Part shown: positions 1 through 64,000 of the stretch, in pieces
Numbering within the stretch: position 1 is the stretch's first letter
How the letters are laid out: every line of letters begins with the position of its first letter
DNA from: Gottschalkia acidurici 9a
Lineage (GTDB): Bacteria > Bacillota > Clostridia > Tissierellales > Gottschalkiaceae
DNA: 64,000 nucleotides
NCBI RefSeq assembly: GCF_000299355.1
Contig: NC_018664.1
Coordinates: 496,001-560,000, forward strand
Reading direction: 5' to 3'
The notes under the pieces: model-generated
What the model was told of the DNA's origin: nothing
Database searches by the model: none
Seen by the model: the letters and a program-made list of their open reading frames with translations, nothing else
Program-made: the position numbers and the translations under genes

Positions 1-33
1 TTCCTAACTATTAATAGTGAGGAGGAAGCCTAC

Positions 34-1068
34 ATGAAACAGACAAAAACGAAATATGAGAAAATAAAACAAATAGTATCAAATTTAAAATTACCTGACT
101 ATAGGTACGAACAAGTTACAAAAGCTATTTTTCATCAAAGAATAGATAATTTTGATGATATGCGTATACTGCCAAAGGCTTTAAGGATAGCTTTAGTAAA
201 TGAGTTTGGAAAGAATGTATCTAGTATAATACCTGTTTTTTCACAAGATTCTAAACAAGTTCAAAAATTGTTATTCGAATTGACTGATGGAGAAAGAATA
301 GAAGCTGTTGCGCTAAAATATAAGCAGGGGTGGGAATCGTTTTGTGTTTCTTCCCAATGTGGTTGTGGCTTTGGATGTAGTTTTTGTGCAACGGGAAGTG
401 CTGGGTTCAAGCGCAATCTTACTGCTGATGAGATAACTGACCAATTACTTTATTTCTATTTTAATAACCATAGACTGAATAGTATTTCATTTATGGGAAT
501 GGGTGAGGCTTTTGCAAATCCAGAGTTATTTGATGCAGTAAAAATTTTGACTGATCGAAATTTATTTGGATTAAGTCAAAGAAGAATTACTATTTCAACA
601 ATTGGTATTATACCAGGAATTCAAAGATTGACCAAAGAATTTCCACAAGTGAATCTGGCTTTTTCACTTCATTCACCATTTGAAAGTCAACGAAGTGATT
701 TAATGCCTATAAATAAAACATTTCCATTGAATGATGTAATGAAGGCATTAGATGAACATGTCATTCATACGGGACGGCGAGTGTTTATTGCTTATATTAT
801 GCTTAAAGGAATTAATGATTCGAAAGAACATGCAGAGGCAGTTATAGGTCTATTGAAAAGTCGAGGTTCATGGAAGCATTTATATCATATTGATTTGATA
901 CCTTATAATTCTACGGACAAAACAACTTTTAAATTTCAACCTTCAAGTGATATCAAGCAATTTTATAGTACACTAAAGAAAGCTGGTATTAATGCAACTG
1001 TTAGAACACAATTTGGTTCTGAGATTAGTGCTGCTTGTGGACAGTTGTGTTATGAAAATGAATTATAA
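34..1068 (+). CDS. cfr: Cfr-family 23S rRNA (adenine-C8) methyltransferase
   Basis: Radical-SAM methyltransferase of 344 aa. Known Cfr enzymes methylate C8 of A2503 in 23S rRNA and give resistance to phenicols, lincosamides, oxazolidinones, pleuromutilins and streptogramin A. The CxxxCxxC iron-sulfur motif is at C111, C115 and C118, in SSQCGCGFGCSFCATG. The methyl-carrying cysteine near the C-terminus is C335 (SAACGQL). After FMGMGE the protein reads AFAN, as in Cfr (ALAN), rather than the PLxN usual in housekeeping RlmN; length also fits Cfr. From memory it looks closer to the clostridial Cfr(C) type than to staphylococcal Cfr, but the subtype is not certain. A GGAGGAAG ribosome site precedes the ATG. 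Only 33 bases of upstream sequence are visible, so any leader peptide or promoter is outside the window. Confidence 0.85.
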   Translation: MKQTKTKYEKIKQIVSNLKLPDYRYEQVTKAIFHQRIDNFDDMRILPKALRIALVNEFGKNVSSIIPVFSQDSKQVQKLLFELTDGERIEAVALKYKQGWESFCVSSQCGCGFGCSFCATGSAGFKRNLTADEITDQLLYFYFNNHRLNSISFMGMGEAFANPELFDAVKILTDRNLFGLSQRRITISTIGIIPGIQRLTKEFPQVNLAFSLHSPFESQRSDLMPINKTFPLNDVMKALDEHVIHTGRRVFIAYIMLKGINDSKEHAEAVIGLLKSRGSWKHLYHIDLIPYNSTDKTTFKFQPSSDIKQFYSTLKKAGINATVRTQFGSEISAACGQLCYENEL

Positions 1069-1225
1069 TGTTAGTTTTAAGATATATACTTGAGTAAAAA
1101 AATAGGCTCATTTTAGATCTTGAAGGTTTTTAATTGAATGAGGTATGTGTAAAATAATGTTGTTATTTAAAATGAGTGTAGTGTCGAATCGATTTATTAA
1201 CTAGCATGTTTAAAAAAATGAATAA

Positions 1226-1278
1226 GGGGGCTGTTTCAAAACTAATTGATTAATGAGTAGAGAAACAGCTTCCTTTTT
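1226..1278 (+). terminator. Hairpin terminator downstream of cfr
   Basis: Arms GGGGGCTGTTTC (1226-1237) and GAAACAGCTTCC (1262-1273) can form a 12-bp stem with two G-T pairs, followed by a T tract. The 157 bases between cfr and this stem show no gene. Confidence 0.6.
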
Positions 1279-1350
1279 CGTTTCTTAAAGACAAAAATAC
1301 AGATTCCGTATAATTCATAAAAAAGATAGAAACAGTTGTTAAAATTAAAC

Positions 1351-1773
1351 TTAAAAATCTGAATCATTATCCGTATATTCGCAACAGGTTGGAATTGGCG
1401 AGTCTGTATCATATGCCTGGCAGGCATCATGGTAATAATCAAGTTTTCGATCAATCGAGCGAAGATATTTTTTTAAGTCTTCGATTTGCTTCAAGACATC
1501 ATCTTTGTGGTTGATTAACATATCGTTACGTGCATGAAGAGTATCATTTCCTTCATTTTGCCAATCCATAAATTGCTTTATTTTCTTAATAGGCATTCCA
1601 GTATTCTTAAGACAGCATATGAGTGAGAGCATTTCCATATCATCCCTTGTGAAAATACGGTTGCCTGATTTATCTCTTTTAACATTAGTGAGTAGTCCTT
1701 CACGGTCATAGTATCTTAATGTGTATGTTGTTAAATTCATTTTTTTAGCGGCCTGCGCTATGGTATAGTTCAC
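1351..1773 (-). CDS. MerR-family transcriptional regulator
   Basis: Protein of about 140 aa with an N-terminal MerR winged helix (YTIAQAAKKMNLTTYTLRYY, then a DREGLL segment) and a coiled-coil dimerisation helix (about residues 80-115). It ends with a Cys-Cys pair (PTCCEY). The GTG at 1773 is chosen because a GAGGTG ribosome site sits six bases ahead; a GTG at 1782 in the same frame overlaps that site. It is divergent from a flavoprotein gene, and both promoters have a matching dyad inside a 19-bp spacer. The likely role is control of its own gene and of the flavoprotein in response to a redox or electrophile signal. The signal is inference. Confidence 0.85.
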   Translation of the reverse strand: MNYTIAQAAKKMNLTTYTLRYYDREGLLTNVKRDKSGNRIFTRDDMEMLSLICCLKNTGMPIKKIKQFMDWQNEGNDTLHARNDMLINHKDDVLKQIEDLKKYLRSIDRKLDYYHDACQAYDTDSPIPTCCEYTDNDSDF

Positions 1774-1800
1774 GTTTATCACCTCAGATAGTTTTTATAT

Positions 1801-1831
1801 ATTATATAACTTACACTTAGCTTTAAGTCAA
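1801..1831 (-). promoter_or_regulatory. MerR-type promoter and operator of the merR gene
   Basis: Reading leftward: -35 TTGACT (1831-1826), a 19-base spacer, then -10 TATAAT (1806-1801). The spacer carries the ACTTA/TAAGT dyad. The 19-bp spacer is the hallmark of MerR-activated promoters. Confidence 0.75.
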
Positions 1832-1930
1832 GGATGATTATGAAAATTGTTAAATGCAATGCTATATCTGTCCTGCCTTGGAAGAAGGGGTATGCATTTA
1901 TGAATATGAAAAAAATTTTCACATATACTA

Positions 1931-1961
1931 TTGACTTAGAGTTAAGTGTAAGGTCTATACT
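1931..1961 (+). promoter_or_regulatory. MerR-type promoter and operator of the flavoprotein gene
   Basis: -35 TTGACT (1931-1936), 19-base spacer, -10 TATACT (1956-1961). The first 21 bases match the reverse complement of the merR promoter at 19 positions, so the same regulator should bind both. Confidence 0.75.
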
Positions 1962-1992
1962 TGGCATATAGAAGAAAAAGGAGTGTGGATTT

Positions 1993-2619
1993 ATGAAAGT
2001 AATAGCTATTAACGGTAGCCCTCGTAAAGATGGTAACACAAGTCAGGCACTAAAGGTTATGTCAGATGAGTTAGAACAACAAGGTATAGAAGTTGAAACT
2101 ATTCAAATTGGTCAGCTCAATATTCATGGGTGTATTGGTTGTGGATATTGTTGGACGTCTGAGGAAAATCACTGTGTTTTCAAAGATGATATTGTCAATG
2201 AGGTTGCGAAAAAAATGCGTGAAGCAGATGGCCTTATTCTTGCATCTCCTACTTATTATGCAGGAATAGCAGGAACAATGAAGTCTTTCTTAGACAGAGT
2301 ATTCTACACGAGTTCATCTTATTTTAAATATAAAGTTGCAACTTCCATTTCAGTTGTAAGACGTGCAGGTGGTGTAGATGTAGTACATCAACTAAATAAC
2401 TATCTTAACTTAGCTGAGACAGTCATGCCGCCGTCTCAATACTGGACAATAGCATATGGTGCTAAAAAAGGAGAAGTTCATCAGGACGGAGAGGGTATTC
2501 AGACCATCCATAAAAATGCAAGATCAATGGCTTGGCTCCTTAAGACAATTGATGCTGGAAAAGAAAAAGTACCTTTTCCTGTAGAAGAAGATCGTGTTAT
2601 GACAAACTTTATACGATAA
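1993..2619 (+). CDS. NADPH-dependent FMN reductase / flavodoxin-like iron-sulfur flavoprotein
   Basis: Protein of 208 aa with a flavodoxin-like fold. The phosphate-binding loop GSPRKDGNT is at residues 8-16, followed by a CIGCGYC cysteine cluster near residues 47-53 as in iron-sulfur flavoproteins. SPTYYAGIAGTMKSFLDR contributes to the FMN site. Such enzymes reduce FMN, quinones or other electrophiles in the cytoplasm. It is the only intact gene read from the MerR-type promoter at 1931, so it is probably the target of the divergent MerR protein. Substrate unknown. Confidence 0.8.
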   Translation: MKVIAINGSPRKDGNTSQALKVMSDELEQQGIEVETIQIGQLNIHGCIGCGYCWTSEENHCVFKDDIVNEVAKKMREADGLILASPTYYAGIAGTMKSFLDRVFYTSSSYFKYKVATSISVVRRAGGVDVVHQLNNYLNLAETVMPPSQYWTIAYGAKKGEVHQDGEGIQTIHKNARSMAWLLKTIDAGKEKVPFPVEEDRVMTNFIR

Positions 2620-2642
2620 TAGATAACGAAGTAAGATAATTA

Positions 2643-2820
2643 TGAGGGAAACTTTTACTCATTAAGCAATGATTATAAGATTCTGAATATAGGATTCAGT
2701 ACGTTCCGTACACCTAGTGGAGAGGAAATAGAGAAGTCTGCATTAAATGCAATCAAGACAGGATATCGACATATTGACTGCGCTGCTGCTTACGAAAATG
2801 AGAACAGGGATTGCGCTTTA
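2643..2820 (+). pseudogene. 5' remnant of an aldo/keto reductase gene
   Basis: From about 2670 the frame reads IGFSTFRTPSGEEIEKSALN followed by AIKTGYRHIDCAAAYENEN, the N-terminal strand and active-site region of aldo/keto reductases. An ATG at 2643 (MRETFT) is out of frame with it by a small indel. After about 2810 similarity stops and sequence shared with the second methyltransferase copy begins. Only about 50 codons of a roughly 280-codon gene remain. Confidence 0.6.
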
Positions 2821-2886
2821 TTCATGTTAATGATGTTGTGGTATATATTTGTGATCTTAAGAATAAGACAGACGGGAGAATTTAAT

Positions 2887-3489
2887 ATGGAAAATACTGA
2901 TATCTTTAATATGATGGCTAGTAGATATGACACTTTTGAAAGGATTCAAATTGCAAAGTTAGTATCAGATGCTATTCGTGAATACCTAATTGACTCTAAT
3001 AATAAGAATGCTATTGATTTTGGATGTGGAACCGGTCTTGTTGGAATGAACTTATTAAATGAATTCAATTCTATGATTTTTATGGATACGTCACAGAATA
3101 TGATTGATCAGATAAAACAAAAGATTATTGACTTTAACATTCAAAATGTAGATACATTATGTTTTGATTTGGAAAAAGAAAGTTTATTAGATTTACATAT
3201 GGACTATATTTTTATGTCTCAGGTTCTACTTCATATTAATGATATAGAGTTAGTTTTATCAAGACTATATGATATTTTAAATGTAGGAGGACATTTAATA
3301 ATCGTAGATTTTAATAAAAATGAAAAAGTAGTCTCAGATATGGTTCATGATGAATTTGATCAAGTAGAGCTTATTAATCTTATGACTAAATTAGGATTTA
3401 AAGAAACTCAATTCAAAACTTTTTATACTGGAAGTAAAATATTCATGAATCATGACGCATCTTTATTTATACTTGATGCTCAGAAATAA
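2887..3489 (+). CDS. Class I SAM-dependent methyltransferase, copy 1
   Basis: Protein of 200 aa with an intact SAM motif I, IDFGCGTGLVG (about residues 39-49), then IFMDTS for motif II and VGGHLIIVDF as a later core strand. Small methyltransferases of this type act on diverse small molecules; substrate unknown. The ATG at 2887 (MENTDIF) is chosen because a GGGAGA ribosome site precedes it and because the second copy at 11682 starts at the same place. Reading frame continues upstream to 2824 but that part is the end of other, decayed sequence. Near-identical to the gene at 11682; unlike that copy it keeps the glycine-rich SAM loop. Confidence 0.8.
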   Translation: MENTDIFNMMASRYDTFERIQIAKLVSDAIREYLIDSNNKNAIDFGCGTGLVGMNLLNEFNSMIFMDTSQNMIDQIKQKIIDFNIQNVDTLCFDLEKESLLDLHMDYIFMSQVLLHINDIELVLSRLYDILNVGGHLIIVDFNKNEKVVSDMVHDEFDQVELINLMTKLGFKETQFKTFYTGSKIFMNHDASLFILDAQK

Positions 3490-3560
3490 ACTTTTTGACT
3501 AATATAACTAGAAAAAATAGATATTAAAAAAATGATTTTACTAATAAAAAATATAATTTA

Positions 3561-3606
3561 AAAAAGCACTAGATATAAATTAAAATGTATCTAGTGCTTT
3601 TTTTAA
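3561..3606 (+). terminator. Hairpin terminator
   Basis: Perfect 15-bp stem: AAAAAGCACTAGATA (3561-3575) and TATCTAGTGCTTTTT (3588-3602), followed by more T. Ends the methyltransferase unit. The remaining 300 bases to 3903 show no gene. Confidence 0.85.
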
Positions 3607-3902
3607 AATTATATTAAAAGGGTTAATTATGGTAATAGAGAATGAAGTGTGTTTGCTAACTACAATTACAAAAATGATGAATCAAATTTTGGATTTGGTA
3701 CCTATAATACTGATTTTTCTTAAATATTTTAGGATAGATAATTAATATATAAAAAGTTATAATTAAAACCGAAGTACAAAGCTATAAAAAATTTATACTT
3801 AATAGGATTATTATCGAATAGAGAAAAATAAGCATGTACTATGCTACTAATATCAGATATTTTCAAGGTAAGAAATTTTCAAATAGAATAAGGAGGAAAA
3901 TA

Positions 3903-4556
3903 ATGATTACGATTTTAATTGTAGAAGATGAAAAGCCCATATCGGATCTAATAGCATTAAGCTTAAGTTCCTCAGGATATATTTGCGATATGGCATATGA
4001 TGGTATGGAAGCATCAGATAAGTTGCTAGAAAAGAGATATGACTTGATTCTATTAGATATAATGCTTCCGGAAGTAGATGGATATGAGCTAATAGAATTC
4101 ATTAAGCATATGGATATACCAGTTATATTTTTGTCTGCAAAAGGAAGATTAGAGGATAAGATAAAAGGATTTAAATTAGGTGCAGATGACTACTTAACAA
4201 AGCCATTTGAAGTATTAGAACTATTAGCTAGGGTAGAAGCTGTATTAAGGCGATTTCATAAAGTTTCAAATAAAGTTGAATTCGAGGATGTAATTGTTGA
4301 CACAAAAGCTCATATGATAAAAAAAGGTCAAAAAGAAATTATATTAACAGAAAAAGAATATAGACTCTTAATATTTTTTATTGAAAATAAGAATATGGCA
4401 ATGTTTCGTGAACAAATTTACGAAAGAGTATGGGAAGGTGAATATCAAGAAAATAGTAGAACTGTAGACTTGCATATACAACGCTTACGAAAAAAAATGG
4501 GTTGGGAAAAAAAGATTGTTTCAGTTCATAAAGTTGGATATAGATTGGAGGCGTAA
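3903..4556 (+). CDS. OmpR-family response regulator
   Basis: Protein of 217 aa: receiver domain (residues 1-115) with acidic pocket E8/D9, phosphoacceptor D52 in LLDIMLP and the GADDYLTKPF lysine segment, then a winged-helix DNA-binding domain (about 125-217). The ATG at 3903 has an AAGGAGG ribosome site seven bases upstream; an earlier in-frame start at 3834 lacks one. It is followed directly by its kinase (TAAATG junction) and two exported proteins, suggesting a four-gene signalling operon. Confidence 0.9.
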   Translation: MITILIVEDEKPISDLIALSLSSSGYICDMAYDGMEASDKLLEKRYDLILLDIMLPEVDGYELIEFIKHMDIPVIFLSAKGRLEDKIKGFKLGADDYLTKPFEVLELLARVEAVLRRFHKVSNKVEFEDVIVDTKAHMIKKGQKEIILTEKEYRLLIFFIENKNMAMFREQIYERVWEGEYQENSRTVDLHIQRLRKKMGWEKKIVSVHKVGYRLEA

Positions 4557-5984
4557 ATGAAATTTTCATATAAGATATTTATTAGTACACTACTATTGAT
4601 TATGTTCACACTAAGTATAGGTGAAACAATAATGCTAACAGTAACTTTTAATAATGCTATTGATAGTGAGATAGAACATGCACAACGTGAAAATTTGATG
4701 ATGAGAATGGAAATTGCTACACTTGTGAGAAACTACAATAGAGCAATATATAGAAATGAAAGGGAAGCTCTAGATTCGGTTCTAGAAACATTGAGTGAAA
4801 ACTGGAAAAAAGAAAAAAGACAGTTTAGGATTATAGATAAAAATAATAGAGTAATTACTGAAAGCCAAGGATTTACTGATTTTATTAATATGAATAATGT
4901 GGCTAATATTGAAGAAGAGTTAAATTACAAAATTTATAGAGATAAAGAATCATACTATGTACAAGTAAACACACTTCTTAAATTAAATGAAAAAGAAATT
5001 ATAATTGAAAATTCTAAAAATTTATCATCTGTATTTTCATATAGAAAAGAACAACAGACTATTTTTTTACAAGTGGCACTTGTTATAGGAGGAATAGGTG
5101 GATTAATAAACTGGGTAGTTGTTCGTTGGATATCAAAACCTATTAATGAAATGACAAAAGCAATGAAAAAGATTATGTCAGGTAATTTGACTGTTAGAGT
5201 TGAAAATAAAAGCACGGATGAACTTGGAACTTTAGCTAACTATTTTAATTCAATGACAGAGTCATTAGAGAAAAATATGAATGACTTAAAAGAAGCCGCA
5301 AGAAGACAGGAAGATTTTGTGGGAAGTTTTGCACATGAAATAAAAACCCCATTGACATCAATCATTGGATACGCAGACATTCTTAGAAGCAAAAAACTAG
5401 ATGAAAGTACTACGTTTACTGCAGCTAATTACATTTTTTCAGAAGGAAAAAGATTAGAAAATCTGTCTATAAAGTTGCTAGAATTAATTGTAGAAAGAAA
5501 AACACAAATTAAATATAAAAAAATTTCGATAACAAAATTGATAGATGATGTATTGAAAATAACAGATAGAAGCTTAGTAGAGAAAGAAATTAAAGTTGAC
5601 TTAGATATAAATTCTTTTTACGTGAATGTAGATGAGGATCTTATGAAAACAGTTTTAATTAACTTAATAGATAATGCAAGAAAAGCTATAAATATCGAAG
5701 GCATTATTAGAATTAAAGCGCAAAAAGAAGAGGAAAATATAAAGATAGATATTATAGATAACGGTAAAGGCATTCCAAAAAAAGATTTAGAAAAAATAAA
5801 AGAAGCTTTCTATATGGTGGACAAGTCACGCTCTAGAAAAGAAGGTGGAGCTGGACTAGGATTAACTATATGTACACAGATAATGAAATTGCATAATGGA
5901 GATATGATATATGAAAGTGAGTTGAACAAAGGAACAAAAGTATCTTTGGTGTGGAAGGAGATGAAGAATGAAGAACGTAACTAA
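4557..5984 (+). CDS. Sensor histidine kinase
   Basis: Membrane kinase of 475 aa. TM1 is about residues 8-28, then an extracellular sensor region of about 135 residues, TM2 about 165-190, a HAMP linker, a HisKA domain with the phosphoacceptor in SFAHEIKTPLTSIIGY, and an ATPase domain with NLIDNARKA, DNGKGIPKKD and GGAGLGLTI. It partners the response regulator immediately upstream. Its 3' end overlaps the next gene by 17 bases, which implies translational coupling. The signal is unknown; the exported products of the two downstream genes are candidate sensors or effectors. Confidence 0.9.
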   Translation: MKFSYKIFISTLLLIMFTLSIGETIMLTVTFNNAIDSEIEHAQRENLMMRMEIATLVRNYNRAIYRNEREALDSVLETLSENWKKEKRQFRIIDKNNRVITESQGFTDFINMNNVANIEEELNYKIYRDKESYYVQVNTLLKLNEKEIIIENSKNLSSVFSYRKEQQTIFLQVALVIGGIGGLINWVVVRWISKPINEMTKAMKKIMSGNLTVRVENKSTDELGTLANYFNSMTESLEKNMNDLKEAARRQEDFVGSFAHEIKTPLTSIIGYADILRSKKLDESTTFTAANYIFSEGKRLENLSIKLLELIVERKTQIKYKKISITKLIDDVLKITDRSLVEKEIKVDLDINSFYVNVDEDLMKTVLINLIDNARKAINIEGIIRIKAQKEEENIKIDIIDNGKGIPKKDLEKIKEAFYMVDKSRSRKEGGAGLGLTICTQIMKLHNGDMIYESELNKGTKVSLVWKEMKNEERN

Positions 5985-6537
5985 TCATCTGCTAAAAGGT
6001 GCAATAACTATATTATTAATGTTTATTATAATGTTTTTACCACGCACATTCTTCTTTATACAGGATAAAAAATTATTGAATAAAGAAGTTAGTATAAAAG
6101 TTGAATCTCCGAATATTCATACAACACCTGAATTCTCAATGAGTCTTGAAGACAAAATAAAGATGGTGAATTTGGAAGAAGGAAATATTGAATGGATATC
6201 TCTTGATACAGGAGATACTTATAGTTTATATGAAGCTAGAATGCAGAGTTATAGGGAACTATGTAAAATTTCTTCTTTGAAAATGGATATCTATGGACCT
6301 ATTAAAGAAGAAATTGATATAAAGCCATTTCTTTTAATAAACTCTCAGACCCCATCTCATACAATGATTATTTGGAAAGGTACTGTGAAAATTAAGGATA
6401 TAGTTTATAGTATTGTGTTAGAAGAGGAATATGGGAAAATAATAAAAATAGAATCACAAGAAAAACTAAAAGATGACGAAGAAAAACACCTAAACACATT
6501 GCAAAAAGAATGGAAAGAATATATTCAAAACAAGTAG
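5968..6537 (+). CDS. Membrane-anchored protein of unknown function in a two-component operon
   Basis: Protein of 189 aa with one N-terminal membrane segment (about residues 10-32) and an extracellular part. Near the C-terminus, MIIWKGTVKIKDIVYSIVLE followed by EYGKIIKI looks like a small beta-rich domain. No family recognised with confidence. It overlaps the kinase gene, so it is made with it and may modulate signal detection outside the membrane (inference from position only). Confidence 0.65.
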   Translation: MKNVTNHLLKGAITILLMFIIMFLPRTFFFIQDKKLLNKEVSIKVESPNIHTTPEFSMSLEDKIKMVNLEEGNIEWISLDTGDTYSLYEARMQSYRELCKISSLKMDIYGPIKEEIDIKPFLLINSQTPSHTMIIWKGTVKIKDIVYSIVLEEEYGKIIKIESQEKLKDDEEKHLNTLQKEWKEYIQNK

Positions 6538-6623
6538 TATGATACAAATGTGATACAACTAAATGTAATAATGAATATATAAAATGCTTTAACATTTAAA
6601 AGGTTAAACTAGGAGGAAAAATT

Positions 6624-7367
6624 ATGAAAACAAAATATTTTAAAAGTGTAATAGGTTGTTCTTTGATTTTAGTTACGATAGCTTCTGCAGGGGCTTATGC
6701 ATATAATTACAGAAGCGATGTAGGAGTAAAATTGACTAATAGTATTAAAGATTATTTAAAAGAAGATGGAGATTTGAATAACGGCAGTAAGAAACAAGAA
6801 ATTATGAAGTTACAAGACAAAGTAGGTAAGTTAGACGAAATACCTATGATTAATTTACCAAAAGGAATTAGAGGGATTAAGTCAGAGACTTCGGTCAACC
6901 AAAGCTTGAGAGATCTTATTATCGAATATTATCAAATTCCAGAAGAGTATTATGAAACTACAAGATATTATTATAACTATGTAGACTTAAATAAGGATGG
7001 AGTAAACGAAATATTTGTAGTTGTTATGGGTCCTTATACAAGTGGAACTGGTGGAAGTAGTGCACTATGGGTAGTTGAAAATGGTGGTAAGCTGCATGTA
7101 AATCAAGATTTCAAATTAGTTCATACTCCAGTTGTTATTAGTGATACTGTTACAAATGGTGCAAGAGAATTGATAGTTCCATACTATGGAGGTGGAGTTG
7201 AAGATCAGTATTCTATAATGACATGTAGTGATGGAGCATATACAAGAGTATCTGATGGTACTAAAGTAAAAACACTAGAAAGTGTTACGGGAGATGCTAT
7301 AATTGCTAATGATATAATTGCTGAAGTGGAAGCAGGAAATATGGGACTTAACTTGCTTTCTAAGTAG
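6624..7367 (+). CDS. Exported protein of unknown function
   Basis: Protein of 247 aa with a Sec signal peptide (lysine-rich start, hydrophobic core, likely cleavage after AGAYA near residue 27). The mature part has a calcium-loop-like stretch VDLNKDGVNEIF (about residues 114-125) of the kind found in secreted repeat proteins. The C-terminal half is rich in beta-strand-like sequence, with GTGGSSALWVVENGGKL as a sample. An AGGAGG site precedes the ATG. It closes the operon with the response regulator, kinase and membrane protein upstream. Family and function unknown. Confidence 0.65.
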   Translation: MKTKYFKSVIGCSLILVTIASAGAYAYNYRSDVGVKLTNSIKDYLKEDGDLNNGSKKQEIMKLQDKVGKLDEIPMINLPKGIRGIKSETSVNQSLRDLIIEYYQIPEEYYETTRYYYNYVDLNKDGVNEIFVVVMGPYTSGTGGSSALWVVENGGKLHVNQDFKLVHTPVVISDTVTNGARELIVPYYGGGVEDQYSIMTCSDGAYTRVSDGTKVKTLESVTGDAIIANDIIAEVEAGNMGLNLLSK

Positions 7368-7531
7368 TTTTTAAAAATAATAAATTTTGAAAAATTACAT
7401 TTGTATAAGCAATCCTTACATGTTGAGACAGTAGTAATAATGAACTGTGGTCGAGATAAAAATAAAAGAGCATGGCCATAGGATATTCGAAGAGACACAG
7501 CCTCCAAAGTAGAAATTTTAGACATAAAATC

Positions 7532-7573
7532 CAAAGGTATCAGGATCAAAAAATCTTGATGCCTTTGTTTTTA
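7532..7573 (+). terminator. Hairpin terminator
   Basis: Arms CAAAGGTATCA (7532-7542) and TGATGCCTTTG (7557-7567), one G-T pair, followed by TTTTTAT. Ends the operon starting at 3903. Confidence 0.75.
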
Positions 7574-7742
7574 TATACCGACCAAAAACTAATATGACTT
7601 TCGGACGATGATTTTAAATGTCTAGTTGGAATAAATTAGTCTTAATTTTCTCTCCCAATATTGCATAGGGCTAAAAGCTGTTATATGATTTACATATGGT
7701 TTATTGGATTGAACTATTTAACAAGATTTAAGAGGTGCCTAT

Positions 7743-7852
7743 ATGGATAAACACGAGCAACTTAAGTTGATAAGAGAGAATTTTATGAATTGTCAAAAAT
7801 TCTTGTATCCGATATTGAAGATTTTATGAAAGAATTTTATCAAGGAAACTGA
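7743..7852 (+). pseudogene. Short frameshifted gene stub
   Basis: An ATG opens MDKHEQLKLIREN and, after a one-base frame change near 7780, continues FYELSKILVSDIEDFMKEFY to a stop at 7850. About 37 codons, helical in character. It could be a fragment of a small regulator next to the nitroreductase gene; no family can be assigned. Confidence 0.3.
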
Positions 7853-7874
7853 TGAATAATTTGGAGGTGATTTT

Positions 7875-8582
7875 ATGAGCAGTACAATGGAAAATAGAAT
7901 TTCAAGAAGAAAGTTTGAAAAAGAGCCGGTTACAGATCAGGAAAAGGGAAAAATCATTTTTCTTATTAATGAATTAAATGAAGCATCTGACTTAGCAATC
8001 GAATTCTTGGAGGACGGAAGTAATGCTTTTCAGAAATTAAGAAAGAGTTATGGTTTATTTACGAATGTGCGTTCAGTTATATTGATGAAAGGAAAAAAAG
8101 ATCTCAAAGACTTGAAGGAAAAGGTTGGTTATTACGGAGAAGATTTAGTTCTTGCTATAACTGATTTAGGCTTGGGAACCTGTTGGGTTGGAGGTACCTT
8201 TGATAAAGACGAATTAATTGTTGATGACAGCGAGGAGTTGGTTTGTGTTATTTTAGTAGGCAAAGTGGCAGCTCCTTCACTAACAGAAAAAATGATTCGG
8301 TTGGCTACACATAGAAAAATAAAGAGCATGGAAGAACGAATCATAAGCGATCAACCTTTGCCTCAATGGGTACAAAACGGAATGAAAGCTGTATTACTTG
8401 CACCAAGTGCTAAAAACACACAAAAAGCAATGTTTAAGTATGAGAGCAACATCTTAAGTGCTCGAATTGTGGATGATTATTCAATGGATCTGATTGATTT
8501 AGGTATTGCAAAGAAACATTTCGAGATAGGGGCAGGAGGAAAATTTGAATTTGGAAACAGTGGTGTTTTTCATTTAAGTTAG
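7875..8582 (+). CDS. Nitroreductase-family protein
   Basis: Protein of 235 aa resembling putative nitroreductases of the TM1586 type, two half-domains in one chain. N-terminal ENRISRRKFEKEPV matches the usual nitroreductase opening (xRRSxRxF). DLVLAITDLGLGTCWVGG is the FMN-binding turn, and MKAVLLAPSAKNTQKAMF is the second-half substrate/FMN segment. Such proteins use FMN with NAD(P)H to reduce nitro compounds or quinones. The GGAGGTG site fits the ATG at 7875. No intact operon partner; a regulator-like stub lies just upstream. Confidence 0.75.
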   Translation: MSSTMENRISRRKFEKEPVTDQEKGKIIFLINELNEASDLAIEFLEDGSNAFQKLRKSYGLFTNVRSVILMKGKKDLKDLKEKVGYYGEDLVLAITDLGLGTCWVGGTFDKDELIVDDSEELVCVILVGKVAAPSLTEKMIRLATHRKIKSMEERIISDQPLPQWVQNGMKAVLLAPSAKNTQKAMFKYESNILSARIVDDYSMDLIDLGIAKKHFEIGAGGKFEFGNSGVFHLS

Positions 8583-8690
8583 TATTATATGTTATTGAAT
8601 TTAAAGTTTTATAGAACGGATAGTAAAAAATGAATCAACAGAAAATTATTTCATCTTATTTTTTAATGTCTATATTATCAGAAAGCAAGG

Positions 8691-8849
8691 TCATACTATG
8701 TTCAAAGAGGATCTTCTTTGTATTCTCAAGACACGTTGAGACTATTGTTCTATGGTAATCTTCAATTAGTAATTAGATCATTGGATGCAACAGAAGATGA
8801 ATTTATTGAAATGTTTAAAGAGACATTCATAAATAGATTATTTATATAA
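8691..8849 (+). pseudogene. C-terminal relic of an unidentified protein
   Basis: A continuous frame ends ...FYGNLQLVIRSLDATEDEF followed by IEMFKETFINRLFI and a stop at 8847. The composition resembles the last helix of a TetR-type regulator, but there is no start codon or N-terminal domain. The region 8583-8863 otherwise shows nothing coding. Confidence 0.3.
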
Positions 8850-8863
8850 TAGGAGGAAACATT

Positions 8864-9400
8864 TTGCAAACTATCAGCTACAAAGAATTAAAAATATCCG
8901 AAATAAATTTACAGTTATTTGCAGACTTTAACCGTTATCAAGATGTGAAAAAATGTTGGCGCAAGGAAAACAATGAGTGGATATTAAAAGATATTTCCTT
9001 TACAGAACAGTGGGACTTACCTGAATATGATCACTTGATAAAATGTTTACATAGTACTATTAAAACAGGAGGTGTAGTATTTGGTGCTTTTTATGCCGAT
9101 ATACTTGTGGGATTTGCCTCTATTGAAAATCAATTGTTTGGTTCAAAATCAAAATATCTGCAGCTCTCAAATATATACACCTCTTATGGGAAACGTTGTA
9201 TAGGAATAGGTAAAGAACTGTTTTTACTTGTGTGTGAAAAAGCAAAACAGATGGGTGCTGAGAAGTTGTATATATCGGCTCATTCGTCGGAAGAATCACG
9301 GGCTTTTTATAAAGCTATTGGCTGTAATGAGGCAACAGAATACAATTTAAAATTAGTTGCTGAAGAACCTTGTGATTGCCAACTAGAATATGCGCTCTAG
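8864..9400 (+). CDS. GNAT-family N-acetyltransferase
   Basis: Protein of 178 aa. The acetyl-CoA core spans about residues 65-155: VFGAFYADILVGFASI (beta strands 2-4), SNIYTSYGKRCIGIGKELF (the Q/RxxGxG/A loop appears as KRCIGIG), and YISAHSSEESRAFYKAIGC (last helix with the FYKxxG motif). Starts at TTG 8864 with AGGAGG nine bases ahead; no better ATG exists. Acceptor unknown; many GNATs in such mosaic regions acetylate antibiotics or small amines. Stands alone. Confidence 0.8.
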   Translation: MQTISYKELKISEINLQLFADFNRYQDVKKCWRKENNEWILKDISFTEQWDLPEYDHLIKCLHSTIKTGGVVFGAFYADILVGFASIENQLFGSKSKYLQLSNIYTSYGKRCIGIGKELFLLVCEKAKQMGAEKLYISAHSSEESRAFYKAIGCNEATEYNLKLVAEEPCDCQLEYAL

Positions 9401-9552
9401 CTTCTTGTTATGATCATACCTTTAATTATTCTAAAATAAGAATAAGTTAGACATTGTAAGTTAAATATTAAAAGATATGAACGTATAGGTACATATCTCT
9501 TAATATTCTTGATACATGGGATAGATACGAACAATATCTTTAGGTAAATAAT

Positions 9553-9782
9553 ATGGTAAAAACAGATATTGATAAAATAACAAATTTTTTTAGTATGAAA
9601 GGATTTAATGATTTTAAAATGCTATTGCAGATAAATACAAGAGAGATTGATTTTGCAATTTTTATTTTACAGAACTTGGTACTCCTGTAAGAAGACATTT
9701 TGACTTGACTATGGAAAAACTCTCTAAAATGGAAGATCAAATATTAAAATTAAAAGAGAAAGCGAAAAGATATAAGTTGTAG
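9553..9782 (+). pseudogene. Frameshifted small protein relic
   Basis: MVKTDIDKITNFFSMKGFND... runs to about 9660. After a frame change it continues YFTELGTPVRRHFDLTMEKL and a Lys/Glu-rich helix ending AKRYKL. The coiled-coil end suggests a regulator fragment; no family assigned. Sequence from 9401 to 9552 holds nothing recognisable. Confidence 0.3.
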
Positions 9783-9894
9783 CAGCACTTCAAAGTGCTG
9801 GGAAAAAAGAATGATACTTTCGATGTGAATGCGCGGATGTGGAAATTCTAAAAAGCAGATTACTGAGGCTGATTTTTGAACAGGAGCTGAGGAA

Positions 9895-10653
9895 ATGAAT
9901 GATATTTTTATGTTTGGACAAAATTTCGGTGCTATAACAAATAGTATAAAATCAGACTTGCATAAGCATTGGCTGTTACAGCTATTTATTGGCGCTGATG
10001 AAAAACTAATAATTAACGTAGAGGGTCAAAGAATAAATTGCCGAGCCATAGCTGTGAATGTGAATACAATGCATGAGTTTTATTCTGGAAATTTAATTCA
10101 TTTTACAATGTTGGTAGATCCAACAACTCAATTAGGGAAATTTATGCGAGTATACTTACTAAAAGATAATCCGTATTATATTATTTGTGAGGATAGAGCA
10201 GTCAAATTACAAATGCATCTATTAAATGCAATTAATTATGGAAAAAGCCATAACTATTCGGTGTTAATAAAAAACGTTGTCAGCTATTTCGATGGCTATA
10301 CACCAATTGCAATTGATCAAAGAATAGAGATGTTATTAAGAATGATAGATACCTGTGATTGTGATGAGACACTTCATCAGGTGAAATATATCGCAAAAGC
10401 AATGTCCATATCAGAAAGCAGGCTCTCGCATCTTTTCAAAGAAGAAACTGGTATTCTACTGAAAAGTTATATTGTTCTTCATAAGCTACAAAGAGTATAC
10501 CAAAAGATATTTGACGGTGAAAGTATTACAGATGCAGCAATAGAATCAGGATTTAATTCATCGTCACATTTTGCTTTTATCAATAAAAAAATGACGGGTA
10601 TGTCAGCAAGGGATATTATCGCAGATAGCAGATTTTTGAAATTAAGTCTATAA
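9895..10653 (+). CDS. AraC-family transcriptional regulator
   Basis: Protein of 252 aa. The N-terminal half (residues 1-145) resembles a cupin-like sensing domain (HKHWLLQLFIGADEKLIIN). The C-terminal 100 residues are a double helix-turn-helix: IAKAMSISESRLSHLFKEET and a second helix pair ending ITDAAIESGFNSSSHFAFIN. Start ATG has a GCTGAGGA ribosome site. It sits 45 bases upstream of the transglutaminase-like gene and may regulate it or the surrounding small genes. Ligand unknown. Confidence 0.8.
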   Translation: MNDIFMFGQNFGAITNSIKSDLHKHWLLQLFIGADEKLIINVEGQRINCRAIAVNVNTMHEFYSGNLIHFTMLVDPTTQLGKFMRVYLLKDNPYYIICEDRAVKLQMHLLNAINYGKSHNYSVLIKNVVSYFDGYTPIAIDQRIEMLLRMIDTCDCDETLHQVKYIAKAMSISESRLSHLFKEETGILLKSYIVLHKLQRVYQKIFDGESITDAAIESGFNSSSHFAFINKKMTGMSARDIIADSRFLKLSL

Positions 10654-10698
10654 ATAAATTTGTATAATATGATTATCAAGATATAAGGAGGTCATATT

Positions 10699-11403
10699 AT
10701 GAAAGAGTATTTACAGGTAACACCTATGTTGAATTATGATAGTAATGTGATACAGCAGTTAGTTAAAAACAGGAAATGGAAAGATAAAGATGAGTTTCAA
10801 AAGATACTTGAGATATATAATTTTGTTAGGGATGAAATAAAATTTGGCTATAATGTTGATGACACCATAAAAGCAAGTAGAGTTTTAGAAGACGGTTATG
10901 GGCAGTGTAATACTAAAGGGACTTTATTTATGGCTCTGCTTAGATCTGTTGGTATCCCATGCCGAATTCATGGGTTTACTATCAACAAAGCTCTTCAAAA
11001 AGGCGCTATGACAGGTTTAATGTACAGTGTTGCTCCCCAAAATATTGTCCATAGTTGGGTGGAGATTTTTTTTGAAGGAAACTGGTTAAATATAGAGGGG
11101 TTTATACTTGATGTTCCTTATTTAAACAAACTCCAAGAAAAGTTTTATGAATGTAATGGAAATTTTTGTGGATACTGTGTAGCAACCAATGATTTTAAAA
11201 AACCACAAATCTATTGGAATAAAAATGATACCTATATACAAAAGGAAGGGATCAATCAGGACTATGGAATATTTAACTCTCCGGATGAATTCTTCAGGAA
11301 GCATAGTCAAGAATTCTCGCCATTGAAGAAATGGTTTTATCAGAATATTGGTAGAAAGCTTATGAATCAAAATGTATCTAAAATTAGAGGAGACGTAAAA
11401 TGA
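10699..11403 (+). CDS. Transglutaminase-like cysteine protease-fold protein
   Basis: Protein of 234 aa with the transglutaminase-like core. Catalytic Cys is C70 in EDGYGQCNTKGTLFMALLRS and His is H118 in NIVHSWVEIFF. The third residue, usually Asp about 15 positions later, is either E133 or D138 (NIEGFILD), so the triad is not fully certain. Bacterial members are often peptidases or amidases of unknown substrate. No signal peptide, so probably cytoplasmic. AAGGAGG lies eight bases before the ATG. Probably co-transcribed with the AraC gene upstream. Confidence 0.75.
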   Translation: MKEYLQVTPMLNYDSNVIQQLVKNRKWKDKDEFQKILEIYNFVRDEIKFGYNVDDTIKASRVLEDGYGQCNTKGTLFMALLRSVGIPCRIHGFTINKALQKGAMTGLMYSVAPQNIVHSWVEIFFEGNWLNIEGFILDVPYLNKLQEKFYECNGNFCGYCVATNDFKKPQIYWNKNDTYIQKEGINQDYGIFNSPDEFFRKHSQEFSPLKKWFYQNIGRKLMNQNVSKIRGDVK

Positions 11404-11681
11404 TATAAAAATTAAACATATTTCTCTGAAAGATTATCTGATTTAAACTTAAAAAAATGATGAGTCTTTTTAAGAAAGGCACCTCTCACCAAGCAAGTAC
11501 TGGATTCTAACGCATCTATTTTGTATCCTCAAGGCATGCGGAGACGGTTGTTCTTTTGACAAAGAACAAAATAGATAGAGTGATGGATAAAATTCTAATG
11601 CTTTGTGAGTATGAAACTATAATTTTGATGTCGTAGTATGTATTTGGGATCTTAAGAATAAGACCGATGGGAGAATTAAAT

Positions 11682-12284
11682 ATGGGAAATACCCATACCT
11701 TTAATATGATGGCTAGCAGATATGATACTTTTGAAAGGATTCAAATTGCAAAGTTAACATCAGATGCCATTCGTGAATGCTTAATCGATTCTAATAATAA
11801 GAATGCTATTGATTTTGGATGTGAAACTGGTCTTGTTGGAAGGAACTTATTAAATGAATTCAATTCTATGATTTTTATGGATACGTCACAGAATATGATT
11901 GATCAGATAAAACAAAAAATTATTGACTTTAACATTCAAAATGTAGATACATTATGTTTTGATTTGGAAAAAGAAAGCTTATTGGATTTACGTGTGGACT
12001 ATATTTTTATGTCTCAGGTTCTACTTCATATTAATGATATAGAGTTAGTTTTATCAAGACTATATGAAATTTTAAATGTAGGAGGACATTTAATAATAGT
12101 AGATTTTAATAAAAATGAGAAAGTAGTTTCAGATATGGTCCATAACGGATTTGATCAAGTAGAGCTTATTAAGCTTATGACTAAATTAGGATTTAAAGAA
12201 ACTCAATCCAAAATTTTTTATACCGGAAGTAAAATATTTATGAATCATGATGCATCTTTATTTATACTTGATGCTCAGAAATAA
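11682..12284 (+). CDS. Class I SAM-dependent methyltransferase, copy 2
   Basis: Protein of 200 aa, a close duplicate of the gene at 2887; similarity extends about 50 bases upstream of the start. The SAM-binding loop reads IDFGCETGLVG, where copy 1 has IDFGCGTGLVG. Replacing the second glycine of the loop with glutamate would be expected to hinder SAM binding, so this copy may be inactive. The ATG at 11682 has a GGGAGA site; an in-frame ATG at 11667 overlaps that site. Sequence 11404-11640 upstream is non-coding with scraps of decayed coding sequence. Confidence 0.75.
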   Translation: MGNTHTFNMMASRYDTFERIQIAKLTSDAIRECLIDSNNKNAIDFGCETGLVGRNLLNEFNSMIFMDTSQNMIDQIKQKIIDFNIQNVDTLCFDLEKESLLDLRVDYIFMSQVLLHINDIELVLSRLYEILNVGGHLIIVDFNKNEKVVSDMVHNGFDQVELIKLMTKLGFKETQSKIFYTGSKIFMNHDASLFILDAQK

Positions 12285-12425
12285 ACTTTCAGTCAGGAAT
12301 TTTAGTTCTATGATAGCTTTAAGATTAATTTGTTAAAGAGAAAAATGTATTAAATAAATCTTGCAGTTATAAAAGATATGGAGAAGTAAGTTTAATATAG
12401 AATGAATATAATGTTTAGGTATAAT

Positions 12426-12463
12426 AAAAGACATCTACAGTAATTATAGTAGATGTCTTTTGT
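12426..12463 (+). terminator. Hairpin terminator
   Basis: Perfect 13-bp stem: AAAAGACATCTAC (12426-12438) and GTAGATGTCTTTT (12449-12461). Ends the copy 2 methyltransferase unit. 12464-12717 shows no gene and should hold the promoter of the next operon. Confidence 0.85.
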
Positions 12464-12717
12464 TATGGTTAAATACGAGTAAAAATAATTGGAAATATTT
12501 CTTATATTTGTTTGAGAAACTTACACGCTTAGAATATAATTAGAGTTGACAAGATAAATAATTTTAAAATTAAGTGGTCAAGTATCATCGAATAAAAATG
12601 TATAAAGACAATATTTATTCAACAAAACCTTAACTTTTCTATTGAGATGATGTATGTACGGTGTTATAAATACATAAACCTTATGTATTGAGAAAAAATA
12701 TAAGGATGGTGAAGAGA

Positions 12718-13404
12718 ATGAAAAAGATATTATTAGTGGAAGATGATTGGTTATTGAATCAAACTTTAGCTTTTCATTTAACAACAGAAGGATATGAAGT
12801 AATCTCTTCACATAATACAGTATCTTCTATAGAATATTTCTCAAGAGATAATTTTGACTTGATTATACTAGATATAAATCTTCCTGATGGAAACGGTTTT
12901 GATTTATGTAAAATGTGGAGTGATAAAACAACAGCACCTATTATATTTTTAACTGCAAATGACATGGAAAGTGATATGCTAAAGGGATATGAGCTAGGCG
13001 CAGAGGATTATATTACAAAACCATTCCATGTTAGTGTTTTTCTTAAAAAAGTAGGAGTTTTATTAAAAAATACTAGTAAAAAGAGTATAGAACATATCTA
13101 TGATGATGGAAATTTGTTTTTAAACTTTACTAAGCGAACATCTATGCTACAAGGCGAAAATCTTGAAATGACTACAGGGGAGTTCAATCTATTATATCTA
13201 CTTGTTGCGAACTATAGAATGGTATTAACAAGAAGACTGTTATTGGAAAAGCTATGGGATGAAAATGAAAAATATGTGGATGAAAACGCCTTAACTATGA
13301 TGATTAGTCGTATTCGATCAAAGATTGAGACTAAAGATAAAAAATACATTAAGACAATCTATGGAATGGGATATCAATGGGTGGGAGATACCTATGGAGA
13401 ATAG
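12718..13404 (+). CDS. OmpR-family response regulator
   Basis: Protein of 228 aa: receiver with E8/D9/D10 acidic pocket, phosphoacceptor D52 (IILDINLP), GAEDYITKPF, then a winged helix ending IKTIYGMGYQW. Start is uncertain: ATG 12718 gives the usual receiver N-terminus MKKILLVED, while ATG 12706 or GTG 12709 would add a few residues. It overlaps the kinase by 11 bases. With the kinase and the following ABC transporter it forms a likely peptide-antibiotic sensing and export module. Confidence 0.88.
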   Translation: MKKILLVEDDWLLNQTLAFHLTTEGYEVISSHNTVSSIEYFSRDNFDLIILDINLPDGNGFDLCKMWSDKTTAPIIFLTANDMESDMLKGYELGAEDYITKPFHVSVFLKKVGVLLKNTSKKSIEHIYDDGNLFLNFTKRTSMLQGENLEMTTGEFNLLYLLVANYRMVLTRRLLLEKLWDENEKYVDENALTMMISRIRSKIETKDKKYIKTIYGMGYQWVGDTYGE

Positions 13405-14338
13405 TATAAAATTACTATTATTTTCATCAGCTACTTATCTTATCATCATATTGATTTTTTATACTAACAAGAAAAAGACTATTAATAAGTATATGAATTT
13501 TATCAATATCTTAAATGACTCACTAACTTATTTAATTAATAGAGATTATCAAAAACTTAATAAACTACGAACTTTAGACGAAACCTTTGATTCAAAAGTA
13601 AATCAAAAGATATTGAGATTATCGAAAATTTGGCAGGAAGAATCTTTGCAAGGATTAAAAGAAAAAAAGAATTTACAAAGTTTAATTTCAGATGTATCTC
13701 ATCAAGTAAAAACTCCTATAACTAATCTGAAGATGCTACAACTAGCTTTAGGTAATGATAAAGTATCTAAAAAAGATAAGGAAAAACTATTAAAATCTAT
13801 GGATGGTCAGTTGGACAAAATACATTTTCTACTAGATTCTATGATTAAATCATCAAGATTAGAAACAGGATTAATTCAATTAAAAAAGATCCAATTGAAT
13901 TTATTTGACACTATTGCTGAAGCTATATCTGGTATTACAGTAAACGCTGAAAAGAAAGGTATAGAAATTATTGTAGATTGTCCAGAAAAATATATTTTGT
14001 CACATGACAAAAAGTGGACAGCAGAAGCTTTATTTAATGTATTAGAAAATGCAATTAAATACTCGCCAGAGAATACAAGAATAGAAGTTAAGGTACAAAA
14101 GTGGAAGATGTACACAAAGATAGATATTATAGATGAAGGTATAGGCATTCATGAAAAGGATTTTGGGAAGGTATTTCAAAGGTTTTTTAGACAAGAAAGT
14201 AGTTATGACAAAGAAGGAGTAGGAATTGGACTTTATTTATCACGAGAGATTATTCAAAAACAAGATGGATATATAAAGGTAGCATCCATTGTAGGAGAAG
14301 GTTCAACTTTTTCTGTTTTTTTGCCAAATGATTTTTAA
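13394..14338 (+). CDS. Sensor histidine kinase with one N-terminal membrane segment
   Basis: Protein of 314 aa. Only one hydrophobic segment is seen (about residues 5-23), followed directly by a cytoplasmic helix, the HisKA box SDVSHQVKTPITNLKML, and an ATPase domain with NVLENAIKYSPE, DEGIGIHEKDF and GVGIGLYLS. The absence of an extracellular sensor domain is typical of kinases that take their signal from a partner ABC transporter. The ATG at 13394 lies inside the end of the regulator gene; the in-frame extension upstream overlaps regulator coding sequence and is rejected. The ABC transporter begins 130 bases downstream past a terminator. Confidence 0.88.
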   Translation: MENSIKLLLFSSATYLIIILIFYTNKKKTINKYMNFINILNDSLTYLINRDYQKLNKLRTLDETFDSKVNQKILRLSKIWQEESLQGLKEKKNLQSLISDVSHQVKTPITNLKMLQLALGNDKVSKKDKEKLLKSMDGQLDKIHFLLDSMIKSSRLETGLIQLKKIQLNLFDTIAEAISGITVNAEKKGIEIIVDCPEKYILSHDKKWTAEALFNVLENAIKYSPENTRIEVKVQKWKMYTKIDIIDEGIGIHEKDFGKVFQRFFRQESSYDKEGVGIGLYLSREIIQKQDGYIKVASIVGEGSTFSVFLPNDF

Positions 14339-14349
14339 AGGTTATATCT

Positions 14350-14393
14350 AGTACCAATTCTAACAAAAAAGTTAGAATTGGTACTATTTTTTT
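14350..14393 (+). terminator. Hairpin terminator between kinase and ABC transporter
   Basis: Perfect 15-bp stem: AGTACCAATTCTAAC (14350-14364) and GTTAGAATTGGTACT (14371-14385) with a six-A loop and a T tract. It separates the two-component genes from the transporter, so the transporter probably has its own promoter in 14394-14455. Confidence 0.9.
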
Positions 14394-14468
14394 AGCAAAA
14401 TAAGATTTTTTGTTATATTTCTGTTAGTTTTACTTGATAAAGTTATCTTAAGAAAGGGGGAAAACAGA

Positions 14469-15137
14469 ATGAATATATTAGAAGCAATGGACTTAAAAAA
14501 ATACTATGGAGAAGAACCCAATATTGTAAAAGCTTTAGATGAGGTAAACTTAACTGTGAAAAACGGTGAGTTTCTTGCAATTGTGGGAACCTCAGGATCA
14601 GGTAAGTCTACTTTGTTAAATATATTAGGTGGTTTAGATAATCCTACTAAAGGAAAGGTGATTGTAGCTGAAAAGGATATTTCTCAACTGTCTGATGACG
14701 AATTAACTATATTTAGAAGAAGAAATGTAGGATTTGTTTTTCAAAACTACAATCTAATACCTATGTTAAATCTTTATGAAAATATTGTTCTACCACTGGA
14801 TCTAGACGGAGAAACAATTGATGAAGAGTATATAGAAGAAATAATTAAGTTATTACATTTAAAAGATAAAAAACAAAGGTTTCCTAATTATTTATCAGGA
14901 GGAGAGCAACAAAGAGGGGCAATAGCAAGAGCTTTGGCAACTAAGCCATCCATCATTTTAGCAGATGAGCCTACTGGGAATTTGGACAGCAAAACTAGCT
15001 CTGAAGTTTTGGGTCTATTAAAAAGAACAAGTAAACAATTTAATCAAACTATCGTGATGATTACCCATAATAATGAAATTGCCCAATTAGCCGATCGTAT
15101 AATCCGAATTGAAGATGGGAGAATTTCTAATAGATAG
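14469..15137 (+). CDS. ABC transporter ATPase, MacB/LolD type
   Basis: Protein of 222 aa with Walker A GTSGSGKST, Q-loop FVFQNYNLIPMLN, signature LSGGEQQRGAIARALA, Walker B IILADEPTG and H-loop MITHN. It energises the FtsX-type permease encoded just downstream. The family extrudes or detaches peptides and lipoproteins rather than taking up nutrients. AAAGGGGG lies before the ATG. The neighbouring two-component system suggests induction by a membrane-active compound (inference). Confidence 0.92.
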   Translation: MNILEAMDLKKYYGEEPNIVKALDEVNLTVKNGEFLAIVGTSGSGKSTLLNILGGLDNPTKGKVIVAEKDISQLSDDELTIFRRRNVGFVFQNYNLIPMLNLYENIVLPLDLDGETIDEEYIEEIIKLLHLKDKKQRFPNYLSGGEQQRGAIARALATKPSIILADEPTGNLDSKTSSEVLGLLKRTSKQFNQTIVMITHNNEIAQLADRIIRIEDGRISNR

Positions 15138-15147
15138 GAGGATGGTC

Positions 15148-17541
15148 ATGATAGCAAATAATAATAAAAAAGTCATACAAAAATTAGCTAATAGAAGTGT
15201 AAAATTTAATGGAACAAGAAATATTTTTATACTAATAACTATTATATTATCCGTTTCATTAGTAGGTGTTATATCCCTTACTCAATCAGCAAGACAACAG
15301 AAAATGAAAAGTCAACTTAATATGTCACAGCATGTTATGTATGAGAATGTAAATGAAGAGAACATTGAGAAATTAAAAGCTTCTGATGAAGTAGATTTTT
15401 TAACTGTAGCGAAGTTTGGTGATAGTTTTAAGATACAGAATGAGATGATTTATCCAGTTTATTTTGAAAAGGATACAAAGAGCATAAAGACAATAGCAAT
15501 ATCGGAGGGAAATTATCCTGAAAAATCAAATGAAATTGTAGTGTATAAGCCTATGTTAAACTTATTTGATAATGTAAAAAACATAGGAGATAATATAAAG
15601 ATAAAATTTTTAGATGGTAGAGAAGAGGAATTTATTATTAGTGGATTTATGGAAGGAAACGAGAATTCTAGTGTCTATAGAGTATTATTTTCTAAAGAAT
15701 ATTCAGAAAATGGACAACAGCTGAAAGATATACCTTATACGATTCTTTGCAAAATAAAAAATGCAGATATGATGTCAGAAAATCAATTTTTAGATACTGT
15801 AAGAGGAATTGGAAAAAATGCAGGGATTGAAAGAAAAGACATAAATCCAAATAACTTTTTTGCAAATTATCTAACCCTATCCATACAAGATGGTTTAGTC
15901 ATAATTGTCGTATCTTTAGGAGTTCTATTCGTGAGCATATTGGTTGTATATAGTATATTCTATATTTCAGTTTTAGAGAATATTCAAAGATTCGGTCAAC
16001 TTAGAACAATAGGAACTTCTAAAAAACAAATTAAAGCTATTGTAAGAAGAGAGGGAAAAATCATGTTTTATATGGGAACCCCTATAGGACTTTTAATAGC
16101 TTGGATAATTTCATACTGGATTATTCCAGAAGGATGGAGTTTGAAGTATACACTTATTATAAGTTTAATGATAGCAATTACTGAACTAATCACTATTATC
16201 ATATCAGTTCAAAAACCGGCAAAAATAGCTTCTGCTATTTCACCTGTAGAGGCATCGAAATTTTCAGGATACAAAGAAAGAGAACTAAAGGAAACTAATG
16301 AATTGCATAGAAAATTATCTTCCTTTTCTATGGCGAAAATTAGTTTAAAAAGAAATAAGAATAAATCTCTTTTAACACTAATTTCACTTGGAATAGGTGG
16401 AGCTTTATTTATTATGAGTACAACTTTGATAGTATCTACTTCTTTGGAACAATATTCAAGACAAGGCATGTATGGATTGGGAGAATATATTATTGGTTTT
16501 GATTATAATACAGTACAGACCATTGATAAGGGAATAACAGGAGCCCAATTGAAAAACCCAATGAATGAAGAATTGATAAAAAAGATAGAATCAATACCGG
16601 AAATTAATGAAATCATTAAATTTCATAGAACATCTATAAGATATGATTATAAAGAAGTAGTTAATAAAAAAGATTATCTATCAGCATTTAATAGAGAAGA
16701 CATTGATATAATAAATAAAACATTGCTAGAAGGATCTTTTAATTATGATGAAATGATAAAAAATGATGAAATCCTCGTTACATTAAATGATTTTATTAAA
16801 GAATTCTATGGATGGAAATTTGACATTGGAGATAAAGTTAATCTTAGATTCTTTGATGGAGAGAAAGAGGTTGAAAAATCTTTTAAGATTATAGGGTCTA
16901 TAGATGACAGTAAAGTTACAACTAATTATGGTATATTTGTACTGCCAATTGAAAAGCTAAAACAGTTATTTCCAAGTATTAATACAATAGATACATTAAT
17001 AATATCTGTAAATGACTTTGAGAAGGAAGGGGATAAAGTAGAAGAAAATATATATAATTTAATAGAAAGAAGTCCTTTACTTGAGATGAATACATTAAGG
17101 GAAAGATTAGCAGAAGACAAAGAGTCATTTGGCTTAAGAAATAAAGTGATAGTAGGATTAAGTGGATTTATCATCTTATTTAGTTTAATCAATCTAGTTA
17201 ATACAATAATAACTAATATTATTTCAAGAAAAAAAGAATTTGCAATGCTTCAATCTATTGGATTAAGCAATAAGCAATTAGCAAGAATGATTCAATTTGA
17301 AGGACTAGGCTTATCTTTTGGGAATTTAGTAATAACTTTGGTATTTGGGACAGCATTAGGATATGGATTAGTACGAATAATACAGAACTCTGGAGTAAAA
17401 TACGCTCACTACCGTTTTCCGATATGGTACTTTATTATATATATTATAATTATTACTATAGTGCCTTTAGTTGTTTCCAGTGTTCTAGTAAGACTATTTC
17501 AGAAGGAAAGTCTGGTTTCAAGATTGCGTAATGTTGATTAA
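15148..17541 (+). CDS. FtsX-family ABC permease, two FtsX domains
   Basis: Protein of 797 aa. TM1 near residues 15-35 is followed by a large extracellular domain of about 200 residues, then a first FtsX block of three helices (about 240-360). A second helix, second extracellular domain and second FtsX block follow, ending at about residue 790. EFAMLQSIGLSNKQLARMIQ is the typical FtsX coupling segment, and LRTIGTSKKQIKAIVRREGK is its first-half counterpart. The ATG at 15148 is preceded by TAGGAGG at the best distance. It forms a transporter with the ATPase upstream; likely role is defence against peptide antibiotics or lipoprotein handling. Confidence 0.88.
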   Translation: MIANNNKKVIQKLANRSVKFNGTRNIFILITIILSVSLVGVISLTQSARQQKMKSQLNMSQHVMYENVNEENIEKLKASDEVDFLTVAKFGDSFKIQNEMIYPVYFEKDTKSIKTIAISEGNYPEKSNEIVVYKPMLNLFDNVKNIGDNIKIKFLDGREEEFIISGFMEGNENSSVYRVLFSKEYSENGQQLKDIPYTILCKIKNADMMSENQFLDTVRGIGKNAGIERKDINPNNFFANYLTLSIQDGLVIIVVSLGVLFVSILVVYSIFYISVLENIQRFGQLRTIGTSKKQIKAIVRREGKIMFYMGTPIGLLIAWIISYWIIPEGWSLKYTLIISLMIAITELITIIISVQKPAKIASAISPVEASKFSGYKERELKETNELHRKLSSFSMAKISLKRNKNKSLLTLISLGIGGALFIMSTTLIVSTSLEQYSRQGMYGLGEYIIGFDYNTVQTIDKGITGAQLKNPMNEELIKKIESIPEINEIIKFHRTSIRYDYKEVVNKKDYLSAFNREDIDIINKTLLEGSFNYDEMIKNDEILVTLNDFIKEFYGWKFDIGDKVNLRFFDGEKEVEKSFKIIGSIDDSKVTTNYGIFVLPIEKLKQLFPSINTIDTLIISVNDFEKEGDKVEENIYNLIERSPLLEMNTLRERLAEDKESFGLRNKVIVGLSGFIILFSLINLVNTIITNIISRKKEFAMLQSIGLSNKQLARMIQFEGLGLSFGNLVITLVFGTALGYGLVRIIQNSGVKYAHYRFPIWYFIIYIIIITIVPLVVSSVLVRLFQKESLVSRLRNVD

Positions 17542-17644
17542 TAAAGGAATTGGGTATCTTGTAGTTATTAATGACATGTACCAAGAAATCCTGTTTGAAA
17601 ATGAAACCTTAGACTCTATCAGATTAGATGAGGTGATATTTTTA

Positions 17645-18165
17645 TAAAGTATAAGAATTTTATGAAATATACATGTGTTGATGGCGAAATGGTAATTGTT
17701 CCAGAACAGGCTGAGGTTGTTAGAAGGATATTTGACTTGTATTACAAGGTTTATCATTTGGACAGATAAAAGATTACCTAGAGTCAATGGGAATTAAAGC
17801 TGTTACAGGTAATGATCATTGGGATACAACTACTATTCAGAAAATACTCAAGAATGAGAAATACAAGGGAGATACTATGCTGCAAAAGCCCCATACTGAA
17901 GATTTCATAACAGGCAGAAAAAGCAAGAGTGTTGGGCAAAGGGGTCACTACTATGTAACGAATAGTCAACCAACCATAGTTTCAGTCGAAGTATTTGATA
18001 AGGTTCAGGAAGAAGTGGCAAGTTAGGCAAGGTTTGTTCATGAAAAGGATGACACAGTGAACTTCAGTAAAAGCAAATATAACGGAAAATATCTCTTAGG
18101 AAATTTGCTTGTGTGTAATGATTGTGGAGCCTCCCCTTATTGCATATACAGCAAAAACTAATCAC
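17645..18165 (+). pseudogene. Relic of a large serine recombinase
   Basis: Fragments in several frames read KYTCVDGEMVIVPEQAEVVR then RRIFDLYY; IKAVTGNDHWDTTTIQKILK then NEKYKGDTMLQ; and VNFSKSKYNGKYLLGNLLVC then CNDCG. These are the recombinase and zinc-ribbon parts of TnpX/TndX-type large serine recombinases. Frameshifts and a stop at 18024 break it, and the catalytic serine domain is absent. It marks a former transposon or integrative element between the ABC transporter and the oxidase. The short stretch 17542-17645 before it shows no clear gene. Confidence 0.75.
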
Positions 18166-18239
18166 AGTCATATAATAATATTAGCTCAAATTTTGAGATT
18201 CTTTTAAAAAATAAATTATATAGACTGGAGATGCAAATT

Positions 18240-19697
18240 ATGAATGATTTTTTATATGGATTAACAGGAGATATTGTTACGCCATTCGAACCGATATATA
18301 ATGAGGCAAGACAGGGGTTTAACAGGGCAATTCAACAATATCCATTAATAATTGTGTACTGTAAGAATAAGCGGGATGTATCAAATGCAGTGATCTGGTC
18401 ACGAAAGCATAGGGTACCGATTCGAATACGAAGTGGAGGACATAATTATGAAGGCTATTCCAATGGAGACTGTACCCTGGTTATTGATATAAGTGCATTA
18501 AATAGCATGTGTATCGATGATTACAATAACCGGTTATGTGTTGGGGCTGGAGTAAACAACAAGCAATTATACGAGTTCGTAGCCTCAAAGGGATATCCCT
18601 TTCCGGGAGGTACATGTCCTACAGTTGGTTTGAGTGGATATGCACTTGGAGGAGGATGGGGACTTTCCTGCCGTTACCTTGGGCTTGGTTGTGACAGTCT
18701 TGATGAGATTGAAATGGTAAATTACGAAGGAACTGTTATTAAAGCAAACTGCTTTGTAAATTCTGACCTTTTTTGGGCTTGTCGTGGTGCAGGCGGAGGA
18801 AATTATGGAATAATCGTATCTATGTCATTCAGACTTCCTAAACCAGTAAATAAAGTTACTCTGATAGAAATTGATTATCGAAAGGTCAGTTCAGAGGAAC
18901 AGAAGAAATTCCTTCAAACTTGGCAGGAATGGCTTAATACAGGTGATAGAAGGATGACATTGATTTCACGAATCTACAATTCGGTTAATGATGACCTGGC
19001 TATGCTGGTTAGGGGAATCTTCTACGGTGATCCGTATGAGGCGGAAGAAATGTTAGCCGATTTCCTAGAGCTTGAAGAAGCAGTATATAATTTTGAATAT
19101 ATGACCTTCCTAGAGGCAGTAACAATTATTGGAAGTGTATATCCTCCTTTTGAAAAATTTCAGTCGGTCAGTCGTTTTGTACTAAAGGATTTTTCCTGTA
19201 ACGAGATATCAGAGATTGTTGGGTTAGTCAAAGAGCGTTCTCAGGGTTCTGTTTTTGCTGGAATATCCTTGTATGCTCTGGGCGGAAGAGTGGCAGATGT
19301 AGATACCAATGATACGGCATTTTATTATCGCCGGGCAAAGTATATTATATGGCTGGAGACAATCTGGGAGAAGAATCGATATGCTGCGGAGAATAGGGAG
19401 TGGATTAATAATCGGTTTCCATATATTGAATCAATAACCACAGGTTCCTATGTAAACTTTCCCTATGGAAGACTTCCTGACTATCGAATGGAGTACTATG
19501 GAAAGCATGTAAAAGAACTGATTAGGATAAAACTAAAATATGATCCCGAAAATATTTTTTCATTTCCTCAGGGCTTAATAGCAACAAAAGGTCATCGCGA
19601 TCCAATTAAATCCTATTTACCTGATAACGATGAGAGAGAATTACCAGAACAATCAGATGACACAATTTACAGAAGGTTTCGTTATGTTCCATGGTAG
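18240..19697 (+). CDS. Berberine-bridge-type FAD-linked oxidase
   Basis: Protein of 485 aa of the FAD-binding oxidoreductase family with a C-terminal BBE segment. H68 (RIRSGGHNYEGYS) and C126 (FPGGTCPTVG) match the two residues that hold FAD bicovalently in such oxidases. The C-terminal block KYDPENIFSFPQGL is the BBE motif. Enzymes of this kind oxidise carbohydrates or specialised metabolites using O2 or another acceptor, which is unusual for an anaerobe. ATG 18240 has GGAG nine bases ahead; ATG 18231 is too close to that site. It sits between a recombinase relic and a possible intron fragment, consistent with lateral transfer. Confidence 0.85.
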   Translation: MNDFLYGLTGDIVTPFEPIYNEARQGFNRAIQQYPLIIVYCKNKRDVSNAVIWSRKHRVPIRIRSGGHNYEGYSNGDCTLVIDISALNSMCIDDYNNRLCVGAGVNNKQLYEFVASKGYPFPGGTCPTVGLSGYALGGGWGLSCRYLGLGCDSLDEIEMVNYEGTVIKANCFVNSDLFWACRGAGGGNYGIIVSMSFRLPKPVNKVTLIEIDYRKVSSEEQKKFLQTWQEWLNTGDRRMTLISRIYNSVNDDLAMLVRGIFYGDPYEAEEMLADFLELEEAVYNFEYMTFLEAVTIIGSVYPPFEKFQSVSRFVLKDFSCNEISEIVGLVKERSQGSVFAGISLYALGGRVADVDTNDTAFYYRRAKYIIWLETIWEKNRYAAENREWINNRFPYIESITTGSYVNFPYGRLPDYRMEYYGKHVKELIRIKLKYDPENIFSFPQGLIATKGHRDPIKSYLPDNDERELPEQSDDTIYRRFRYVPW

Positions 19698-19833
19698 ACT
19701 TTACAGTTGCAGATTATAACCTAAACATGTTACAATTGCAAGCCCTTATATATTAGAATGTATCTATGTTAGAATTATATTAATGTGGATTAACCCCTTC
19801 GTTTTGGACAAAACCTAATAAATTCTTTTACTT

Positions 19834-19921
19834 GTGTGCTAGCATGGGCAGCTTGGTGGTGAAAGTCCACTTTGGGTGTTGATAGAAAAGAAATAGGTTG
19901 AATGCAACTAAATGGAACAAC
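19834..19921 (+). ncRNA. Possible 5' fragment of a group II intron
   Basis: The stretch begins GTGTG, the conserved 5' end of group II introns, and soon has GGTGGTGAAAGTCCAC and GGTTGAATGCAAC, short hairpins like those of domain I. No reverse transcriptase or domain V follows; the chromate transporter relic starts at 19922. Weak call based on motif recall. Confidence 0.35.
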
Positions 19922-20565
19922 TTATATGTCTTCCCATTTAGTTGCTTTATATTCTCTGGGACGATAGTTCAAAAGAAATTTAGGTAGATCTATTTGATTT
20001 GTGTTATTAATAAAAAACAAGCCCATTACACCAGTTAAGATCATAATCGATATTGGATTTACTTTATACTTTTTGAGTAAAAAAAGAGAAACTATAAATA
20101 CAATTATAGCAGTAATATTTAGGTTACCAGCTTTAATATTAAATGATGAAGATTCAAAGAAAGCAATCAAAATAATAGTAGATGCAGAAGATGCAATAAG
20201 CCCAACAGAGCTAGAACGTAGTCCTTTTAATATGTTAGAAACACTATCTATACTTTTATATTTTTTAAAAAATTATATAAAAATATAGAAATAATAAATC
20301 CAGATATAATACATCCTAAAGTAGCTACTATAGCCCCAGAGATACCAGCTATACGTGTTCCCACAAAAGATGCAGTGTTAACAGCTAAGGGACCAGGTGT
20401 CATTTGAGAAATTGTAATAATATCTGTAAACTCCTTCAATGTAAGCCAGCCATAAGAATTCACCACTTGCTCCTGTATCAATGGTATTATAGCATATCCG
20501 CCACCAATGCTGAATAAACCAATCTGTAAAAAACTAATAAATAAAGTGAAAATAGTTTTACTCAC
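19922..20565 (-). pseudogene. chrA: Chromate transporter, second subunit, frameshifted
   Basis: Reading leftward from 20565, the first 105 codons give a short-chain ChrA protein with FSIGGGYAIIPLIQEQV and MTPGPLAVNTASFVG. The frame breaks in a T6/A6 run (20261-20272); shifting by one base restores IDSVSNILKGLRSSSVGLIA and joins the downstream part ending at 19922. Known ChrA pairs act together as an anion/chromate antiporter in the membrane. It overlaps the first subunit gene by eight bases, so the two formed an operon. The break is either mutation or a sequencing error. Confidence 0.8.
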
Positions 20566-21058
20566 CTTCTATTCCTCCTCTTCTACTTTTAATATAAGTT
20601 TGAATAAAACATAGAATAGAGCAGAAAATGATTATAATTAACACATTGACATTAAAAATGAAGCTAGCTAAAAACGTAAAGGGAGTCATTAATGTTAATA
20701 ACAAGTTTTTTTCTTTTAAAATTCCTTGAACCATATCGATTACTAAATCTACAATTGTAGCAGCAACTCCTGCTTCCATACCTTTTAAAATTGCAGAAAT
20801 AAATCTATTATCTCTAAAGGCTTTGTAAAAAAAAGAGATGATTGATAGTATTAGCAAGGGAGGTAGGATTGTCCCAATACAACTAATAATAGCACCTATA
20901 ATTCCAGAAATGCGATAACCCACTAATACAGAAATATTAACTGCAATAGCACCTGGAGTTGACTGCGCGATTGCAGCCATGTCTAATAGTTCTTGCTCAT
21001 TAATTAATTTTAGGTCATTAACGAAGTATTTACGCATCATAGGTATAACCACATATCC
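20558..21058 (-). pseudogene. chrA: Chromate transporter, first subunit, 3' exon beyond the IStron
   Basis: Reading leftward, the sequence encodes NGYVVIPMMRKYF..., then AIAQSTPGAIAVNIS and membrane helices, the bulk of a ChrA half-protein. It lacks the first 27 codons, which are found 1.8 kb away at 22920-22840, on the other side of the inserted element. Together the exons give FTFGGG + GYVVIPMM, the normal ChrA signature. A GTG at 21052 could give a truncated product but has no good ribosome site. Which exact base follows the insertion is uncertain (21058 or a base or two either side). Confidence 0.75.
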
Positions 21059-21061
21059 GTT

Positions 21062-21094
21062 GCATAAAGCTTATAAAAGTTTATAAATATATAA
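21062..21094. repeat. Inverted repeat, left arm (IStron 3' end)
   Basis: GCATAAAGCTTATAAAAG... matches the reverse complement of 22375-22343 at 31 of 33 positions. On the minus-strand RNA the two arms can pair and would bring the 3' splice site next to the intron core with tnpB looped out. Confidence 0.85.
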
Positions 21095-21246
21095 GTTTTA
21101 CTTTAATTCCTTCTTCATAGTACCCTATTTTGATTATACTAAGATAATCTACTCTAGTTTGTGTGGCACTGAGCAAATGCTTTTTCTAAAGGCTTAAATT
21201 CCCATACAACGCATGGTACATATTGGTATCATCTTTTTTGTTGATT

Positions 21247-22255
21247 TTATACCAATTTATATTCTCCTAAGTTTATACTAGCATTTTTATCTCTATCTAT
21301 TTCTAATCCACAGATGCATTTATATACTCTATCTGAAAGCTTTAGATCTTTTTTATTTCTCCACATCTGCTATTGCTTTTGATAGGTATTTGTTTTTCAT
21401 CATTCTACTAATATTAAGATCCTCCATAACTATTCTTATTGGTCTTAACTTTATTATTTTGTTTGTAGCCTGATGTATATGATTTTGTCTTATATTTGAT
21501 AGTCTTCTATGGATTAGTTTTATTTTCTTTTCTAGTTTTATTATATTACTAGTTTTTATAAACTTAGTTCCTTCTTTGTTCATTTCATATTTTCTACTTA
21601 CCTGTCTTTTTAACTTCTTTTTTAACTTTCTTACTGTTTTTGTTTTATTAATATTTTTTATTGGTTTGTCTAGTTTGTTTACTACTGCTAATACTGATAT
21701 TCCTAGGTCTATTCCTATACTTAAATCTTGATTTAACTTAGCTTGATTTTCGCCTTGTTCATAACCAAATGATAGGTACCAGTATTTGCCGTCATAGCTA
21801 CATCTGGGGTTGTTGTAGCTATCTAGTATAGGTATATCGTAGCTAGTAGCAAATTTTACTTTCCCTATCTTTTCTATGTTTACTGTGTTGTCTTTTATTT
21901 TTAATGCATCATGTCTAACATAGAAAGATTGTCTAGATTTTTTCTTGGATTTAAATCTAGGGTATTTAGCTGTTTTCTTAAAGAAGCCATTAAAAGCATT
22001 TTGTAAGTCTTTAAATACTTGTGAAGTTATTTGTGCTGATACTTCATATAGCCACTTGTATTGTTCTTGCTTTTTTATATCATTGTTAAACTTCTTTTTT
22101 ATTGAACTGCTGTTGGGTTTTAAACCACTTTTATATTCTTCTTCCCATTTTGCTAATCCCCAGTTATATGCAAATCTAGATACACCAACTGATTTAAACA
22201 TTAATATTTCTTGTTCTTTTGTAGGTAGTAGTCTTATTTTTACTGACTTTATCAT
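21247..22255 (-). pseudogene. tnpB: IS605-type tnpB (RNA-guided nuclease) with internal deletion
   Basis: Reads leftward 300 codons from ATG 22255 (MIKSVKIRLLPTKEQEILMF). The first RuvC Asp is in SIGIDLGISVLAVVN and the Glu in IRIVMEDLNISRMM. It then breaks at ADVEK-stop. In the next frame the end of the zinc finger and the third RuvC Asp follow: CGEIKKDLKLSDRVYKCICG and LEIDRDKNASINL. The expected 40 or so residues between (aromatic helix and first CxxC half of the zinc finger) are missing, so an internal deletion with frame loss occurred. A CACCTCCTT-complement ribosome site precedes the start. Confidence 0.85.
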
Positions 22256-22342
22256 TTCCTCACCTCCTTATATCCATTATAATACAAGTTAGTGATTTAA
22301 TGAAATATGAATTGAACAAGCGTTCCATATCGTTGTATTTAA

Positions 22343-22375
22343 TTATATATTTATAAAATTCTATAAGCTTTATGC
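22343..22375. repeat. Inverted repeat, right arm (end of intron core)
   Basis: Partner of 21062-21094. It lies just after the GATATAGTC core on the minus strand. Confidence 0.85.
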
Positions 22376-22379
22376 TTAT

Positions 22380-22839
22380 TCATATATGTTCGCTAGACAT
22401 ATACAGTTCTCAGGTCTTTGACCATGAACTTCTTATGCTTTCACATAAGCGTAGACTATATCATCACCTGTTTGGTGTCCTCCGCTTCCACTATCAATCG
22501 CTTATAGTGTACTCCCTTTTGGGATAGTCGTTGAAGTTTACTCTTATCTTTCGACTTAGAGTCTTACCTGCTGATTGTCGATTGTTTCTGCACTTAGGAT
22601 TTAACCTTATGCTATACACATTAGTTTTTTCTGCTTTCGCAACATTCGCACTTATCTTTTCAGATTATGCTGTAGTCAACGTGTCTTTACGAGTTCCCAG
22701 CAATTCAAAGGATTTTGGATAGATTTTTCCTATCAACTCCATGCTCTTTATGAACATGGGAGGCTGTCAACAATTTTCTAAATTATAAAAATTTTATAGT
22801 GTTATATATCCTTTTATAATCTATTTGTAACTGTTAGTT
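22380..22839 (-). ncRNA. Group I self-splicing intron core of the IStron
   Basis: On the minus strand the sequence after the 5' splice site contains the internal guide GCCTCC, a compact region of short helices, and near the end GATGATATAGTCTAC. The latter matches the conserved GATATAGTC (P7/P3 region) of group I introns such as T4 td. The guide pairs with exon GGAGGU. There is no open reading frame of note inside. The 3' splice site lies about 1.3 kb further on, beyond tnpB, next to the chrA 3' exon. Secondary structure was judged by eye. Confidence 0.7.
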
Positions 22840-22920
22840 ACCTCCTCCAAAAGTAAAAGCGCTTATATAAAATGTGATTCTAAAGAGCAAAAAGTAAAGT
22901 TTTAATTTATTAATCTTCAT
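22840..22920 (-). pseudogene. chrA: Chromate transporter, first subunit, 5' exon
   Basis: Reads leftward from ATG 22920: 27 codons, MKINKLKLYFLLFRITFYIS followed by AFTFGGG, the usual ChrA N-terminus with its GGG motif. GGAGG lies about 10 bases ahead of the ATG. The IStron begins immediately after GGT and gives a stop two codons later unless it is spliced out. The gene is divergent from a LysR regulator starting at 23043. Confidence 0.8.
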
Positions 22921-23042
22921 AATAGTGATACCTCCAATAGACTAATCTTCAACATTGTTAGTATACATCTTGATTTAACATAAGTATAATAATATAATTT
23001 TATGAAATACATAACTAAATGATTATGAGTAAGGAGATAGAT

Positions 23043-23927
23043 ATGAAAATAAGGCATTTGCGTATTTTTAAAATGGTATGTGAGGAAGAAAGTATTACAA
23101 AGGCAGCAGAGAAATTATTTATGACACAACCTGCAGTTTCTAATGCAATTAGTGAATTAGAAAATCACTTAGGTATTTGCTTGTTTGATAGAATTTCAAG
23201 AAGGATTTATTTAAATGAGACAGGTAAGTTATTCTTAGTAAAGGTAATAAAATTGTTAGATTTCTATGATGACTTAGAACAAAATGTTAAAGAATTAGAA
23301 GACAATGCAACTATCAAAGTCGGGTCAAGCATAACTATTGCGAACTTTATTTTGCCTAAAGCAATAGTAGAATTTGAAACAATTCATAAGGATACTCCGA
23401 CAAAGGTTATAGTTGCAAATGCTAGAAAAATCGAAGAGATGCTATATAATAATGAAATTGATTTAGGCCTAATTGAAGGAGTTATCTATAATGAAGAATT
23501 AATAAAAATTCCATTTTCATCTTATAAATTAGCAATAATATGTTCTCCTAAACATAAATTAGCTTTAGAAGAACCTATAGATATCAATAAATTAATACAA
23601 GAAAGATTATTACTTAGAGAAAAAGGCAGTGCAATTCGTGATGTCTTTGATAGTGCATTATTGCTACACAATTTAAGATCAAACCCAGAATGGACAAGCA
23701 TAAATTCACAAGCTCTTATTCATGTAGTAAAACAAAATCTAGGAATAAGTGTGTTGCCTAAAATATTAGTCCAAGAAGAAATTGCTAGTGGCGAAATATT
23801 CGAAATAAAGGTAAATGATTTTGAGTTAGTTAATATAAATCATATTGTATTTCATAAAGACAAATTTCAAACAAAGAGTTTTAAAGCGCTGATTGAAATA
23901 ATTAAGAATCAAGTAAATGATAGGTGA
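23043..23927 (+). CDS. LysR-family transcriptional regulator
   Basis: Protein of 294 aa. N-terminal helix-turn-helix (residues 1-60): FKMVCEEESITKAAEKLFMT then QPAVSNAISELENHLG. It is followed by a periplasmic-binding-like effector domain (about 88-290). The ATG at 23043 follows AAGGAG at the right distance; an in-frame ATG at 23019 overlaps it. Divergent from the chrA pair with a 122-base gap, the classical arrangement for LysR control of the neighbour, so it probably regulated chromate/anion transport. Sequence 23928-24260 after it holds no gene. Confidence 0.85.
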   Translation: MKIRHLRIFKMVCEEESITKAAEKLFMTQPAVSNAISELENHLGICLFDRISRRIYLNETGKLFLVKVIKLLDFYDDLEQNVKELEDNATIKVGSSITIANFILPKAIVEFETIHKDTPTKVIVANARKIEEMLYNNEIDLGLIEGVIYNEELIKIPFSSYKLAIICSPKHKLALEEPIDINKLIQERLLLREKGSAIRDVFDSALLLHNLRSNPEWTSINSQALIHVVKQNLGISVLPKILVQEEIASGEIFEIKVNDFELVNINHIVFHKDKFQTKSFKALIEIIKNQVNDR

Positions 23928-24260
23928 ATATGTATTTAGCTTAGTATTTATATTAGGTTATATATTACTACAGAAGATAAAGTTATATAAAGAAAAATAG
24001 GATGTGAAATTAGACTTCTTTCTAGTAAATAGAGCATAAAGGTTTTGGAAGGGATTATGGGTTTTATTGATACTTAAAGATTATATATTAAGTATTGAAT
24101 AAAAGTAAAAATATAGAAGTATAATCGTGAAAAATAAAGTTTTCAAAATAAAAAATATACTTGATGGTCTCACTGCTTATAATTTGATGTATAAAACATC
24201 AGAATGTAGACGGTGCCTGATTATTAACTTAATAAAGGAAATATTCCTCTCATTACGAAT

Positions 24261-24277
24261 CTTACAACAATTGTAAG
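24261..24277. promoter_or_regulatory. Palindromic operator upstream of the Bce-type module
   Basis: CTTACAACAATTGTAAG, a 17-base inverted repeat (TTACA-N5-TGTAA) 65 bases before the ATPase start. Bce-type response regulators bind inverted repeats of this general form ahead of their transporter genes. A TATAGT -10-like element lies about 25 bases downstream. Confidence 0.55.
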
Positions 24278-24342
24278 TGTTAATTAGTAAATTTTCATTA
24301 TATAGTACTAATAGATAAAGAAAAAGTATAGGGAGGTATGAT

Positions 24343-25125
24343 ATGAAAATTTCAAATAAGTTGCTTCGAGTTCAGGAAGTACATAAGACATATGGTAAGG
24401 GACAAAGTGAAACCGTTGCATTAAAGGGAATTACTTTTGATGTTTTTCCAGGAGAGTTTCTTGGAATCATGGGTGCAAGTGGGTCAGGCAAGACGACATT
24501 GCTTAATTGCATTGCAACTATGCTTAAACCAACATCTGGACAAGTCTTATTAGAGGGACAGAATATTTCTTCATTCGGAGGATCTCAACTAGCAAAATAT
24601 CGAGGGAGTAAAATTGGATATTTATTTCAAGAATTTGAGTTATTAGATAACTTAACTGCGAGAGAAAATATCGTTTTGCCGTTGTCGATACATGGAGAGA
24701 ACCCCAAAAATGAAGAGGAACAACTTCAAAAATTAGCGAAGCAATTTGATATTGAGGAGGTATTAAATAAATTTCCCTCTCAAATGTCAGGAGGCGAGAA
24801 GCAGAGAGTTGCAGCAGCAAGATCACTAATTTCGAATCCAAGCATTGTATTAGCAGATGAGCCAACCGGTGCCCTAGATTCCAAAAATGCAAAAAATTTG
24901 ATGGAAAAACTATCTTCAACCAATCAGACAGATGGAACCACGATTTTGATGGTTACTCACGATGCCAATGCAGCAAGCTTTTGCTCAAGAATCTTATTTA
25001 TCCAAGATGGTGTGATTTTTCATGAGCTTCGAAAGAAGGTGCCTGGAGAAACTAAAAATTCGTTTTATGAACGTATTTTAACTGTTATGGCACAGGTGGG
25101 AGGGGGCAGTGCTAATGTTCTTTGA
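24343..25125 (+). CDS. BceA-type ABC transporter ATPase
   Basis: Protein of 260 aa: Walker A GASGSGKTT, Q-loop YLFQEFELLDNLT, signature MSGGEKQRVAAARSL, Walker B IVLADEPTG, H-loop MVTHD. Longer than ordinary LolD-type ATPases by a C-terminal tail (about residues 220-260), as in BceA. First gene of transporter-ATPase, transporter-permease, regulator, kinase. Members free lipid II-cycle intermediates from bacitracin, lantibiotics and related peptides. GGGAGG site before ATG. Confidence 0.92.
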   Translation: MKISNKLLRVQEVHKTYGKGQSETVALKGITFDVFPGEFLGIMGASGSGKTTLLNCIATMLKPTSGQVLLEGQNISSFGGSQLAKYRGSKIGYLFQEFELLDNLTARENIVLPLSIHGENPKNEEEQLQKLAKQFDIEEVLNKFPSQMSGGEKQRVAAARSLISNPSIVLADEPTGALDSKNAKNLMEKLSSTNQTDGTTILMVTHDANAASFCSRILFIQDGVIFHELRKKVPGETKNSFYERILTVMAQVGGGSANVL

Positions 25126-27172
25126 TTTCATCAAACGAAACAGTAGTAAGATTCGAAAAGAAAATGGGGTTTATTTTGCCTCACTCGTTATTTCTATTGT
25201 TTCTTTTTATGTCATCCTTTCCCTTGGCGAACAGGATGTTATAGTGTATCTAAAGACGGTTGAGAGTGAAGCGGTAGCTAAGCTTTTGTTAATGATTCCG
25301 GTGCTCTATGCCGTCTCACTGTTCTTCGTATTTTTCCTGGTTTATTTTGCTAACAGATACCAATTACAACGTCGTAGTCATGAATTTGGAATCTATTTGA
25401 TGATGGGGATGAAACGAAGCAGGTTGTTCGCAATGATCATGGGGGAAACATTGTGGAATGGTTTAGTCGCTCTGCTCATTGGAATTCCAATTTCCTTATT
25501 TTTAACAGAGCTAATTAGTTTGACAACTTCTAGACTTGTTGGAATGGGCATCATTGGTCATCAGTTTCGTATCTCCTGGACAGGTCTAGGATTAACAGTA
25601 TTTGGTTTCATTATGGTGCAACTATTAGCAGTGTTTATTCTTAGCTTGAGAATGAGCAAGAAGGAACCTGTAGATTTGCTAGATGAACAGAAAGAAGAAT
25701 CACAAAGAATTCTTCCGACTGTATGGGGTTGGGTTAGTTTACTACTGGGAGCAGTTTTGCTATGTTCAGCTTATGTATTGGCAATTTTATATTTGCGTAC
25801 TTTTGATGTTCTAATGTTTGCATTAATATTGTTAGCTGGCATCAGTGGAACTTTTATGCTATTTCGTGGGTTAGGAAGTTTGATTGGACGATGGATAAGG
25901 CATAAAAACAGTTCATCTACCGGATTACTTACGTTTACAGGAAGGCAACTTCAAGAGAATGTTTTAAATCAATCTAGTTCTCTTGCTATATCTTCACTCT
26001 TAATACTTTTAGCGATGGTTTGTTTTGCTTATGGTATTTCTATATCTTTAAATCGAGGTGGAGCATTAGGCAGAACCGTAGATTTTACTTTTGAAGGGTC
26101 AGAAAAAGAAATTGTCTCTGTACTGACGTCTGATAAATTGACCCCCTATGTAAAGGATTATTATCCTATGAAGCTTGATCTTTTAAGGACACCTTATACA
26201 GGTATGCCTGAAGATACTGTAGCATACACATTTTCTTGGGCAGGATTAGAAGAAGCAGTTTCGAGAGAAAAAAATTCAGAAGAAAAAGAAAATCTATTAA
26301 GCCATTTATCTTATGAAGACAGTCCTTATTTAATTTCGCTTACAAGTTACAATACACTGCTTGAATCTAACAATAAATCTCCTATTGTATTAGGAGATAA
26401 TGAAGTTTCAATGTATTCTAATGGTGGGTATTCATTCTATCATGATATATTAAGAAAAGTATTGGAAACTAATCCAACAATTTATATTGATGAAAAACAA
26501 TACGAATTAACATCAACATTATACACAAGTAACCTTGTTGCAGATCGATCGATTACTATTTTGTATGCTTTGATTGTTCCCGACGATATGTACAATGCGT
26601 TGAGTGGAAATTCTGAAAAAACATTACGCTGGAATATGGTTCTAGATTCTGATTTTGTTCGTGAAAAAGGTCTGATGCAAGCTATGTATCAAGTAGATGA
26701 GTTACTCAGTACATCTGGCTTAAACTATGAAAGCTATCTTGCTAGCATGGCAAGACAGTTGTTTTATATAGTCGCAGGGAGTTATACGACACTTTATTTA
26801 GGTGTGATGTTCCTTATCATTGCAAACACAGTGCTAGGATTGGAGCTTCTTATGCAGCAAAGAAGTACAAGGCATAGATATTCCACATTGTCTATGTTAG
26901 GAGCAAGTGTTAAATCTCTGTGTTCATCAGGAAGAATACAAATATGGTGGTATTTTGGTTTGGTTATTTCTGTAGCACTGATTAGTTCAATTTTTGGTAT
27001 TTGGTCGATGTTAAAAAGTTTCAGGGTTATTCCAAAAACATCAGACAATAGAACCATTATTTTGCTGGTAGGAATTACACTTATTATCTTTACTGTTTTT
27101 GAGCTTTGCTATATACTGATGATTCAGAGGAAGAGTGATGAAGAAATCAAGAAATTAGAAGAGGTTCGATAG
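25115..27172 (+). CDS. BceB-type ABC transporter permease
   Basis: Protein of 685 aa with the 10-helix BceB layout. Four helices lie in the first 190 residues, with FGIYLMMGMKRSRLFAMIMG as coupling segment. Helices near 205-250 and 285-310 are followed by the large extracellular domain characteristic of the family (about 320-560) and three final helices. The extracellular domain senses the peptide and signals to the kinase. ATG 25115 overlaps the ATPase gene end by 11 bases; a GTG six bases earlier is possible. Confidence 0.9.
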   Translation: MFFDFIKRNSSKIRKENGVYFASLVISIVSFYVILSLGEQDVIVYLKTVESEAVAKLLLMIPVLYAVSLFFVFFLVYFANRYQLQRRSHEFGIYLMMGMKRSRLFAMIMGETLWNGLVALLIGIPISLFLTELISLTTSRLVGMGIIGHQFRISWTGLGLTVFGFIMVQLLAVFILSLRMSKKEPVDLLDEQKEESQRILPTVWGWVSLLLGAVLLCSAYVLAILYLRTFDVLMFALILLAGISGTFMLFRGLGSLIGRWIRHKNSSSTGLLTFTGRQLQENVLNQSSSLAISSLLILLAMVCFAYGISISLNRGGALGRTVDFTFEGSEKEIVSVLTSDKLTPYVKDYYPMKLDLLRTPYTGMPEDTVAYTFSWAGLEEAVSREKNSEEKENLLSHLSYEDSPYLISLTSYNTLLESNNKSPIVLGDNEVSMYSNGGYSFYHDILRKVLETNPTIYIDEKQYELTSTLYTSNLVADRSITILYALIVPDDMYNALSGNSEKTLRWNMVLDSDFVREKGLMQAMYQVDELLSTSGLNYESYLASMARQLFYIVAGSYTTLYLGVMFLIIANTVLGLELLMQQRSTRHRYSTLSMLGASVKSLCSSGRIQIWWYFGLVISVALISSIFGIWSMLKSFRVIPKTSDNRTIILLVGITLIIFTVFELCYILMIQRKSDEEIKKLEEVR

Positions 27173-27183
27173 GAGGTGAAAGC

Positions 27184-27861
27184 GTGGAAAAGATAGTCAT
27201 TGTTGAGGACGATATCTTTCTACGTGTCGAGTTAGAAAATATATTAGAGAAAGAGGGATACTCTGTAGAGTGTATCTCTTCTTTCGATACCGTTTTGGAG
27301 GATATTACCTCGACTTCTCCTTCACTAATTGTATTAGATTTGAATTTGCCCAAGATTTCTGGATTCGATATTTGTCGGACGCTTAAGGCTAGAGGAATAG
27401 GGCCTATTCTGGTATTGACTTCACGTAATCAACTTTGTGATGAGTTGCATGCACTAGATTTAGGTGCGGATGATTACTTAACGAAACCGTGTCATCCCCA
27501 ACGTCTAGTTGCTAGAATTCAAAAGTTAATTCATCTCTATGCAAATATGCGGGTACTGTTAGATGTTGGTGATTTTCAGTTAGATGAGAATACAAATATA
27601 TTATATGTTGGTGAGAATTCCATTTCATTATCGGAGAATGAAGGAATTATTATTAAAGCTTTGGTGAAAGCTGCTCCTTCTGTAGTAGAAAAAGAGGAAC
27701 TTTTTAGCCTGCTATGGGGAAGTAGTGACTATGTTGATGAGAATATATTACAAGTAAATATGACCAGATTACGTAAGACACTTGATGAGGTTGGATTGTC
27801 TAATCTAATCAAGACGGTAAGAGGAATTGGTTATCAATTAAAAGGAGGTGACTGCGAATGA
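27184..27861 (+). CDS. BceR-type response regulator
   Basis: Protein of 225 aa: acidic pocket ED at 8-9, phosphoacceptor D52 (IVLDLNLP), GADDYLTKPC with the conserved lysine, and a winged-helix domain ending IKTVRGIGYQL. Starts at GTG 27184 behind AGGAGGTG. It overlaps the kinase gene by four bases. Likely binds the palindrome at 24261. Confidence 0.92.
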   Translation: MEKIVIVEDDIFLRVELENILEKEGYSVECISSFDTVLEDITSTSPSLIVLDLNLPKISGFDICRTLKARGIGPILVLTSRNQLCDELHALDLGADDYLTKPCHPQRLVARIQKLIHLYANMRVLLDVGDFQLDENTNILYVGENSISLSENEGIIIKALVKAAPSVVEKEELFSLLWGSSDYVDENILQVNMTRLRKTLDEVGLSNLIKTVRGIGYQLKGGDCE

Positions 27862-28880
27862 AGCCAAGAGATTGGCTTAATGTCTTAAACGAATCACGTC
27901 CTTGGATATTACTTCTTTGTATAAGTGATATTTTTTTCATTTTTCTGGCTTGGTTAGCATATCCAGAAACATTCGGACTTCTGGTTGGTATCATGGTTAT
28001 TTTTTCTGTAATTAGTGTTGTCATTGGTATGTTATTTGTTTGGAAAAATAAGCAAAAACAAAGAAAAATATTCTATGATTTTCTTCAAGAACCCTCGCCT
28101 GAGCATGAATGTCGATTGATAGAATTCATTGGTGATTTGCATAAAGAAGAAGTGAATTATCTAGCTAATAAATTGCGGATTCAAAATGATCAATTAGATG
28201 ATGCGAAACTGCAATCAATAAACTATGAAGAGTTTATTGAAAGTTGGGTTCATGAGATAAAAACACCTATTTCTTTAGCAACGTTTGTTTTGGAAAATCG
28301 TAAAGAAGAAATGTCAAAGCTGGTGTATCAAAGACTTGAGCATGCAAGAATTAATATTAGTGATGATGTTGAACAAATACTATTTTATGCAAGATTACAG
28401 GCATCACACGTTGACTACCGCTTAGAGCGAGTCTCGTTAGATCTTTGCTGTGAAGACGTACGCTTGGAACTCCAAGCATTATTTGAGGAAAAAGAAGTTA
28501 TAGTTATTTCTCAGATAGAAGATGTCCCAATTGTATCCGATGAGAAGACGCTTCAGTTTATTTTTACACAAATATTGGTTAATGCAGTGAAATACTCTAA
28601 TGAAGAAATCGAGAGCTTTATCTGGCTAAAAACTGGTTTTGATAGTGTAGAGAATAGGTATTATTTAAGAATCTCCGATAATGGTATTGGAGTGTTGAAT
28701 TCTGATCTTCCTTTCATTTTTGACAAAGGATTTACAGGAGATAATTCTAATCGAAGCCAGTCTACTGGAATAGGACTATATCTTGTAAAGAAATTGTGTG
28801 ATGAATTACAGATTGAAATTGAAGTTGAGTCTGAGTACGGAAAGGGTTTTGCAATCCAATTACTATTTCCGATAATTTAG
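27858..28880 (+). CDS. BceS-type intramembrane-sensing histidine kinase
   Basis: Protein of 340 aa. Two N-terminal helices (about residues 17-37 and 42-65) are separated by only a few residues, so there is no extracellular domain. This is the hallmark of kinases that are switched by the BceAB transporter. HisKA box is FIESWVHEIKTPISLATFVL. The ATPase domain has QILVNAVKYSNE, SDNGIGVLNSD and STGIGLYLVKKLC. Completes a full flux-sensing detoxification module. Confidence 0.92.
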   Translation: MKPRDWLNVLNESRPWILLLCISDIFFIFLAWLAYPETFGLLVGIMVIFSVISVVIGMLFVWKNKQKQRKIFYDFLQEPSPEHECRLIEFIGDLHKEEVNYLANKLRIQNDQLDDAKLQSINYEEFIESWVHEIKTPISLATFVLENRKEEMSKLVYQRLEHARINISDDVEQILFYARLQASHVDYRLERVSLDLCCEDVRLELQALFEEKEVIVISQIEDVPIVSDEKTLQFIFTQILVNAVKYSNEEIESFIWLKTGFDSVENRYYLRISDNGIGVLNSDLPFIFDKGFTGDNSNRSQSTGIGLYLVKKLCDELQIEIEVESEYGKGFAIQLLFPII

Positions 28881-29550
28881 GACGTGTTGGATTTGATGCC
28901 TAAGCAAGTAAGATCAATAATTTTATAATATTTTCTAGAATTTCAATGGTTTCATTTGTACTTCTGGTTTTGAGACATTTTATAGATGACATCCAGTATT
29001 CTTGATGATGACAACCTTAAAACGCAATTCCAAATATGAAAATCTAAAAGCTATTATTTTCAAATTAACTCAATATACATCTTTATAATCAGTTCTGAGT
29101 TAAGTATAACTCGGGATATGATTCATTGCCTATGCTAATCCTCACTTACAAAAAAAATTGGTCAAATTTATTGCTAGCTTCAAATGAGCAGTTTTTGTCA
29201 TCTAAAGCCTCACAATATTAGCGGATTTGCTACAACGTACTCATGATTTTAAGAAAACTTTGATAGCTGTTCACATGTTAGCCTTACTCGTAAAAATCTC
29301 ATTGAACAGCTTTTTTGCACAGGAAATCTTCGCCTGTTCAATCGGTTTGATACTCAGGATAAGCCCTTTATGCTACTTGCGACAAGAAAAGGACAGATTA
29401 TAGATCATATCTAGGGATTTTATGATGTAACAATGTAGTATTGAAAGACTTTTGTTTATTAGAATCAATTATGAAATAATAAATTCTGATTATATCGCCT
29501 TCATGTTGAAAACTCTAAATAGTCAAAATGATAAGAAATTGATATTTGAG
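28881..29550. other. Degenerate region without an intact gene
   Basis: No intact gene. Around 29270-29420 broken frames read TRKNLIEQLFCTGNLRLFNR then FDTQDKPFMLLATRKGQI, the end of an unidentified protein. A 65-codon frame at 29452-29649 on the plus strand (INSDYIAFMLKTLNS) overlaps the broken membrane protein on the other strand and is probably not expressed, though it faintly recalls the tail of a type I restriction specificity subunit. Confidence 0.4.
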
Positions 29551-30062
29551 TTAGCTAATCAATTTTATTTTTATAAGATAATTCATGAATTTTCTAAAAC
29601 AAATATTCCAGATGCTCGCGTACGCAAGCGAAAACGAGAAAAAAATTAAAAGAGTTAAAGGAGTTGATAATGAACTAGTTAAATCTACAAATGCCGAAAT
29701 ACCTACTATATAAGTTAAAAATATCATTCCAAGAGATAGTGCTATGCTTGAAAATAATATAGAAATTATTATTCCCTTCCTATAGAGCAATGTTCCGATA
29801 ACTATACCTAGTAGTCCAGTGGTAAAAAGTAGTATTATTGTCTCATGCGCACTAACTATAGCAAGAATTAATGCAGAAGAAAAAATACAGTAAAACCAAG
29901 AGAAATATTAGAAACAGCAGCTATTGCAATAGGCAGAGTACTTAATGGACTTAAGGCCAACCCAATCGCGGGTAAAAATACAGGTGCTGACTGAAATAGT
30001 ACAGCTATTGTTGTTAATATACCTCCAATACAAATAAACCTGCTTATATTCATTGTTTTCAA
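29551..30062 (-). pseudogene. Small multi-pass membrane protein, frameshifted
   Basis: Reads leftward from ATG 30062: ISRFICIGGILTTIAVLFQS then APVFLPAIGLALSPLSTLPI, hydrophobic helices, up to a stop caused by an A6 run (plus-strand 29880-29885). Shifting one base restores SALILAIVSAHETIILLFTT and continues through three more helices to 29551. The restored length is about 170 residues with five to six helices, resembling small ECF-type substrate-binding or biosynthesis-linked membrane proteins. Exact family not assigned. Preceded at about 70 bases by a perfect palindrome. Confidence 0.6.
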
Positions 30063-30132
30063 TTTAAATGCCCCCTATCAGGTGATACTAGTATTTTAAA
30101 TACTGATTGATACACGCATATTTCTGTATAAG

Positions 30133-30157
30133 CACTGAAGGTATTATACCTTCAGTG
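30133..30157. repeat. Perfect 25-base palindrome
   Basis: CACTGAAGGTAT T ATACCTTCAGTG: 12-base arms around one T. There is no T tract beside it and no loop room, so it looks like a protein-binding operator rather than a terminator. It lies upstream of the minus-strand membrane protein gene and downstream of the dehydrogenase gene. Confidence 0.5.
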
Positions 30158-30296
30158 AAGGCTTTTATCATTTACATCAAGTCAGTTTCAAAATTGACGA
30201 GAGAATATGGTTGCTCTCTTGTTTGTTTTATATTTCGATTCCATAAATCCTAGAAAGAAATTTATCTGGTATTAAGTCTAATTTTATAGTTATGAA

Positions 30297-31742
30297 TCAT
30301 GGAACAATTTCAAAAACAGTACCCTGGTTAAGATCAGTCACATTCATAGAGCCATAAACTCCTAAATATAGTCTGGTTTGATCCAGATTCGTTCCCAAAC
30401 TAGCATAAAAAGCTGATTGTGACCCAAAATTATAATCCGTTTCAATGACACTAAAATCACTTAGTTTACAATCTGTTCTTATCCTGGTATAAGCTAAAAC
30501 ACCTCTAATCGGAGGTTGAGATCCTTCATTCCGGGCAAAATCAGTAAACACAACGCTTCCAGCTAAACCGGGAATTCTATTCCCCATATATGACTGGACT
30601 CCTGTAAGTGCAGTTCCTCCAAACTTATCTGGTCGTGGATCTTTATGAAAGTAACTAGTTAGAGGCTGAAGACGCTGCACTGAAGTTTTTACTGCTTCAT
30701 TATAATAAGCAACTGTTTTCTCATCTAAAGTTGGATTTGTAGAGCAGTCCCTTATGATCGAAGTAGGAAAAGAACCTTCCCACCCCCGCCAACCAAAGTT
30801 AATAAATCCCTCTTGGTCAAGATTAGATTTCATTAAAGAAGCTTGAATAAGTTGAGTAACCGGTATTGGCTTATAATGAACGAATGAAAAAATCGACTCT
30901 GCTAGATCCTGTCCGACAAATCCTACATATTTGATATACTGGTTATAAAACCTTTGAAATGAAATGCCAGGTATATTGCGAACCCCTTTGGCAATTACCG
31001 TAAGTGTTTCCTGAATAGGTACAGGAAGTTCATCAAAACGTGTGACTACCGGTGGATTATTGATAAATGTATTCTTAGTCACATCAATTTCAATTATTTT
31101 ACCGGCGATTTCCATATCATTCTGGCTTAAATTAAATGGATCATAGCCTGATCCACCATCGCCGGTTGTTAAAACAAGTTTTCCTGTTTCAGGTGAAAAG
31201 TTTAAGCTATTGACACCATTATGATTAAAAAATGGTCTTCTTAAATTAAGTAATGTCCGTCGTTTTTGAGGTTGACCATAGGATAGTAAAATCCATTCTT
31301 CAACTGTATCAATATGATCATAGTTAACTTCTCTATTTATCCACTTCTGGTCTAAGGTTCTGGGGTCACATGGGTTAGGTTTAAAAGGTTCAGGAAGATC
31401 TTGTGAAACTTCTGAACTTGGAAGAGCACCTGGACCTTGTGTTCCAGCTACTGAATAATGAAGGTAAAACAACCCGTTATAATAAAATTGGGGATGAAAT
31501 GCTAGACCTATCAATCCACGTTCGTCATATTTGCCACCAGAAAAACCTAGTTTTATGATTCTTGGACGAATATCTAAAAAAGTTCTTATAACCCCGTTTC
31601 CTATGTAAAAGATTTCTCCTACCTGGGTTGCAATAAATAATCTTTCCATTGAGTCACCTGGAAGTATAGCTGTTTTCAAAACGGTAGGCATATTTATCTT
31701 ACCAGCAATAGGCCGTAAACTAACTCTAATTTTTTTTAACAA
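30297..31742 (-). CDS. Glucose/sorbosone dehydrogenase-like beta-propeller protein
   Basis: Protein of 481 aa resembling soluble PQQ-type glucose/sorbosone dehydrogenases and hedgehog-interacting-protein-like propellers. Motifs include ERLFIATQVGEIFYI, DERGLIGLAFHPQF, FFNHNGVNSLNFSPETGKLV, LTTGDGGSGYDPFN and, near the middle, FINFGWRGWEGSFP. No signal peptide is obvious. Starts at TTG 31742 with AAGGAG 11 bases upstream. PQQ enzymes are uncommon in anaerobic Clostridia, so the true cofactor and acceptor are open. It has no operon partner and its base usage is slightly richer in G+C than its neighbours, consistent with transfer. Confidence 0.75.
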   Translation of the reverse strand: MLKKIRVSLRPIAGKINMPTVLKTAILPGDSMERLFIATQVGEIFYIGNGVIRTFLDIRPRIIKLGFSGGKYDERGLIGLAFHPQFYYNGLFYLHYSVAGTQGPGALPSSEVSQDLPEPFKPNPCDPRTLDQKWINREVNYDHIDTVEEWILLSYGQPQKRRTLLNLRRPFFNHNGVNSLNFSPETGKLVLTTGDGGSGYDPFNLSQNDMEIAGKIIEIDVTKNTFINNPPVVTRFDELPVPIQETLTVIAKGVRNIPGISFQRFYNQYIKYVGFVGQDLAESIFSFVHYKPIPVTQLIQASLMKSNLDQEGFINFGWRGWEGSFPTSIIRDCSTNPTLDEKTVAYYNEAVKTSVQRLQPLTSYFHKDPRPDKFGGTALTGVQSYMGNRIPGLAGSVVFTDFARNEGSQPPIRGVLAYTRIRTDCKLSDFSVIETDYNFGSQSAFYASLGTNLDQTRLYLGVYGSMNVTDLNQGTVFEIVP

Positions 31743-31878
31743 CTAACTCTACACTCCTTTATATTATTTTCTTTTATAAGAATATGATTAGAAATGTTCT
31801 ATTAGTACTAAATTGAGGTAGAGGAATCTGATGATGATTCCGCACCAGCATCGGAGAAATCCAAGTCAGTCATTAATT

Positions 31879-31922
31879 AAAAAGTAAAGAATCTTACATG
31901 ATAAGGTTCTTTACTTTTTATT
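31879..31922 (+). terminator. Hairpin terminator, possibly bidirectional
   Basis: Arms AAAAAGTAAAGAATCTTA (31879-31896) and TAAGGTTCTTTACTTTTT (31902-31919), 18 bp with one G-T pair. Immediately before it a frame ends EESDDDSAPASEKSKSVIN-stop (31812-31875), apparently the tail of a lost protein. Confidence 0.75.
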
Positions 31923-31943
31923 AGAGGTCTGGGTTATATATTT

Positions 31944-31992
31944 TCTTAAAATTTAAGAATTCTTAAGATATTTTAAAAGAAAATTTTAAGAT
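31944..31992. promoter_or_regulatory. Cluster of TTAAG elements, possible response-regulator binding region
   Basis: CTTAAAATTTAAGAATTCTTA and the following bases contain repeated CTTAA/TTAAG elements, including the palindrome AAGAATTCTT, about 90-140 bases before the methyltransferase start. The position suits autoregulation by the OmpR-type regulator encoded two genes downstream. Confidence 0.35.
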
Positions 31993-32081
31993 TTGATATT
32001 TATACTAAAGTCATAAAATGATTATCAAAAACCGAACATCGTTAAATGTTCATAATTTAAGAAATAAGGAGAGACTTTAGT

Positions 32082-32642
32082 ATGAAACTTATAAAATTTT
32101 TAGTAGAATATATTAAATCACCAAGAACTGTAGGAGCTGTAGCACCAAGCTCAGAAAGACTGGCAGTAAAAATGGTTGCTGACATGGACTTTAAAAATAC
32201 AAAATGTATAGTTGAATATGGCTCTGGTACAGGAGTTTTTACCGATAAACTTGTTGAAAGAAAAAATAAAGACACATTACTAATACTGTTAGAATACAAT
32301 AAAGGATTTTGCAAGCAACTAGAAGATAGATATAGTGGAAATAATAATATTATAATTATCAATGATTCTGCTGAAAATGTATATATATATTTGAAAAAGT
32401 ATAACATTAAGAAGGTAGATTATGTAGTTTCAGGTTTGCCTTTTGCCAGTCTACCCAAAAGTATTTCAAATAAAATTTTAAAGAAAACTAAAACCATATT
32501 AAAAAAAGATGGATTATTTATAACATTTCAGTACACTCTTCTAAAGAAAGAATTTATTGCTAACTATTTTAAAGAAATAGAACTTAAAAGAGTTGTACTT
32601 AATGTGCCACCCGCTTATGTTTTAAAATGTAAGAATTTTTAA
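32082..32642 (+). CDS. SAM-dependent methyltransferase, PmtA/ribosomal-RNA-methylase-like
   Basis: Protein of 186 aa. It opens FLVEYIKSPRTVGAVAPSSE, the signature start of small phospholipid N-methyltransferase-like proteins. SAM motif I is IVEYGSGTGVFTDKL, with ILLEYNKGFC as the acidic strand II and DYVVSGLPFASLP as motif IV. Homologous proteins methylate phosphatidylethanolamine in some bacteria, but the substrate here is unknown. AAGGAGAG precedes the ATG. It is 17 bases upstream of a VanRS-like two-component system and in the same operon, suggesting an envelope modification under signal control (inference). Confidence 0.75.
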   Translation: MKLIKFLVEYIKSPRTVGAVAPSSERLAVKMVADMDFKNTKCIVEYGSGTGVFTDKLVERKNKDTLLILLEYNKGFCKQLEDRYSGNNNIIIINDSAENVYIYLKKYNIKKVDYVVSGLPFASLPKSISNKILKKTKTILKKDGLFITFQYTLLKKEFIANYFKEIELKRVVLNVPPAYVLKCKNF

Positions 32643-32659
32643 TAGGAGTGAATTTATTT

Positions 32660-33346
32660 ATGTCAAAGAAAATTTTAATAGTTGATGATGATGAAGAAAT
32701 AAGGAAAGTTATAGGAATATATTTAGAAAATGAAGGGTATGAAATACTTAAAGCTGAAAATGGAGAGCAAGCATTAAAACTTATAGCTGAAAATGAGGTT
32801 GCCCTTGTACTTTTGGACATTATGATGCGTGGTATGAATGGTACAGAAGTTTGTATGAAGATTAGAGAAGATAGTATTATGCCAATAATTTTTTTATCTG
32901 CAAAATCAGAAGATTTAGATAAAATTCAAGGTCTAGCTTCTGGGGCTGATGACTATATTACCAAGCCTTTTAGTGCAATGGAGTTAATCGCAAGGGTTAA
33001 ATCTCAGATAAGAAGGTACACTAGGTATACAACTGAGTTAAGAACACCTAAAAATATAATTGAAGTTGGTAACTTAACTATAAATACTGACACAAGACAA
33101 GTGATTGTGGGTAATAAAGACGTTAGACTTACTCCAAAAGAATTTGATATATTACATCTTCTCGCAAGTAATAAAGGAATCGTTTTTAGTATAGAAAAGA
33201 TTTATGAAAGAGTATGGGGTGAAGATTTTTACAAATCTGATAATACTATAATGGTTCATATAACTAAAATAAGAGAAAAGATAGAAGAAGACCCTAAGAG
33301 ACCTATATATATTAAAACAGTTTGGGGAGTTGGGTATAAGATATGA
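32660..33346 (+). CDS. VanR-like OmpR-family response regulator
   Basis: Protein of 228 aa: acidic pocket DDDEE, phosphoacceptor D53 (LVLLDIMMRGM), lysine in GADDYITKPF, winged helix ending IKTVWGVGYKI. ATG 32660 is preferred over the GTG at 32648 because AGGAGTG overlaps the latter. It overlaps the kinase by four bases. Overall similar in type to VanR proteins, but no van enzyme gene is next to it. Confidence 0.88.
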   Translation: MSKKILIVDDDEEIRKVIGIYLENEGYEILKAENGEQALKLIAENEVALVLLDIMMRGMNGTEVCMKIREDSIMPIIFLSAKSEDLDKIQGLASGADDYITKPFSAMELIARVKSQIRRYTRYTTELRTPKNIIEVGNLTINTDTRQVIVGNKDVRLTPKEFDILHLLASNKGIVFSIEKIYERVWGEDFYKSDNTIMVHITKIREKIEEDPKRPIYIKTVWGVGYKI

Positions 33347-34437
33347 AAAAAGATGACATTACTATAAGTCTAAAATTAAAGCTTTTGATTGAGATACTAT
33401 TGAGTTTTATACTAACATTAGTGTATCTATATATTTTCTCCTTTTATGTACTTGCCCCTTATTATGAAAAAAATCAAAATAATTTGAGTGTATCATTTGC
33501 TTATTATTTCACATTAGTATATTTGATATCTGCTATTGGAGTTTTTGTTTTATGCTTTTTATTAATGTCAAGCAAACATATAAAGTATATTAAGTATATA
33601 GCAAGAGAAGTAAACTTTATCGCTAGTGGAAATTTAGGAAAAACACTTGAGGTTAAAGGAAAGGATGAACTTGCCGAATTGTGCATAAACATAAACTCTA
33701 TGTCAAAAGAATTAAAAGATAAATTTGAATATGAAAGAGATCTAGAAAGAACAAAGTCAGAGCTTATAACAAATGTTTCTCATGATTTAAGAACGCCTCT
33801 TACACCAATTATTGCATATTTAGATATTTTAAGAAATGAAAAATTTAGCACCAAAGAAGAAGGAAAGGAATACTTAAATTCGTCTTATAATCTTTCTATG
33901 AAGTTAAAAAAATTAATCGATGAACTTTTTGAATATACAAAGCTATCGAGTAAAGGAGTCGTTATGGAGCTTGTAGAGGTAGACATATGTCCTATTATTA
34001 GTCAAATAGTAGGAGAATATGCTCCTATGCTTGAAAGTAAAGGATTAAAAGTTATAACACAGATCTCTGAGACAGAACTACCCGTAAAGACAGATGTTGA
34101 AAAAATGGTTAGGGTTTTTGAGAATATATTAAGCAATGCAGAAAAATATAGTTCCAAACCATCAGATATAATTGTTAAGGTAGATAATAAGGAATCTAAT
34201 GTTGTAATATCTATATCTAATAGAGGCGGACATATAGATCAGGATAAGTTAAATAGAATGTTTGAAAAATTTTATAGAGTTGACATTTCAAGGTCAAGTA
34301 ACGTTAAGGGATCAGGACTTGGACTAGCAATTTCTAAAAAAATAGTAGACCTTCATGATGGTCAGATTTGGGCTGAACGTGATGAAGAGATAATCACAAT
34401 AAACATTAAATTACCTGTTAATAGTAATAAGGTGTAA
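33343..34437 (+). CDS. VanS-like sensor histidine kinase
   Basis: Protein of 364 aa. TM1 about residues 14-36, short extracellular loop of about 20-25 residues, TM2 about 52-75, HAMP linker, HisKA box LITNVSHDLRTPLTPIIAYL, ATPase motifs ENILSNAEKYSSK, SNRGGHIDQDK (the usual DNG aspartate is an asparagine-arginine here) and GSGLGLAISKKIV. Same layout as VanS-type kinases. Last gene of the methyltransferase operon. Sequence 34438-34643 has only AT-rich promoter-like DNA. Confidence 0.88.
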   Translation: MKKDDITISLKLKLLIEILLSFILTLVYLYIFSFYVLAPYYEKNQNNLSVSFAYYFTLVYLISAIGVFVLCFLLMSSKHIKYIKYIAREVNFIASGNLGKTLEVKGKDELAELCININSMSKELKDKFEYERDLERTKSELITNVSHDLRTPLTPIIAYLDILRNEKFSTKEEGKEYLNSSYNLSMKLKKLIDELFEYTKLSSKGVVMELVEVDICPIISQIVGEYAPMLESKGLKVITQISETELPVKTDVEKMVRVFENILSNAEKYSSKPSDIIVKVDNKESNVVISISNRGGHIDQDKLNRMFEKFYRVDISRSSNVKGSGLGLAISKKIVDLHDGQIWAERDEEIITINIKLPVNSNKV

Positions 34438-34643
34438 TTAAAGAATATAGTTTTATGGCTCCCAATTGCCTTTTGTAGTTTTTTAGTAGTAAAATAGTTA
34501 TTCAACAATTTAACTCAATAAAAAAGAAAAATAAAAGTTTAATAAAAAGGAAAGCTTATTGAAATAATTAATTAATAGTTATAGAATTACATTAGATTTT
34601 ATTAAAAGCTTAGGGTAAGAAATATATTATGGAGGTATTTACT

Positions 34644-35009
34644 ATGAAATTTTGCTGGATAACGTTACACGTTAAAAACATGGATGAATCACTAAAGTTT
34701 TATCATGAATTGCTGGGCTTAAAGATTTCAGAAAGATTTAATGCTGGAGAAGGTACAGAAATTGTTATGCTTGGAGAACAAGATAAGCCAAAAATAGAGC
34801 TAATATGCAGTGAAGATAATAAAGTTGAAGTTCAAAGTAATGGCATATCTATTGGCTTTGAAGTTGACTCACTAGATAAAGCTATAGAGTATGTAAAAGA
34901 GAATAATATTTCTATTAAGAGAGGACCTATTTCTCCAATTCCGACAACTAGATTTTTCTTTATAGATGATCCGAATGGTATAGAGATTCAACTAGTTGAA
35001 CATAAGTAA
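34644..35009 (+). CDS. VOC-family (glyoxalase/bleomycin-resistance-like) protein
   Basis: Protein of 121 aa with a single VOC domain of two beta-alpha-beta-beta-beta modules: FCWITLHVKNMDESLKFYHE then LLGLKISERF, and FFFIDDPNGIEIQLVEHK at the end. Metal ligands are likely H8 and the terminal-strand Glu. Members include glyoxalase I, dioxygenases and drug-binding proteins; substrate unknown. GGAGG nine bases before ATG 34644 sets the start. Alone in its transcript. Confidence 0.85.
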   Translation: MKFCWITLHVKNMDESLKFYHELLGLKISERFNAGEGTEIVMLGEQDKPKIELICSEDNKVEVQSNGISIGFEVDSLDKAIEYVKENNISIKRGPISPIPTTRFFFIDDPNGIEIQLVEHK

Positions 35010-35044
35010 AAATAATTGAAACTCTTATAACATAATACTATTTA

Positions 35045-35088
35045 TAAAAAAGATATTACCAGAAAAATCACTGGTAATATCTTTTTTA
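35045..35088. terminator. Bidirectional hairpin terminator
   Basis: Perfect 17-bp stem: AAAAAAGATATTACCAG (35046-35062) and CTGGTAATATCTTTTTT (35071-35087). Lies between the convergent VOC and AraC genes and has A and T tracts on both sides. Confidence 0.9.
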
Positions 35089-35099
35089 CTATTAACAAT

Positions 35100-36100
35100 T
35101 CATTTCGTCTTCCTAAACTTAAGAGGAGTTTTTCCATAGGTTTTTTTAAACATCTTAGAAAAATTTGCGGAATAATTATATCCAACTTTATTAGCTATAT
35201 CTTCAATGCTTAGATCTGTTGTAGATAATAAGTTTGCAGCAACAGTCATTTTTATATGATTAGTATACTCACCAATAGACATATGATAATGCTTTGAAAA
35301 ACCTGCCTTTAATTTCTGTTCACTTAAAAACACCATCTTACTTAAAGTTTTTATATTAGGAGGATTGATATAATTCTTTTGCAAAATATCATGAGCTTTC
35401 TGTATAGCATTTATATCATAGGATGTAAGTTTGATTACTCTATTACTGCCAATATTAATATTTCCATAATCTATTTGATTAGTAAAAGCATTTTTAGGAG
35501 ATTTAGTAACTTCGTTTATTAGAATAGCAATACACTCTAAAATCTTACCCTCTAGATAAATACTATTCAGAGAATTTTGATGATTTAAACTTTGCAATTG
35601 ATGAATAATTTCAACAATCTCCAATGGAAGGTAAGTGTAGGTATAGTTTTTCATAAAAGTATCAAAATCTATTATATGTGGAAAGCTAGGCTTTATGATC
35701 TCCTTAAAATACCGTTCGAAAATGGTTATTTCAGTTCCATGAAAATGCTGACCTTTTTTCCAGCTTTGTTGTCCTTTTAAATCTTTCTCAATAACAAAAA
35801 ATGAGGAGGGACTAAAAGAAGACACAGGATTGTTTTCAATTTTGAATTTTGTAACACCCTTATACACTACACCAAAGCGCATTAAATGTTCGGGATTATC
35901 AAAAGTGATGGAAAAATCTTTAGGTATGGTATAATCTGCAATGCCTAAATTATAGTATCCGTCTCTTGAATAGCTAATTAAGTATCCAAGGTCAGGTCTT
36001 TTTTATTTGTAAATAAGGTATAGTTATCGTACTCAGTTTTATCAAAAGACAGTACTTTTAAAACTGTATTTTTGAATTCCTCGTTAGATTTTACTATCAT
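35100..36100 (-). pseudogene. AraC-family regulator of the siderophore operon, one frameshift
   Basis: Reads leftward from ATG 36100 (MIVKSNEEFKNTVLKVLSFD) with AAAGGAGGA before it. The frame is lost at a T6 run (35999-36004) and regained one base later as LGYLISYSRDGYYNLGIADY. The rest continues uninterrupted to 35100, ending with the double helix-turn-helix (LSKMVFLSEQKLKAGFSKHY; IEDIANKVGYNYSANFSKMF). Full product about 332 aa, typical of AraC regulators of iron-siderophore uptake. If the break is real, an ATG at 35882 could still give a DNA-binding C-terminal part. Divergent from the siderophore operon. Confidence 0.75.
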
Positions 36101-36225
36101 AAATGTCCTCCTTTACGTACAAATAAATTTCAAGTTCTTATAAAATTATATAAAAATTATATAAACTATTCAATAATATAATTCACATAGATGCAAAAAT
36201 AATTAAATTGGGTGAATGAATTGAA

Positions 36226-36242
36226 ATGATAATCGTTATCAT
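36226..36242. promoter_or_regulatory. Fur-box-like palindrome
   Basis: ATGATAATCGTTATCAT: seven-base arms around TCG, close to the Fur consensus (GATAATGATAATCATTATC). It sits 57 bases before the siderophore-binding protein start and between it and the divergent AraC gene, so iron repression of the operon is likely. Confidence 0.8.
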
Positions 36243-36299
36243 ATACAATAACTTTTATCAGAAGTATATACAATTTAAATTTTGAAAGGAAGATATCAA

Positions 36300-37250
36300 A
36301 TGAAAAAAAATTCAACTTTTAAAATAGCTTTATTTATCTGTATGGCAATGATTGCTTTTGTAGGTTGTTCAAGCAGTCCAGCTGAAGAAAAATTAAGTGA
36401 AGAAAAAACTATAACTATAAATGACGTTAGAGGAGAAGTTGAAATTCCAGAGAAACCTCAGAGAATAGTAGACTTAAGTGGTAATAGTGATATTTTATCA
36501 ATTTTAGGATATAAGGTAACAGGAACTGCAAATAGTGATGCTTACGACTATAAAAAATTTCCTTCATACTTAGAAGATACATTAAAGGGTGCTACTATAC
36601 TTGGATATAGTATGCAAGACACTATGGATGTTGAGGCCATAATGAACTTAAATCCTGACTTAATTATTATATCTACTGTACAAGAAAAAATGTATGATCA
36701 ATTAAGTAATATAGCCCCAACAGTTATGGTTCAGTTAGAAGCATTAGATTGGAAAGAAGACATGAAAGCATTAGGAAAAGTATTTAATAAATTAGATGTT
36801 GCTGAAGAATGGCTGGAAAAATATGATGTAAAAGCAAAAGAAACTGGAGAGAAAATAAAAGAAACTTATGGTGAGGATACAAGCTATTTAGCATTTTTAG
36901 CAAGTGGTGGACAATTCTATGTATTTGATGGGGCTGGATTTGGTAGTGTATTATATCAAGACATGGGATTAAGTAAACCAGAAGGTATGCCAGAACAAAA
37001 TGATATAAGTTTACCTGTTGTTACTTACGAAGGATTAGCTTCAATAAAATCAGATTATATATTTGCTATTGCAACAGATGAAGATTTAGAAACACTTAAA
37101 GCAAATCCTATTTGGAACAACTTACCTCAAGTAAAAGAAGGAAAAGTTATTCATCTAGGAGCTTCACCTTATTTTAATCAAGGATATAGCCCTATAGGAA
37201 GAGATCTACTTTTAGATGAGATTGTGGAGATGTTAAATGAAACAAAATAG
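36300..37250 (+). CDS. Iron-siderophore ABC transporter substrate-binding lipoprotein
   Basis: Protein of 316 aa. Lipoprotein signal MKKNSTFKIALFICMAMIAF then VGCSSS places the lipidated Cys near residue 23. The mature part is a FecB/FepB-like fold: VEIPEKPQRIVDLSGNSDIL, VEAIMNLNPDLIIIS and IGRDLLLDEIVEML are typical segments. It captures ferric siderophores outside the membrane and passes them to the permeases downstream. ATG 36300 follows AAAGGAAG; overlaps the next gene by 14 bases. Confidence 0.9.
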   Translation: MKKNSTFKIALFICMAMIAFVGCSSSPAEEKLSEEKTITINDVRGEVEIPEKPQRIVDLSGNSDILSILGYKVTGTANSDAYDYKKFPSYLEDTLKGATILGYSMQDTMDVEAIMNLNPDLIIISTVQEKMYDQLSNIAPTVMVQLEALDWKEDMKALGKVFNKLDVAEEWLEKYDVKAKETGEKIKETYGEDTSYLAFLASGGQFYVFDGAGFGSVLYQDMGLSKPEGMPEQNDISLPVVTYEGLASIKSDYIFAIATDEDLETLKANPIWNNLPQVKEGKVIHLGASPYFNQGYSPIGRDLLLDEIVEMLNETK

Positions 37251-38222
37251 TATAAAAGCTTTTGTAAGCTTCAATATTATATTTTTAATAATTGGTTTGT
37301 TCCTAGCTATTACGCTAGGAGCAACTAATATTGGAATTTCAGATATATGGAACAGTATATTTAACTATACTGAAACTCTTGATCTCATGACAATTAGAGA
37401 TGTGCGTATACCAAGAGTTCTCTCTGTACTATTTACTGGAGGGATTTTGGGCGCAGTTGGAGCTATGATTCAGGGGGTTACAAGAAATCCAATAGCAGAA
37501 CCTTCTCTACTAGGGGTTAGTCAAGGAGCAACCTTAGTTATAGCTATTTTTTATGCAATAGGAATAACAATAAATACTACAAATGTTATGATTGCTTCAC
37601 TAATTGGAGCTGTATTTAGCGGGCTAATAGTAATAGGTTTTCTAACAAGGCAAACAAAGGGCAGTTCTATTACGAAGATACTTTTGGCAGGTACTGCTAT
37701 TAGTACTTTTTTTATTTCACTAACAACTATAATAGGACTTTTATCAAATCAATCTCAATTTATTGCATTTTGGGTTTCAGGTGGATTTAGAAATGCAACT
37801 TGGTCAGATTTTAAATTAGTTATGGTTGTTGGAACAATAGGATTAATTTTAGCAATGTTATTATCAAAGAAAATAAACATACTTAGTTTAGGTGATGATG
37901 TGGCAATTAGTCTTGGAGAAAAACCAGAAAAAATCAGATTATTGACATTTATTATAATGATACCAATGTGTGCTGCGGCTGTAGCAGTTGGAAAAAACAT
38001 AGGATTTGTAGGATTAATAATGCCACAAATAGTAAGAAAATATTTGGTGAGGACTATATAAAGAATATACCATTATCATTCTTATTAGGTGCAGTTCTTT
38101 TAGTTTATTCAGACATAGCTGCAAGACTTATATATAGTCCTTATGAAGTGCCAATTGGAATATTTACAGCACTAATTGGAGTTCCCTTCTTTATAGTTGT
38201 TGCGAGAAAGGAGCGAGGCTAA
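37237..38222 (+). pseudogene. FecCD-family iron-siderophore permease, first subunit, one frameshift
   Basis: The frame encodes a FecCD permease with TIRDVRIPRVLSVLFTGGIL, GAMIQGVTRNPIAEPSLLGV and AVGKNIGFVGLIMPQIVRKY, then derails where a T4 appears as T3 (38043-38045). Adding one base restores FGEDYIKNIPLSFLLGAVLL and PYEVPIGIFTALIGVPFF, the normal permease C-terminus, ending at 38222. Restored length about 328 aa, usual for the family. All flanking operon genes are intact, which makes an assembly error at least as likely as a true mutation. Confidence 0.8.
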
Positions 38223-38223
38223 T

Positions 38224-39231
38224 ATGAAGAAAACCAGATTTAATCTAATGGTTTTGGTATTAGGTATATTACTAATAATGTCTATAGCTATATATTTAAG
38301 TTGGGGAAGCTATAAAGTTGGTTTACTAGACATTATAAAAACACTAACTGGTGGAGGAACAAAATTTCAGAATGCAACAATTTTGCAAATTAGATTTCCA
38401 AGAATGTTAGTAGGTATTTCTGTTGGAATAGCTTTATCTACAGCAGGAGCATTATTGCAAACAATAACAAAAAATGAATTAGCAGACCCAGGAATAATAG
38501 GAATTAACGCTGGTGCAGCGGTAGCAGCTGTTATATTTATTTCATTAAAAACAGCAAACTATTACAGAGAACTAGGTTCATTATCAGTTTATGTACTTCC
38601 ACTTATGGCTATTATAGGTGCGGCAATTTCTGCAGTTATAGTCTATTCTTTATCAAGTAGAGATAGAGTAAGACCAAAGAGATTGCTGCTTATGGGGCTT
38701 GCGATTAATGCCGGTTTAAATGCCTTTATTACGTTTTTTACTTTTAGAGGTGGAGTAGGTGACTATAATAGAGTATTAATATGGACTTCGGGGAGTCTTT
38801 GGGGGTCTGGATGGGAATATGTAAAAGTAATAGTTCCACTAGTAATAATATTATTTAGTTTAGTTTTATTAAATTATAAAAAATTAGATGTTCTTAACTT
38901 ATCTGATGAACATGCTATTTCTCTTGGACTAAACTTAAATAATGAAAGAAAAAAGCTTTTAGCCTATTCAGTTATACTAGCTGGAGGAGCAACAGCTTTT
39001 GCAGGTAATGTTGGATTTATTGGACTAATATCTCCTAATATAGCTAAAAAGTTAGTAGGATCATATCATAAAAACTTTTTAATAATCTCTGCAATGATAA
39101 GTGTAATTATCATTTTGCTTGCAGATGCTGTTTCAAGAAACTTGTTTTCTCCAATTGAGATACCAGTAGGAATTATGATTTCAATATTTGGAGTACCTTA
39201 TTTTATTTATTTAATGATGAAGGAGAAATAA
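38224..39231 (+). CDS. FecCD-family iron-siderophore permease, second subunit
   Basis: Protein of 335 aa, about nine to ten membrane helices. Motifs LQIRFPRMLVGISVGIALST, AGALLQTITKNELADPGIIG and FAGNVGFIGLISPNIAKKLV are the FecCD pattern, and SPIEIPVGIMISIFGVPYFI closes the protein. ATG 38224 has AGGAG 12 bases ahead and starts right after the previous stop. Pairs with the first permease to form the channel. Confidence 0.92.
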   Translation: MKKTRFNLMVLVLGILLIMSIAIYLSWGSYKVGLLDIIKTLTGGGTKFQNATILQIRFPRMLVGISVGIALSTAGALLQTITKNELADPGIIGINAGAAVAAVIFISLKTANYYRELGSLSVYVLPLMAIIGAAISAVIVYSLSSRDRVRPKRLLLMGLAINAGLNAFITFFTFRGGVGDYNRVLIWTSGSLWGSGWEYVKVIVPLVIILFSLVLLNYKKLDVLNLSDEHAISLGLNLNNERKKLLAYSVILAGGATAFAGNVGFIGLISPNIAKKLVGSYHKNFLIISAMISVIIILLADAVSRNLFSPIEIPVGIMISIFGVPYFIYLMMKEK

Positions 39232-40026
39232 ATGGAAGCTATAAGTGTAAAAAAATTATCAGTAGCCTATGAAGACAACTTAATAATCGATGAAATGACT
39301 CTTGATATTCCTAAAGAAAAGGTTAGTATCATTATAGGTTCAAATGGGTGTGGGAAATCAACTCTTTTGAAAAGTATAGCAAGAGTTATAAAGCCTAAAG
39401 GTGGAGAAATTTTTATTAATGGAAAAAACATAAAGGATCAAAAAGAAAAATTTCTAGCTACTCAAATTGCTTTCTTACCTCAAGGTCCAGTCTGTCCTAG
39501 TGGAATGACTGTTAAAGAATTAGTTGCATATGGTAGATTTCCACATCAGAAAATGATAGGTGGATTGAAAAGTCATGATAAGCAAATTATCGACTGGGCG
39601 ATTGAAGAAACTGGACTTAAAGACTATAGAGATAGAGAAGTGGAGAGTCTATCTGGAGGACAAAGACAAAGAGCTTGGATTGCAATGACTTTAGCACAAG
39701 AGACTGACATTATTATGCTAGATGAACCAACAACTTATTTAGATATGTCTTATCAGTTAGAAGTTCTACAAGTACTAGATAAGCTAAATAAAGAAAAGAA
39801 AATAACTATTGTTATGGTATTACATGAATTAAATAATGCTTGTAGGTTTGCAAGCAACATTATTGGATTAAAAAACGGAAAAGTCATCTGCCAGGGGGAT
39901 CCTATGGATGTTATAACACAAGAAAACTTAAAAGAAATCTATAGAATAGAGACTAAATTACAATTAAGTGAGAATAAAAAATATCCTATATGTGTAGATT
40001 ATGAGCTTATTAAGGGGGTAAAATGA
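39232..40026 (+). CDS. Iron-siderophore ABC transporter ATPase
   Basis: Protein of 264 aa of the FepC/FhuC type: Walker A GSNGCGKST, Q-loop FLPQGPVCPSGMTVKELVAY, signature LSGGQRQRAWIAMTLAQ, Walker B IIMLDEPTTYLDM, H-loop VLHELN. Start ATG abuts the upstream stop. Overlaps the MFS gene by four bases. Confidence 0.93.
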   Translation: MEAISVKKLSVAYEDNLIIDEMTLDIPKEKVSIIIGSNGCGKSTLLKSIARVIKPKGGEIFINGKNIKDQKEKFLATQIAFLPQGPVCPSGMTVKELVAYGRFPHQKMIGGLKSHDKQIIDWAIEETGLKDYRDREVESLSGGQRQRAWIAMTLAQETDIIMLDEPTTYLDMSYQLEVLQVLDKLNKEKKITIVMVLHELNNACRFASNIIGLKNGKVICQGDPMDVITQENLKEIYRIETKLQLSENKKYPICVDYELIKGVK

Positions 40027-41270
40027 AAAATAAAAACTTTATTATAGTAGTTATAGGACAAATAATATCTTTATTTGGTAATGCAATTCAAAGATTTTGT
40101 ATGTCTTTATATATCTTAGATTTAACAGGAAGCGCAGCTATTTTCTCAACAATATTGGCGATATCAAATATTCCATATATATTGTTTGCCCCCATTGCAG
40201 GACTATTGGCTGATACAGTAAATCGTAAAAAGATAATGGTATATCTTGATTTTATTAGTTCTTTACTATTAGCAATATATTCAATAGTCTTAATAAACGG
40301 AATGGATAATGTTATGATAGTGGGAATTGTAATGTTTATATTATCTATTATCTATACACTGTATAGCCCTTCTGTTACGGCATGTATTCCACAGATTGTT
40401 GATAAAGAAAAACTTGCATCAGCTAACGGAATAATTCAACAAGTAGGAGCAATAGTTAATCTACTTGGGCCTATTGTTGCTGGAATATTATATAGTTTTT
40501 TTGATATCAAAGTAATAGTGATGATAAATGCTGTTAGCTTTTTTATATCAGCTATTTTAGAAATGTTTTTACAAATTCCAAGCTTAGAATTAAAAGAAAA
40601 AATAAAAAATCCTATATTAAAGTCGTTCAGTGAAATGAAAAAGAGCTTTATATATTTAAGAGAGAAAAAGAAAATTGTACTGGGAATCATTGCTTCTTAT
40701 GGATTAACAAATATATTTGTAGTGCCAATTTTAAGCATCGTATCTCCATATTTTATAAAAGTAGAACTAAGTATGTCTTCAGCTGTATATGGTTTTGTAG
40801 AAGCTATATTTGTTTTAGGAATGATAATAGGTGGATTATTAGTAACTTTTAAACCGAAAATGTTTAAGATGAAGGACATACACAAAACAATGTACCCTAT
40901 GATAATCGCTATCATGGCTATGGCTATATCTACTTATTTAACTACAGAAAGTAAATTTGTTATTCTAGGTATTTACTCAATGGGTGGTCTTGGAATAATG
41001 TTATCTTTAGCATTGTCAAATGTTGTGTCTTTAACTTATATTCAAAGTGAAATTAAAGAAGAAATGCTTGGAAGAGTCAGTGCTTTTTCCACTGCCGTTG
41101 CTACAGTAAGTATTGCACCAGGACAATTAATATACGGTCAATTAATAGACTTTAACTTTAAACTTTATTATGTCTTAGTATTAACTTTTTTACTGAGTAT
41201 AGCAGTAGTTAATTTTGTAAAATGGAATGCTAGACGTGATTTAGCAATGAAAAAGATAGAATACTTATAA
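40023..41270 (+). CDS. MFS transporter, probably siderophore-related
   Basis: Protein of 415 aa with about 12 membrane helices. GLLADTVNRKKIMVYLDFIS is the MFS loop 2-3 motif, and LASANGIIQQVGAIVNLLGP is typical of the EntS/MefA-like (DHA3) branch. As the last gene of the siderophore operon it may export a siderophore or its breakdown product (inference). No siderophore biosynthesis genes are in the window, so it may only help recycle imported xenosiderophores. Confidence 0.85.
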   Translation: MKNKNFIIVVIGQIISLFGNAIQRFCMSLYILDLTGSAAIFSTILAISNIPYILFAPIAGLLADTVNRKKIMVYLDFISSLLLAIYSIVLINGMDNVMIVGIVMFILSIIYTLYSPSVTACIPQIVDKEKLASANGIIQQVGAIVNLLGPIVAGILYSFFDIKVIVMINAVSFFISAILEMFLQIPSLELKEKIKNPILKSFSEMKKSFIYLREKKKIVLGIIASYGLTNIFVVPILSIVSPYFIKVELSMSSAVYGFVEAIFVLGMIIGGLLVTFKPKMFKMKDIHKTMYPMIIAIMAMAISTYLTTESKFVILGIYSMGGLGIMLSLALSNVVSLTYIQSEIKEEMLGRVSAFSTAVATVSIAPGQLIYGQLIDFNFKLYYVLVLTFLLSIAVVNFVKWNARRDLAMKKIEYL

Positions 41271-41323
41271 TATGTTAATCTAAAAAGGTAAATATGAAAA
41301 TAATTTTCCTCAGATTATAGAAG

Positions 41324-41369
41324 AAAGCCTAATTCAATTATTTATAAATAATTGAATTAGGCTTTTTTA
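41324..41369 (+). terminator. Hairpin terminator of the siderophore operon
   Basis: Near-perfect long hairpin: AAAGCCTAATTCAATTATT and AATAATTGAATTAGGCTTT around a short loop, then T tract. Confidence 0.92.
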
Positions 41370-42120
41370 TTAAAAACATAAAAAATTAATTTTTCTGTTG
41401 GACTAAGATATTTTAGACTTGAAAGTGATGACTACTCAGTTGTTAAAATTACAGAAATATGTAATGAACCAGTTATGATAGCAGAAATTATAGTTACTTT
41501 TTAGAAAAAGTAAAAAAATTGGATATAATGGAAGGGGAAATTTATATCATGTCGAATTTAAATTTAAAGTAGAAATATGCTAATTTTAGTTTGTATGTTT
41601 CTTTTAGTATCTAACATTCCTTATGTTCGTGGTATATTTTAAGACTTGGAGAGCAAGAGTTCTAAGAGTTGATTATAATATGATGGTTTTTCACCAAAAA
41701 TAGAGGTTACTATTTATGGCTCAGAAGATAATGAACTGAGAGAAGCATTGCTAGATGAAGATGAGAAATTCCATTATGACATGAGTTAAAGTGTTGATAA
41801 GACTATTATCGATGAAGGAATGGATATAAAGCAAAATATGAATAATAGCAATAAATTATTTAATGGATATGGGCATTGTAGATTACTTTTTAGTGATATA
41901 TGTAATGCTCTGTACTACTATATATTACGGAAATAAACATTTATATTTTATTGTTAAGACTATGAAAAGTTAATTTTAGGCATACATAATTCTACAAAAT
42001 GAAAAATAAGTTATGAAAATTTTACTAGTTTATCTGCAAGAATCTTCTTTCATTATTGACAAAGAATTGCAATTAGGGTAGTATATTAAATACATTACAT
42101 AATGTTACAAAAATATTGAG
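41370..42120. other. Degenerate region without an intact gene
   Basis: Short broken frames such as GLRYFRLESDDYSVVKITEI (about 41398-41500) and KIEVTIYGSEDNELREALLD (about 41700-41760) suggest remnants of one or two small genes; no family recognised. From about 42050 the sequence becomes the leader of the purine operon. Confidence 0.4.
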
Positions 42121-42222
42121 GACTTATAATATATTTCGCTACATAAGAGATGTCAACATAGTTGTTATAAGTATAGATAGTTACATATAATTTAAATCTT
42201 TACTGTTATAACTGGAATATTA

Positions 42223-42336
42223 TTGACTATTTCTTGTAAGTTGGGAAGCAAGGAATAGTCAATTATATATTAAAAAATTCTTCAGGTGCAATATGCAGGA
42301 CGGGAAACCTGGCTCACCAGATAAGGTCAGTGCACC
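42223..42336 (+). promoter_or_regulatory. Structured leader of the purine salvage operon, RNA class not recognised
   Basis: Two strong structures in a row. Hairpin 42223-42236 with 42249-42262 pairs TTGACTATTTCTTG to CAAGGAATAGTCAA (14 bp). A compact element closes with GGTGCA (42285-42290) and TGCACC (42331-42336) and encloses two inner hairpins (CAGG/CCTG; CACC/GGT). It ends 13 bases before the ribosome site of the adenine deaminase gene. A further 8-bp stem (ACTTATAA 42122 with TTATAAGT 42172) lies upstream. Layout suits a riboswitch or attenuator; it does not match the purine aptamer consensus I know. Confidence 0.5.
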
Positions 42337-42361
42337 AAATATTTTATATGGAGGGTTTAAT

Positions 42362-44143
42362 ATGGAAAAGACAGTAAACAATCTTAAAACTTTGATACGC
42401 GCAGGTAGGGGGATAATACCCGCAGATAAAGTAATTTTAAATGGTACACTCATAAATGTAATGACTAGTGAAATTTATCCAGCAGATATTGCTATTTATG
42501 GTGATACTATTGTAGCGACTGGAGATGTGAAGGACTATATTGGCTCAGAAACTGAAGTTATAGACGCTACAGGCAAATATCTTTCTCCGGGATTAATAGA
42601 TGGACACATTCATAGTGAATGCAGCAAACTTAGTATTACAAGCTTTGCTAAAGCAGTAGTTCCTTGTGGGACAACAAGTATTATTTCAGGTTTAGATGAA
42701 TACATTTCGGTTTCAGGACTTGAGGGACTTAAAGAGATTTTTGAAGAAATTAAGCAGACACCTTTGAAAGTATTTTGGGGTGCACCTTACAAAACACCGT
42801 ATACAATTCCAAAATCTACAGTTGCATTTAATTTTGACCCATCAGTTCATGCTGAAGTTCAAAAATGGGAAGAGTGCTTTGGAGTATGGGAAGTAGTAAG
42901 AGAGTTCATAATAGAAGAAGATGAAGATACTTTAGGTGCAGTTGTAGAAGCATATAAAAATAGATTACCTGTATTTGGCTGCGCGCCAATGGCTAGAGGA
43001 AAAGATTTAAATGGATACTTATGTTCTGGAGTAAGACTTGATCATGAAAGCTATGATCATGAAGAAGTTGTAGAGAAAATGAGAAAAGGTATGCATATGC
43101 TTATTCGTGAATCATCAGTTACGCACTTCTTAGAAGAAAATATTAGAGCTATTACAGAAGTCAATCCAAGAATGGCAAGACGTGTGAGTTTCTGCACAGA
43201 TGATGTTACGGCTACTGATGTACTTAACAATGGCCATTTAGATAATGTTGTTAGATTAGCAATTAAAGCTGGTGTTGAGCCAATGACAGCGATTCAAATG
43301 GGCACGATAAATAGTGCGGAGGCATATCGAATAGATCATCTTATTGGATCAATTTCTCCAGGAAGATTAGCGGATATACTAATAGTTGATGATCCAGAAA
43401 AGTTCAACGTAGAAGCTGTTATTAGTAATGGTAAACTTGTTGCAAGAGATAAAAAACTTACCTTTGAACTTAAAGCACCAAAAAGAAGTCCTATTTTAAG
43501 TAGTGAACTAAAGTGTAAAACAACAACTAAAGAAGATTTTGAATATAAAGTTGATATTAAAAATGGACAAGCAAAAGTTCTTTCTATGGATGTAAAAGGA
43601 CCATTTGTTAGAAAAAGAAGAGATGTACTTTTAAAAGTAGAGAATTCAGTTGTACTTCCAGATATTGAGCAAGATGTTGCGATGGTTTCGGTTCTTGAGA
43701 GGTTTGGACGAAATGGGAATAAGTCCTTAGCTTTTTGTTCAGGTTGGAAACTAAAAAAAGGAGCTATGGCATCGTCTGCTGCACCAGATGATAACAACAT
43801 AATTGTAATGGGTGTTGATGCAGAAGATATGTCAATTGCTGTAAATCATTTAATTAAAAATGGTGGAGGACAAGTTGTTGTATCAGATGGAGAGATTGTT
43901 GAATTTCTATCACTACCAGTTGGCGGGATTGTTAGTGACTTAGAGCCTGAAGAAATTGCATATAGAGAAGATCTTCTGACAAAGGCTGCTCGTGGTTTAG
44001 GGTGTGAATTACCAGAGCCTTTAATGTATATGTTCTTTCTACCTATAACAGCTATACAAGATTATGCTATTACAGATGTAGGTCCTGTTGACTGTGTTGC
44101 ACTTACAACATTTGATCCTATTATTGAATTAATAGAGAAATAA
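42362..44143 (+). CDS. ade: Adenine deaminase
   Basis: Protein of 593 aa, usual length for AdeC. Amidohydrolase barrel with metal motif GLIDGHIHSECSKLSI (most AdeC have HIHIESS) and FCTDDVTATDVLNNGHLD, plus the C-terminal adenine-deaminase domain (ALERFGRNG-type segment VLERFGRNGNKSLAFCSG and KKGAMASSAAPDDNNIIVMG). Converts adenine to hypoxanthine and ammonia in the cytoplasm. ATG 42362 follows TGGAGGG; an in-frame ATG at 42293 lies inside the structured leader and is rejected. Followed by a purine permease, so the pair imports and deaminates purines. Confidence 0.88.
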   Translation: MEKTVNNLKTLIRAGRGIIPADKVILNGTLINVMTSEIYPADIAIYGDTIVATGDVKDYIGSETEVIDATGKYLSPGLIDGHIHSECSKLSITSFAKAVVPCGTTSIISGLDEYISVSGLEGLKEIFEEIKQTPLKVFWGAPYKTPYTIPKSTVAFNFDPSVHAEVQKWEECFGVWEVVREFIIEEDEDTLGAVVEAYKNRLPVFGCAPMARGKDLNGYLCSGVRLDHESYDHEEVVEKMRKGMHMLIRESSVTHFLEENIRAITEVNPRMARRVSFCTDDVTATDVLNNGHLDNVVRLAIKAGVEPMTAIQMGTINSAEAYRIDHLIGSISPGRLADILIVDDPEKFNVEAVISNGKLVARDKKLTFELKAPKRSPILSSELKCKTTTKEDFEYKVDIKNGQAKVLSMDVKGPFVRKRRDVLLKVENSVVLPDIEQDVAMVSVLERFGRNGNKSLAFCSGWKLKKGAMASSAAPDDNNIIVMGVDAEDMSIAVNHLIKNGGGQVVVSDGEIVEFLSLPVGGIVSDLEPEEIAYREDLLTKAARGLGCELPEPLMYMFFLPITAIQDYAITDVGPVDCVALTTFDPIIELIEK

Positions 44144-44259
44144 AAAATTCAACAATTATAGCCAAAAGGTAGATTTCCAAACAGAATACGTTATTTAATG
44201 AAATAACTTTTAAGTAAACTCACTTAAAGGGTGATATGAAAACAGGGGGGTATTAAATT

Positions 44260-45846
44260 ATGAGTAGTAGTTCGAAAGTAAAAGATGAAAATTCAGGGAT
44301 AGTACCATTTTTTCGAAAAGGAGATATCGGGGGATTAACATATACTATAACTAATAATATTATCAACTATCTTATAGTTATAGCCACACTTTCAGGTTTA
44401 CTAGGTTGGCCTGATGAAATAGTTTATGGGAGAGTAATACCAGGGATGTCAATAGGATTATTAGTTGGTGGATTATACTATGCCTATCTTGGATATAAGT
44501 TATCTGTAAAAGAAGGTAGAAGTGATGTCACAGCTTTACCTTCAGGAGTTTCAACTCCTGCGATGTTTGTAATTTTATATGGTGTTGTAATGCCACTTCA
44601 TTATGCTCTAGATGATCCTGAACTTGCATGGTCAGCAGCAGTGGCAGCATGCTTTACCGGTGGATTCATAGAGTTTATGGGAGGGTTTATTGGTCCTTGG
44701 CTTAAGAATAAACTACCACGTGCAGCTCTTCTTGGAACGGTTGCAGGTATTGGATTTATATGGATGGCGACTCAAGGAGTACTTGATGTTTATGCAGATC
44801 CATTGATTGGATTACCAGTTTTAATCATAGCTATGCTTGGTGTCTTTGGAGGTTACCTATTTCCTAAAAAAATACCACCTCTTACTGTTGCAATTGTTGG
44901 TGGAATAATTTATGCTTTCCTTTTAGGAAGAACAAGTGTTGATTTTACAGGAGTAGGCTTTTACTTCCCAAACCCTGTAAATTCAATACAAGCATTAATT
45001 AATGGATTTGTGGTTGTAATACCTTTTTTAACAATCGTGATACCTGTCGAAATATATAACTTTGTAGAAACTATGGATAATGTTGAGGCTGCACATGCTG
45101 CAGATGATAATTATCCAGTAAGAGCAACATTATTTGGAGATGGAATATGCACTATGATTTCTGCAATATTTGGTGGAGTAGTTCCAAACACAGTATGGTT
45201 AGGTCACGCAGGGCTTAAGAAAGCTGGTGCAGGAATCGGATATTCTTTAGTATCAGGTGTTATATTAGGGCTTGCGGGTATTTTAGGACTCTTTACACTA
45301 TTAAGTGGATTAGTTCCACCAGCAGTATGTGCAATTACATTCTTATGGTGTTCTATTGTAATGGTAGCTCAAGCATTCAAAGCATGTAATGTAAAACATT
45401 ATGCAGCTGTTGGTATTGCTATGGTTCCACCTGTTGCTGATTACATGTATACACAGGTTACAGGAGCTTTAGGAGTTTCGAATATTTGGACTGAAACACT
45501 TCCATCAGGTTTAAGTGGATATAATAGCGAAATAACAGACTCACTTATTGCTAATGGAGTAATGTGGAACGGAGTCCCAGCAGTTAAATCGGGTGCAGTT
45601 GTTATTGGTATATTATTAAGTACAATGACTGTATTTATCATTGATAGAAGATTAGATAAAGTAGGAATGACTGCACTTGTAGCAGCAGGACTTTCACTAT
45701 TTGGATTTATTCATAGCGCTGAGTTAACCATCAACTTTAAATCACCATTTGTAATTGGTTATGTAATTGTCGCAGTAATAAGCTTTATATTACATCTTAA
45801 TAGAAATAAATGGTTTAAAGCAGAAGAAGATTTTGAATATGTATAG
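44260..45846 (+). CDS. NCS2/AzgA-like purine permease
   Basis: Protein of 528 aa with 12-14 hydrophobic helices. GRSDVTALPSGVSTPAMFV and FVETMDNVEAAHAADDNYPV resemble the substrate-contact regions of xanthine/uracil and adenine/guanine permeases. It likely imports adenine or another purine for the deaminase encoded upstream. ACAGGGGGG site precedes ATG. Separated from the deaminase gene by 116 bases with no terminator, so co-transcription is likely. Confidence 0.85.
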   Translation: MSSSSKVKDENSGIVPFFRKGDIGGLTYTITNNIINYLIVIATLSGLLGWPDEIVYGRVIPGMSIGLLVGGLYYAYLGYKLSVKEGRSDVTALPSGVSTPAMFVILYGVVMPLHYALDDPELAWSAAVAACFTGGFIEFMGGFIGPWLKNKLPRAALLGTVAGIGFIWMATQGVLDVYADPLIGLPVLIIAMLGVFGGYLFPKKIPPLTVAIVGGIIYAFLLGRTSVDFTGVGFYFPNPVNSIQALINGFVVVIPFLTIVIPVEIYNFVETMDNVEAAHAADDNYPVRATLFGDGICTMISAIFGGVVPNTVWLGHAGLKKAGAGIGYSLVSGVILGLAGILGLFTLLSGLVPPAVCAITFLWCSIVMVAQAFKACNVKHYAAVGIAMVPPVADYMYTQVTGALGVSNIWTETLPSGLSGYNSEITDSLIANGVMWNGVPAVKSGAVVIGILLSTMTVFIIDRRLDKVGMTALVAAGLSLFGFIHSAELTINFKSPFVIGYVIVAVISFILHLNRNKWFKAEEDFEYV

Positions 45847-45891
45847 GTTAAGAAGATTAGAGTGAAATCAAAAAAATAGTATATGAAAATT

Positions 45892-45950
45892 AACACTCTT
45901 TTATAACGAGAATTGAAATGTAAATTCAAATTATAAAAGAGTGTTTTATT
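45892..45950 (+). terminator. Hairpin terminator of the purine operon
   Basis: Perfect 15-bp stem AACACTCTTTTATAA (45892-45906) and TTATAAAAGAGTGTT (45931-45945), then T tract. The following 480 bases hold only broken frames (for example PLPQVRFTERLDVIAAYLLY near 46090-46150). Confidence 0.88.
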
Positions 45951-46438
45951 TTTATAGTACTAGTGGTAGTTTACTATAAAGATCTTTTAGATGATATAAA
46001 TAAAAGATAGATAAAATGAACATACCACGACTTATAATGGCTGAAAAAACATTAGAAGAATAATGATAAAGAAAAAAAGATATAATCCATTACCACAAGT
46101 TAGATTTACTGAAAGACTTGATGTTATTGCAGCCTATCTTTTATATTTCTGCTATTGTTACTTTTTGTATATAATAAAGATATTTTATCTAAATACTTAA
46201 AGATCATAGAGTCAAAAAAACTTTCAGATATTCCATTGTTTCTACTTTAATGAATAGTTGGAGATAAAGACTGGTAAACTGCTTTTCAATTATAAATTAA
46301 ATTTATAGGTGTATATTCTAATCTATTAGATATAAGTATTCATTCATAGTAGTTATTATTTAATCTTATTATGTTAAAATATAAGAAAATCATATAGGAA
46401 ACCTAAAAAGTTTTAATAGATTAGAAGGAGGTATGGTA

Positions 46439-47311
46439 ATGGATTCGATAACTCATACGCTGATGGGTCTTACTGTATATGGTACTGTAAAGAAGAAAGA
46501 TATAGATCCCAAAGTAAAGAAGTCAATTTTTGTAGCTTCTGCTGTTGGAAGTCAAATTCCTGATATAGATATGATTCTTCAACTCACTGAAAAAGGAAGA
46601 CTAATGTATCAGATGTGGCATAGAGGAGTAAGTCACTCCTTAATTATGGCTCCTATTTGGGCCTTAGTAATTTATGCTATCTGTTATCTTATATGGAAAG
46701 TGAAAGATAAAATGATTTTTTGCATAGCATTGCTAAGTGTTTTTTTACACATTGGTTTTGATTCACTTAATACCTGGGGAACTGGAATTTTTGAACCATT
46801 TGCTTCTACTAGAGTAAGTCTTGGGTTGATACCAATAGTAGATGTGGTTATTTGGGTGATTATGCTTATTGGACTTATTTTTACTAAGGTTAAGAAGTCA
46901 TACCCGAAATATAAGATTTGGAGAATTGTGTGGATAGTAATCTTTATTCATGTTGCAATACAATCTGTACAAGGACAAATTATTCATAATGAAGCTAAGT
47001 TATTCTATGAAAAGTCTGCTATATCTGCTAGTTTTGTTCCATGGAACTTTTCGATTATTGGTAAAAATGGAGATACTGTAGAAATTTATAGTAAGACAGT
47101 TTGGACAGAGAAGAAAAAAATTCAGATATTACATTCAAAAGAAGAAACAGACTTAACACCTTTATTCGCTGAAAACTTAAAGGCAGAGGTTTTAGCTCAG
47201 TGGTCACCTTTTGTAGTAATTATTGAGGATCAAAATAAACTTGGTATTTATGATCCTAGATTTTATAGAAATGGTAGTTCTTTTTTATTTGAATATGTTG
47301 AAAAAAAGTAA
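46439..47311 (+). CDS. YdjM-family membrane-bound metal-dependent hydrolase
   Basis: Protein of 290 aa. N-terminal MDSITHTLMGLTVYGTVKKK is the family signature, with further His/Asp residues in IPDIDMI, HRGVSHSLIMAPIWA and LHIGFDSLNTWG that form the presumed metal site. Four to five membrane helices (about 60-170) are followed by a C-terminal extracellular or cytoplasmic beta region. The reaction is unknown. AAGGAGG at the best distance selects ATG 46439 over 46433. Stands alone. Confidence 0.85.
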   Translation: MDSITHTLMGLTVYGTVKKKDIDPKVKKSIFVASAVGSQIPDIDMILQLTEKGRLMYQMWHRGVSHSLIMAPIWALVIYAICYLIWKVKDKMIFCIALLSVFLHIGFDSLNTWGTGIFEPFASTRVSLGLIPIVDVVIWVIMLIGLIFTKVKKSYPKYKIWRIVWIVIFIHVAIQSVQGQIIHNEAKLFYEKSAISASFVPWNFSIIGKNGDTVEIYSKTVWTEKKKIQILHSKEETDLTPLFAENLKAEVLAQWSPFVVIIEDQNKLGIYDPRFYRNGSSFLFEYVEKK

Positions 47312-47400
47312 ATTTTACAAGAAGAAAAGAGAAATAAAAGGTTTAATAATAAAGAATGCATAATAAATACTATATATACGATATTTATATGAAATAGATA

Positions 47401-47446
47401 ATACTTCTATAATATACTATTGTGAAGGTAGATTATAGAAGTATTA
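47401..47446. terminator. Hairpin, likely terminator
   Basis: AATACTTCTATAAT (47401-47414) and ATTATAGAAGTATT (47433-47446), 14 bp perfect, but without a clean T tract. Probably ends the YdjM unit. Confidence 0.5.
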
Positions 47447-47692
47447 TCTATGGTATATGCAAAATATATTGGTATTATCATTAGAAGAATAATAACTTCT
47501 TCAAATCCATCAATTAGTTTTTTCTTTAAAAATAATTTAAATATATAGAGATTCAAATAGTTGAACGCAAATAGTGTAAAAAATAAGCTTTTTACCATTA
47601 GTAGAAATACTGTATCTGATTATAATTAAGTTCAAATTACCATTTTATATATCGTTATCAAAACAGAATTTTAAAAGGGATGAGGGATCAAA

Positions 47693-48037
47693 GTGAATAA
47701 GTATGAAAAATCCAATTTGGTCATACATAGTGATTTTGAAATAAGAAAGCTTAGAGAGGAAAATAGTGATATAGACTTATTAATACCATTAGATTTACGT
47801 GTTGTAAACCTTCATATTAATAATATGCCAGAATATATTTCAGATAGATTTCAACTTATAGAAGTTAGAAATATCATTATAAGATTTACAGATGATAATA
47901 AGAATAATTATTGTACAATTCATTTTTTGAAAAATATAGACCTTCAATCAGCAATAGTAAACTTTACTATGGATTATAAAAATCATAGCATTAAGATCGC
48001 TAAAGCCGATTATAGTGTTGAGATGTATATATTGTAA
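47693..48037 (+). CDS. Small hypothetical protein
   Basis: Protein of 114 aa starting at GTG 47693 with AAAGGGATGAGGG upstream. Not recognised. Sequence alternates charged and hydrophobic residues without membrane helix or signal peptide (LLIPLDLRVVNLHINNMPEY, QLIEVRNIIIRFTDDNKN), suggesting a small cytoplasmic beta-rich protein. No operon partner; 300 AT-rich bases follow with no gene. Confidence 0.5.
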   Translation: MNKYEKSNLVIHSDFEIRKLREENSDIDLLIPLDLRVVNLHINNMPEYISDRFQLIEVRNIIIRFTDDNKNNYCTIHFLKNIDLQSAIVNFTMDYKNHSIKIAKADYSVEMYIL

Positions 48038-48338
48038 ATAGAAAATAAACTTAAAAGATTATAATCTTTATATATAAGTGTAGAAAAATACTAATAATGA
48101 AGAAATCTTTAAATATAGCATACATTATAACTATTATTTTAGTGTAACATTAGTAACTATAATTATATGGCTCCTGAAAAATATAGTATTAAAAGTATTA
48201 TATTTATTGAAATTAAATAAGAGGATATTAAATTATCTAAATATATGATTAAAAACAAAACATTTGTTTACATAAACTTATAAAAATGATAAAATTTAGA
48301 CATATACATACTTTTAAAAAATTCTAAAGGGGGATAAT

Positions 48339-49706
48339 ATGAGAAAATTAAAGTTATGGATTTTAATGTTAATTACTACTATGATTTTTACTTCGACTAT
48401 TGGCTTTGCGGATAATGCTCTGGTTATGGATAGTTATCAAATAGCAAGTAATAGTCAAAACAATCAACAGCAAAGTAATAGCTATGATTACGACATACTT
48501 ATAAAGTCAGGAAATGTGTATAAAGAGGGCAATAAATTAGATATGGCAATTAAAGATGGAGTTATAGTTGCAGTTAAGCCTAATATAAAAGGAAGTGCTA
48601 AGTTAAATATAAATGCTGATGGAAAATTTATTTCACCAGGGTATTTAGATACACATAATCATTTAGGTAAAACCAACATTGATACAGGTAAAGAATCTAA
48701 GACTTTAATGGAGGCTGTAAAAGATACTGAAGAATATTGGGAGAACTTTAAAGATAGCGAACAAATAAAAAAAGATGTAAAAGAAAGAGCAGAAAAAACT
48801 ATTATAAGAATGATTAAAAATGGAACTACTGGAATAAGAACAAATGTAGATTTACATATTGAGGCTATAGAAGCTGTACACGAGCTAAAAGTTAAATACA
48901 AAGATTATATTGATATACAAATTGCTACACATATAACAGATGAGGATATAATAGGCCCAGCAATAGAAAAAGGATGGATAGATTGTATAGGTGCTTATGC
49001 ACAACCTGAATGGAACTCTATAGAAAATGGAACTATAGATAAAGCTTTTGAGTTAGCACAAAAATATAATTTACCAATAGATATCCATGTAGATGAATCT
49101 GATGAGCCTAATATAGACTGCTTTCTATATATTATTGACAAGACTATAGAGACTGGAATGCAAGGAAAGGTAACTGTAGGTCATGTAACTGCACTTAGTG
49201 CAGTTGATGACGACGTAGCTGCTAAAGCAATAAAGAAAGCTGCAGAATCAGGAATAAATGTAACTTCACTTACATCTTGCAATATGTATCTAATGGGTAG
49301 AAGTGACACTGGGATTATACGTCGTGGTCCTACAAGAGTAGATGGGCTGTTAAAGGCAGGTGTTACGGTAAGCTATGCTTCTGATAATATTAGAGATCCA
49401 TTCAGACCATTTGGTAATGGGGATATGCTAGAAGAGGGATTACTTACTGCACAAATTATTCAGTATGGAACTAAAACGGATCTAAATACAGTTTATGATA
49501 TGGGAACATACAATCCAGCTAAGGTAATGGGATATACTAATTATGGACTAAAGGTTGGAGATAGAGCAGATATAGTAATACTCGATGCAGAATCTGCAGC
49601 TGATGCACTAATAGGTCAAGCAACTAAATTATATGTAATAAAAAATGGTAAATTGACTGTTAAAAATGAAAAAAAATCTACTATACTTGATATAGATTCA
49701 AAATAG
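48339..49706 (+). CDS. Exported cytosine-deaminase-like amidohydrolase
   Basis: Protein of 455 aa. Signal peptide of about 24 residues (LWILMLITTMIFTSTIGFA, cleavage likely after GFA). Then an amidohydrolase close to cytosine deaminase/isopropylammelide hydrolase: metal motif LDTHNHLGKTN, His in LPIDIHVDES and KVTVGHVTAL, and Asp in VSYASDNIRDPFRPFGNGD. The NxxDPF-type signature fits cytosine deaminase CodA. Export of such an enzyme is unusual because family members are normally cytoplasmic. AAGGGGG precedes the ATG. Could act on pyrimidines or other cyclic amidines outside the cell. Confidence 0.8.
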   Translation: MRKLKLWILMLITTMIFTSTIGFADNALVMDSYQIASNSQNNQQQSNSYDYDILIKSGNVYKEGNKLDMAIKDGVIVAVKPNIKGSAKLNINADGKFISPGYLDTHNHLGKTNIDTGKESKTLMEAVKDTEEYWENFKDSEQIKKDVKERAEKTIIRMIKNGTTGIRTNVDLHIEAIEAVHELKVKYKDYIDIQIATHITDEDIIGPAIEKGWIDCIGAYAQPEWNSIENGTIDKAFELAQKYNLPIDIHVDESDEPNIDCFLYIIDKTIETGMQGKVTVGHVTALSAVDDDVAAKAIKKAAESGINVTSLTSCNMYLMGRSDTGIIRRGPTRVDGLLKAGVTVSYASDNIRDPFRPFGNGDMLEEGLLTAQIIQYGTKTDLNTVYDMGTYNPAKVMGYTNYGLKVGDRADIVILDAESAADALIGQATKLYVIKNGKLTVKNEKKSTILDIDSK

Positions 49707-49783
49707 TAAATTTAATGAATTAACACTAGATAGAATAATAATTTTTATAAAAAGTACCTATAATAAATACTAGTAATTTTAAG

Positions 49784-49828
49784 ACTAGCACTCTAAAATA
49801 AATTTAAAAATAGAGTGCTAGTTTTTTG
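49784..49828 (+). terminator. Hairpin terminator
   Basis: Perfect 12-bp stem ACTAGCACTCTA (49784-49795) and TAGAGTGCTAGT (49811-49822), then T tract. Confidence 0.88.
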
Positions 49829-50024
49829 AAGTAATTTACTGAGTCTAAATGTGGAAAGCGTATAGAAAGGTTACTTTGACTTACACTATATGGGCTTTAG
49901 AGGAAACAGAACATGAAAATTAAAGGTATTAACTACTAGGAATTATAATGATGATGGATTATTCTCAAATAACTTACCATATGTTATAATTTTAATACAT
50001 ATAAAGCGTTAAGGAGGTGGCCAC

Positions 50025-50597
50025 TTGGCACAGCAATATACCAGAAAGATGATTCGTGAGGTATTTATAAAGATGCTGAATGAGCGTCCACTTAATAAAA
50101 TTACGGTTAAGGATATTTCTACATTATGTGAGATTAACCGAAATACTTTTTACTATTATTACACAGATATATATGCACTTCTGTCAGAAATATTTCAAAC
50201 AGAACTTCAGACAGTCATTGATGAATATAATGATACATTTTCATGGGAGGAAAGCTTTGTTTTAGCTGCTAAATTTGCTTTAGAAAACAAAACAGCTGTC
50301 TACCATGTATATAATTCTATGCAGAGAGAAGAATTAGTCGACTATATATACAATGTATCAGGAAATGTCATGATTCGATACGTTGAAAAAGTAAGTAATT
50401 GTATCTCAGCTTCTTCAGAAGATAAAAAACTGATTGCTTCCTTTTATCAGTGTGCCCTAACTGAAATGGTATTACGTTGGATTGCTTCAGGAATGAAGGA
50501 AGACCCTAATACTATTATTAGACGAATCGGGCAACTTTTTGATGGAAATATTGAGTTGTCTCTTAAACGAAGTGCTGATCTAAATGATGTTTATTAA
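50025..50597 (+). CDS. TetR-family transcriptional regulator
   Basis: Protein of 190 aa. N-terminal helix-turn-helix KITVKDISTLCEINRNTFYY (about residues 24-43) and an all-helical ligand domain with a C-terminal TetR_C-like segment (FYQCALTEMVLRWIASGMKE). Starts at TTG 50025 with GGAGGTGG nine bases before. Oleate hydratase lies 300 bases downstream in the same direction, so this regulator probably responds to fatty acids and controls that gene. Confidence 0.82.
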   Translation: MAQQYTRKMIREVFIKMLNERPLNKITVKDISTLCEINRNTFYYYYTDIYALLSEIFQTELQTVIDEYNDTFSWEESFVLAAKFALENKTAVYHVYNSMQREELVDYIYNVSGNVMIRYVEKVSNCISASSEDKKLIASFYQCALTEMVLRWIASGMKEDPNTIIRRIGQLFDGNIELSLKRSADLNDVY

Positions 50598-50653
50598 AAA
50601 ATAATAGAATATTTCTTTTATATTAGACATTTTAGCTTCAATGCCTAAAAGTT

Positions 50654-50704
50654 AGATAAACAAACTGCGGTGTTCGAAAATCGAACACCGCAGTTTGTTT
50701 ATCT
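50654..50704. terminator. 24-bp perfect hairpin after tetR
   Basis: Arms AGATAAACAAACTGCGGTGT... (50654-50677) and the exact complement (50681-50704) with a three-base loop. The T-rich 3' arm may serve as terminator though no separate T tract follows. Notably G+C-richer than its surroundings. Confidence 0.6.
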
Positions 50705-50896
50705 AATGAAAACGACACCAAAAAACTATATTATGTATTTATACAAATAATACAGATAATAAGTATTCACAAAGTTAAAAGAGCTTATTATTTATTATAC
50801 CCTGGGGGAATACTAATAGAGTGAATATAGAAGAACTCTAAGTGTAATAGGAAGATTTAAAAAAACTATCAAAAAATTAAGAAAGAAGGAGATAAA

Positions 50897-52690
50897 ATGA
50901 AATTAAAAACACATGATGACAGACTTAAACTTACAAATGGAACTTATCATGCTTTAGTAAATGCAAGAAAACCTAAAGGAATTGACGACAAAAAAGCATA
51001 CTTGATTGGTACGGGAATTGGAGCTTTAGCTGCTGGTTGTTTTTTAATTCGTGATGCCCATATGGATGGTAGTAAGATTACCTTTCTAGAACAATTAGAT
51101 ATTCCTGGTGGATCTTTGGATGCTGAGGTTCGTCAGAATATGGGTTATGTGTCACGTGGCGGACGTGAAATGGGACATCATTTTGAGGTCTTATGGAGTT
51201 TATTTAGTTCGCTACCATCTACAGAAGATCCTAATATGACTGTGTTAGATCATTTTTATTATACAAACTATGATGATCCAAACTTTAGCAATTGTCGTAT
51301 TACTAAAAACCAAGGTGAGCGCTATGATAATGGAAAATTTAATTTAGGTCAAAAGTTGGCAAAAGAATTAGCTGCTTTTGTAATGATAAAAGACGAAGAT
51401 CTTCAAAATAAATCTATAGAAGATATTTTTTCTGAGGAACTTTTAAATAGTGATTTCTGGACATACTGGAGAACGATGTTTGCTTTTGAGAACTGGCATA
51501 GTGCTTTAGAGATGAAACTATATATGAATCGTTTCATTCACCATGTTGGCGGGTTACCAAATCTTTCGGCATTACAATTTTCAAGACATGATCAATATAC
51601 TTCGTTTATAAAACCTATGATTAAATATTTAGAAGATCATGGTGCTAAATTTGAATATGGAATTACTGTCAATAACGTTGAGTTCTCAATTTCAGATGAT
51701 AAAAAGGTTGCAAAGAGAATAGTTGCAACAGATAGAGATGGAAAGGATATTTCTATTGACTTAACAGAAAATGACTTAGTATTTATTACTAATGGTTCTA
51801 TGACTGAGGGCTCTGGATATGGTGATGACAATACTCCTGCTCCATTCAATAAGGAACCAGAAGGATGTTGGGAGTTGTGGAGAAATATAGCGGCTCAATC
51901 AGATGAATTTGGGAATCCAGATAAATTCTGTACAGACCCAGAAAAATCTAATTGGGAGTCTTGTACAGTAACTTGTCATGATGAACGTGTCCCTAAGTAT
52001 ATCGAAAAGATCACAAAACGTTCGCCATACGGTGGACGTACTGTAACAGGTGGTATAGTTACAGCTCTTGATTCTTCATGGCTGATGAGTTGGACTATAA
52101 ACCGTCAAGAACAATATTATGGACAGCCTGAAAAAGATGTTGCTGTTTGGGTATATGGTTTATTTTCCGATGTTTCTGGAGACTACATTAAAAAACCTAT
52201 GAGAGATTGTACTGGTAAGGAAATTACAAAAGAATGGTTATATCATATAGGTGTTCCTACAGATCAAATTGAGAAATTGGCAGAATCATGTACTGCAGTT
52301 CCTGTAATGATGCCATTTATAACATCTCAATTTATGCCTCGTGAATTTGGAGATCGTCCTTATGTTGTACCAAAGAATGCAGTAAACTTTGCTTTCCTCG
52401 GACAATTTGCTGAAACATTAGATGATCCAGGACGTGATACTGTATTTACTATCGAGTACTCAGGACGTACAGCAATGGAAGCAGTATATGTATTAACTGG
52501 AGTTGAAAAAGGAGTTCCTGAAGTATATGGTTCGAGATATGATATCCGTTATTTATTAAATGCAGGTAAAAGCTTACTAGATGGAGAAAAACCAGAAATT
52601 AAATTATCACCACTGGCTAAACGTAAAGTTTTAAAACGAATAGCAGGAACAGAAATTGAAGAGTTATTAAAAGAATATGGAATTATTTAA
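50897..52690 (+). CDS. ohyA: Oleate hydratase
   Basis: Protein of 597 aa of the MCRA/OhyA family. FAD-binding loop LIGTGIGALAAGCFLI (about residues 36-51), conserved RGGREMGHHFEVLWSLFSS, NWHSALEMKLYMNRFIHH, and C-terminal TSQFMPREFGDRP and LGQFAETLDDPGRDTVFTIE. Adds water to the cis-9 double bond of unsaturated fatty acids to give 10-hydroxy acids, detoxifying host-derived oleate. Full length. AAGGAGAT precedes the ATG. Likely controlled by the TetR regulator upstream. Confidence 0.95.
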   Translation: MKLKTHDDRLKLTNGTYHALVNARKPKGIDDKKAYLIGTGIGALAAGCFLIRDAHMDGSKITFLEQLDIPGGSLDAEVRQNMGYVSRGGREMGHHFEVLWSLFSSLPSTEDPNMTVLDHFYYTNYDDPNFSNCRITKNQGERYDNGKFNLGQKLAKELAAFVMIKDEDLQNKSIEDIFSEELLNSDFWTYWRTMFAFENWHSALEMKLYMNRFIHHVGGLPNLSALQFSRHDQYTSFIKPMIKYLEDHGAKFEYGITVNNVEFSISDDKKVAKRIVATDRDGKDISIDLTENDLVFITNGSMTEGSGYGDDNTPAPFNKEPEGCWELWRNIAAQSDEFGNPDKFCTDPEKSNWESCTVTCHDERVPKYIEKITKRSPYGGRTVTGGIVTALDSSWLMSWTINRQEQYYGQPEKDVAVWVYGLFSDVSGDYIKKPMRDCTGKEITKEWLYHIGVPTDQIEKLAESCTAVPVMMPFITSQFMPREFGDRPYVVPKNAVNFAFLGQFAETLDDPGRDTVFTIEYSGRTAMEAVYVLTGVEKGVPEVYGSRYDIRYLLNAGKSLLDGEKPEIKLSPLAKRKVLKRIAGTEIEELLKEYGII

Positions 52691-52716
52691 TGTATATAGA
52701 GTTAGATAATTTGATT

Positions 52717-52749
52717 AAAATCCCGAATTTCAAAACATTCGGGATTTTA
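52717..52749 (+). terminator. Hairpin terminator of oleate hydratase
   Basis: Perfect 12-bp stem AAAATCCCGAAT (52717-52728) and ATTCGGGATTTT (52737-52748). Confidence 0.88.
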
Positions 52750-52923
52750 ACTTATATGTATTTACTACTTGTATTACTGCCTGATATATTGGGGATATGT
52801 AAAACAATATATAAAGTAAGATACTTCTATGGAAGGAATGCAAATTGGTATAAAAAATGTGATAACATAAGATTAAAGTTTTAATCTATTCACTATGATT
52901 AATTTAAAATTATCATAGAAGGA

Positions 52924-53451
52924 ATGAGGAAAACTAGTATAGAAATAATTAATATAAATTTAAAAGAGGATGTGAAATATGTGTGTAATGAGTCTTTAGA
53001 AACAAAATATAATGAACTTAGTGAGTATATAGATAATAATAAAAGTGAAGAAGATTATTTATCTATTCTCTTAAAAGCACAGGATATGTTCGGATATTTA
53101 CCTAAAGAGGTTCAGAACTATATATCACAAAAACTAGGAGCTTCAGAAGTGGAAATTCAAAGACTGGTAAAAAATAATCGTCTAAAAGAAAGACCAATAG
53201 GAAAATATGATATAAGAGTATGTACGGGATTACACTGCACTAGAAAAGGTTATTCTGAAAATCTTGAAGAATTTAAAAGACTTCTCGACATAAAGCCAGG
53301 AGAGATAACTAAGGATGGTAAGTTTAGCATGTATGAATCGGGATGTAGAGGAGGATGTAGAAAGGCACCTGTTGTTAGTGTAAACATGGACGATAGATAT
53401 ACTGAAGTTACCAAAGATGATGTAAAAGAGATATTAAATAAATATAAGTAA
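52924..53451 (+). CDS. NuoE/HydC-like [2Fe-2S] thioredoxin-fold protein
   Basis: Protein of 175 aa. N-terminal helical part SILLKAQDMFGYLPKEVQNY is the NuoE helical domain, followed by a thioredoxin-like fold whose four cysteines bind a [2Fe-2S] cluster: VCTGLHCTRKG and ESGCRGGCRKAPVVSV. Members are the electron-input subunit of NADH dehydrogenase or of electron-bifurcating hydrogenases and formate dehydrogenases. Here it is alone: no NuoF or hydrogenase gene is adjacent. Start codon uncertain; ATG 52924 has only a close GAAGGA, and GTG at 52972 or 52981 in the same frame has AGAGG ahead. Confidence 0.8.
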   Translation: MRKTSIEIININLKEDVKYVCNESLETKYNELSEYIDNNKSEEDYLSILLKAQDMFGYLPKEVQNYISQKLGASEVEIQRLVKNNRLKERPIGKYDIRVCTGLHCTRKGYSENLEEFKRLLDIKPGEITKDGKFSMYESGCRGGCRKAPVVSVNMDDRYTEVTKDDVKEILNKYK

Positions 53452-53794
53452 GAAAGAAGTTAAAAAGTAAAAAATATAAAGGATACTATAAAAATAAATT
53501 TAAAATTAGAATCACTGTACAAATATATTCAACAAATATAGTAATTGAAGAGATAGATAATAATAAGGGCATTATAACAATCGATACTCTTATTATTTCA
53601 ATAGATAGAATTTTTTAAATTAATATAGTAGATAAGTTAAAGTATTTGCTCATAAACAAGCATTAAAAGTATATACATAGATAGTAAAAATCAAAAGTAT
53701 ATAGTAGTTATAATACTAATAGTAGAGGTGTCTTATAAAATTATTGAATTTTAAGATACTAGAAAAAAGATTAGATGATACGTTTTTATATAAG
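53452..53794. other. Non-coding AT-rich region
   Basis: No gene or clear relic seen; very A+T rich. A terminator lies at its right end, followed by a further 230 bases without a gene. Confidence 0.5.
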
Positions 53795-53830
53795 AGACTG
53801 GACAAATAGGAAGTGTTTGTCCAGTCTTTT
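53795..53830 (+). terminator. Hairpin terminator
   Basis: Perfect 12-bp stem AGACTGGACAAA (53795-53806) and TTTGTCCAGTCT (53816-53827), then TTT. Confidence 0.8.
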
Positions 53831-54061
53831 ATGTACTTTGTAATAATGAATTCAGAAAATACATGCTAAAGCTAATTATAAGTTATGTTAGTAAATGAGG
53901 AAAAATAGCTAAATTCAAATTAAATAAATTAAATAAAATAAATAATTACTATTAACAGAACATTATATTCATTTTACTAGTCTATCTTAAATAATAGTCA
54001 ATACATTAATAACCTTCAAAATAGGTATACTAATAAAAAATATATTTAAGGTAGGAGTAAA

Positions 54062-55315
54062 ATGAAAAAACAATATTCAATGATTGCATTAGCTTCTGTT
54101 TGTGTAGTTGTAGTACTATTAGCAGGAGCATGTAACTATACTCAGGGTAGTAGAAACAAGAAAGATATTAAAAATAATCTAAATGATAAAGATTATAGCC
54201 AGTATAGTAAATTAGAATTAAATGTAGAGGAGAAGCCGACTACTTATAGATTTCCAGCTGAATTCGAAAAGCAACAGGCTATCTGGATGCAGTGGCCACC
54301 AGAAGTATATGATCAAGATGAAGCTCATCCTGTAAGTCCTATTATTATTAATATCATGAAGGCTTTTGAGTCATATATTAAGGTCAACGTTATGGTACGT
54401 GATAATGATGATATTAATAAAATAGAGAGTATGCTTAAAAACAGTGGCTATTCTGGTACAAACATACACTTTCATGAAATTAGTCACTCATCTATATGGA
54501 CAAGGGACGTTGGACCTATTTTTATTAAAGACAGTGAAAACAAACTAAATGTTGTGGACTTTGGTTTTAATAATTACAGTAGAGGTGGTAGTGAAGACTA
54601 CATACGTATAGAGAGTCAGATAGACAAATCAGTAGCTGAATTATATAAACTGCCAGTTGTAGATACAAAACTTATTTCTGAAGGTGGTGCTATAGAGTCA
54701 AATGGACAAGGGACATTAATGACGACAGAGTCTGTGGTTTTAAAGCGTAATCCTGAAATGACAAAACAACAGATAGAGGATGAATATAAAAGGGTTCTTG
54801 GAGTAAAAAAAATAATATGGCTGAAAAAAGGTCTAGCTGAGGATGACCATATCACAAGTGGACACATCAATGAGATCGCACGTTTTACAGATCAAAATAC
54901 GATACTTTTAGCTCAAATTCTACCAGAGGACAGATATGTAAATGAAGCTTCTAGTGAATCTTACTTACGACTTGAAGAAAACTATAACATTCTTAAAAAT
55001 GCAACGGATCAGGACGGTAAGTCTTTTAATATAATAAGAGTCCCAATGCCTTCTACAATTTATCAAAGACCAAATAGCGAAGGAAAAATACCTATACGAA
55101 GTTATTTGAACTATGCTGTTACGAACGGATCCGTAGTTATGCAGACTTATTGGAAACCAGGATTATCAAGTGAACTAAAACAAACTGAAGATAGAGTTAA
55201 AGAAATATTGCGTGATGTATTCCCTGGACGGGATATTATTGGTATTGATTCAGATGATTTAAATCTATGGGGAGGCGGAATACACTGTATAACCCAACAT
55301 ATGCCGGCAGATTAA
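54062..55315 (+). CDS. aguA: Agmatine deiminase-family lipoprotein
   Basis: Protein of 417 aa. Lipoprotein signal: MIALASVCVVVVLLAGACN gives lipidated Cys near residue 24. Then a peptidyl-arginine-deiminase/agmatine deiminase fold: KQQAIWMQWPPEVYD, SIWTRDVGPIFI, SEGGAIESNGQGTLM, DHITSGHINEIARF, and catalytic C409 in GGGIHCITQHMPAD. Converts agmatine to N-carbamoylputrescine and ammonia in known enzymes. Surface attachment is unusual, since AguA is normally cytoplasmic. No carbamoylputrescine or antiporter gene is adjacent, so a role on external agmatine or on peptidyl arginine is open. Confidence 0.88.
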   Translation: MKKQYSMIALASVCVVVVLLAGACNYTQGSRNKKDIKNNLNDKDYSQYSKLELNVEEKPTTYRFPAEFEKQQAIWMQWPPEVYDQDEAHPVSPIIINIMKAFESYIKVNVMVRDNDDINKIESMLKNSGYSGTNIHFHEISHSSIWTRDVGPIFIKDSENKLNVVDFGFNNYSRGGSEDYIRIESQIDKSVAELYKLPVVDTKLISEGGAIESNGQGTLMTTESVVLKRNPEMTKQQIEDEYKRVLGVKKIIWLKKGLAEDDHITSGHINEIARFTDQNTILLAQILPEDRYVNEASSESYLRLEENYNILKNATDQDGKSFNIIRVPMPSTIYQRPNSEGKIPIRSYLNYAVTNGSVVMQTYWKPGLSSELKQTEDRVKEILRDVFPGRDIIGIDSDDLNLWGGGIHCITQHMPAD

Positions 55316-55381
55316 CTTTATGAGAAGATAAACGAGTACTATAATATACAAACTTATAATTGTTAGATGAGACTAAAAAAG

Positions 55382-55438
55382 CTAAACTTCTACCATTCTT
55401 TATTGAAAAATTGGATTGGTAGAAGTTTAGTTTTTTTA
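55382..55438. terminator. Hairpin terminator
   Basis: Perfect 14-bp stem CTAAACTTCTACCA (55382-55395) and TGGTAGAAGTTTAG (55417-55430), T7 after it. Confidence 0.88.
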
Positions 55439-55876
55439 TATTTGATACGATAGAATCCAATGTATTAACAATATTCTGATTAATTTTGTTAATAACTTCA
55501 GAATAGGTGTCCATACTTGTGGATAATTTACTATATGGAAAATAATTCTTCAGAACAGATAGCTTTTTATTATTCATTACCATAAAACAATGATTATAGA
55601 TATTACTAAAGTATAAATGATTAAAAAATATGAAATTATATTTCTTACTTTTACCTCAATATATTATATGCTCTGTTATAATATTAGCATTTTCAATAAA
55701 TCCATATCACTTTAACTTATTCCAAACATTACCCTATTAAAAAAACGAAAAGGTACATTTTATTAGAGTTTAACTAAAATATAGTTAAAATAAGCATTAG
55801 AATGCTTTACTCTATTCCATATAAAATACATAGAAATGACTCTTTCGATATAATTAAGATATAGTATGAATGACAC

Positions 55877-55913
55877 GTCTTAGTAAATTCTTAATAAATT
55901 ATTAAGAATTAAA
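55877..55913. promoter_or_regulatory. VanR operator upstream of vanR
   Basis: Three 11-base repeats: GTCTTAGTAAA, TTCTTAATAAA, TTATTAAGAAT (55877-55909), the spacing used by OmpR-type regulators. The 26 bases at 55888-55913 recur at 57187-57212 with two differences. 68-104 bases before the vanR start. The 430 bases before it (55439-55876) show no gene. Confidence 0.7.
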
Positions 55914-55980
55914 TCAGTTTTTATTATCTTAGTTTTGATAAAATTAAATATCACTTTATAATGCCTTGGGAGGATATTTT

Positions 55981-56676
55981 ATGAGCGATAAAATACTTAT
56001 AGTTGATGATGAACGTGAAGTTGCTGGTTTAATTGATCTATATTTGCAAAATGAAAGTTATACTGTATATAAATGTTATGATGCAAAGCAAGCTTTGAAG
56101 TTTATAGATACTACAGATCTTGATTTAGTAATACTTAACATAACTATGCCAGGTATAAGTGGTCTTACTATTTGTCAAAAGATAAGGGAAAAATATAATT
56201 ATCCTATTATTATCATTACAGCAAAAAGAAAAGAAGTAGATAAGATCATGGGCTTAACACTTGGCGCAGATGATTGCATTAATAAGCCTTTTATACCTTT
56301 AGAATTGATGGCAAGAATTAAAGCTCAGTTACGTAGATATAAAAAATATAATATTCCACAAGAACCAGAAGATAAATTAATTATTCATTCAGGATTAGTT
56401 CTGAATGTTAATACACATGAATGCTTACTTAATGAAAAGCCCCTTATTCTTACACCAACTGAGTTCTCTATTTTAAGAATTTTATGTGAAGAAAAAGGTA
56501 ATGTAGTGAGCGGGGAAGAACTGTTCATTAGAATTTGGAAAGATGAGTACTTTACAAAAAGTAATAACACAGTTGCTGTTCATATAAGGAACTTAAGAGA
56601 AAAAATGAATGACTCTATTGAAAATTCAAAATATATAAAGACAATATGGGGAGTAGGATATAAAATTGAGAAGTAA
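55981..56676 (+). CDS. vanR: VanR response regulator of the vanG operon, phosphoacceptor Asp replaced by Asn
   Basis: Protein of 231 aa: receiver (1-118) and winged helix (about 130-231) ending IKTIWGVGYKIEK. Acidic pocket D9/D10/E11 and the lysine in DDCINKPF are kept, but the phosphoacceptor position is N53 (codon AAC 56137-56139, in DLVILNITMPGIS) where VanR proteins have Asp (LDIMMP). Phosphorylation in the usual way should not be possible. The ATG at 55981 follows GGGAGG. The sensor gene behind it is decayed. It likely binds the repeats at 55877 and 57187; whether it is locked on or off cannot be told from sequence. Confidence 0.92.
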   Translation: MSDKILIVDDEREVAGLIDLYLQNESYTVYKCYDAKQALKFIDTTDLDLVILNITMPGISGLTICQKIREKYNYPIIIITAKRKEVDKIMGLTLGADDCINKPFIPLELMARIKAQLRRYKKYNIPQEPEDKLIIHSGLVLNVNTHECLLNEKPLILTPTEFSILRILCEEKGNVVSGEELFIRIWKDEYFTKSNNTVAVHIRNLREKMNDSIENSKYIKTIWGVGYKIEK

Positions 56677-57180
56677 AAGTATACTGCTTTCTAAAATTCT
56701 GTATAACAGCTTTATTTTAATATTTCCTATGGCTTTAAAAGATCTATTTAGAGAAAAACTTGATAATTAACTTATCAAGCTATTTAGAAAATAATTTCCG
56801 TTTAATAAATATGGAGATAAGAGTAATTTATTAATAGATTCTCCGTCAAAAATTATCTATTCTATTAGGAGTGATCACTCTGTTAATTTTTCTTATTATT
56901 TATTACTGCACTATTTCCTAGACCATTAAATATTTTTACAAAACTACAAAAAGTAATATGTATTATTAGAAGTTATGAAATATATGTATAGATTAAAAGA
57001 TAAAAAAAGATGATTTGGCTATATATTTAACCTAAAAGGATAGGAAAAACAATTTTTGAATATAATCTATTTTCTATTTCGTAAAGTTCTATTGATTAAA
57101 GATAGATATTCTCAACATGGAAACTGACAAGTCTAGATTAAGTGCAAAATCAGTCTTAAATTCTATGTTAATAAAAAATA
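56666..57180 (+). pseudogene. vanS: Decayed vanS sensor kinase
   Basis: Starts TTG 56666, overlapping the end of vanR as vanS genes do, and reads RSKSILLSKILYNSFILIFP then MALKDLFREKLDN-stop, a first membrane segment. Further on, broken frames give a second hydrophobic stretch GVITLLIFLIIYYCTIS (about 56867-56920). Near 57005 there is a trace DDLAIYLT resembling the HisKA entry, then nothing recognisable. Only about 500 bases remain where about 1.1 kb would be expected, so there are stops, frameshifts and large deletions. Confidence 0.65.
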
Positions 57181-57186
57181 TATATT

Positions 57187-57212
57187 TTCTTAATAAATTC
57201 TTAGGAATTAAA
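57187..57212. promoter_or_regulatory. VanR operator upstream of the vanWGXYT genes
   Basis: TTCTTAATAAATTCTTAGGA... matches the operator before vanR at 24 of 26 positions and contains two 11-base repeats (TTCTTAATAAA, TTCTTAGGAAT). A TATATT -10-like element follows at about 57219-57224. Confidence 0.7.
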
Positions 57213-57234
57213 CAACTTTATATTAAAGAATAGC

Positions 57235-57282
57235 CTGCTTGTTTTGTGTAAGATAAGATTACTAAAACAAGCAGCTTTTTTG
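57235..57282 (+). terminator. Hairpin terminator or attenuator just before vanW
   Basis: Perfect 11-bp stem CTGCTTGTTTT (57235-57245) and AAAACAAGCAG (57264-57274) followed by CTTTTTTG. It sits between the operator/promoter-like element and the vanW start. Confidence 0.75.
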
Positions 57283-57309
57283 TTTTTTGAAAGGATAGTG
57301 ATTTATAAA

Positions 57310-58140
57310 GTGAAAAGAAAAAGATTAACACAGACATTTCCATGGCTACTGCCTGTTAGAAAAATTCAAAGAAAGGCAGCTTTTTATCTAGGAATGCAGC
57401 TAGACAATAGGAATTATTCCAAAACATTACTATCTATTGTATTACCACATACTTTATTTGAAACAAACACTCCTCTTTACAATTATAAAACAGGTGTTGA
57501 TATGACATATCAGAAGAATAAAGTCTTTAATCTAAAATTAGCAGCTAAAACTTTGAATGGCATGATCATAAAGCCTAATGAAACTTTTTCATTCTGGCAA
57601 GCAGTTAGACATGCTGATCGTGAAATACCTTATAAAAATGGACTAACAATAACAGATGGAAAGCTTACAACAACTTATGGGGGAGGAATCTGTCAAATGA
57701 GTAACTTATTATTCTGGATGTTCCTACATTCCCCACTTGTAATTGTTGAAAGACATACACACAAAGTAAAAAAGTTTCCAGATCCTTCTATAGATACTCC
57801 AAAAGGCGTTGATGCTACTGTGTCTGAGGGATGGCTTGACTTAAAATTGCTTAACAATACACGCTATACTTTTCAAATTAGCATTGAATTTGACAAAGAC
57901 AAGATTTATGGAAGCTTATTAACTGACAAATCTATTGATAAAAGGTATGAAATAAGAACTGAAAATCTTTCTTATATTAAAGAAAGAAATAAAGTTTATG
58001 AAAAAGTATCAATTTATAGAGATGAAATTCATGTTGATTCAAGCGAGTATATTGCTCGAGACCATTTATATGATAATTACTGTGAAATAGGGTACGAGCT
58101 ATCACCAGATATTTTAATAAATTATGATGAGACTTCTTGA
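57310..58140 (+). CDS. vanW: VanW-family protein
   Basis: Protein of 276 aa. Opens KRKRLTQTFPWLLPVRKIQR, as VanW of vanB and vanG clusters does, and has the VanW core KVFNLKLAAKTLNGMIIKPN, ETFSFWQAVRHADREIPYKN, and TTYGGGICQMSNLLFWMFLH. Accessory protein of glycopeptide resistance clusters; function unknown. GTG 57310 behind GAAAGGA is chosen; an earlier start at 57244 lies in the terminator hairpin. Same direction as vanG. Confidence 0.93.
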   Translation: MKRKRLTQTFPWLLPVRKIQRKAAFYLGMQLDNRNYSKTLLSIVLPHTLFETNTPLYNYKTGVDMTYQKNKVFNLKLAAKTLNGMIIKPNETFSFWQAVRHADREIPYKNGLTITDGKLTTTYGGGICQMSNLLFWMFLHSPLVIVERHTHKVKKFPDPSIDTPKGVDATVSEGWLDLKLLNNTRYTFQISIEFDKDKIYGSLLTDKSIDKRYEIRTENLSYIKERNKVYEKVSIYRDEIHVDSSEYIARDHLYDNYCEIGYELSPDILINYDETS

Positions 58141-58305
58141 GAATGTACTAATAACAGTTTTATAAGAAGCTGTAGCATGAAACTAATCAGTGCCTATAAG
58201 GATGGCAGTAAGATCTAAGTCCTATATGAAAAATACGATTCAATGAGCAATAAATTATCAGGATGAAAAATTTACTCAATAATAAAAATGCGGAGGTAAT
58301 AAGAA

Positions 58306-59352
58306 ATGAAAAAAACGATAGCAATAATATTTGGAGGTTGTTCATCGGAGTATGAAGTATCACTACAGTCTGCGAGCTCTATTATTCAGGCTATAGATAG
58401 AGATAAGTATAATCTGTTTTTAATAGGAATTACGAAAGATGGAACATGGTTACATTACAAAAATGAGTTATCAAAAATAGCTGAAAACACATGGATGGAA
58501 GATAATACTTGTTGTCCTGTAATGTTTTCGCCAAACAGAGTGGATCATGGAATTTTATTATTTGAGAAGGATCAGATTAAAAAAGTTTGGATTGATATGG
58601 CATTTCCTATTTTACATGGGAAAAATGGTGAAGATGGAACGATACAAGGTCTTTGTGAACTGGCAGGCATACCTATTATTGGGTGCGATACATTATCCTC
58701 TGCACTATGCATGGACAAGGATATGGCTCATCGAGTTGTAAAAGCTTCTGGTATAAAAGTGCCAGAATCCTATGTATTACAAAATATTATAGATGAAAAT
58801 ATAATTTATACTGAGGCGAAAAAGCTAGGATACCCTCTTTTTGTAAAACCAGTTAAAGCTGGATCATCATTTGGAATTACTAAAGTAAAGAATGAGAATG
58901 AATTAATTCCTGCTATATTAGAAGCATTTCAGCATGACAATGAGGTAGTATTAGAGGAAAATATATATGGGTTTGAAGTCGGGTGTGCGATTTTAGGGAA
59001 TGAGGATTTGACTGTAGGAGAGTTAGATGAAATAGAAGTAGAAGATGGTTTTTTTGACTATATACAAAAATACACCTTAAAGGCATCTGAAATCCACATG
59101 CCAGCGAGAGTTGAAGAAAGCAAGTCAAAAGAAATAAAAAGCATAGCAGTTAAAATATATAGAGCTTTAGGATGTAAGGATTTTGCTAGAGTAGATATGT
59201 TCATAACTCCAGATGGAGAAATAGTTTTTAATGAAGTAAATACTATACCAGGTTTTACTTCCCATAGCCGATATCCAAATATGATGAAGGGGATTGGAAT
59301 GACATTTGAAGACGTTATAGCACATATTCTAGACTTGGCGGTGAAAGAATGA
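58306..59352 (+). CDS. vanG: D-Ala-D-Ser ligase VanG
   Basis: Protein of 348 aa, full ATP-grasp ligase. IIFGGCSSEYEVSLQSASSI at the N-terminus, ILHGKNGEDGTIQGLCELAG, GCDTLSSALCMDKD, FVKPVKAGSSFGITKV, FDYIQKYTLKASE and NEVNTIPGFTSHSRYPNMM follow. The EKYTLK-type omega-loop (QKYTLK here) marks the D-Ala-D-Ser rather than D-Ala-D-Lac class. The product replaces the vancomycin target D-Ala-D-Ala. GCGGAGGT precedes the ATG. Overlaps vanXY by four bases. The 165 bases before it hold no clear element. Confidence 0.95.
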   Translation: MKKTIAIIFGGCSSEYEVSLQSASSIIQAIDRDKYNLFLIGITKDGTWLHYKNELSKIAENTWMEDNTCCPVMFSPNRVDHGILLFEKDQIKKVWIDMAFPILHGKNGEDGTIQGLCELAGIPIIGCDTLSSALCMDKDMAHRVVKASGIKVPESYVLQNIIDENIIYTEAKKLGYPLFVKPVKAGSSFGITKVKNENELIPAILEAFQHDNEVVLEENIYGFEVGCAILGNEDLTVGELDEIEVEDGFFDYIQKYTLKASEIHMPARVEESKSKEIKSIAVKIYRALGCKDFARVDMFITPDGEIVFNEVNTIPGFTSHSRYPNMMKGIGMTFEDVIAHILDLAVKE

Positions 59353-60098
59353 AAAAAGTTCTTTTAACTAGAGAAGAGATATTCACTGGTAATTTAATTT
59401 TAGTAAATGAAAAGTATCCTATTCATTCAAATTATCCTGAAAATCTCTTATCAAAAATTGGCAATATCCTTTTAAACTCTAGAGTCACAACTGTTTTTAA
59501 GAATATACTAGAAGAATCAGAGGACTTTAGAAAAATAATACCTGTAAGTGGATATCGTAGTAGATTAGAGCAAGAAAATTTATATCAAAATTCTATAAAA
59601 GAAAATGGATTAGAGTTTACAAAAAAATATGTGGCTTTGCCCAATCATAGTGAACATCAAACGGGACTTTGTGTTGATCTAGCAATTGATAAACCAAATA
59701 TAGATTTTATACGACCAGAGTTCCCGTATAATGAAGTATGTAATTTGTTCCGGAAGAAATCTATTCAATTTGGATTTATAGAGAGGTATCCATTAGGAAA
59801 AGAAGATATAACCAAAATAGCACATGAGCCTTGGCACTTTAGATATGTTGGATTTCCACATTCAATGATTATGGAACAGCATAAGTTTTGTTTAGAGGAA
59901 TATATTGAGTGGATAAAACAGTATGAACATGATAAGAATCCTTTAGAAATAGCCTACCAAGAAGAACTAATAGAAATTTCATACTTGCAGGTTAAGACAC
60001 AAGAGGATATATCACTAAATATTCGGAATACTAACAATTGCCTAATCTCTGGAAATAACGTTGATGGCTTTATTATAACCATTTGGAGGGATCATTAA
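59349..60098 (+). CDS. vanXY: VanXY D,D-dipeptidase/carboxypeptidase
   Basis: Protein of 249 aa. Zinc ligands H103 and D110 in SEHQTGLCVDLA (SxHxxGxAxD with Cys for Ala) and H163 with catalytic E160 in HEPWHFRYVG. Hydrolyses D-Ala-D-Ala and removes terminal D-Ala from the pentapeptide, clearing vancomycin targets in the cytoplasm. No signal peptide, as in VanXY of vanC/vanG clusters. About 60 residues follow the catalytic domain. Overlaps vanG by four bases and touches vanT. Confidence 0.93.
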   Translation: MKKVLLTREEIFTGNLILVNEKYPIHSNYPENLLSKIGNILLNSRVTTVFKNILEESEDFRKIIPVSGYRSRLEQENLYQNSIKENGLEFTKKYVALPNHSEHQTGLCVDLAIDKPNIDFIRPEFPYNEVCNLFRKKSIQFGFIERYPLGKEDITKIAHEPWHFRYVGFPHSMIMEQHKFCLEEYIEWIKQYEHDKNPLEIAYQEELIEISYLQVKTQEDISLNIRNTNNCLISGNNVDGFIITIWRDH

Positions 60099-62227
60099 TG
60101 AATAAAAATGATAGCTTCAATGGATTAGATAGTTTTAGAATAGTTGCAGCCCTTATGGTTGTGGCTATTCATACCTCACCATTTACATCACTAGACACTA
60201 CTGCTGATTTTATATTCACGTATGTTATATCTCGTATAGCTGTTCCTTTTTTCCTAATGATTACCGGATATTTTTCACTGAATAAATGCTTACAAGATAG
60301 GGAAACTTTACTTAAGTTTCTAATAAAGAATAGTAAGATTTATCTTATGGCTATCATACTATATATTCCTCTCAATATTTATGCTAAACATTTTGTACAA
60401 GGAAACTTACCAGTAGATATAATAAAAGCAATCATATTTGATGGTACTTTTTATCACCTATGGTACTTTCCTGCTGTCATTACTGGAGTTTTAATTGTTT
60501 ATTTTTTTAGAAAAAAATTCAACCTAAAAACTACCTTCACTATTACTTTACTTCTATATTTGATTGGATTATTTGGAGATAGTTACTATGGTTTAATCAG
60601 TAACAATCCTTATATAGCTAAATTTTATGATGGAATATTTTCAGTATCTTCTTACACAAGAAACGGTATATTCTATGCACCAATATTTCTGGTAATGGGT
60701 GAAATCATTGCATTAAGAGATAGTAAAATTTCAAAGCCAAAATATTTGACTTGTTTCTTTACTTCACTTTTGTTAATGGTACTTGAGGGTTTGATATTAT
60801 ATAAATTTCAAATACAACGACATAATAGTATGTATTTACTCTTATTGCCTTGCATGTTTTTTCTATTTCAACTTTTGGTTAAATACAAAGGCAATACGTC
60901 AAAATCAATAAGAAGTATTACTCTTTGGATTTATTTAATTCATCCTATTATGATTGTTGTGGTACGAGGAATAGCTGAAGCTACAAATACAAGAAATATT
61001 TTGATTAACAATAGCTTTCTGCACTATCTAGCGGTTAGCAGTCTTTCTATATGTTTTTCGTCGTTTATTTATTACACTATGAATCACCGTGAAAAGAATA
61101 CCTTTCATAAAGGTAGAGCATGGACAGAGATTGATTTAAATGCATTAAGGGTCAATGTAGATACTATAAAGGAGCTATTGCCTCCAAGTTGTGAATTCAT
61201 GGCAGCAGTAAAAGCGAATGCATATGGTCATGGTGCAATACGAGTATCAAAAGAACTAAACAAACTAGGGATAAAAGCTTTTTGTGTGGCTTCTATTTTG
61301 GAAGGTATTTCTTTAAGAAAGTCTGGAGTTAGTGGAGAAATATTAATACTTGGATATACCCACCCAAAGCAGTTTTATCTTCTTAAAAGATATCATTTAA
61401 CTCAAACAGTAATTGACTATAACTATGCAAATCAGTTGAATGATTATGGAAAAAGCTTACCAGTGCATATTAAAATTGATACTGGAATGCATCGTTTGGG
61501 TGAAAACTGTGAACATATTCCTAAGATACTGGGAATATTTCATATGAAGAACTTAGAGGTAAAAGGAATATACACGCATCTGTGTGTGTCAGATAGTCAC
61601 CAATCTGATGATGAAGCATTTACTAAGCTACAAATTGAAAAGTTCTATTCAGTAGTCCAAGCAATAGAAGAACAAGGTATTGTATGTCCTAAAGTCCATA
61701 TTCAAAGTAGTTATGGTGCTATAAATTACCCATTTTTACAATGCGATTATGCTCGTATAGGTATTGCACTATATGGTGTCTTTAGTGAAAAGGATGATTC
61801 TGAAAAGTATAGTATTCCATTGAAACCAGCTTTATCAGTTAAAGCAAGGATCCAAATGACGAGACAGCTTTCCTGTGGTGAATCAATGGGATATGGACTA
61901 CAATTTACAGCAAAGCGTAATACGAAAGTTGCTGTTGTTTCTATTGGGTATGCTGATGGAATTCCAAGGTGCTTATCAAATGGTATGGGACATGTTCTTA
62001 TAAGAAATAAACGTGCAAATATTATTGGTCGCGTTTGCATGGATCAAATGTTAGTTGATATTACAGACATTCCAGATGTTCAACCTAATGATATTGCTAC
62101 CATAATTGGAGAATCTGGTGATGAAAGAATTACAGCTATGGATATGGCAGAGCAAGCAAATACTATAACAAATGAAATTTTAAGCAGACTTGGAAGTAGG
62201 TTAGAACAAATATATTTGTATAAATGA
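60098..62227 (+). CDS. vanT: VanT membrane serine/alanine racemase
   Basis: Protein of 709 aa with two domains. Residues 1-335 are an acyltransferase-3-like membrane domain of about ten helices (FNGLDSFRIVAALMVVAIHT; WIYLIHPIMIVVV), thought to bring in L-Ser. Residues about 345-709 are an alanine-racemase fold with PLP lysine K372 (FMAAVKANAYGHG), DYARIGIALYGV and GRVCMDQMLVDIT. Makes D-Ser for VanG. The ATG at 60098 shares a base with the vanXY stop and has TGGAGGG ahead. Last gene of the operon. Confidence 0.95.
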   Translation: MNKNDSFNGLDSFRIVAALMVVAIHTSPFTSLDTTADFIFTYVISRIAVPFFLMITGYFSLNKCLQDRETLLKFLIKNSKIYLMAIILYIPLNIYAKHFVQGNLPVDIIKAIIFDGTFYHLWYFPAVITGVLIVYFFRKKFNLKTTFTITLLLYLIGLFGDSYYGLISNNPYIAKFYDGIFSVSSYTRNGIFYAPIFLVMGEIIALRDSKISKPKYLTCFFTSLLLMVLEGLILYKFQIQRHNSMYLLLLPCMFFLFQLLVKYKGNTSKSIRSITLWIYLIHPIMIVVVRGIAEATNTRNILINNSFLHYLAVSSLSICFSSFIYYTMNHREKNTFHKGRAWTEIDLNALRVNVDTIKELLPPSCEFMAAVKANAYGHGAIRVSKELNKLGIKAFCVASILEGISLRKSGVSGEILILGYTHPKQFYLLKRYHLTQTVIDYNYANQLNDYGKSLPVHIKIDTGMHRLGENCEHIPKILGIFHMKNLEVKGIYTHLCVSDSHQSDDEAFTKLQIEKFYSVVQAIEEQGIVCPKVHIQSSYGAINYPFLQCDYARIGIALYGVFSEKDDSEKYSIPLKPALSVKARIQMTRQLSCGESMGYGLQFTAKRNTKVAVVSIGYADGIPRCLSNGMGHVLIRNKRANIIGRVCMDQMLVDITDIPDVQPNDIATIIGESGDERITAMDMAEQANTITNEILSRLGSRLEQIYLYK

Positions 62228-62291
62228 TGAATTACCACGTAAGATAAAAATAAAGTCATTACGAAAATAGATGTTTTGAATATAAGATAGT

Positions 62292-62330
62292 AAAAGCCTC
62301 TAAATTCAAATTTGAATTTAGAGGCTTTTA
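62292..62330 (+). terminator. Hairpin terminator of the vanG operon
   Basis: Perfect 38-base palindrome, AAAAGCCTCTAAATTCAAA and its complement (62292-62329). The next 450 bases to selO show no gene. Confidence 0.92.
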
Positions 62331-62779
62331 TATGTATGTCAAATATTTATACAAACCGGTTAGTATGAGTTATAGATAAACATTTACTCCGAATTATTTG
62401 AGATTTATTTCTAAGGGTAAATTCATTCAGCAAACCAAAGTTAAAGATTGGTTGAAATAAGGTAGATGATCGGGTACACTTCTTTATTTAAGAAATTAAA
62501 CAAAATTATAGAGAACAATATAGGATACAGAGATACATCATACTAAAGTATTAGACTCCTATTCTTAGAGAGTTATACAGGGGGAGTTTGGAAGAAAACT
62601 TTGCATATATTTATATCTTAAAGTAATTAAGAAAATGATGGTATTTAAGGTACCGAGGGTATAATAAATTGATAGAAGTAGATACTAAATCATATAGAAA
62701 TCCAAACATTATAGAATATCTATGATTTTTATTTTACATAAAAAATAGAATACAGAAAGACAGAAGAAAGGAAGATATC

Positions 62780-64000
62780 ATGATACAGAGAGAAGAAAAG
62801 ATAGAAACAGGATGGAATCTAGATAATAGTTATGCTCGTCTACCTAAATCATTTTTTTCTAACATTAGTTTAAACCCTGTAAGATCACCAGAGTTAGTAA
62901 TTCTCAACGACTCGTTGGCAACATCTTTAGGCTTAAATGCTCAGATTCTACGAAGCAATGATGGTGTGGAAGTACTTGCTGGTAATCAAACTCCTAAAGG
63001 AGCTTTACCTCTTGCTCAAGCTTATGGAGGACATCAATTTGGATATTTCACCATGTTAGGAGATGGTAGGGCTTTATTAATTGGAGAACAGATTACTCCT
63101 TCAGGTGAGAGATTTGATGTTCAACTCAAGGGTTCGGGTAGAACACCATATTCCCGTGGAGGTGACGGTAGAGCGGCACTTGGTCCTATGCTACGCGAAT
63201 ACATAATCAGTGAAGCAATGCACGCACTTGGTATTCCTACTACCCGTAGTCTAGCAGTAGTGACAACTGGAGAGTTAATAATTCGAGAAAGTGAACAACC
63301 TGGTGCAATTTTGACTCGGGTGGCTGCCAGTCATCTGCGAGTAGGTACTTTTCAGTATGCTTCGAAATGGGGAAGTATTGAAGACTTAAGAGCTCTTGCT
63401 GATTATACATTAAAAAGACACTTTCCATATGTTAATACTGACGAAAATCGTTATCTTTCTTTACTTAAGGAAGTAATAAAACGTCAGGCTGAATTAATTG
63501 CAAAATGGCAACTAGTTGGATTTGTTCATGGAGTTATGAATACCGATAACATGACTATTAGTGGAGAAACTATTGATTATGGTCCTTGTGCTTTTATGGA
63601 TATCTATGACCCATCAACAGTATTTAGCTCTATCGACAGATATGGTCGATACGCTTATGGAAATCAGCCGCACATTGCAATATGGAATCTTACACAATTT
63701 GCTGAAACTCTACTACCATTAATAGATGTTAATCATGAGCAGGCTATCAAATTGGCTGAGGACGCAATCTCAGATTTCACTGAAATATATCATAATGATT
63801 GGCTTGATGGAATGAGGGCAAAATTAGGAATATTTAATAAAGAGCTAGAGGATAAATCTCTTATTGAAGACCTTCTTAGTATAATGCATAAGTACAATGC
63901 TGACTATACAAATACTTTTCTTGCATTAACTTTCAGCAAACTTGAAGATATGAAGGTTTTTAAATCTGATGAATTTACTAAGTGGAATGAGCTTTGGCAA
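62780..64000 (+). CDS. selO: SelO/YdiU protein adenylyltransferase, 3' end outside the window
   Basis: First 407 codons of a roughly 490-residue pseudokinase that transfers AMP to protein Ser/Thr/Tyr residues. Motifs: [73 protein letters not shown] and [20 protein letters not shown]. Whether it ends in Cys/Sec cannot be seen. AGGAAGAT lies before the ATG. Redox-linked protein AMPylation is the known role of the family. Confidence 0.93.

Follow-up and report, generated by a model that had tools for sequence, protein, structure and literature searches.

A conserved leader RNA of purine salvage genes, without a match in Rfam 15, may be a metabolite-sensing ON riboswitch

The purine riboswitch family RF00167 comprises guanine, adenine, xanthine-II and 2'-dG classes, which follow a rule of conserved junction nucleotides around the pocket and a pairing base at position 74 (PMC11477304). 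The NMT1 motif (xanthine-I riboswitch) is found on purine degradation and nucleoside transport genes, and is described as a two-stem RNA with conserved junctions that occurs in Proteobacteria and acts as an OFF switch (PMC7373994). PRPP aptamers occur in tandem with guanine aptamers (PMC5912903, PMC7266159). In guanidine-IV and Gd4v RNAs, which are ON switches, a loop pairing competes with a terminator (PMC9788692, PMC11611296); their two hairpins are joined by a pseudoknot, the 3' one being the terminator, and they lie mainly on sugE, MATE, GNAT or transaminase genes (PMC9788692).

We identified a conserved RNA element in the leader of an adenine deaminase-type gene (ade) in the window, that is, the whole stretch of 64,000 nucleotides of Gottschalkia acidurici 9a that was analysed (Table 1). 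No Rfam 15 family reached its gathering score anywhere in the window; a permissive scan of 41900-42450 gave a best E of 2.9, which we take as chance, and a scan of 40 of 74 related ade loci returned only a tRNA and a 6S RNA. The element shares with RF00167 its position in leader RNA, a three-way junction, purine salvage genes and a terminator or Shine-Dalgarno (SD) output. It differs in that its conserved nucleotides are those of the P2 loop and of the 5' strand outside P1, namely AAATTC and the core GGACGNGAARCC, rather than junction nucleotides around a pocket. Neither the window nor the 40 ade loci hold a gathering-score match to RF00167, in keeping with the view of the first-pass annotation that the leader does not fit the purine aptamer, and in other leaders both occur next to each other as distinct elements.

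The remaining families of Rfam 15, NMT1, ykkC/PRPP and preQ1 included, were likewise not reached by the motif at gathering score. The likeness to NMT1 lies in the purine gene contexts, and the difference in the two-stem OFF-switch architecture described for NMT1 (PMC7373994). The PRPP riboswitch (ykkC subtype 2b) with its guanine aptamer resembles the present leaders as a two-input arrangement on purine genes (PMC7266159), but the new motif has no Rfam match to it and is found on salvage and import rather than de novo synthesis genes. Rfam might have missed a distant relationship to a known class, guanidine-IV or Gd4v for instance, and both of these also pit a loop pairing against a terminator with ON logic (PMC9788692, PMC11611296). 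We consider such membership very improbable, as the new motif is set apart by the published descriptions of these classes, not by model score: it forms one closed three-way junction, no long hairpin 5' of AAATTC is shared among 40 loci, and all 13 newly found sites (see below) lie on ade, the importer or a truncated importer ATPase. The motif was not found in the main-text literature covered, including passages of PMC7736828, PMC9295807, PMC9971707, PMC11566853, PMC8632094, PMC11109978, PMC6429828 and PMC8040213; it may have been listed earlier without an Rfam entry.

Table 1. Features of the conserved element and of the genes that follow it (window coordinates).
Feature	Position	Strand	Basis or remark
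Conserved RNA element, whole motif per models R1 and R2	42275..42342	+	R1 72.2 bits, E 2.9e-14 (the window is one of R1's building sequences); R2 64.3 bits, E 9.3e-10
5' segment AAATTC	42275..42280	+	In nearly all copies; proposed pseudoknot strand and part of the anti-SD (proposed off state)
Anti-SD AAAUUCUUCA	42275..42284	+	Predicted off-state partner 42349-42358 (minimum-energy fold)
P1a, 5' strand	42285..42290	+	Partner 42331-42336; double changes in all 6 model pairs
P1b, 5' strand	42294..42295	+	Partner 42328-42329; RNAalifold on A2
P2 hairpin	42296..42311	+	CAGG 42296-42299, loop ACGGGAAA 42300-42307, CCTG 42308-42311
P3 hairpin	42316..42327	+	ACC 42316-42318 with GGT 42325-42327
P1a, 3' strand	42331..42336	+	GGTGCA/TGCACC closing stem; covariation
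SD region UGGAGGGUUU	42349..42358	+	Exact sequence, minimum-energy fold, duplex energy
ade, adenine deaminase-type amidohydrolase (regulated gene)	42362..44143	+	PF13382 and PF01979
Membrane permease, 528 aa	44260..45846	+	Family shared by 28 of 41 loci (window counted) within the flank

The first-pass annotation had described the leader as three consecutive structures, and all three are present in the sequence: an 8-bp stem ACTTATAA/TTATAAGT (42122-42129/42165-42172), a hairpin TTGACTATTTCTTG/CAAGGAATAGTCAA (42223-42236/42249-42262) with 14 pairs including one G-U, or 16 when extended, and the structure closed by P1a, after which the SD GGAGGG begins at a distance of 13 nt. The third is real and conserved; the first two were rejected as parts of the element because they are not conserved in 40 related loci. 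Specifically, a blastn comparison of 42100-42272 with the 40 related motif loci gave one 14-nt match only (E 0.41), and the longest stem in the 80 nt before AAATTC of these loci has 11 pairs (10 or 11 in six loci) versus 16 in the window. The conserved element begins 10 nt 5' of the closing stem, with AAATTC, which thus lies outside P1, and its expression platform extends to the SD at 42350-42355. A promoter-like site at 42162-42191 is weak, with nine such sites in 500 bases versus 3.7 expected by chance; if it is used, the RNA would begin after the 8-bp stem. The 16-bp hairpin (42220-42267) lies between this possible promoter and the element, lacks a T-run and has no comparably long counterpart in the 40 related loci. 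A long in-frame ORF opens inside the element (ATG at 42293) and is taken as accidental, since the spacing from core to ade varies without keeping the frame (46, 51, 52, 53, 55, 56, 57, 66 nt and more).

The leader as a whole (42100-42365) folds to -58.8 kcal/mol (z -2.86), a value that none of 200 dinucleotide shuffles equalled. The 3' element alone (42275-42365) is ordinary by energy, with a z of -1.42 and 16 of 200 shuffles folding as well; it is established by covariation. Related copies were compared in a structure-blind MAFFT alignment (A2) of 19 well-aligned copies chosen from 33. This alignment supports P1a, P2 and P3, with 91.4% of cells paired versus 26 to 44% with slid partners, and contains 15 double-change cells versus 4.1 in shuffles, none of 500 being as high; RNAalifold run on it adds P1b. 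Two further alignments (A3, A4) were made by fitting to the model, in the case of A4 the first model. Among the 39 copies of A4 there are 65 double-change cells versus 13.6 +/- 3.2 in shuffles (a count not reached in any of 500), distributed over 14 of 17 pairs.

P2 is the most conserved part, with 99.3% of cells paired, two of its four pairs invariant and its loop nearly so; being almost invariant, it shows changes only in its two outer pairs. P3 has double changes in four of four model pairs (79.5% of cells paired). P1b has two pairs in the window and three in most copies, takes C-G, U-A and U-G forms across loci, and is paired in 89.3% of cells. Conservation and covariation in the leaders of related ade genes are thus strong. 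An AT-rich leader of the ordinary kind whose hairpins arose by chance, or a site acting at the DNA level, would agree with the unexceptional fold energy of the 3' element, but the helix covariation against two controls and the near-invariant loop across distant groups leave this explanation with hardly any probability.

A candidate pseudoknot joins U42278, U42279 and C42280 of the 5' segment with A42306, A42305 and G42304, that is, UUC with GAA of the P2 loop (L2). Its sole compensatory event is in the second copy of L088, where CUC faces GAG. A relaxed scan for other triples gave eight sites with a matching non-GAA triple, among which only this copy looks genuine, and 205 non-GAA hairpins without a matching triple. 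The importer copy of G570 (L166:1094-1161) carries AAATAC, which breaks the pseudoknot, and has one broken P2 pair, with P1 and P3 kept. On these comparisons, pairing of AAAUUC with L2 is likely but unproven.

A protein scan with ade yielded 74 related loci. The stretch upstream of the start was examined in 66, the other eight being either without the start or distant; in one of the 66 (L101) this stretch falls within the gene. The core GGACGNGAARCC occurs within about 500 nt upstream in 40 of the 66 loci, and in 39 of these 40 (the exception being L068) it is preceded within 110 nt by AAATTC. Variants of this segment are AAGTTC in L144 and the AAATAC of the G570 importer copy. By record title, the carriers are mostly Clostridia, together with Desulfoluna and other Desulfobacterales and one metagenome-assembled genome each of Fusobacterium, Spirochaetia and Coriobacteriales, and the loop and 5' segment are near-invariant across these distant groups. 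In three of the 26 loci without a core at ade (L048, L058, L080), a copy heads a transporter operon that continues into ade. Some leaders contain tandem copies of the motif itself: two in L042, three cores in L075 and four in L038. In L038 (2010-2480) the four stand before one ade, three of them followed by T-runs and the last lying by the start codon without a terminator.

Searching 39 whole genomes of the ade loci (L050 not included) with R1 gave a match at E <=1 in 31, mostly at a single site at ade, and at an importer operon in G427 and G407. R1 gave no match at this level in the other eight, including the Anaerotignum-type L061, L065, L067 and L098, in which the core is present by pattern; with R2, L061 scored no better than E 0.081, and L065, L067 and L077 were missed. 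Genome counts are thus lower bounds. In the window's own genome, the sole R2 match besides the element has an E of 0.995 and is antisense to an ORF. R2 searches around six carriers found 23 sites in 20 of 1,178 genomes, with filters that lose weak matches: 3 of 348 genomes in the family of G397, 4 of 206 in that of G396, 1 of 250 in that of G407, 5 of 197 in that of G394, 6 of 61 in that of G413, and 1 of 116 in the order of G405. The weak matches L145-L149, L174, L176, L177 and L178 (E 0.038 to 0.995) were rejected as chance, lying inside ORFs or without supporting context. An exact-pattern search of 391 genomes of the window's class matched 7, versus 15 with the reversed-pattern control, which shows only that the motif is rare in that class.

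The product of the window's ade scores 377.8 bits against TIGR01178, below the cut-off of 472.5, and its nearest solved structure is named Adenine deaminase 2. A second ade homologue follows ade in all 40 other motif loci and is absent from that place in the window; that of L046, the one locus scanned, scores 631.5 bits with TIGR01178, above the cut-off. The permease that follows in the window has no Pfam match up to E 1. About 4 kb past ade, the window also encodes a cytosine deaminase-like amidohydrolase with an N-terminal signal-like sequence (48339-49706). Within the 2.5 kb flanks of 41 loci, only the second deaminase and the permease are widely shared neighbours, and no upstream gene family in the 14 largest neighbour clusters is common to more than three loci.

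Ten of the 23 sites found with R2 belong to the sequences of the model, having come to it through ade, so that their context does not count as independent evidence. The 13 new sites comprise 10 before ade, two before an importer ATPase (G570, G1536) and one before a truncated importer ATPase (G1536). The importer of G407 consists of an ATPase, two BPD_transp_2 permeases and a PnrA-like Bmp protein, and tblastn located these four genes, in unchanged order, under the motif in G427, G1536, G414, G1605 and G570, giving six genomes with a complete importer operon under the motif. The operon runs into ade in all of these except G570, where ade lies 616 kb from the importer and each has its own motif copy, so that two non-homologous targets are present. 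The element is thus a conserved structured leader before non-homologous genes of one pathway, as is the case for riboswitches. In G1536 a third motif copy with a terminator (L164, G1536:C1:3065187-3065246, minus strand) precedes the truncated importer ATPase and is apparently a decayed duplicate.

These contexts also bear on whether the leader is bound by a protein, an antiterminator or translational repressor that would recognise the L2 hairpin and AAAUUC, and is not a small-molecule aptamer. The core is compact, and a protein could recognise a hairpin of this small size with its invariant loop, together with a short single strand. We regard this explanation as unlikely, given that no regulator gene is conserved beside the motif in the 2.5 kb flanks of 41 loci, and that the sites are few per genome, lie on purine genes in distant groups and occur in tandem with RF00167.

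The tandem was detected with Rfam in four of the six importer leaders, where an RF00167 purine riboswitch precedes the motif in the same orientation by 136 nt in G407, 103 in G427, 106 in G1536 and about 110 in G1605; RF00167 is absent from the stretches scanned in G570 and G414. A terminator-like hairpin separates the two elements in both tandem leaders scanned. The base of these RF00167 copies aligned to pocket position 74 is C, the guanine-class base (PMC11477304), although a one-base insertion near position 74 makes this specificity uncertain. The window's own genome has two classical purine riboswitches (G000:C2:2041489-2041590 and C2:31629-31730), both far from ade.

An arrangement of this kind could also be read as a riboswitch for PRPP or another signal of the nucleotide pool, by which salvage enzymes and the importer would be turned on when PRPP is plentiful, with guanine as a second input. 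The known PRPP-guanine aptamer tandems (PMC5912903, PMC7266159) are matched here by RF00167 in tandem before the importer. Most copies directly control adenine deaminases, however, which makes an adenine-like inducer simpler than PRPP, and the motif has no ykkC-type or other Rfam match; we give the PRPP reading a small chance.

Expression platforms were surveyed in 40 leaders, the spacer being measured from core to start and each SD pairing compared with 200 shuffles. The spacer is 57 nt or less in 18 leaders and 66 nt or more in 22, of which 20 have a run of at least five T. In nine of the 18 short-spacer leaders the SD pairs with sequence at or just 5' of AAATTC with a strength reached by <=8 of 200 shuffles; these are the window, L049, L097 and six Desulfoluna-group loci related to one another. 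L032 and L033 follow with 23 and 20 of 200, and the other seven (L034, L037, L038, L050, L076, L079, L088) have no pairing that differs clearly from shuffles (46 to 132 of 200). Long-spacer L040, L043 and L046 also show SD pairing at <=8 of 200. The window's anti-SD/SD duplex has an energy of -7.7 kcal/mol versus a shuffled mean of -4.1, with seven of 200 shuffles as strong. Since the minimum-energy fold places the SD in a pairing with the conserved AAAUUCUUCA, the translational control suggested by the first-pass annotation is likely in the window; its proposal of an undescribed or variant riboswitch is partly supported, by the conservation and covariation and by the lack of an Rfam match, its two upstream stems excepted.

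Terminators were surveyed in 40 rows, without a shuffled control. The terminator stem takes 2 to 4 bases of the P2 5' strand at 10 sites and four bases of the P2 3' strand at six sites, the latter in Anaerotignum-type leaders. The count of 10 derives from 13 rows with at least a two-base overlap with the 5' strand, from which L159, L160 and L143 were dropped for a wrong T-run; L056, L164, L165 and L038 at 2437 had a wrong T-run too and were counted as without overlap. Fourteen of the 40 rows lack any terminator/P2 overlap. In leaders of the Lachnospiraceae form, P1 doubles as the terminator and shares at most one base with P2 (0 or 1), so that switching may go in either direction there. On paper, platform and aptamer exclude each other at the 16 terminator sites and in the window; such exclusivity is not evident in the Lachnospiraceae form or in the seven short-spacer leaders named above.

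The reuse of AAAUUC or P2 by alternative pairings in many, not all, loci suggests an ON switch, as these pairings oppose the aptamer. The opposite direction would have the ligand stabilise P1, as terminator in Lachnospiraceae or as an SD-hiding outer helix in Clostridium, with repression of the operon by a product, for example hypoxanthine or guanine. P1 does run into the T-run in the Lachnospiraceae form, and an anti-SD lying mainly 5' of AAATTC is compatible with P1 to P3. An OFF switch nevertheless seems improbable to us, because a P2 strand is lost to the terminator at 16 sites, and AAAUUC is wholly or partly taken up by the anti-SD in the window and in the Desulfoluna group.

Given the structural and contextual comparisons above, we propose, with a probability of roughly 0.65, that the element represents a rare, unlisted class of cis-regulatory RNA and acts as an ON riboswitch that controls purine salvage in response to a metabolite. 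Its ligand is probably related to purines, since the element recurs before purine-breakdown and purine-uptake genes in distant bacteria. In the proposed mechanism, the aptamer would be the three-way junction of P1a/P1b, P2 and P3, with L2 (ACGNGAAR) probably docking with the upstream AAAUUC and thereby forming the ligand site. When ligand is absent, AAAUUC or a P2 strand would be diverted: in the window, AAAUUCUUCA is predicted to pair with the ade SD and block translation, and in other species the P2 strand would be taken into an intrinsic terminator. When ligand is present, we infer that the aptamer would hold AAAUUC and P2, and the gene would be expressed. Adenine or a close purine is the likeliest ligand, with PRPP or another nucleotide-pool signal as a possibility.

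A more specific version of the ON-switch proposal is tentative, and we hold it with well under even confidence. The element may constitute a second, structurally unrelated class of riboswitch for adenine or a close purine, a compact pseudoknotted three-way junction that turns on genes for adenine deaminases, a permease and a PnrA-type importer. Together with the guanine-type riboswitch in the importer leader it could form a natural two-input gate, which would allow expression at low guanine in the presence of the new ligand.

The motif would add a family that is absent from Rfam 15. With a clear pathway, two unlinked targets, two kinds of platform and a tandem with purine riboswitches, this riboswitch candidate lends itself to a direct search for its ligand among a short list of compounds. 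Should it sense adenine, a base that the classic purine fold also recognises would have a second riboswitch solution; should it sense PRPP or another signal, it would show how anaerobes gate purine salvage.
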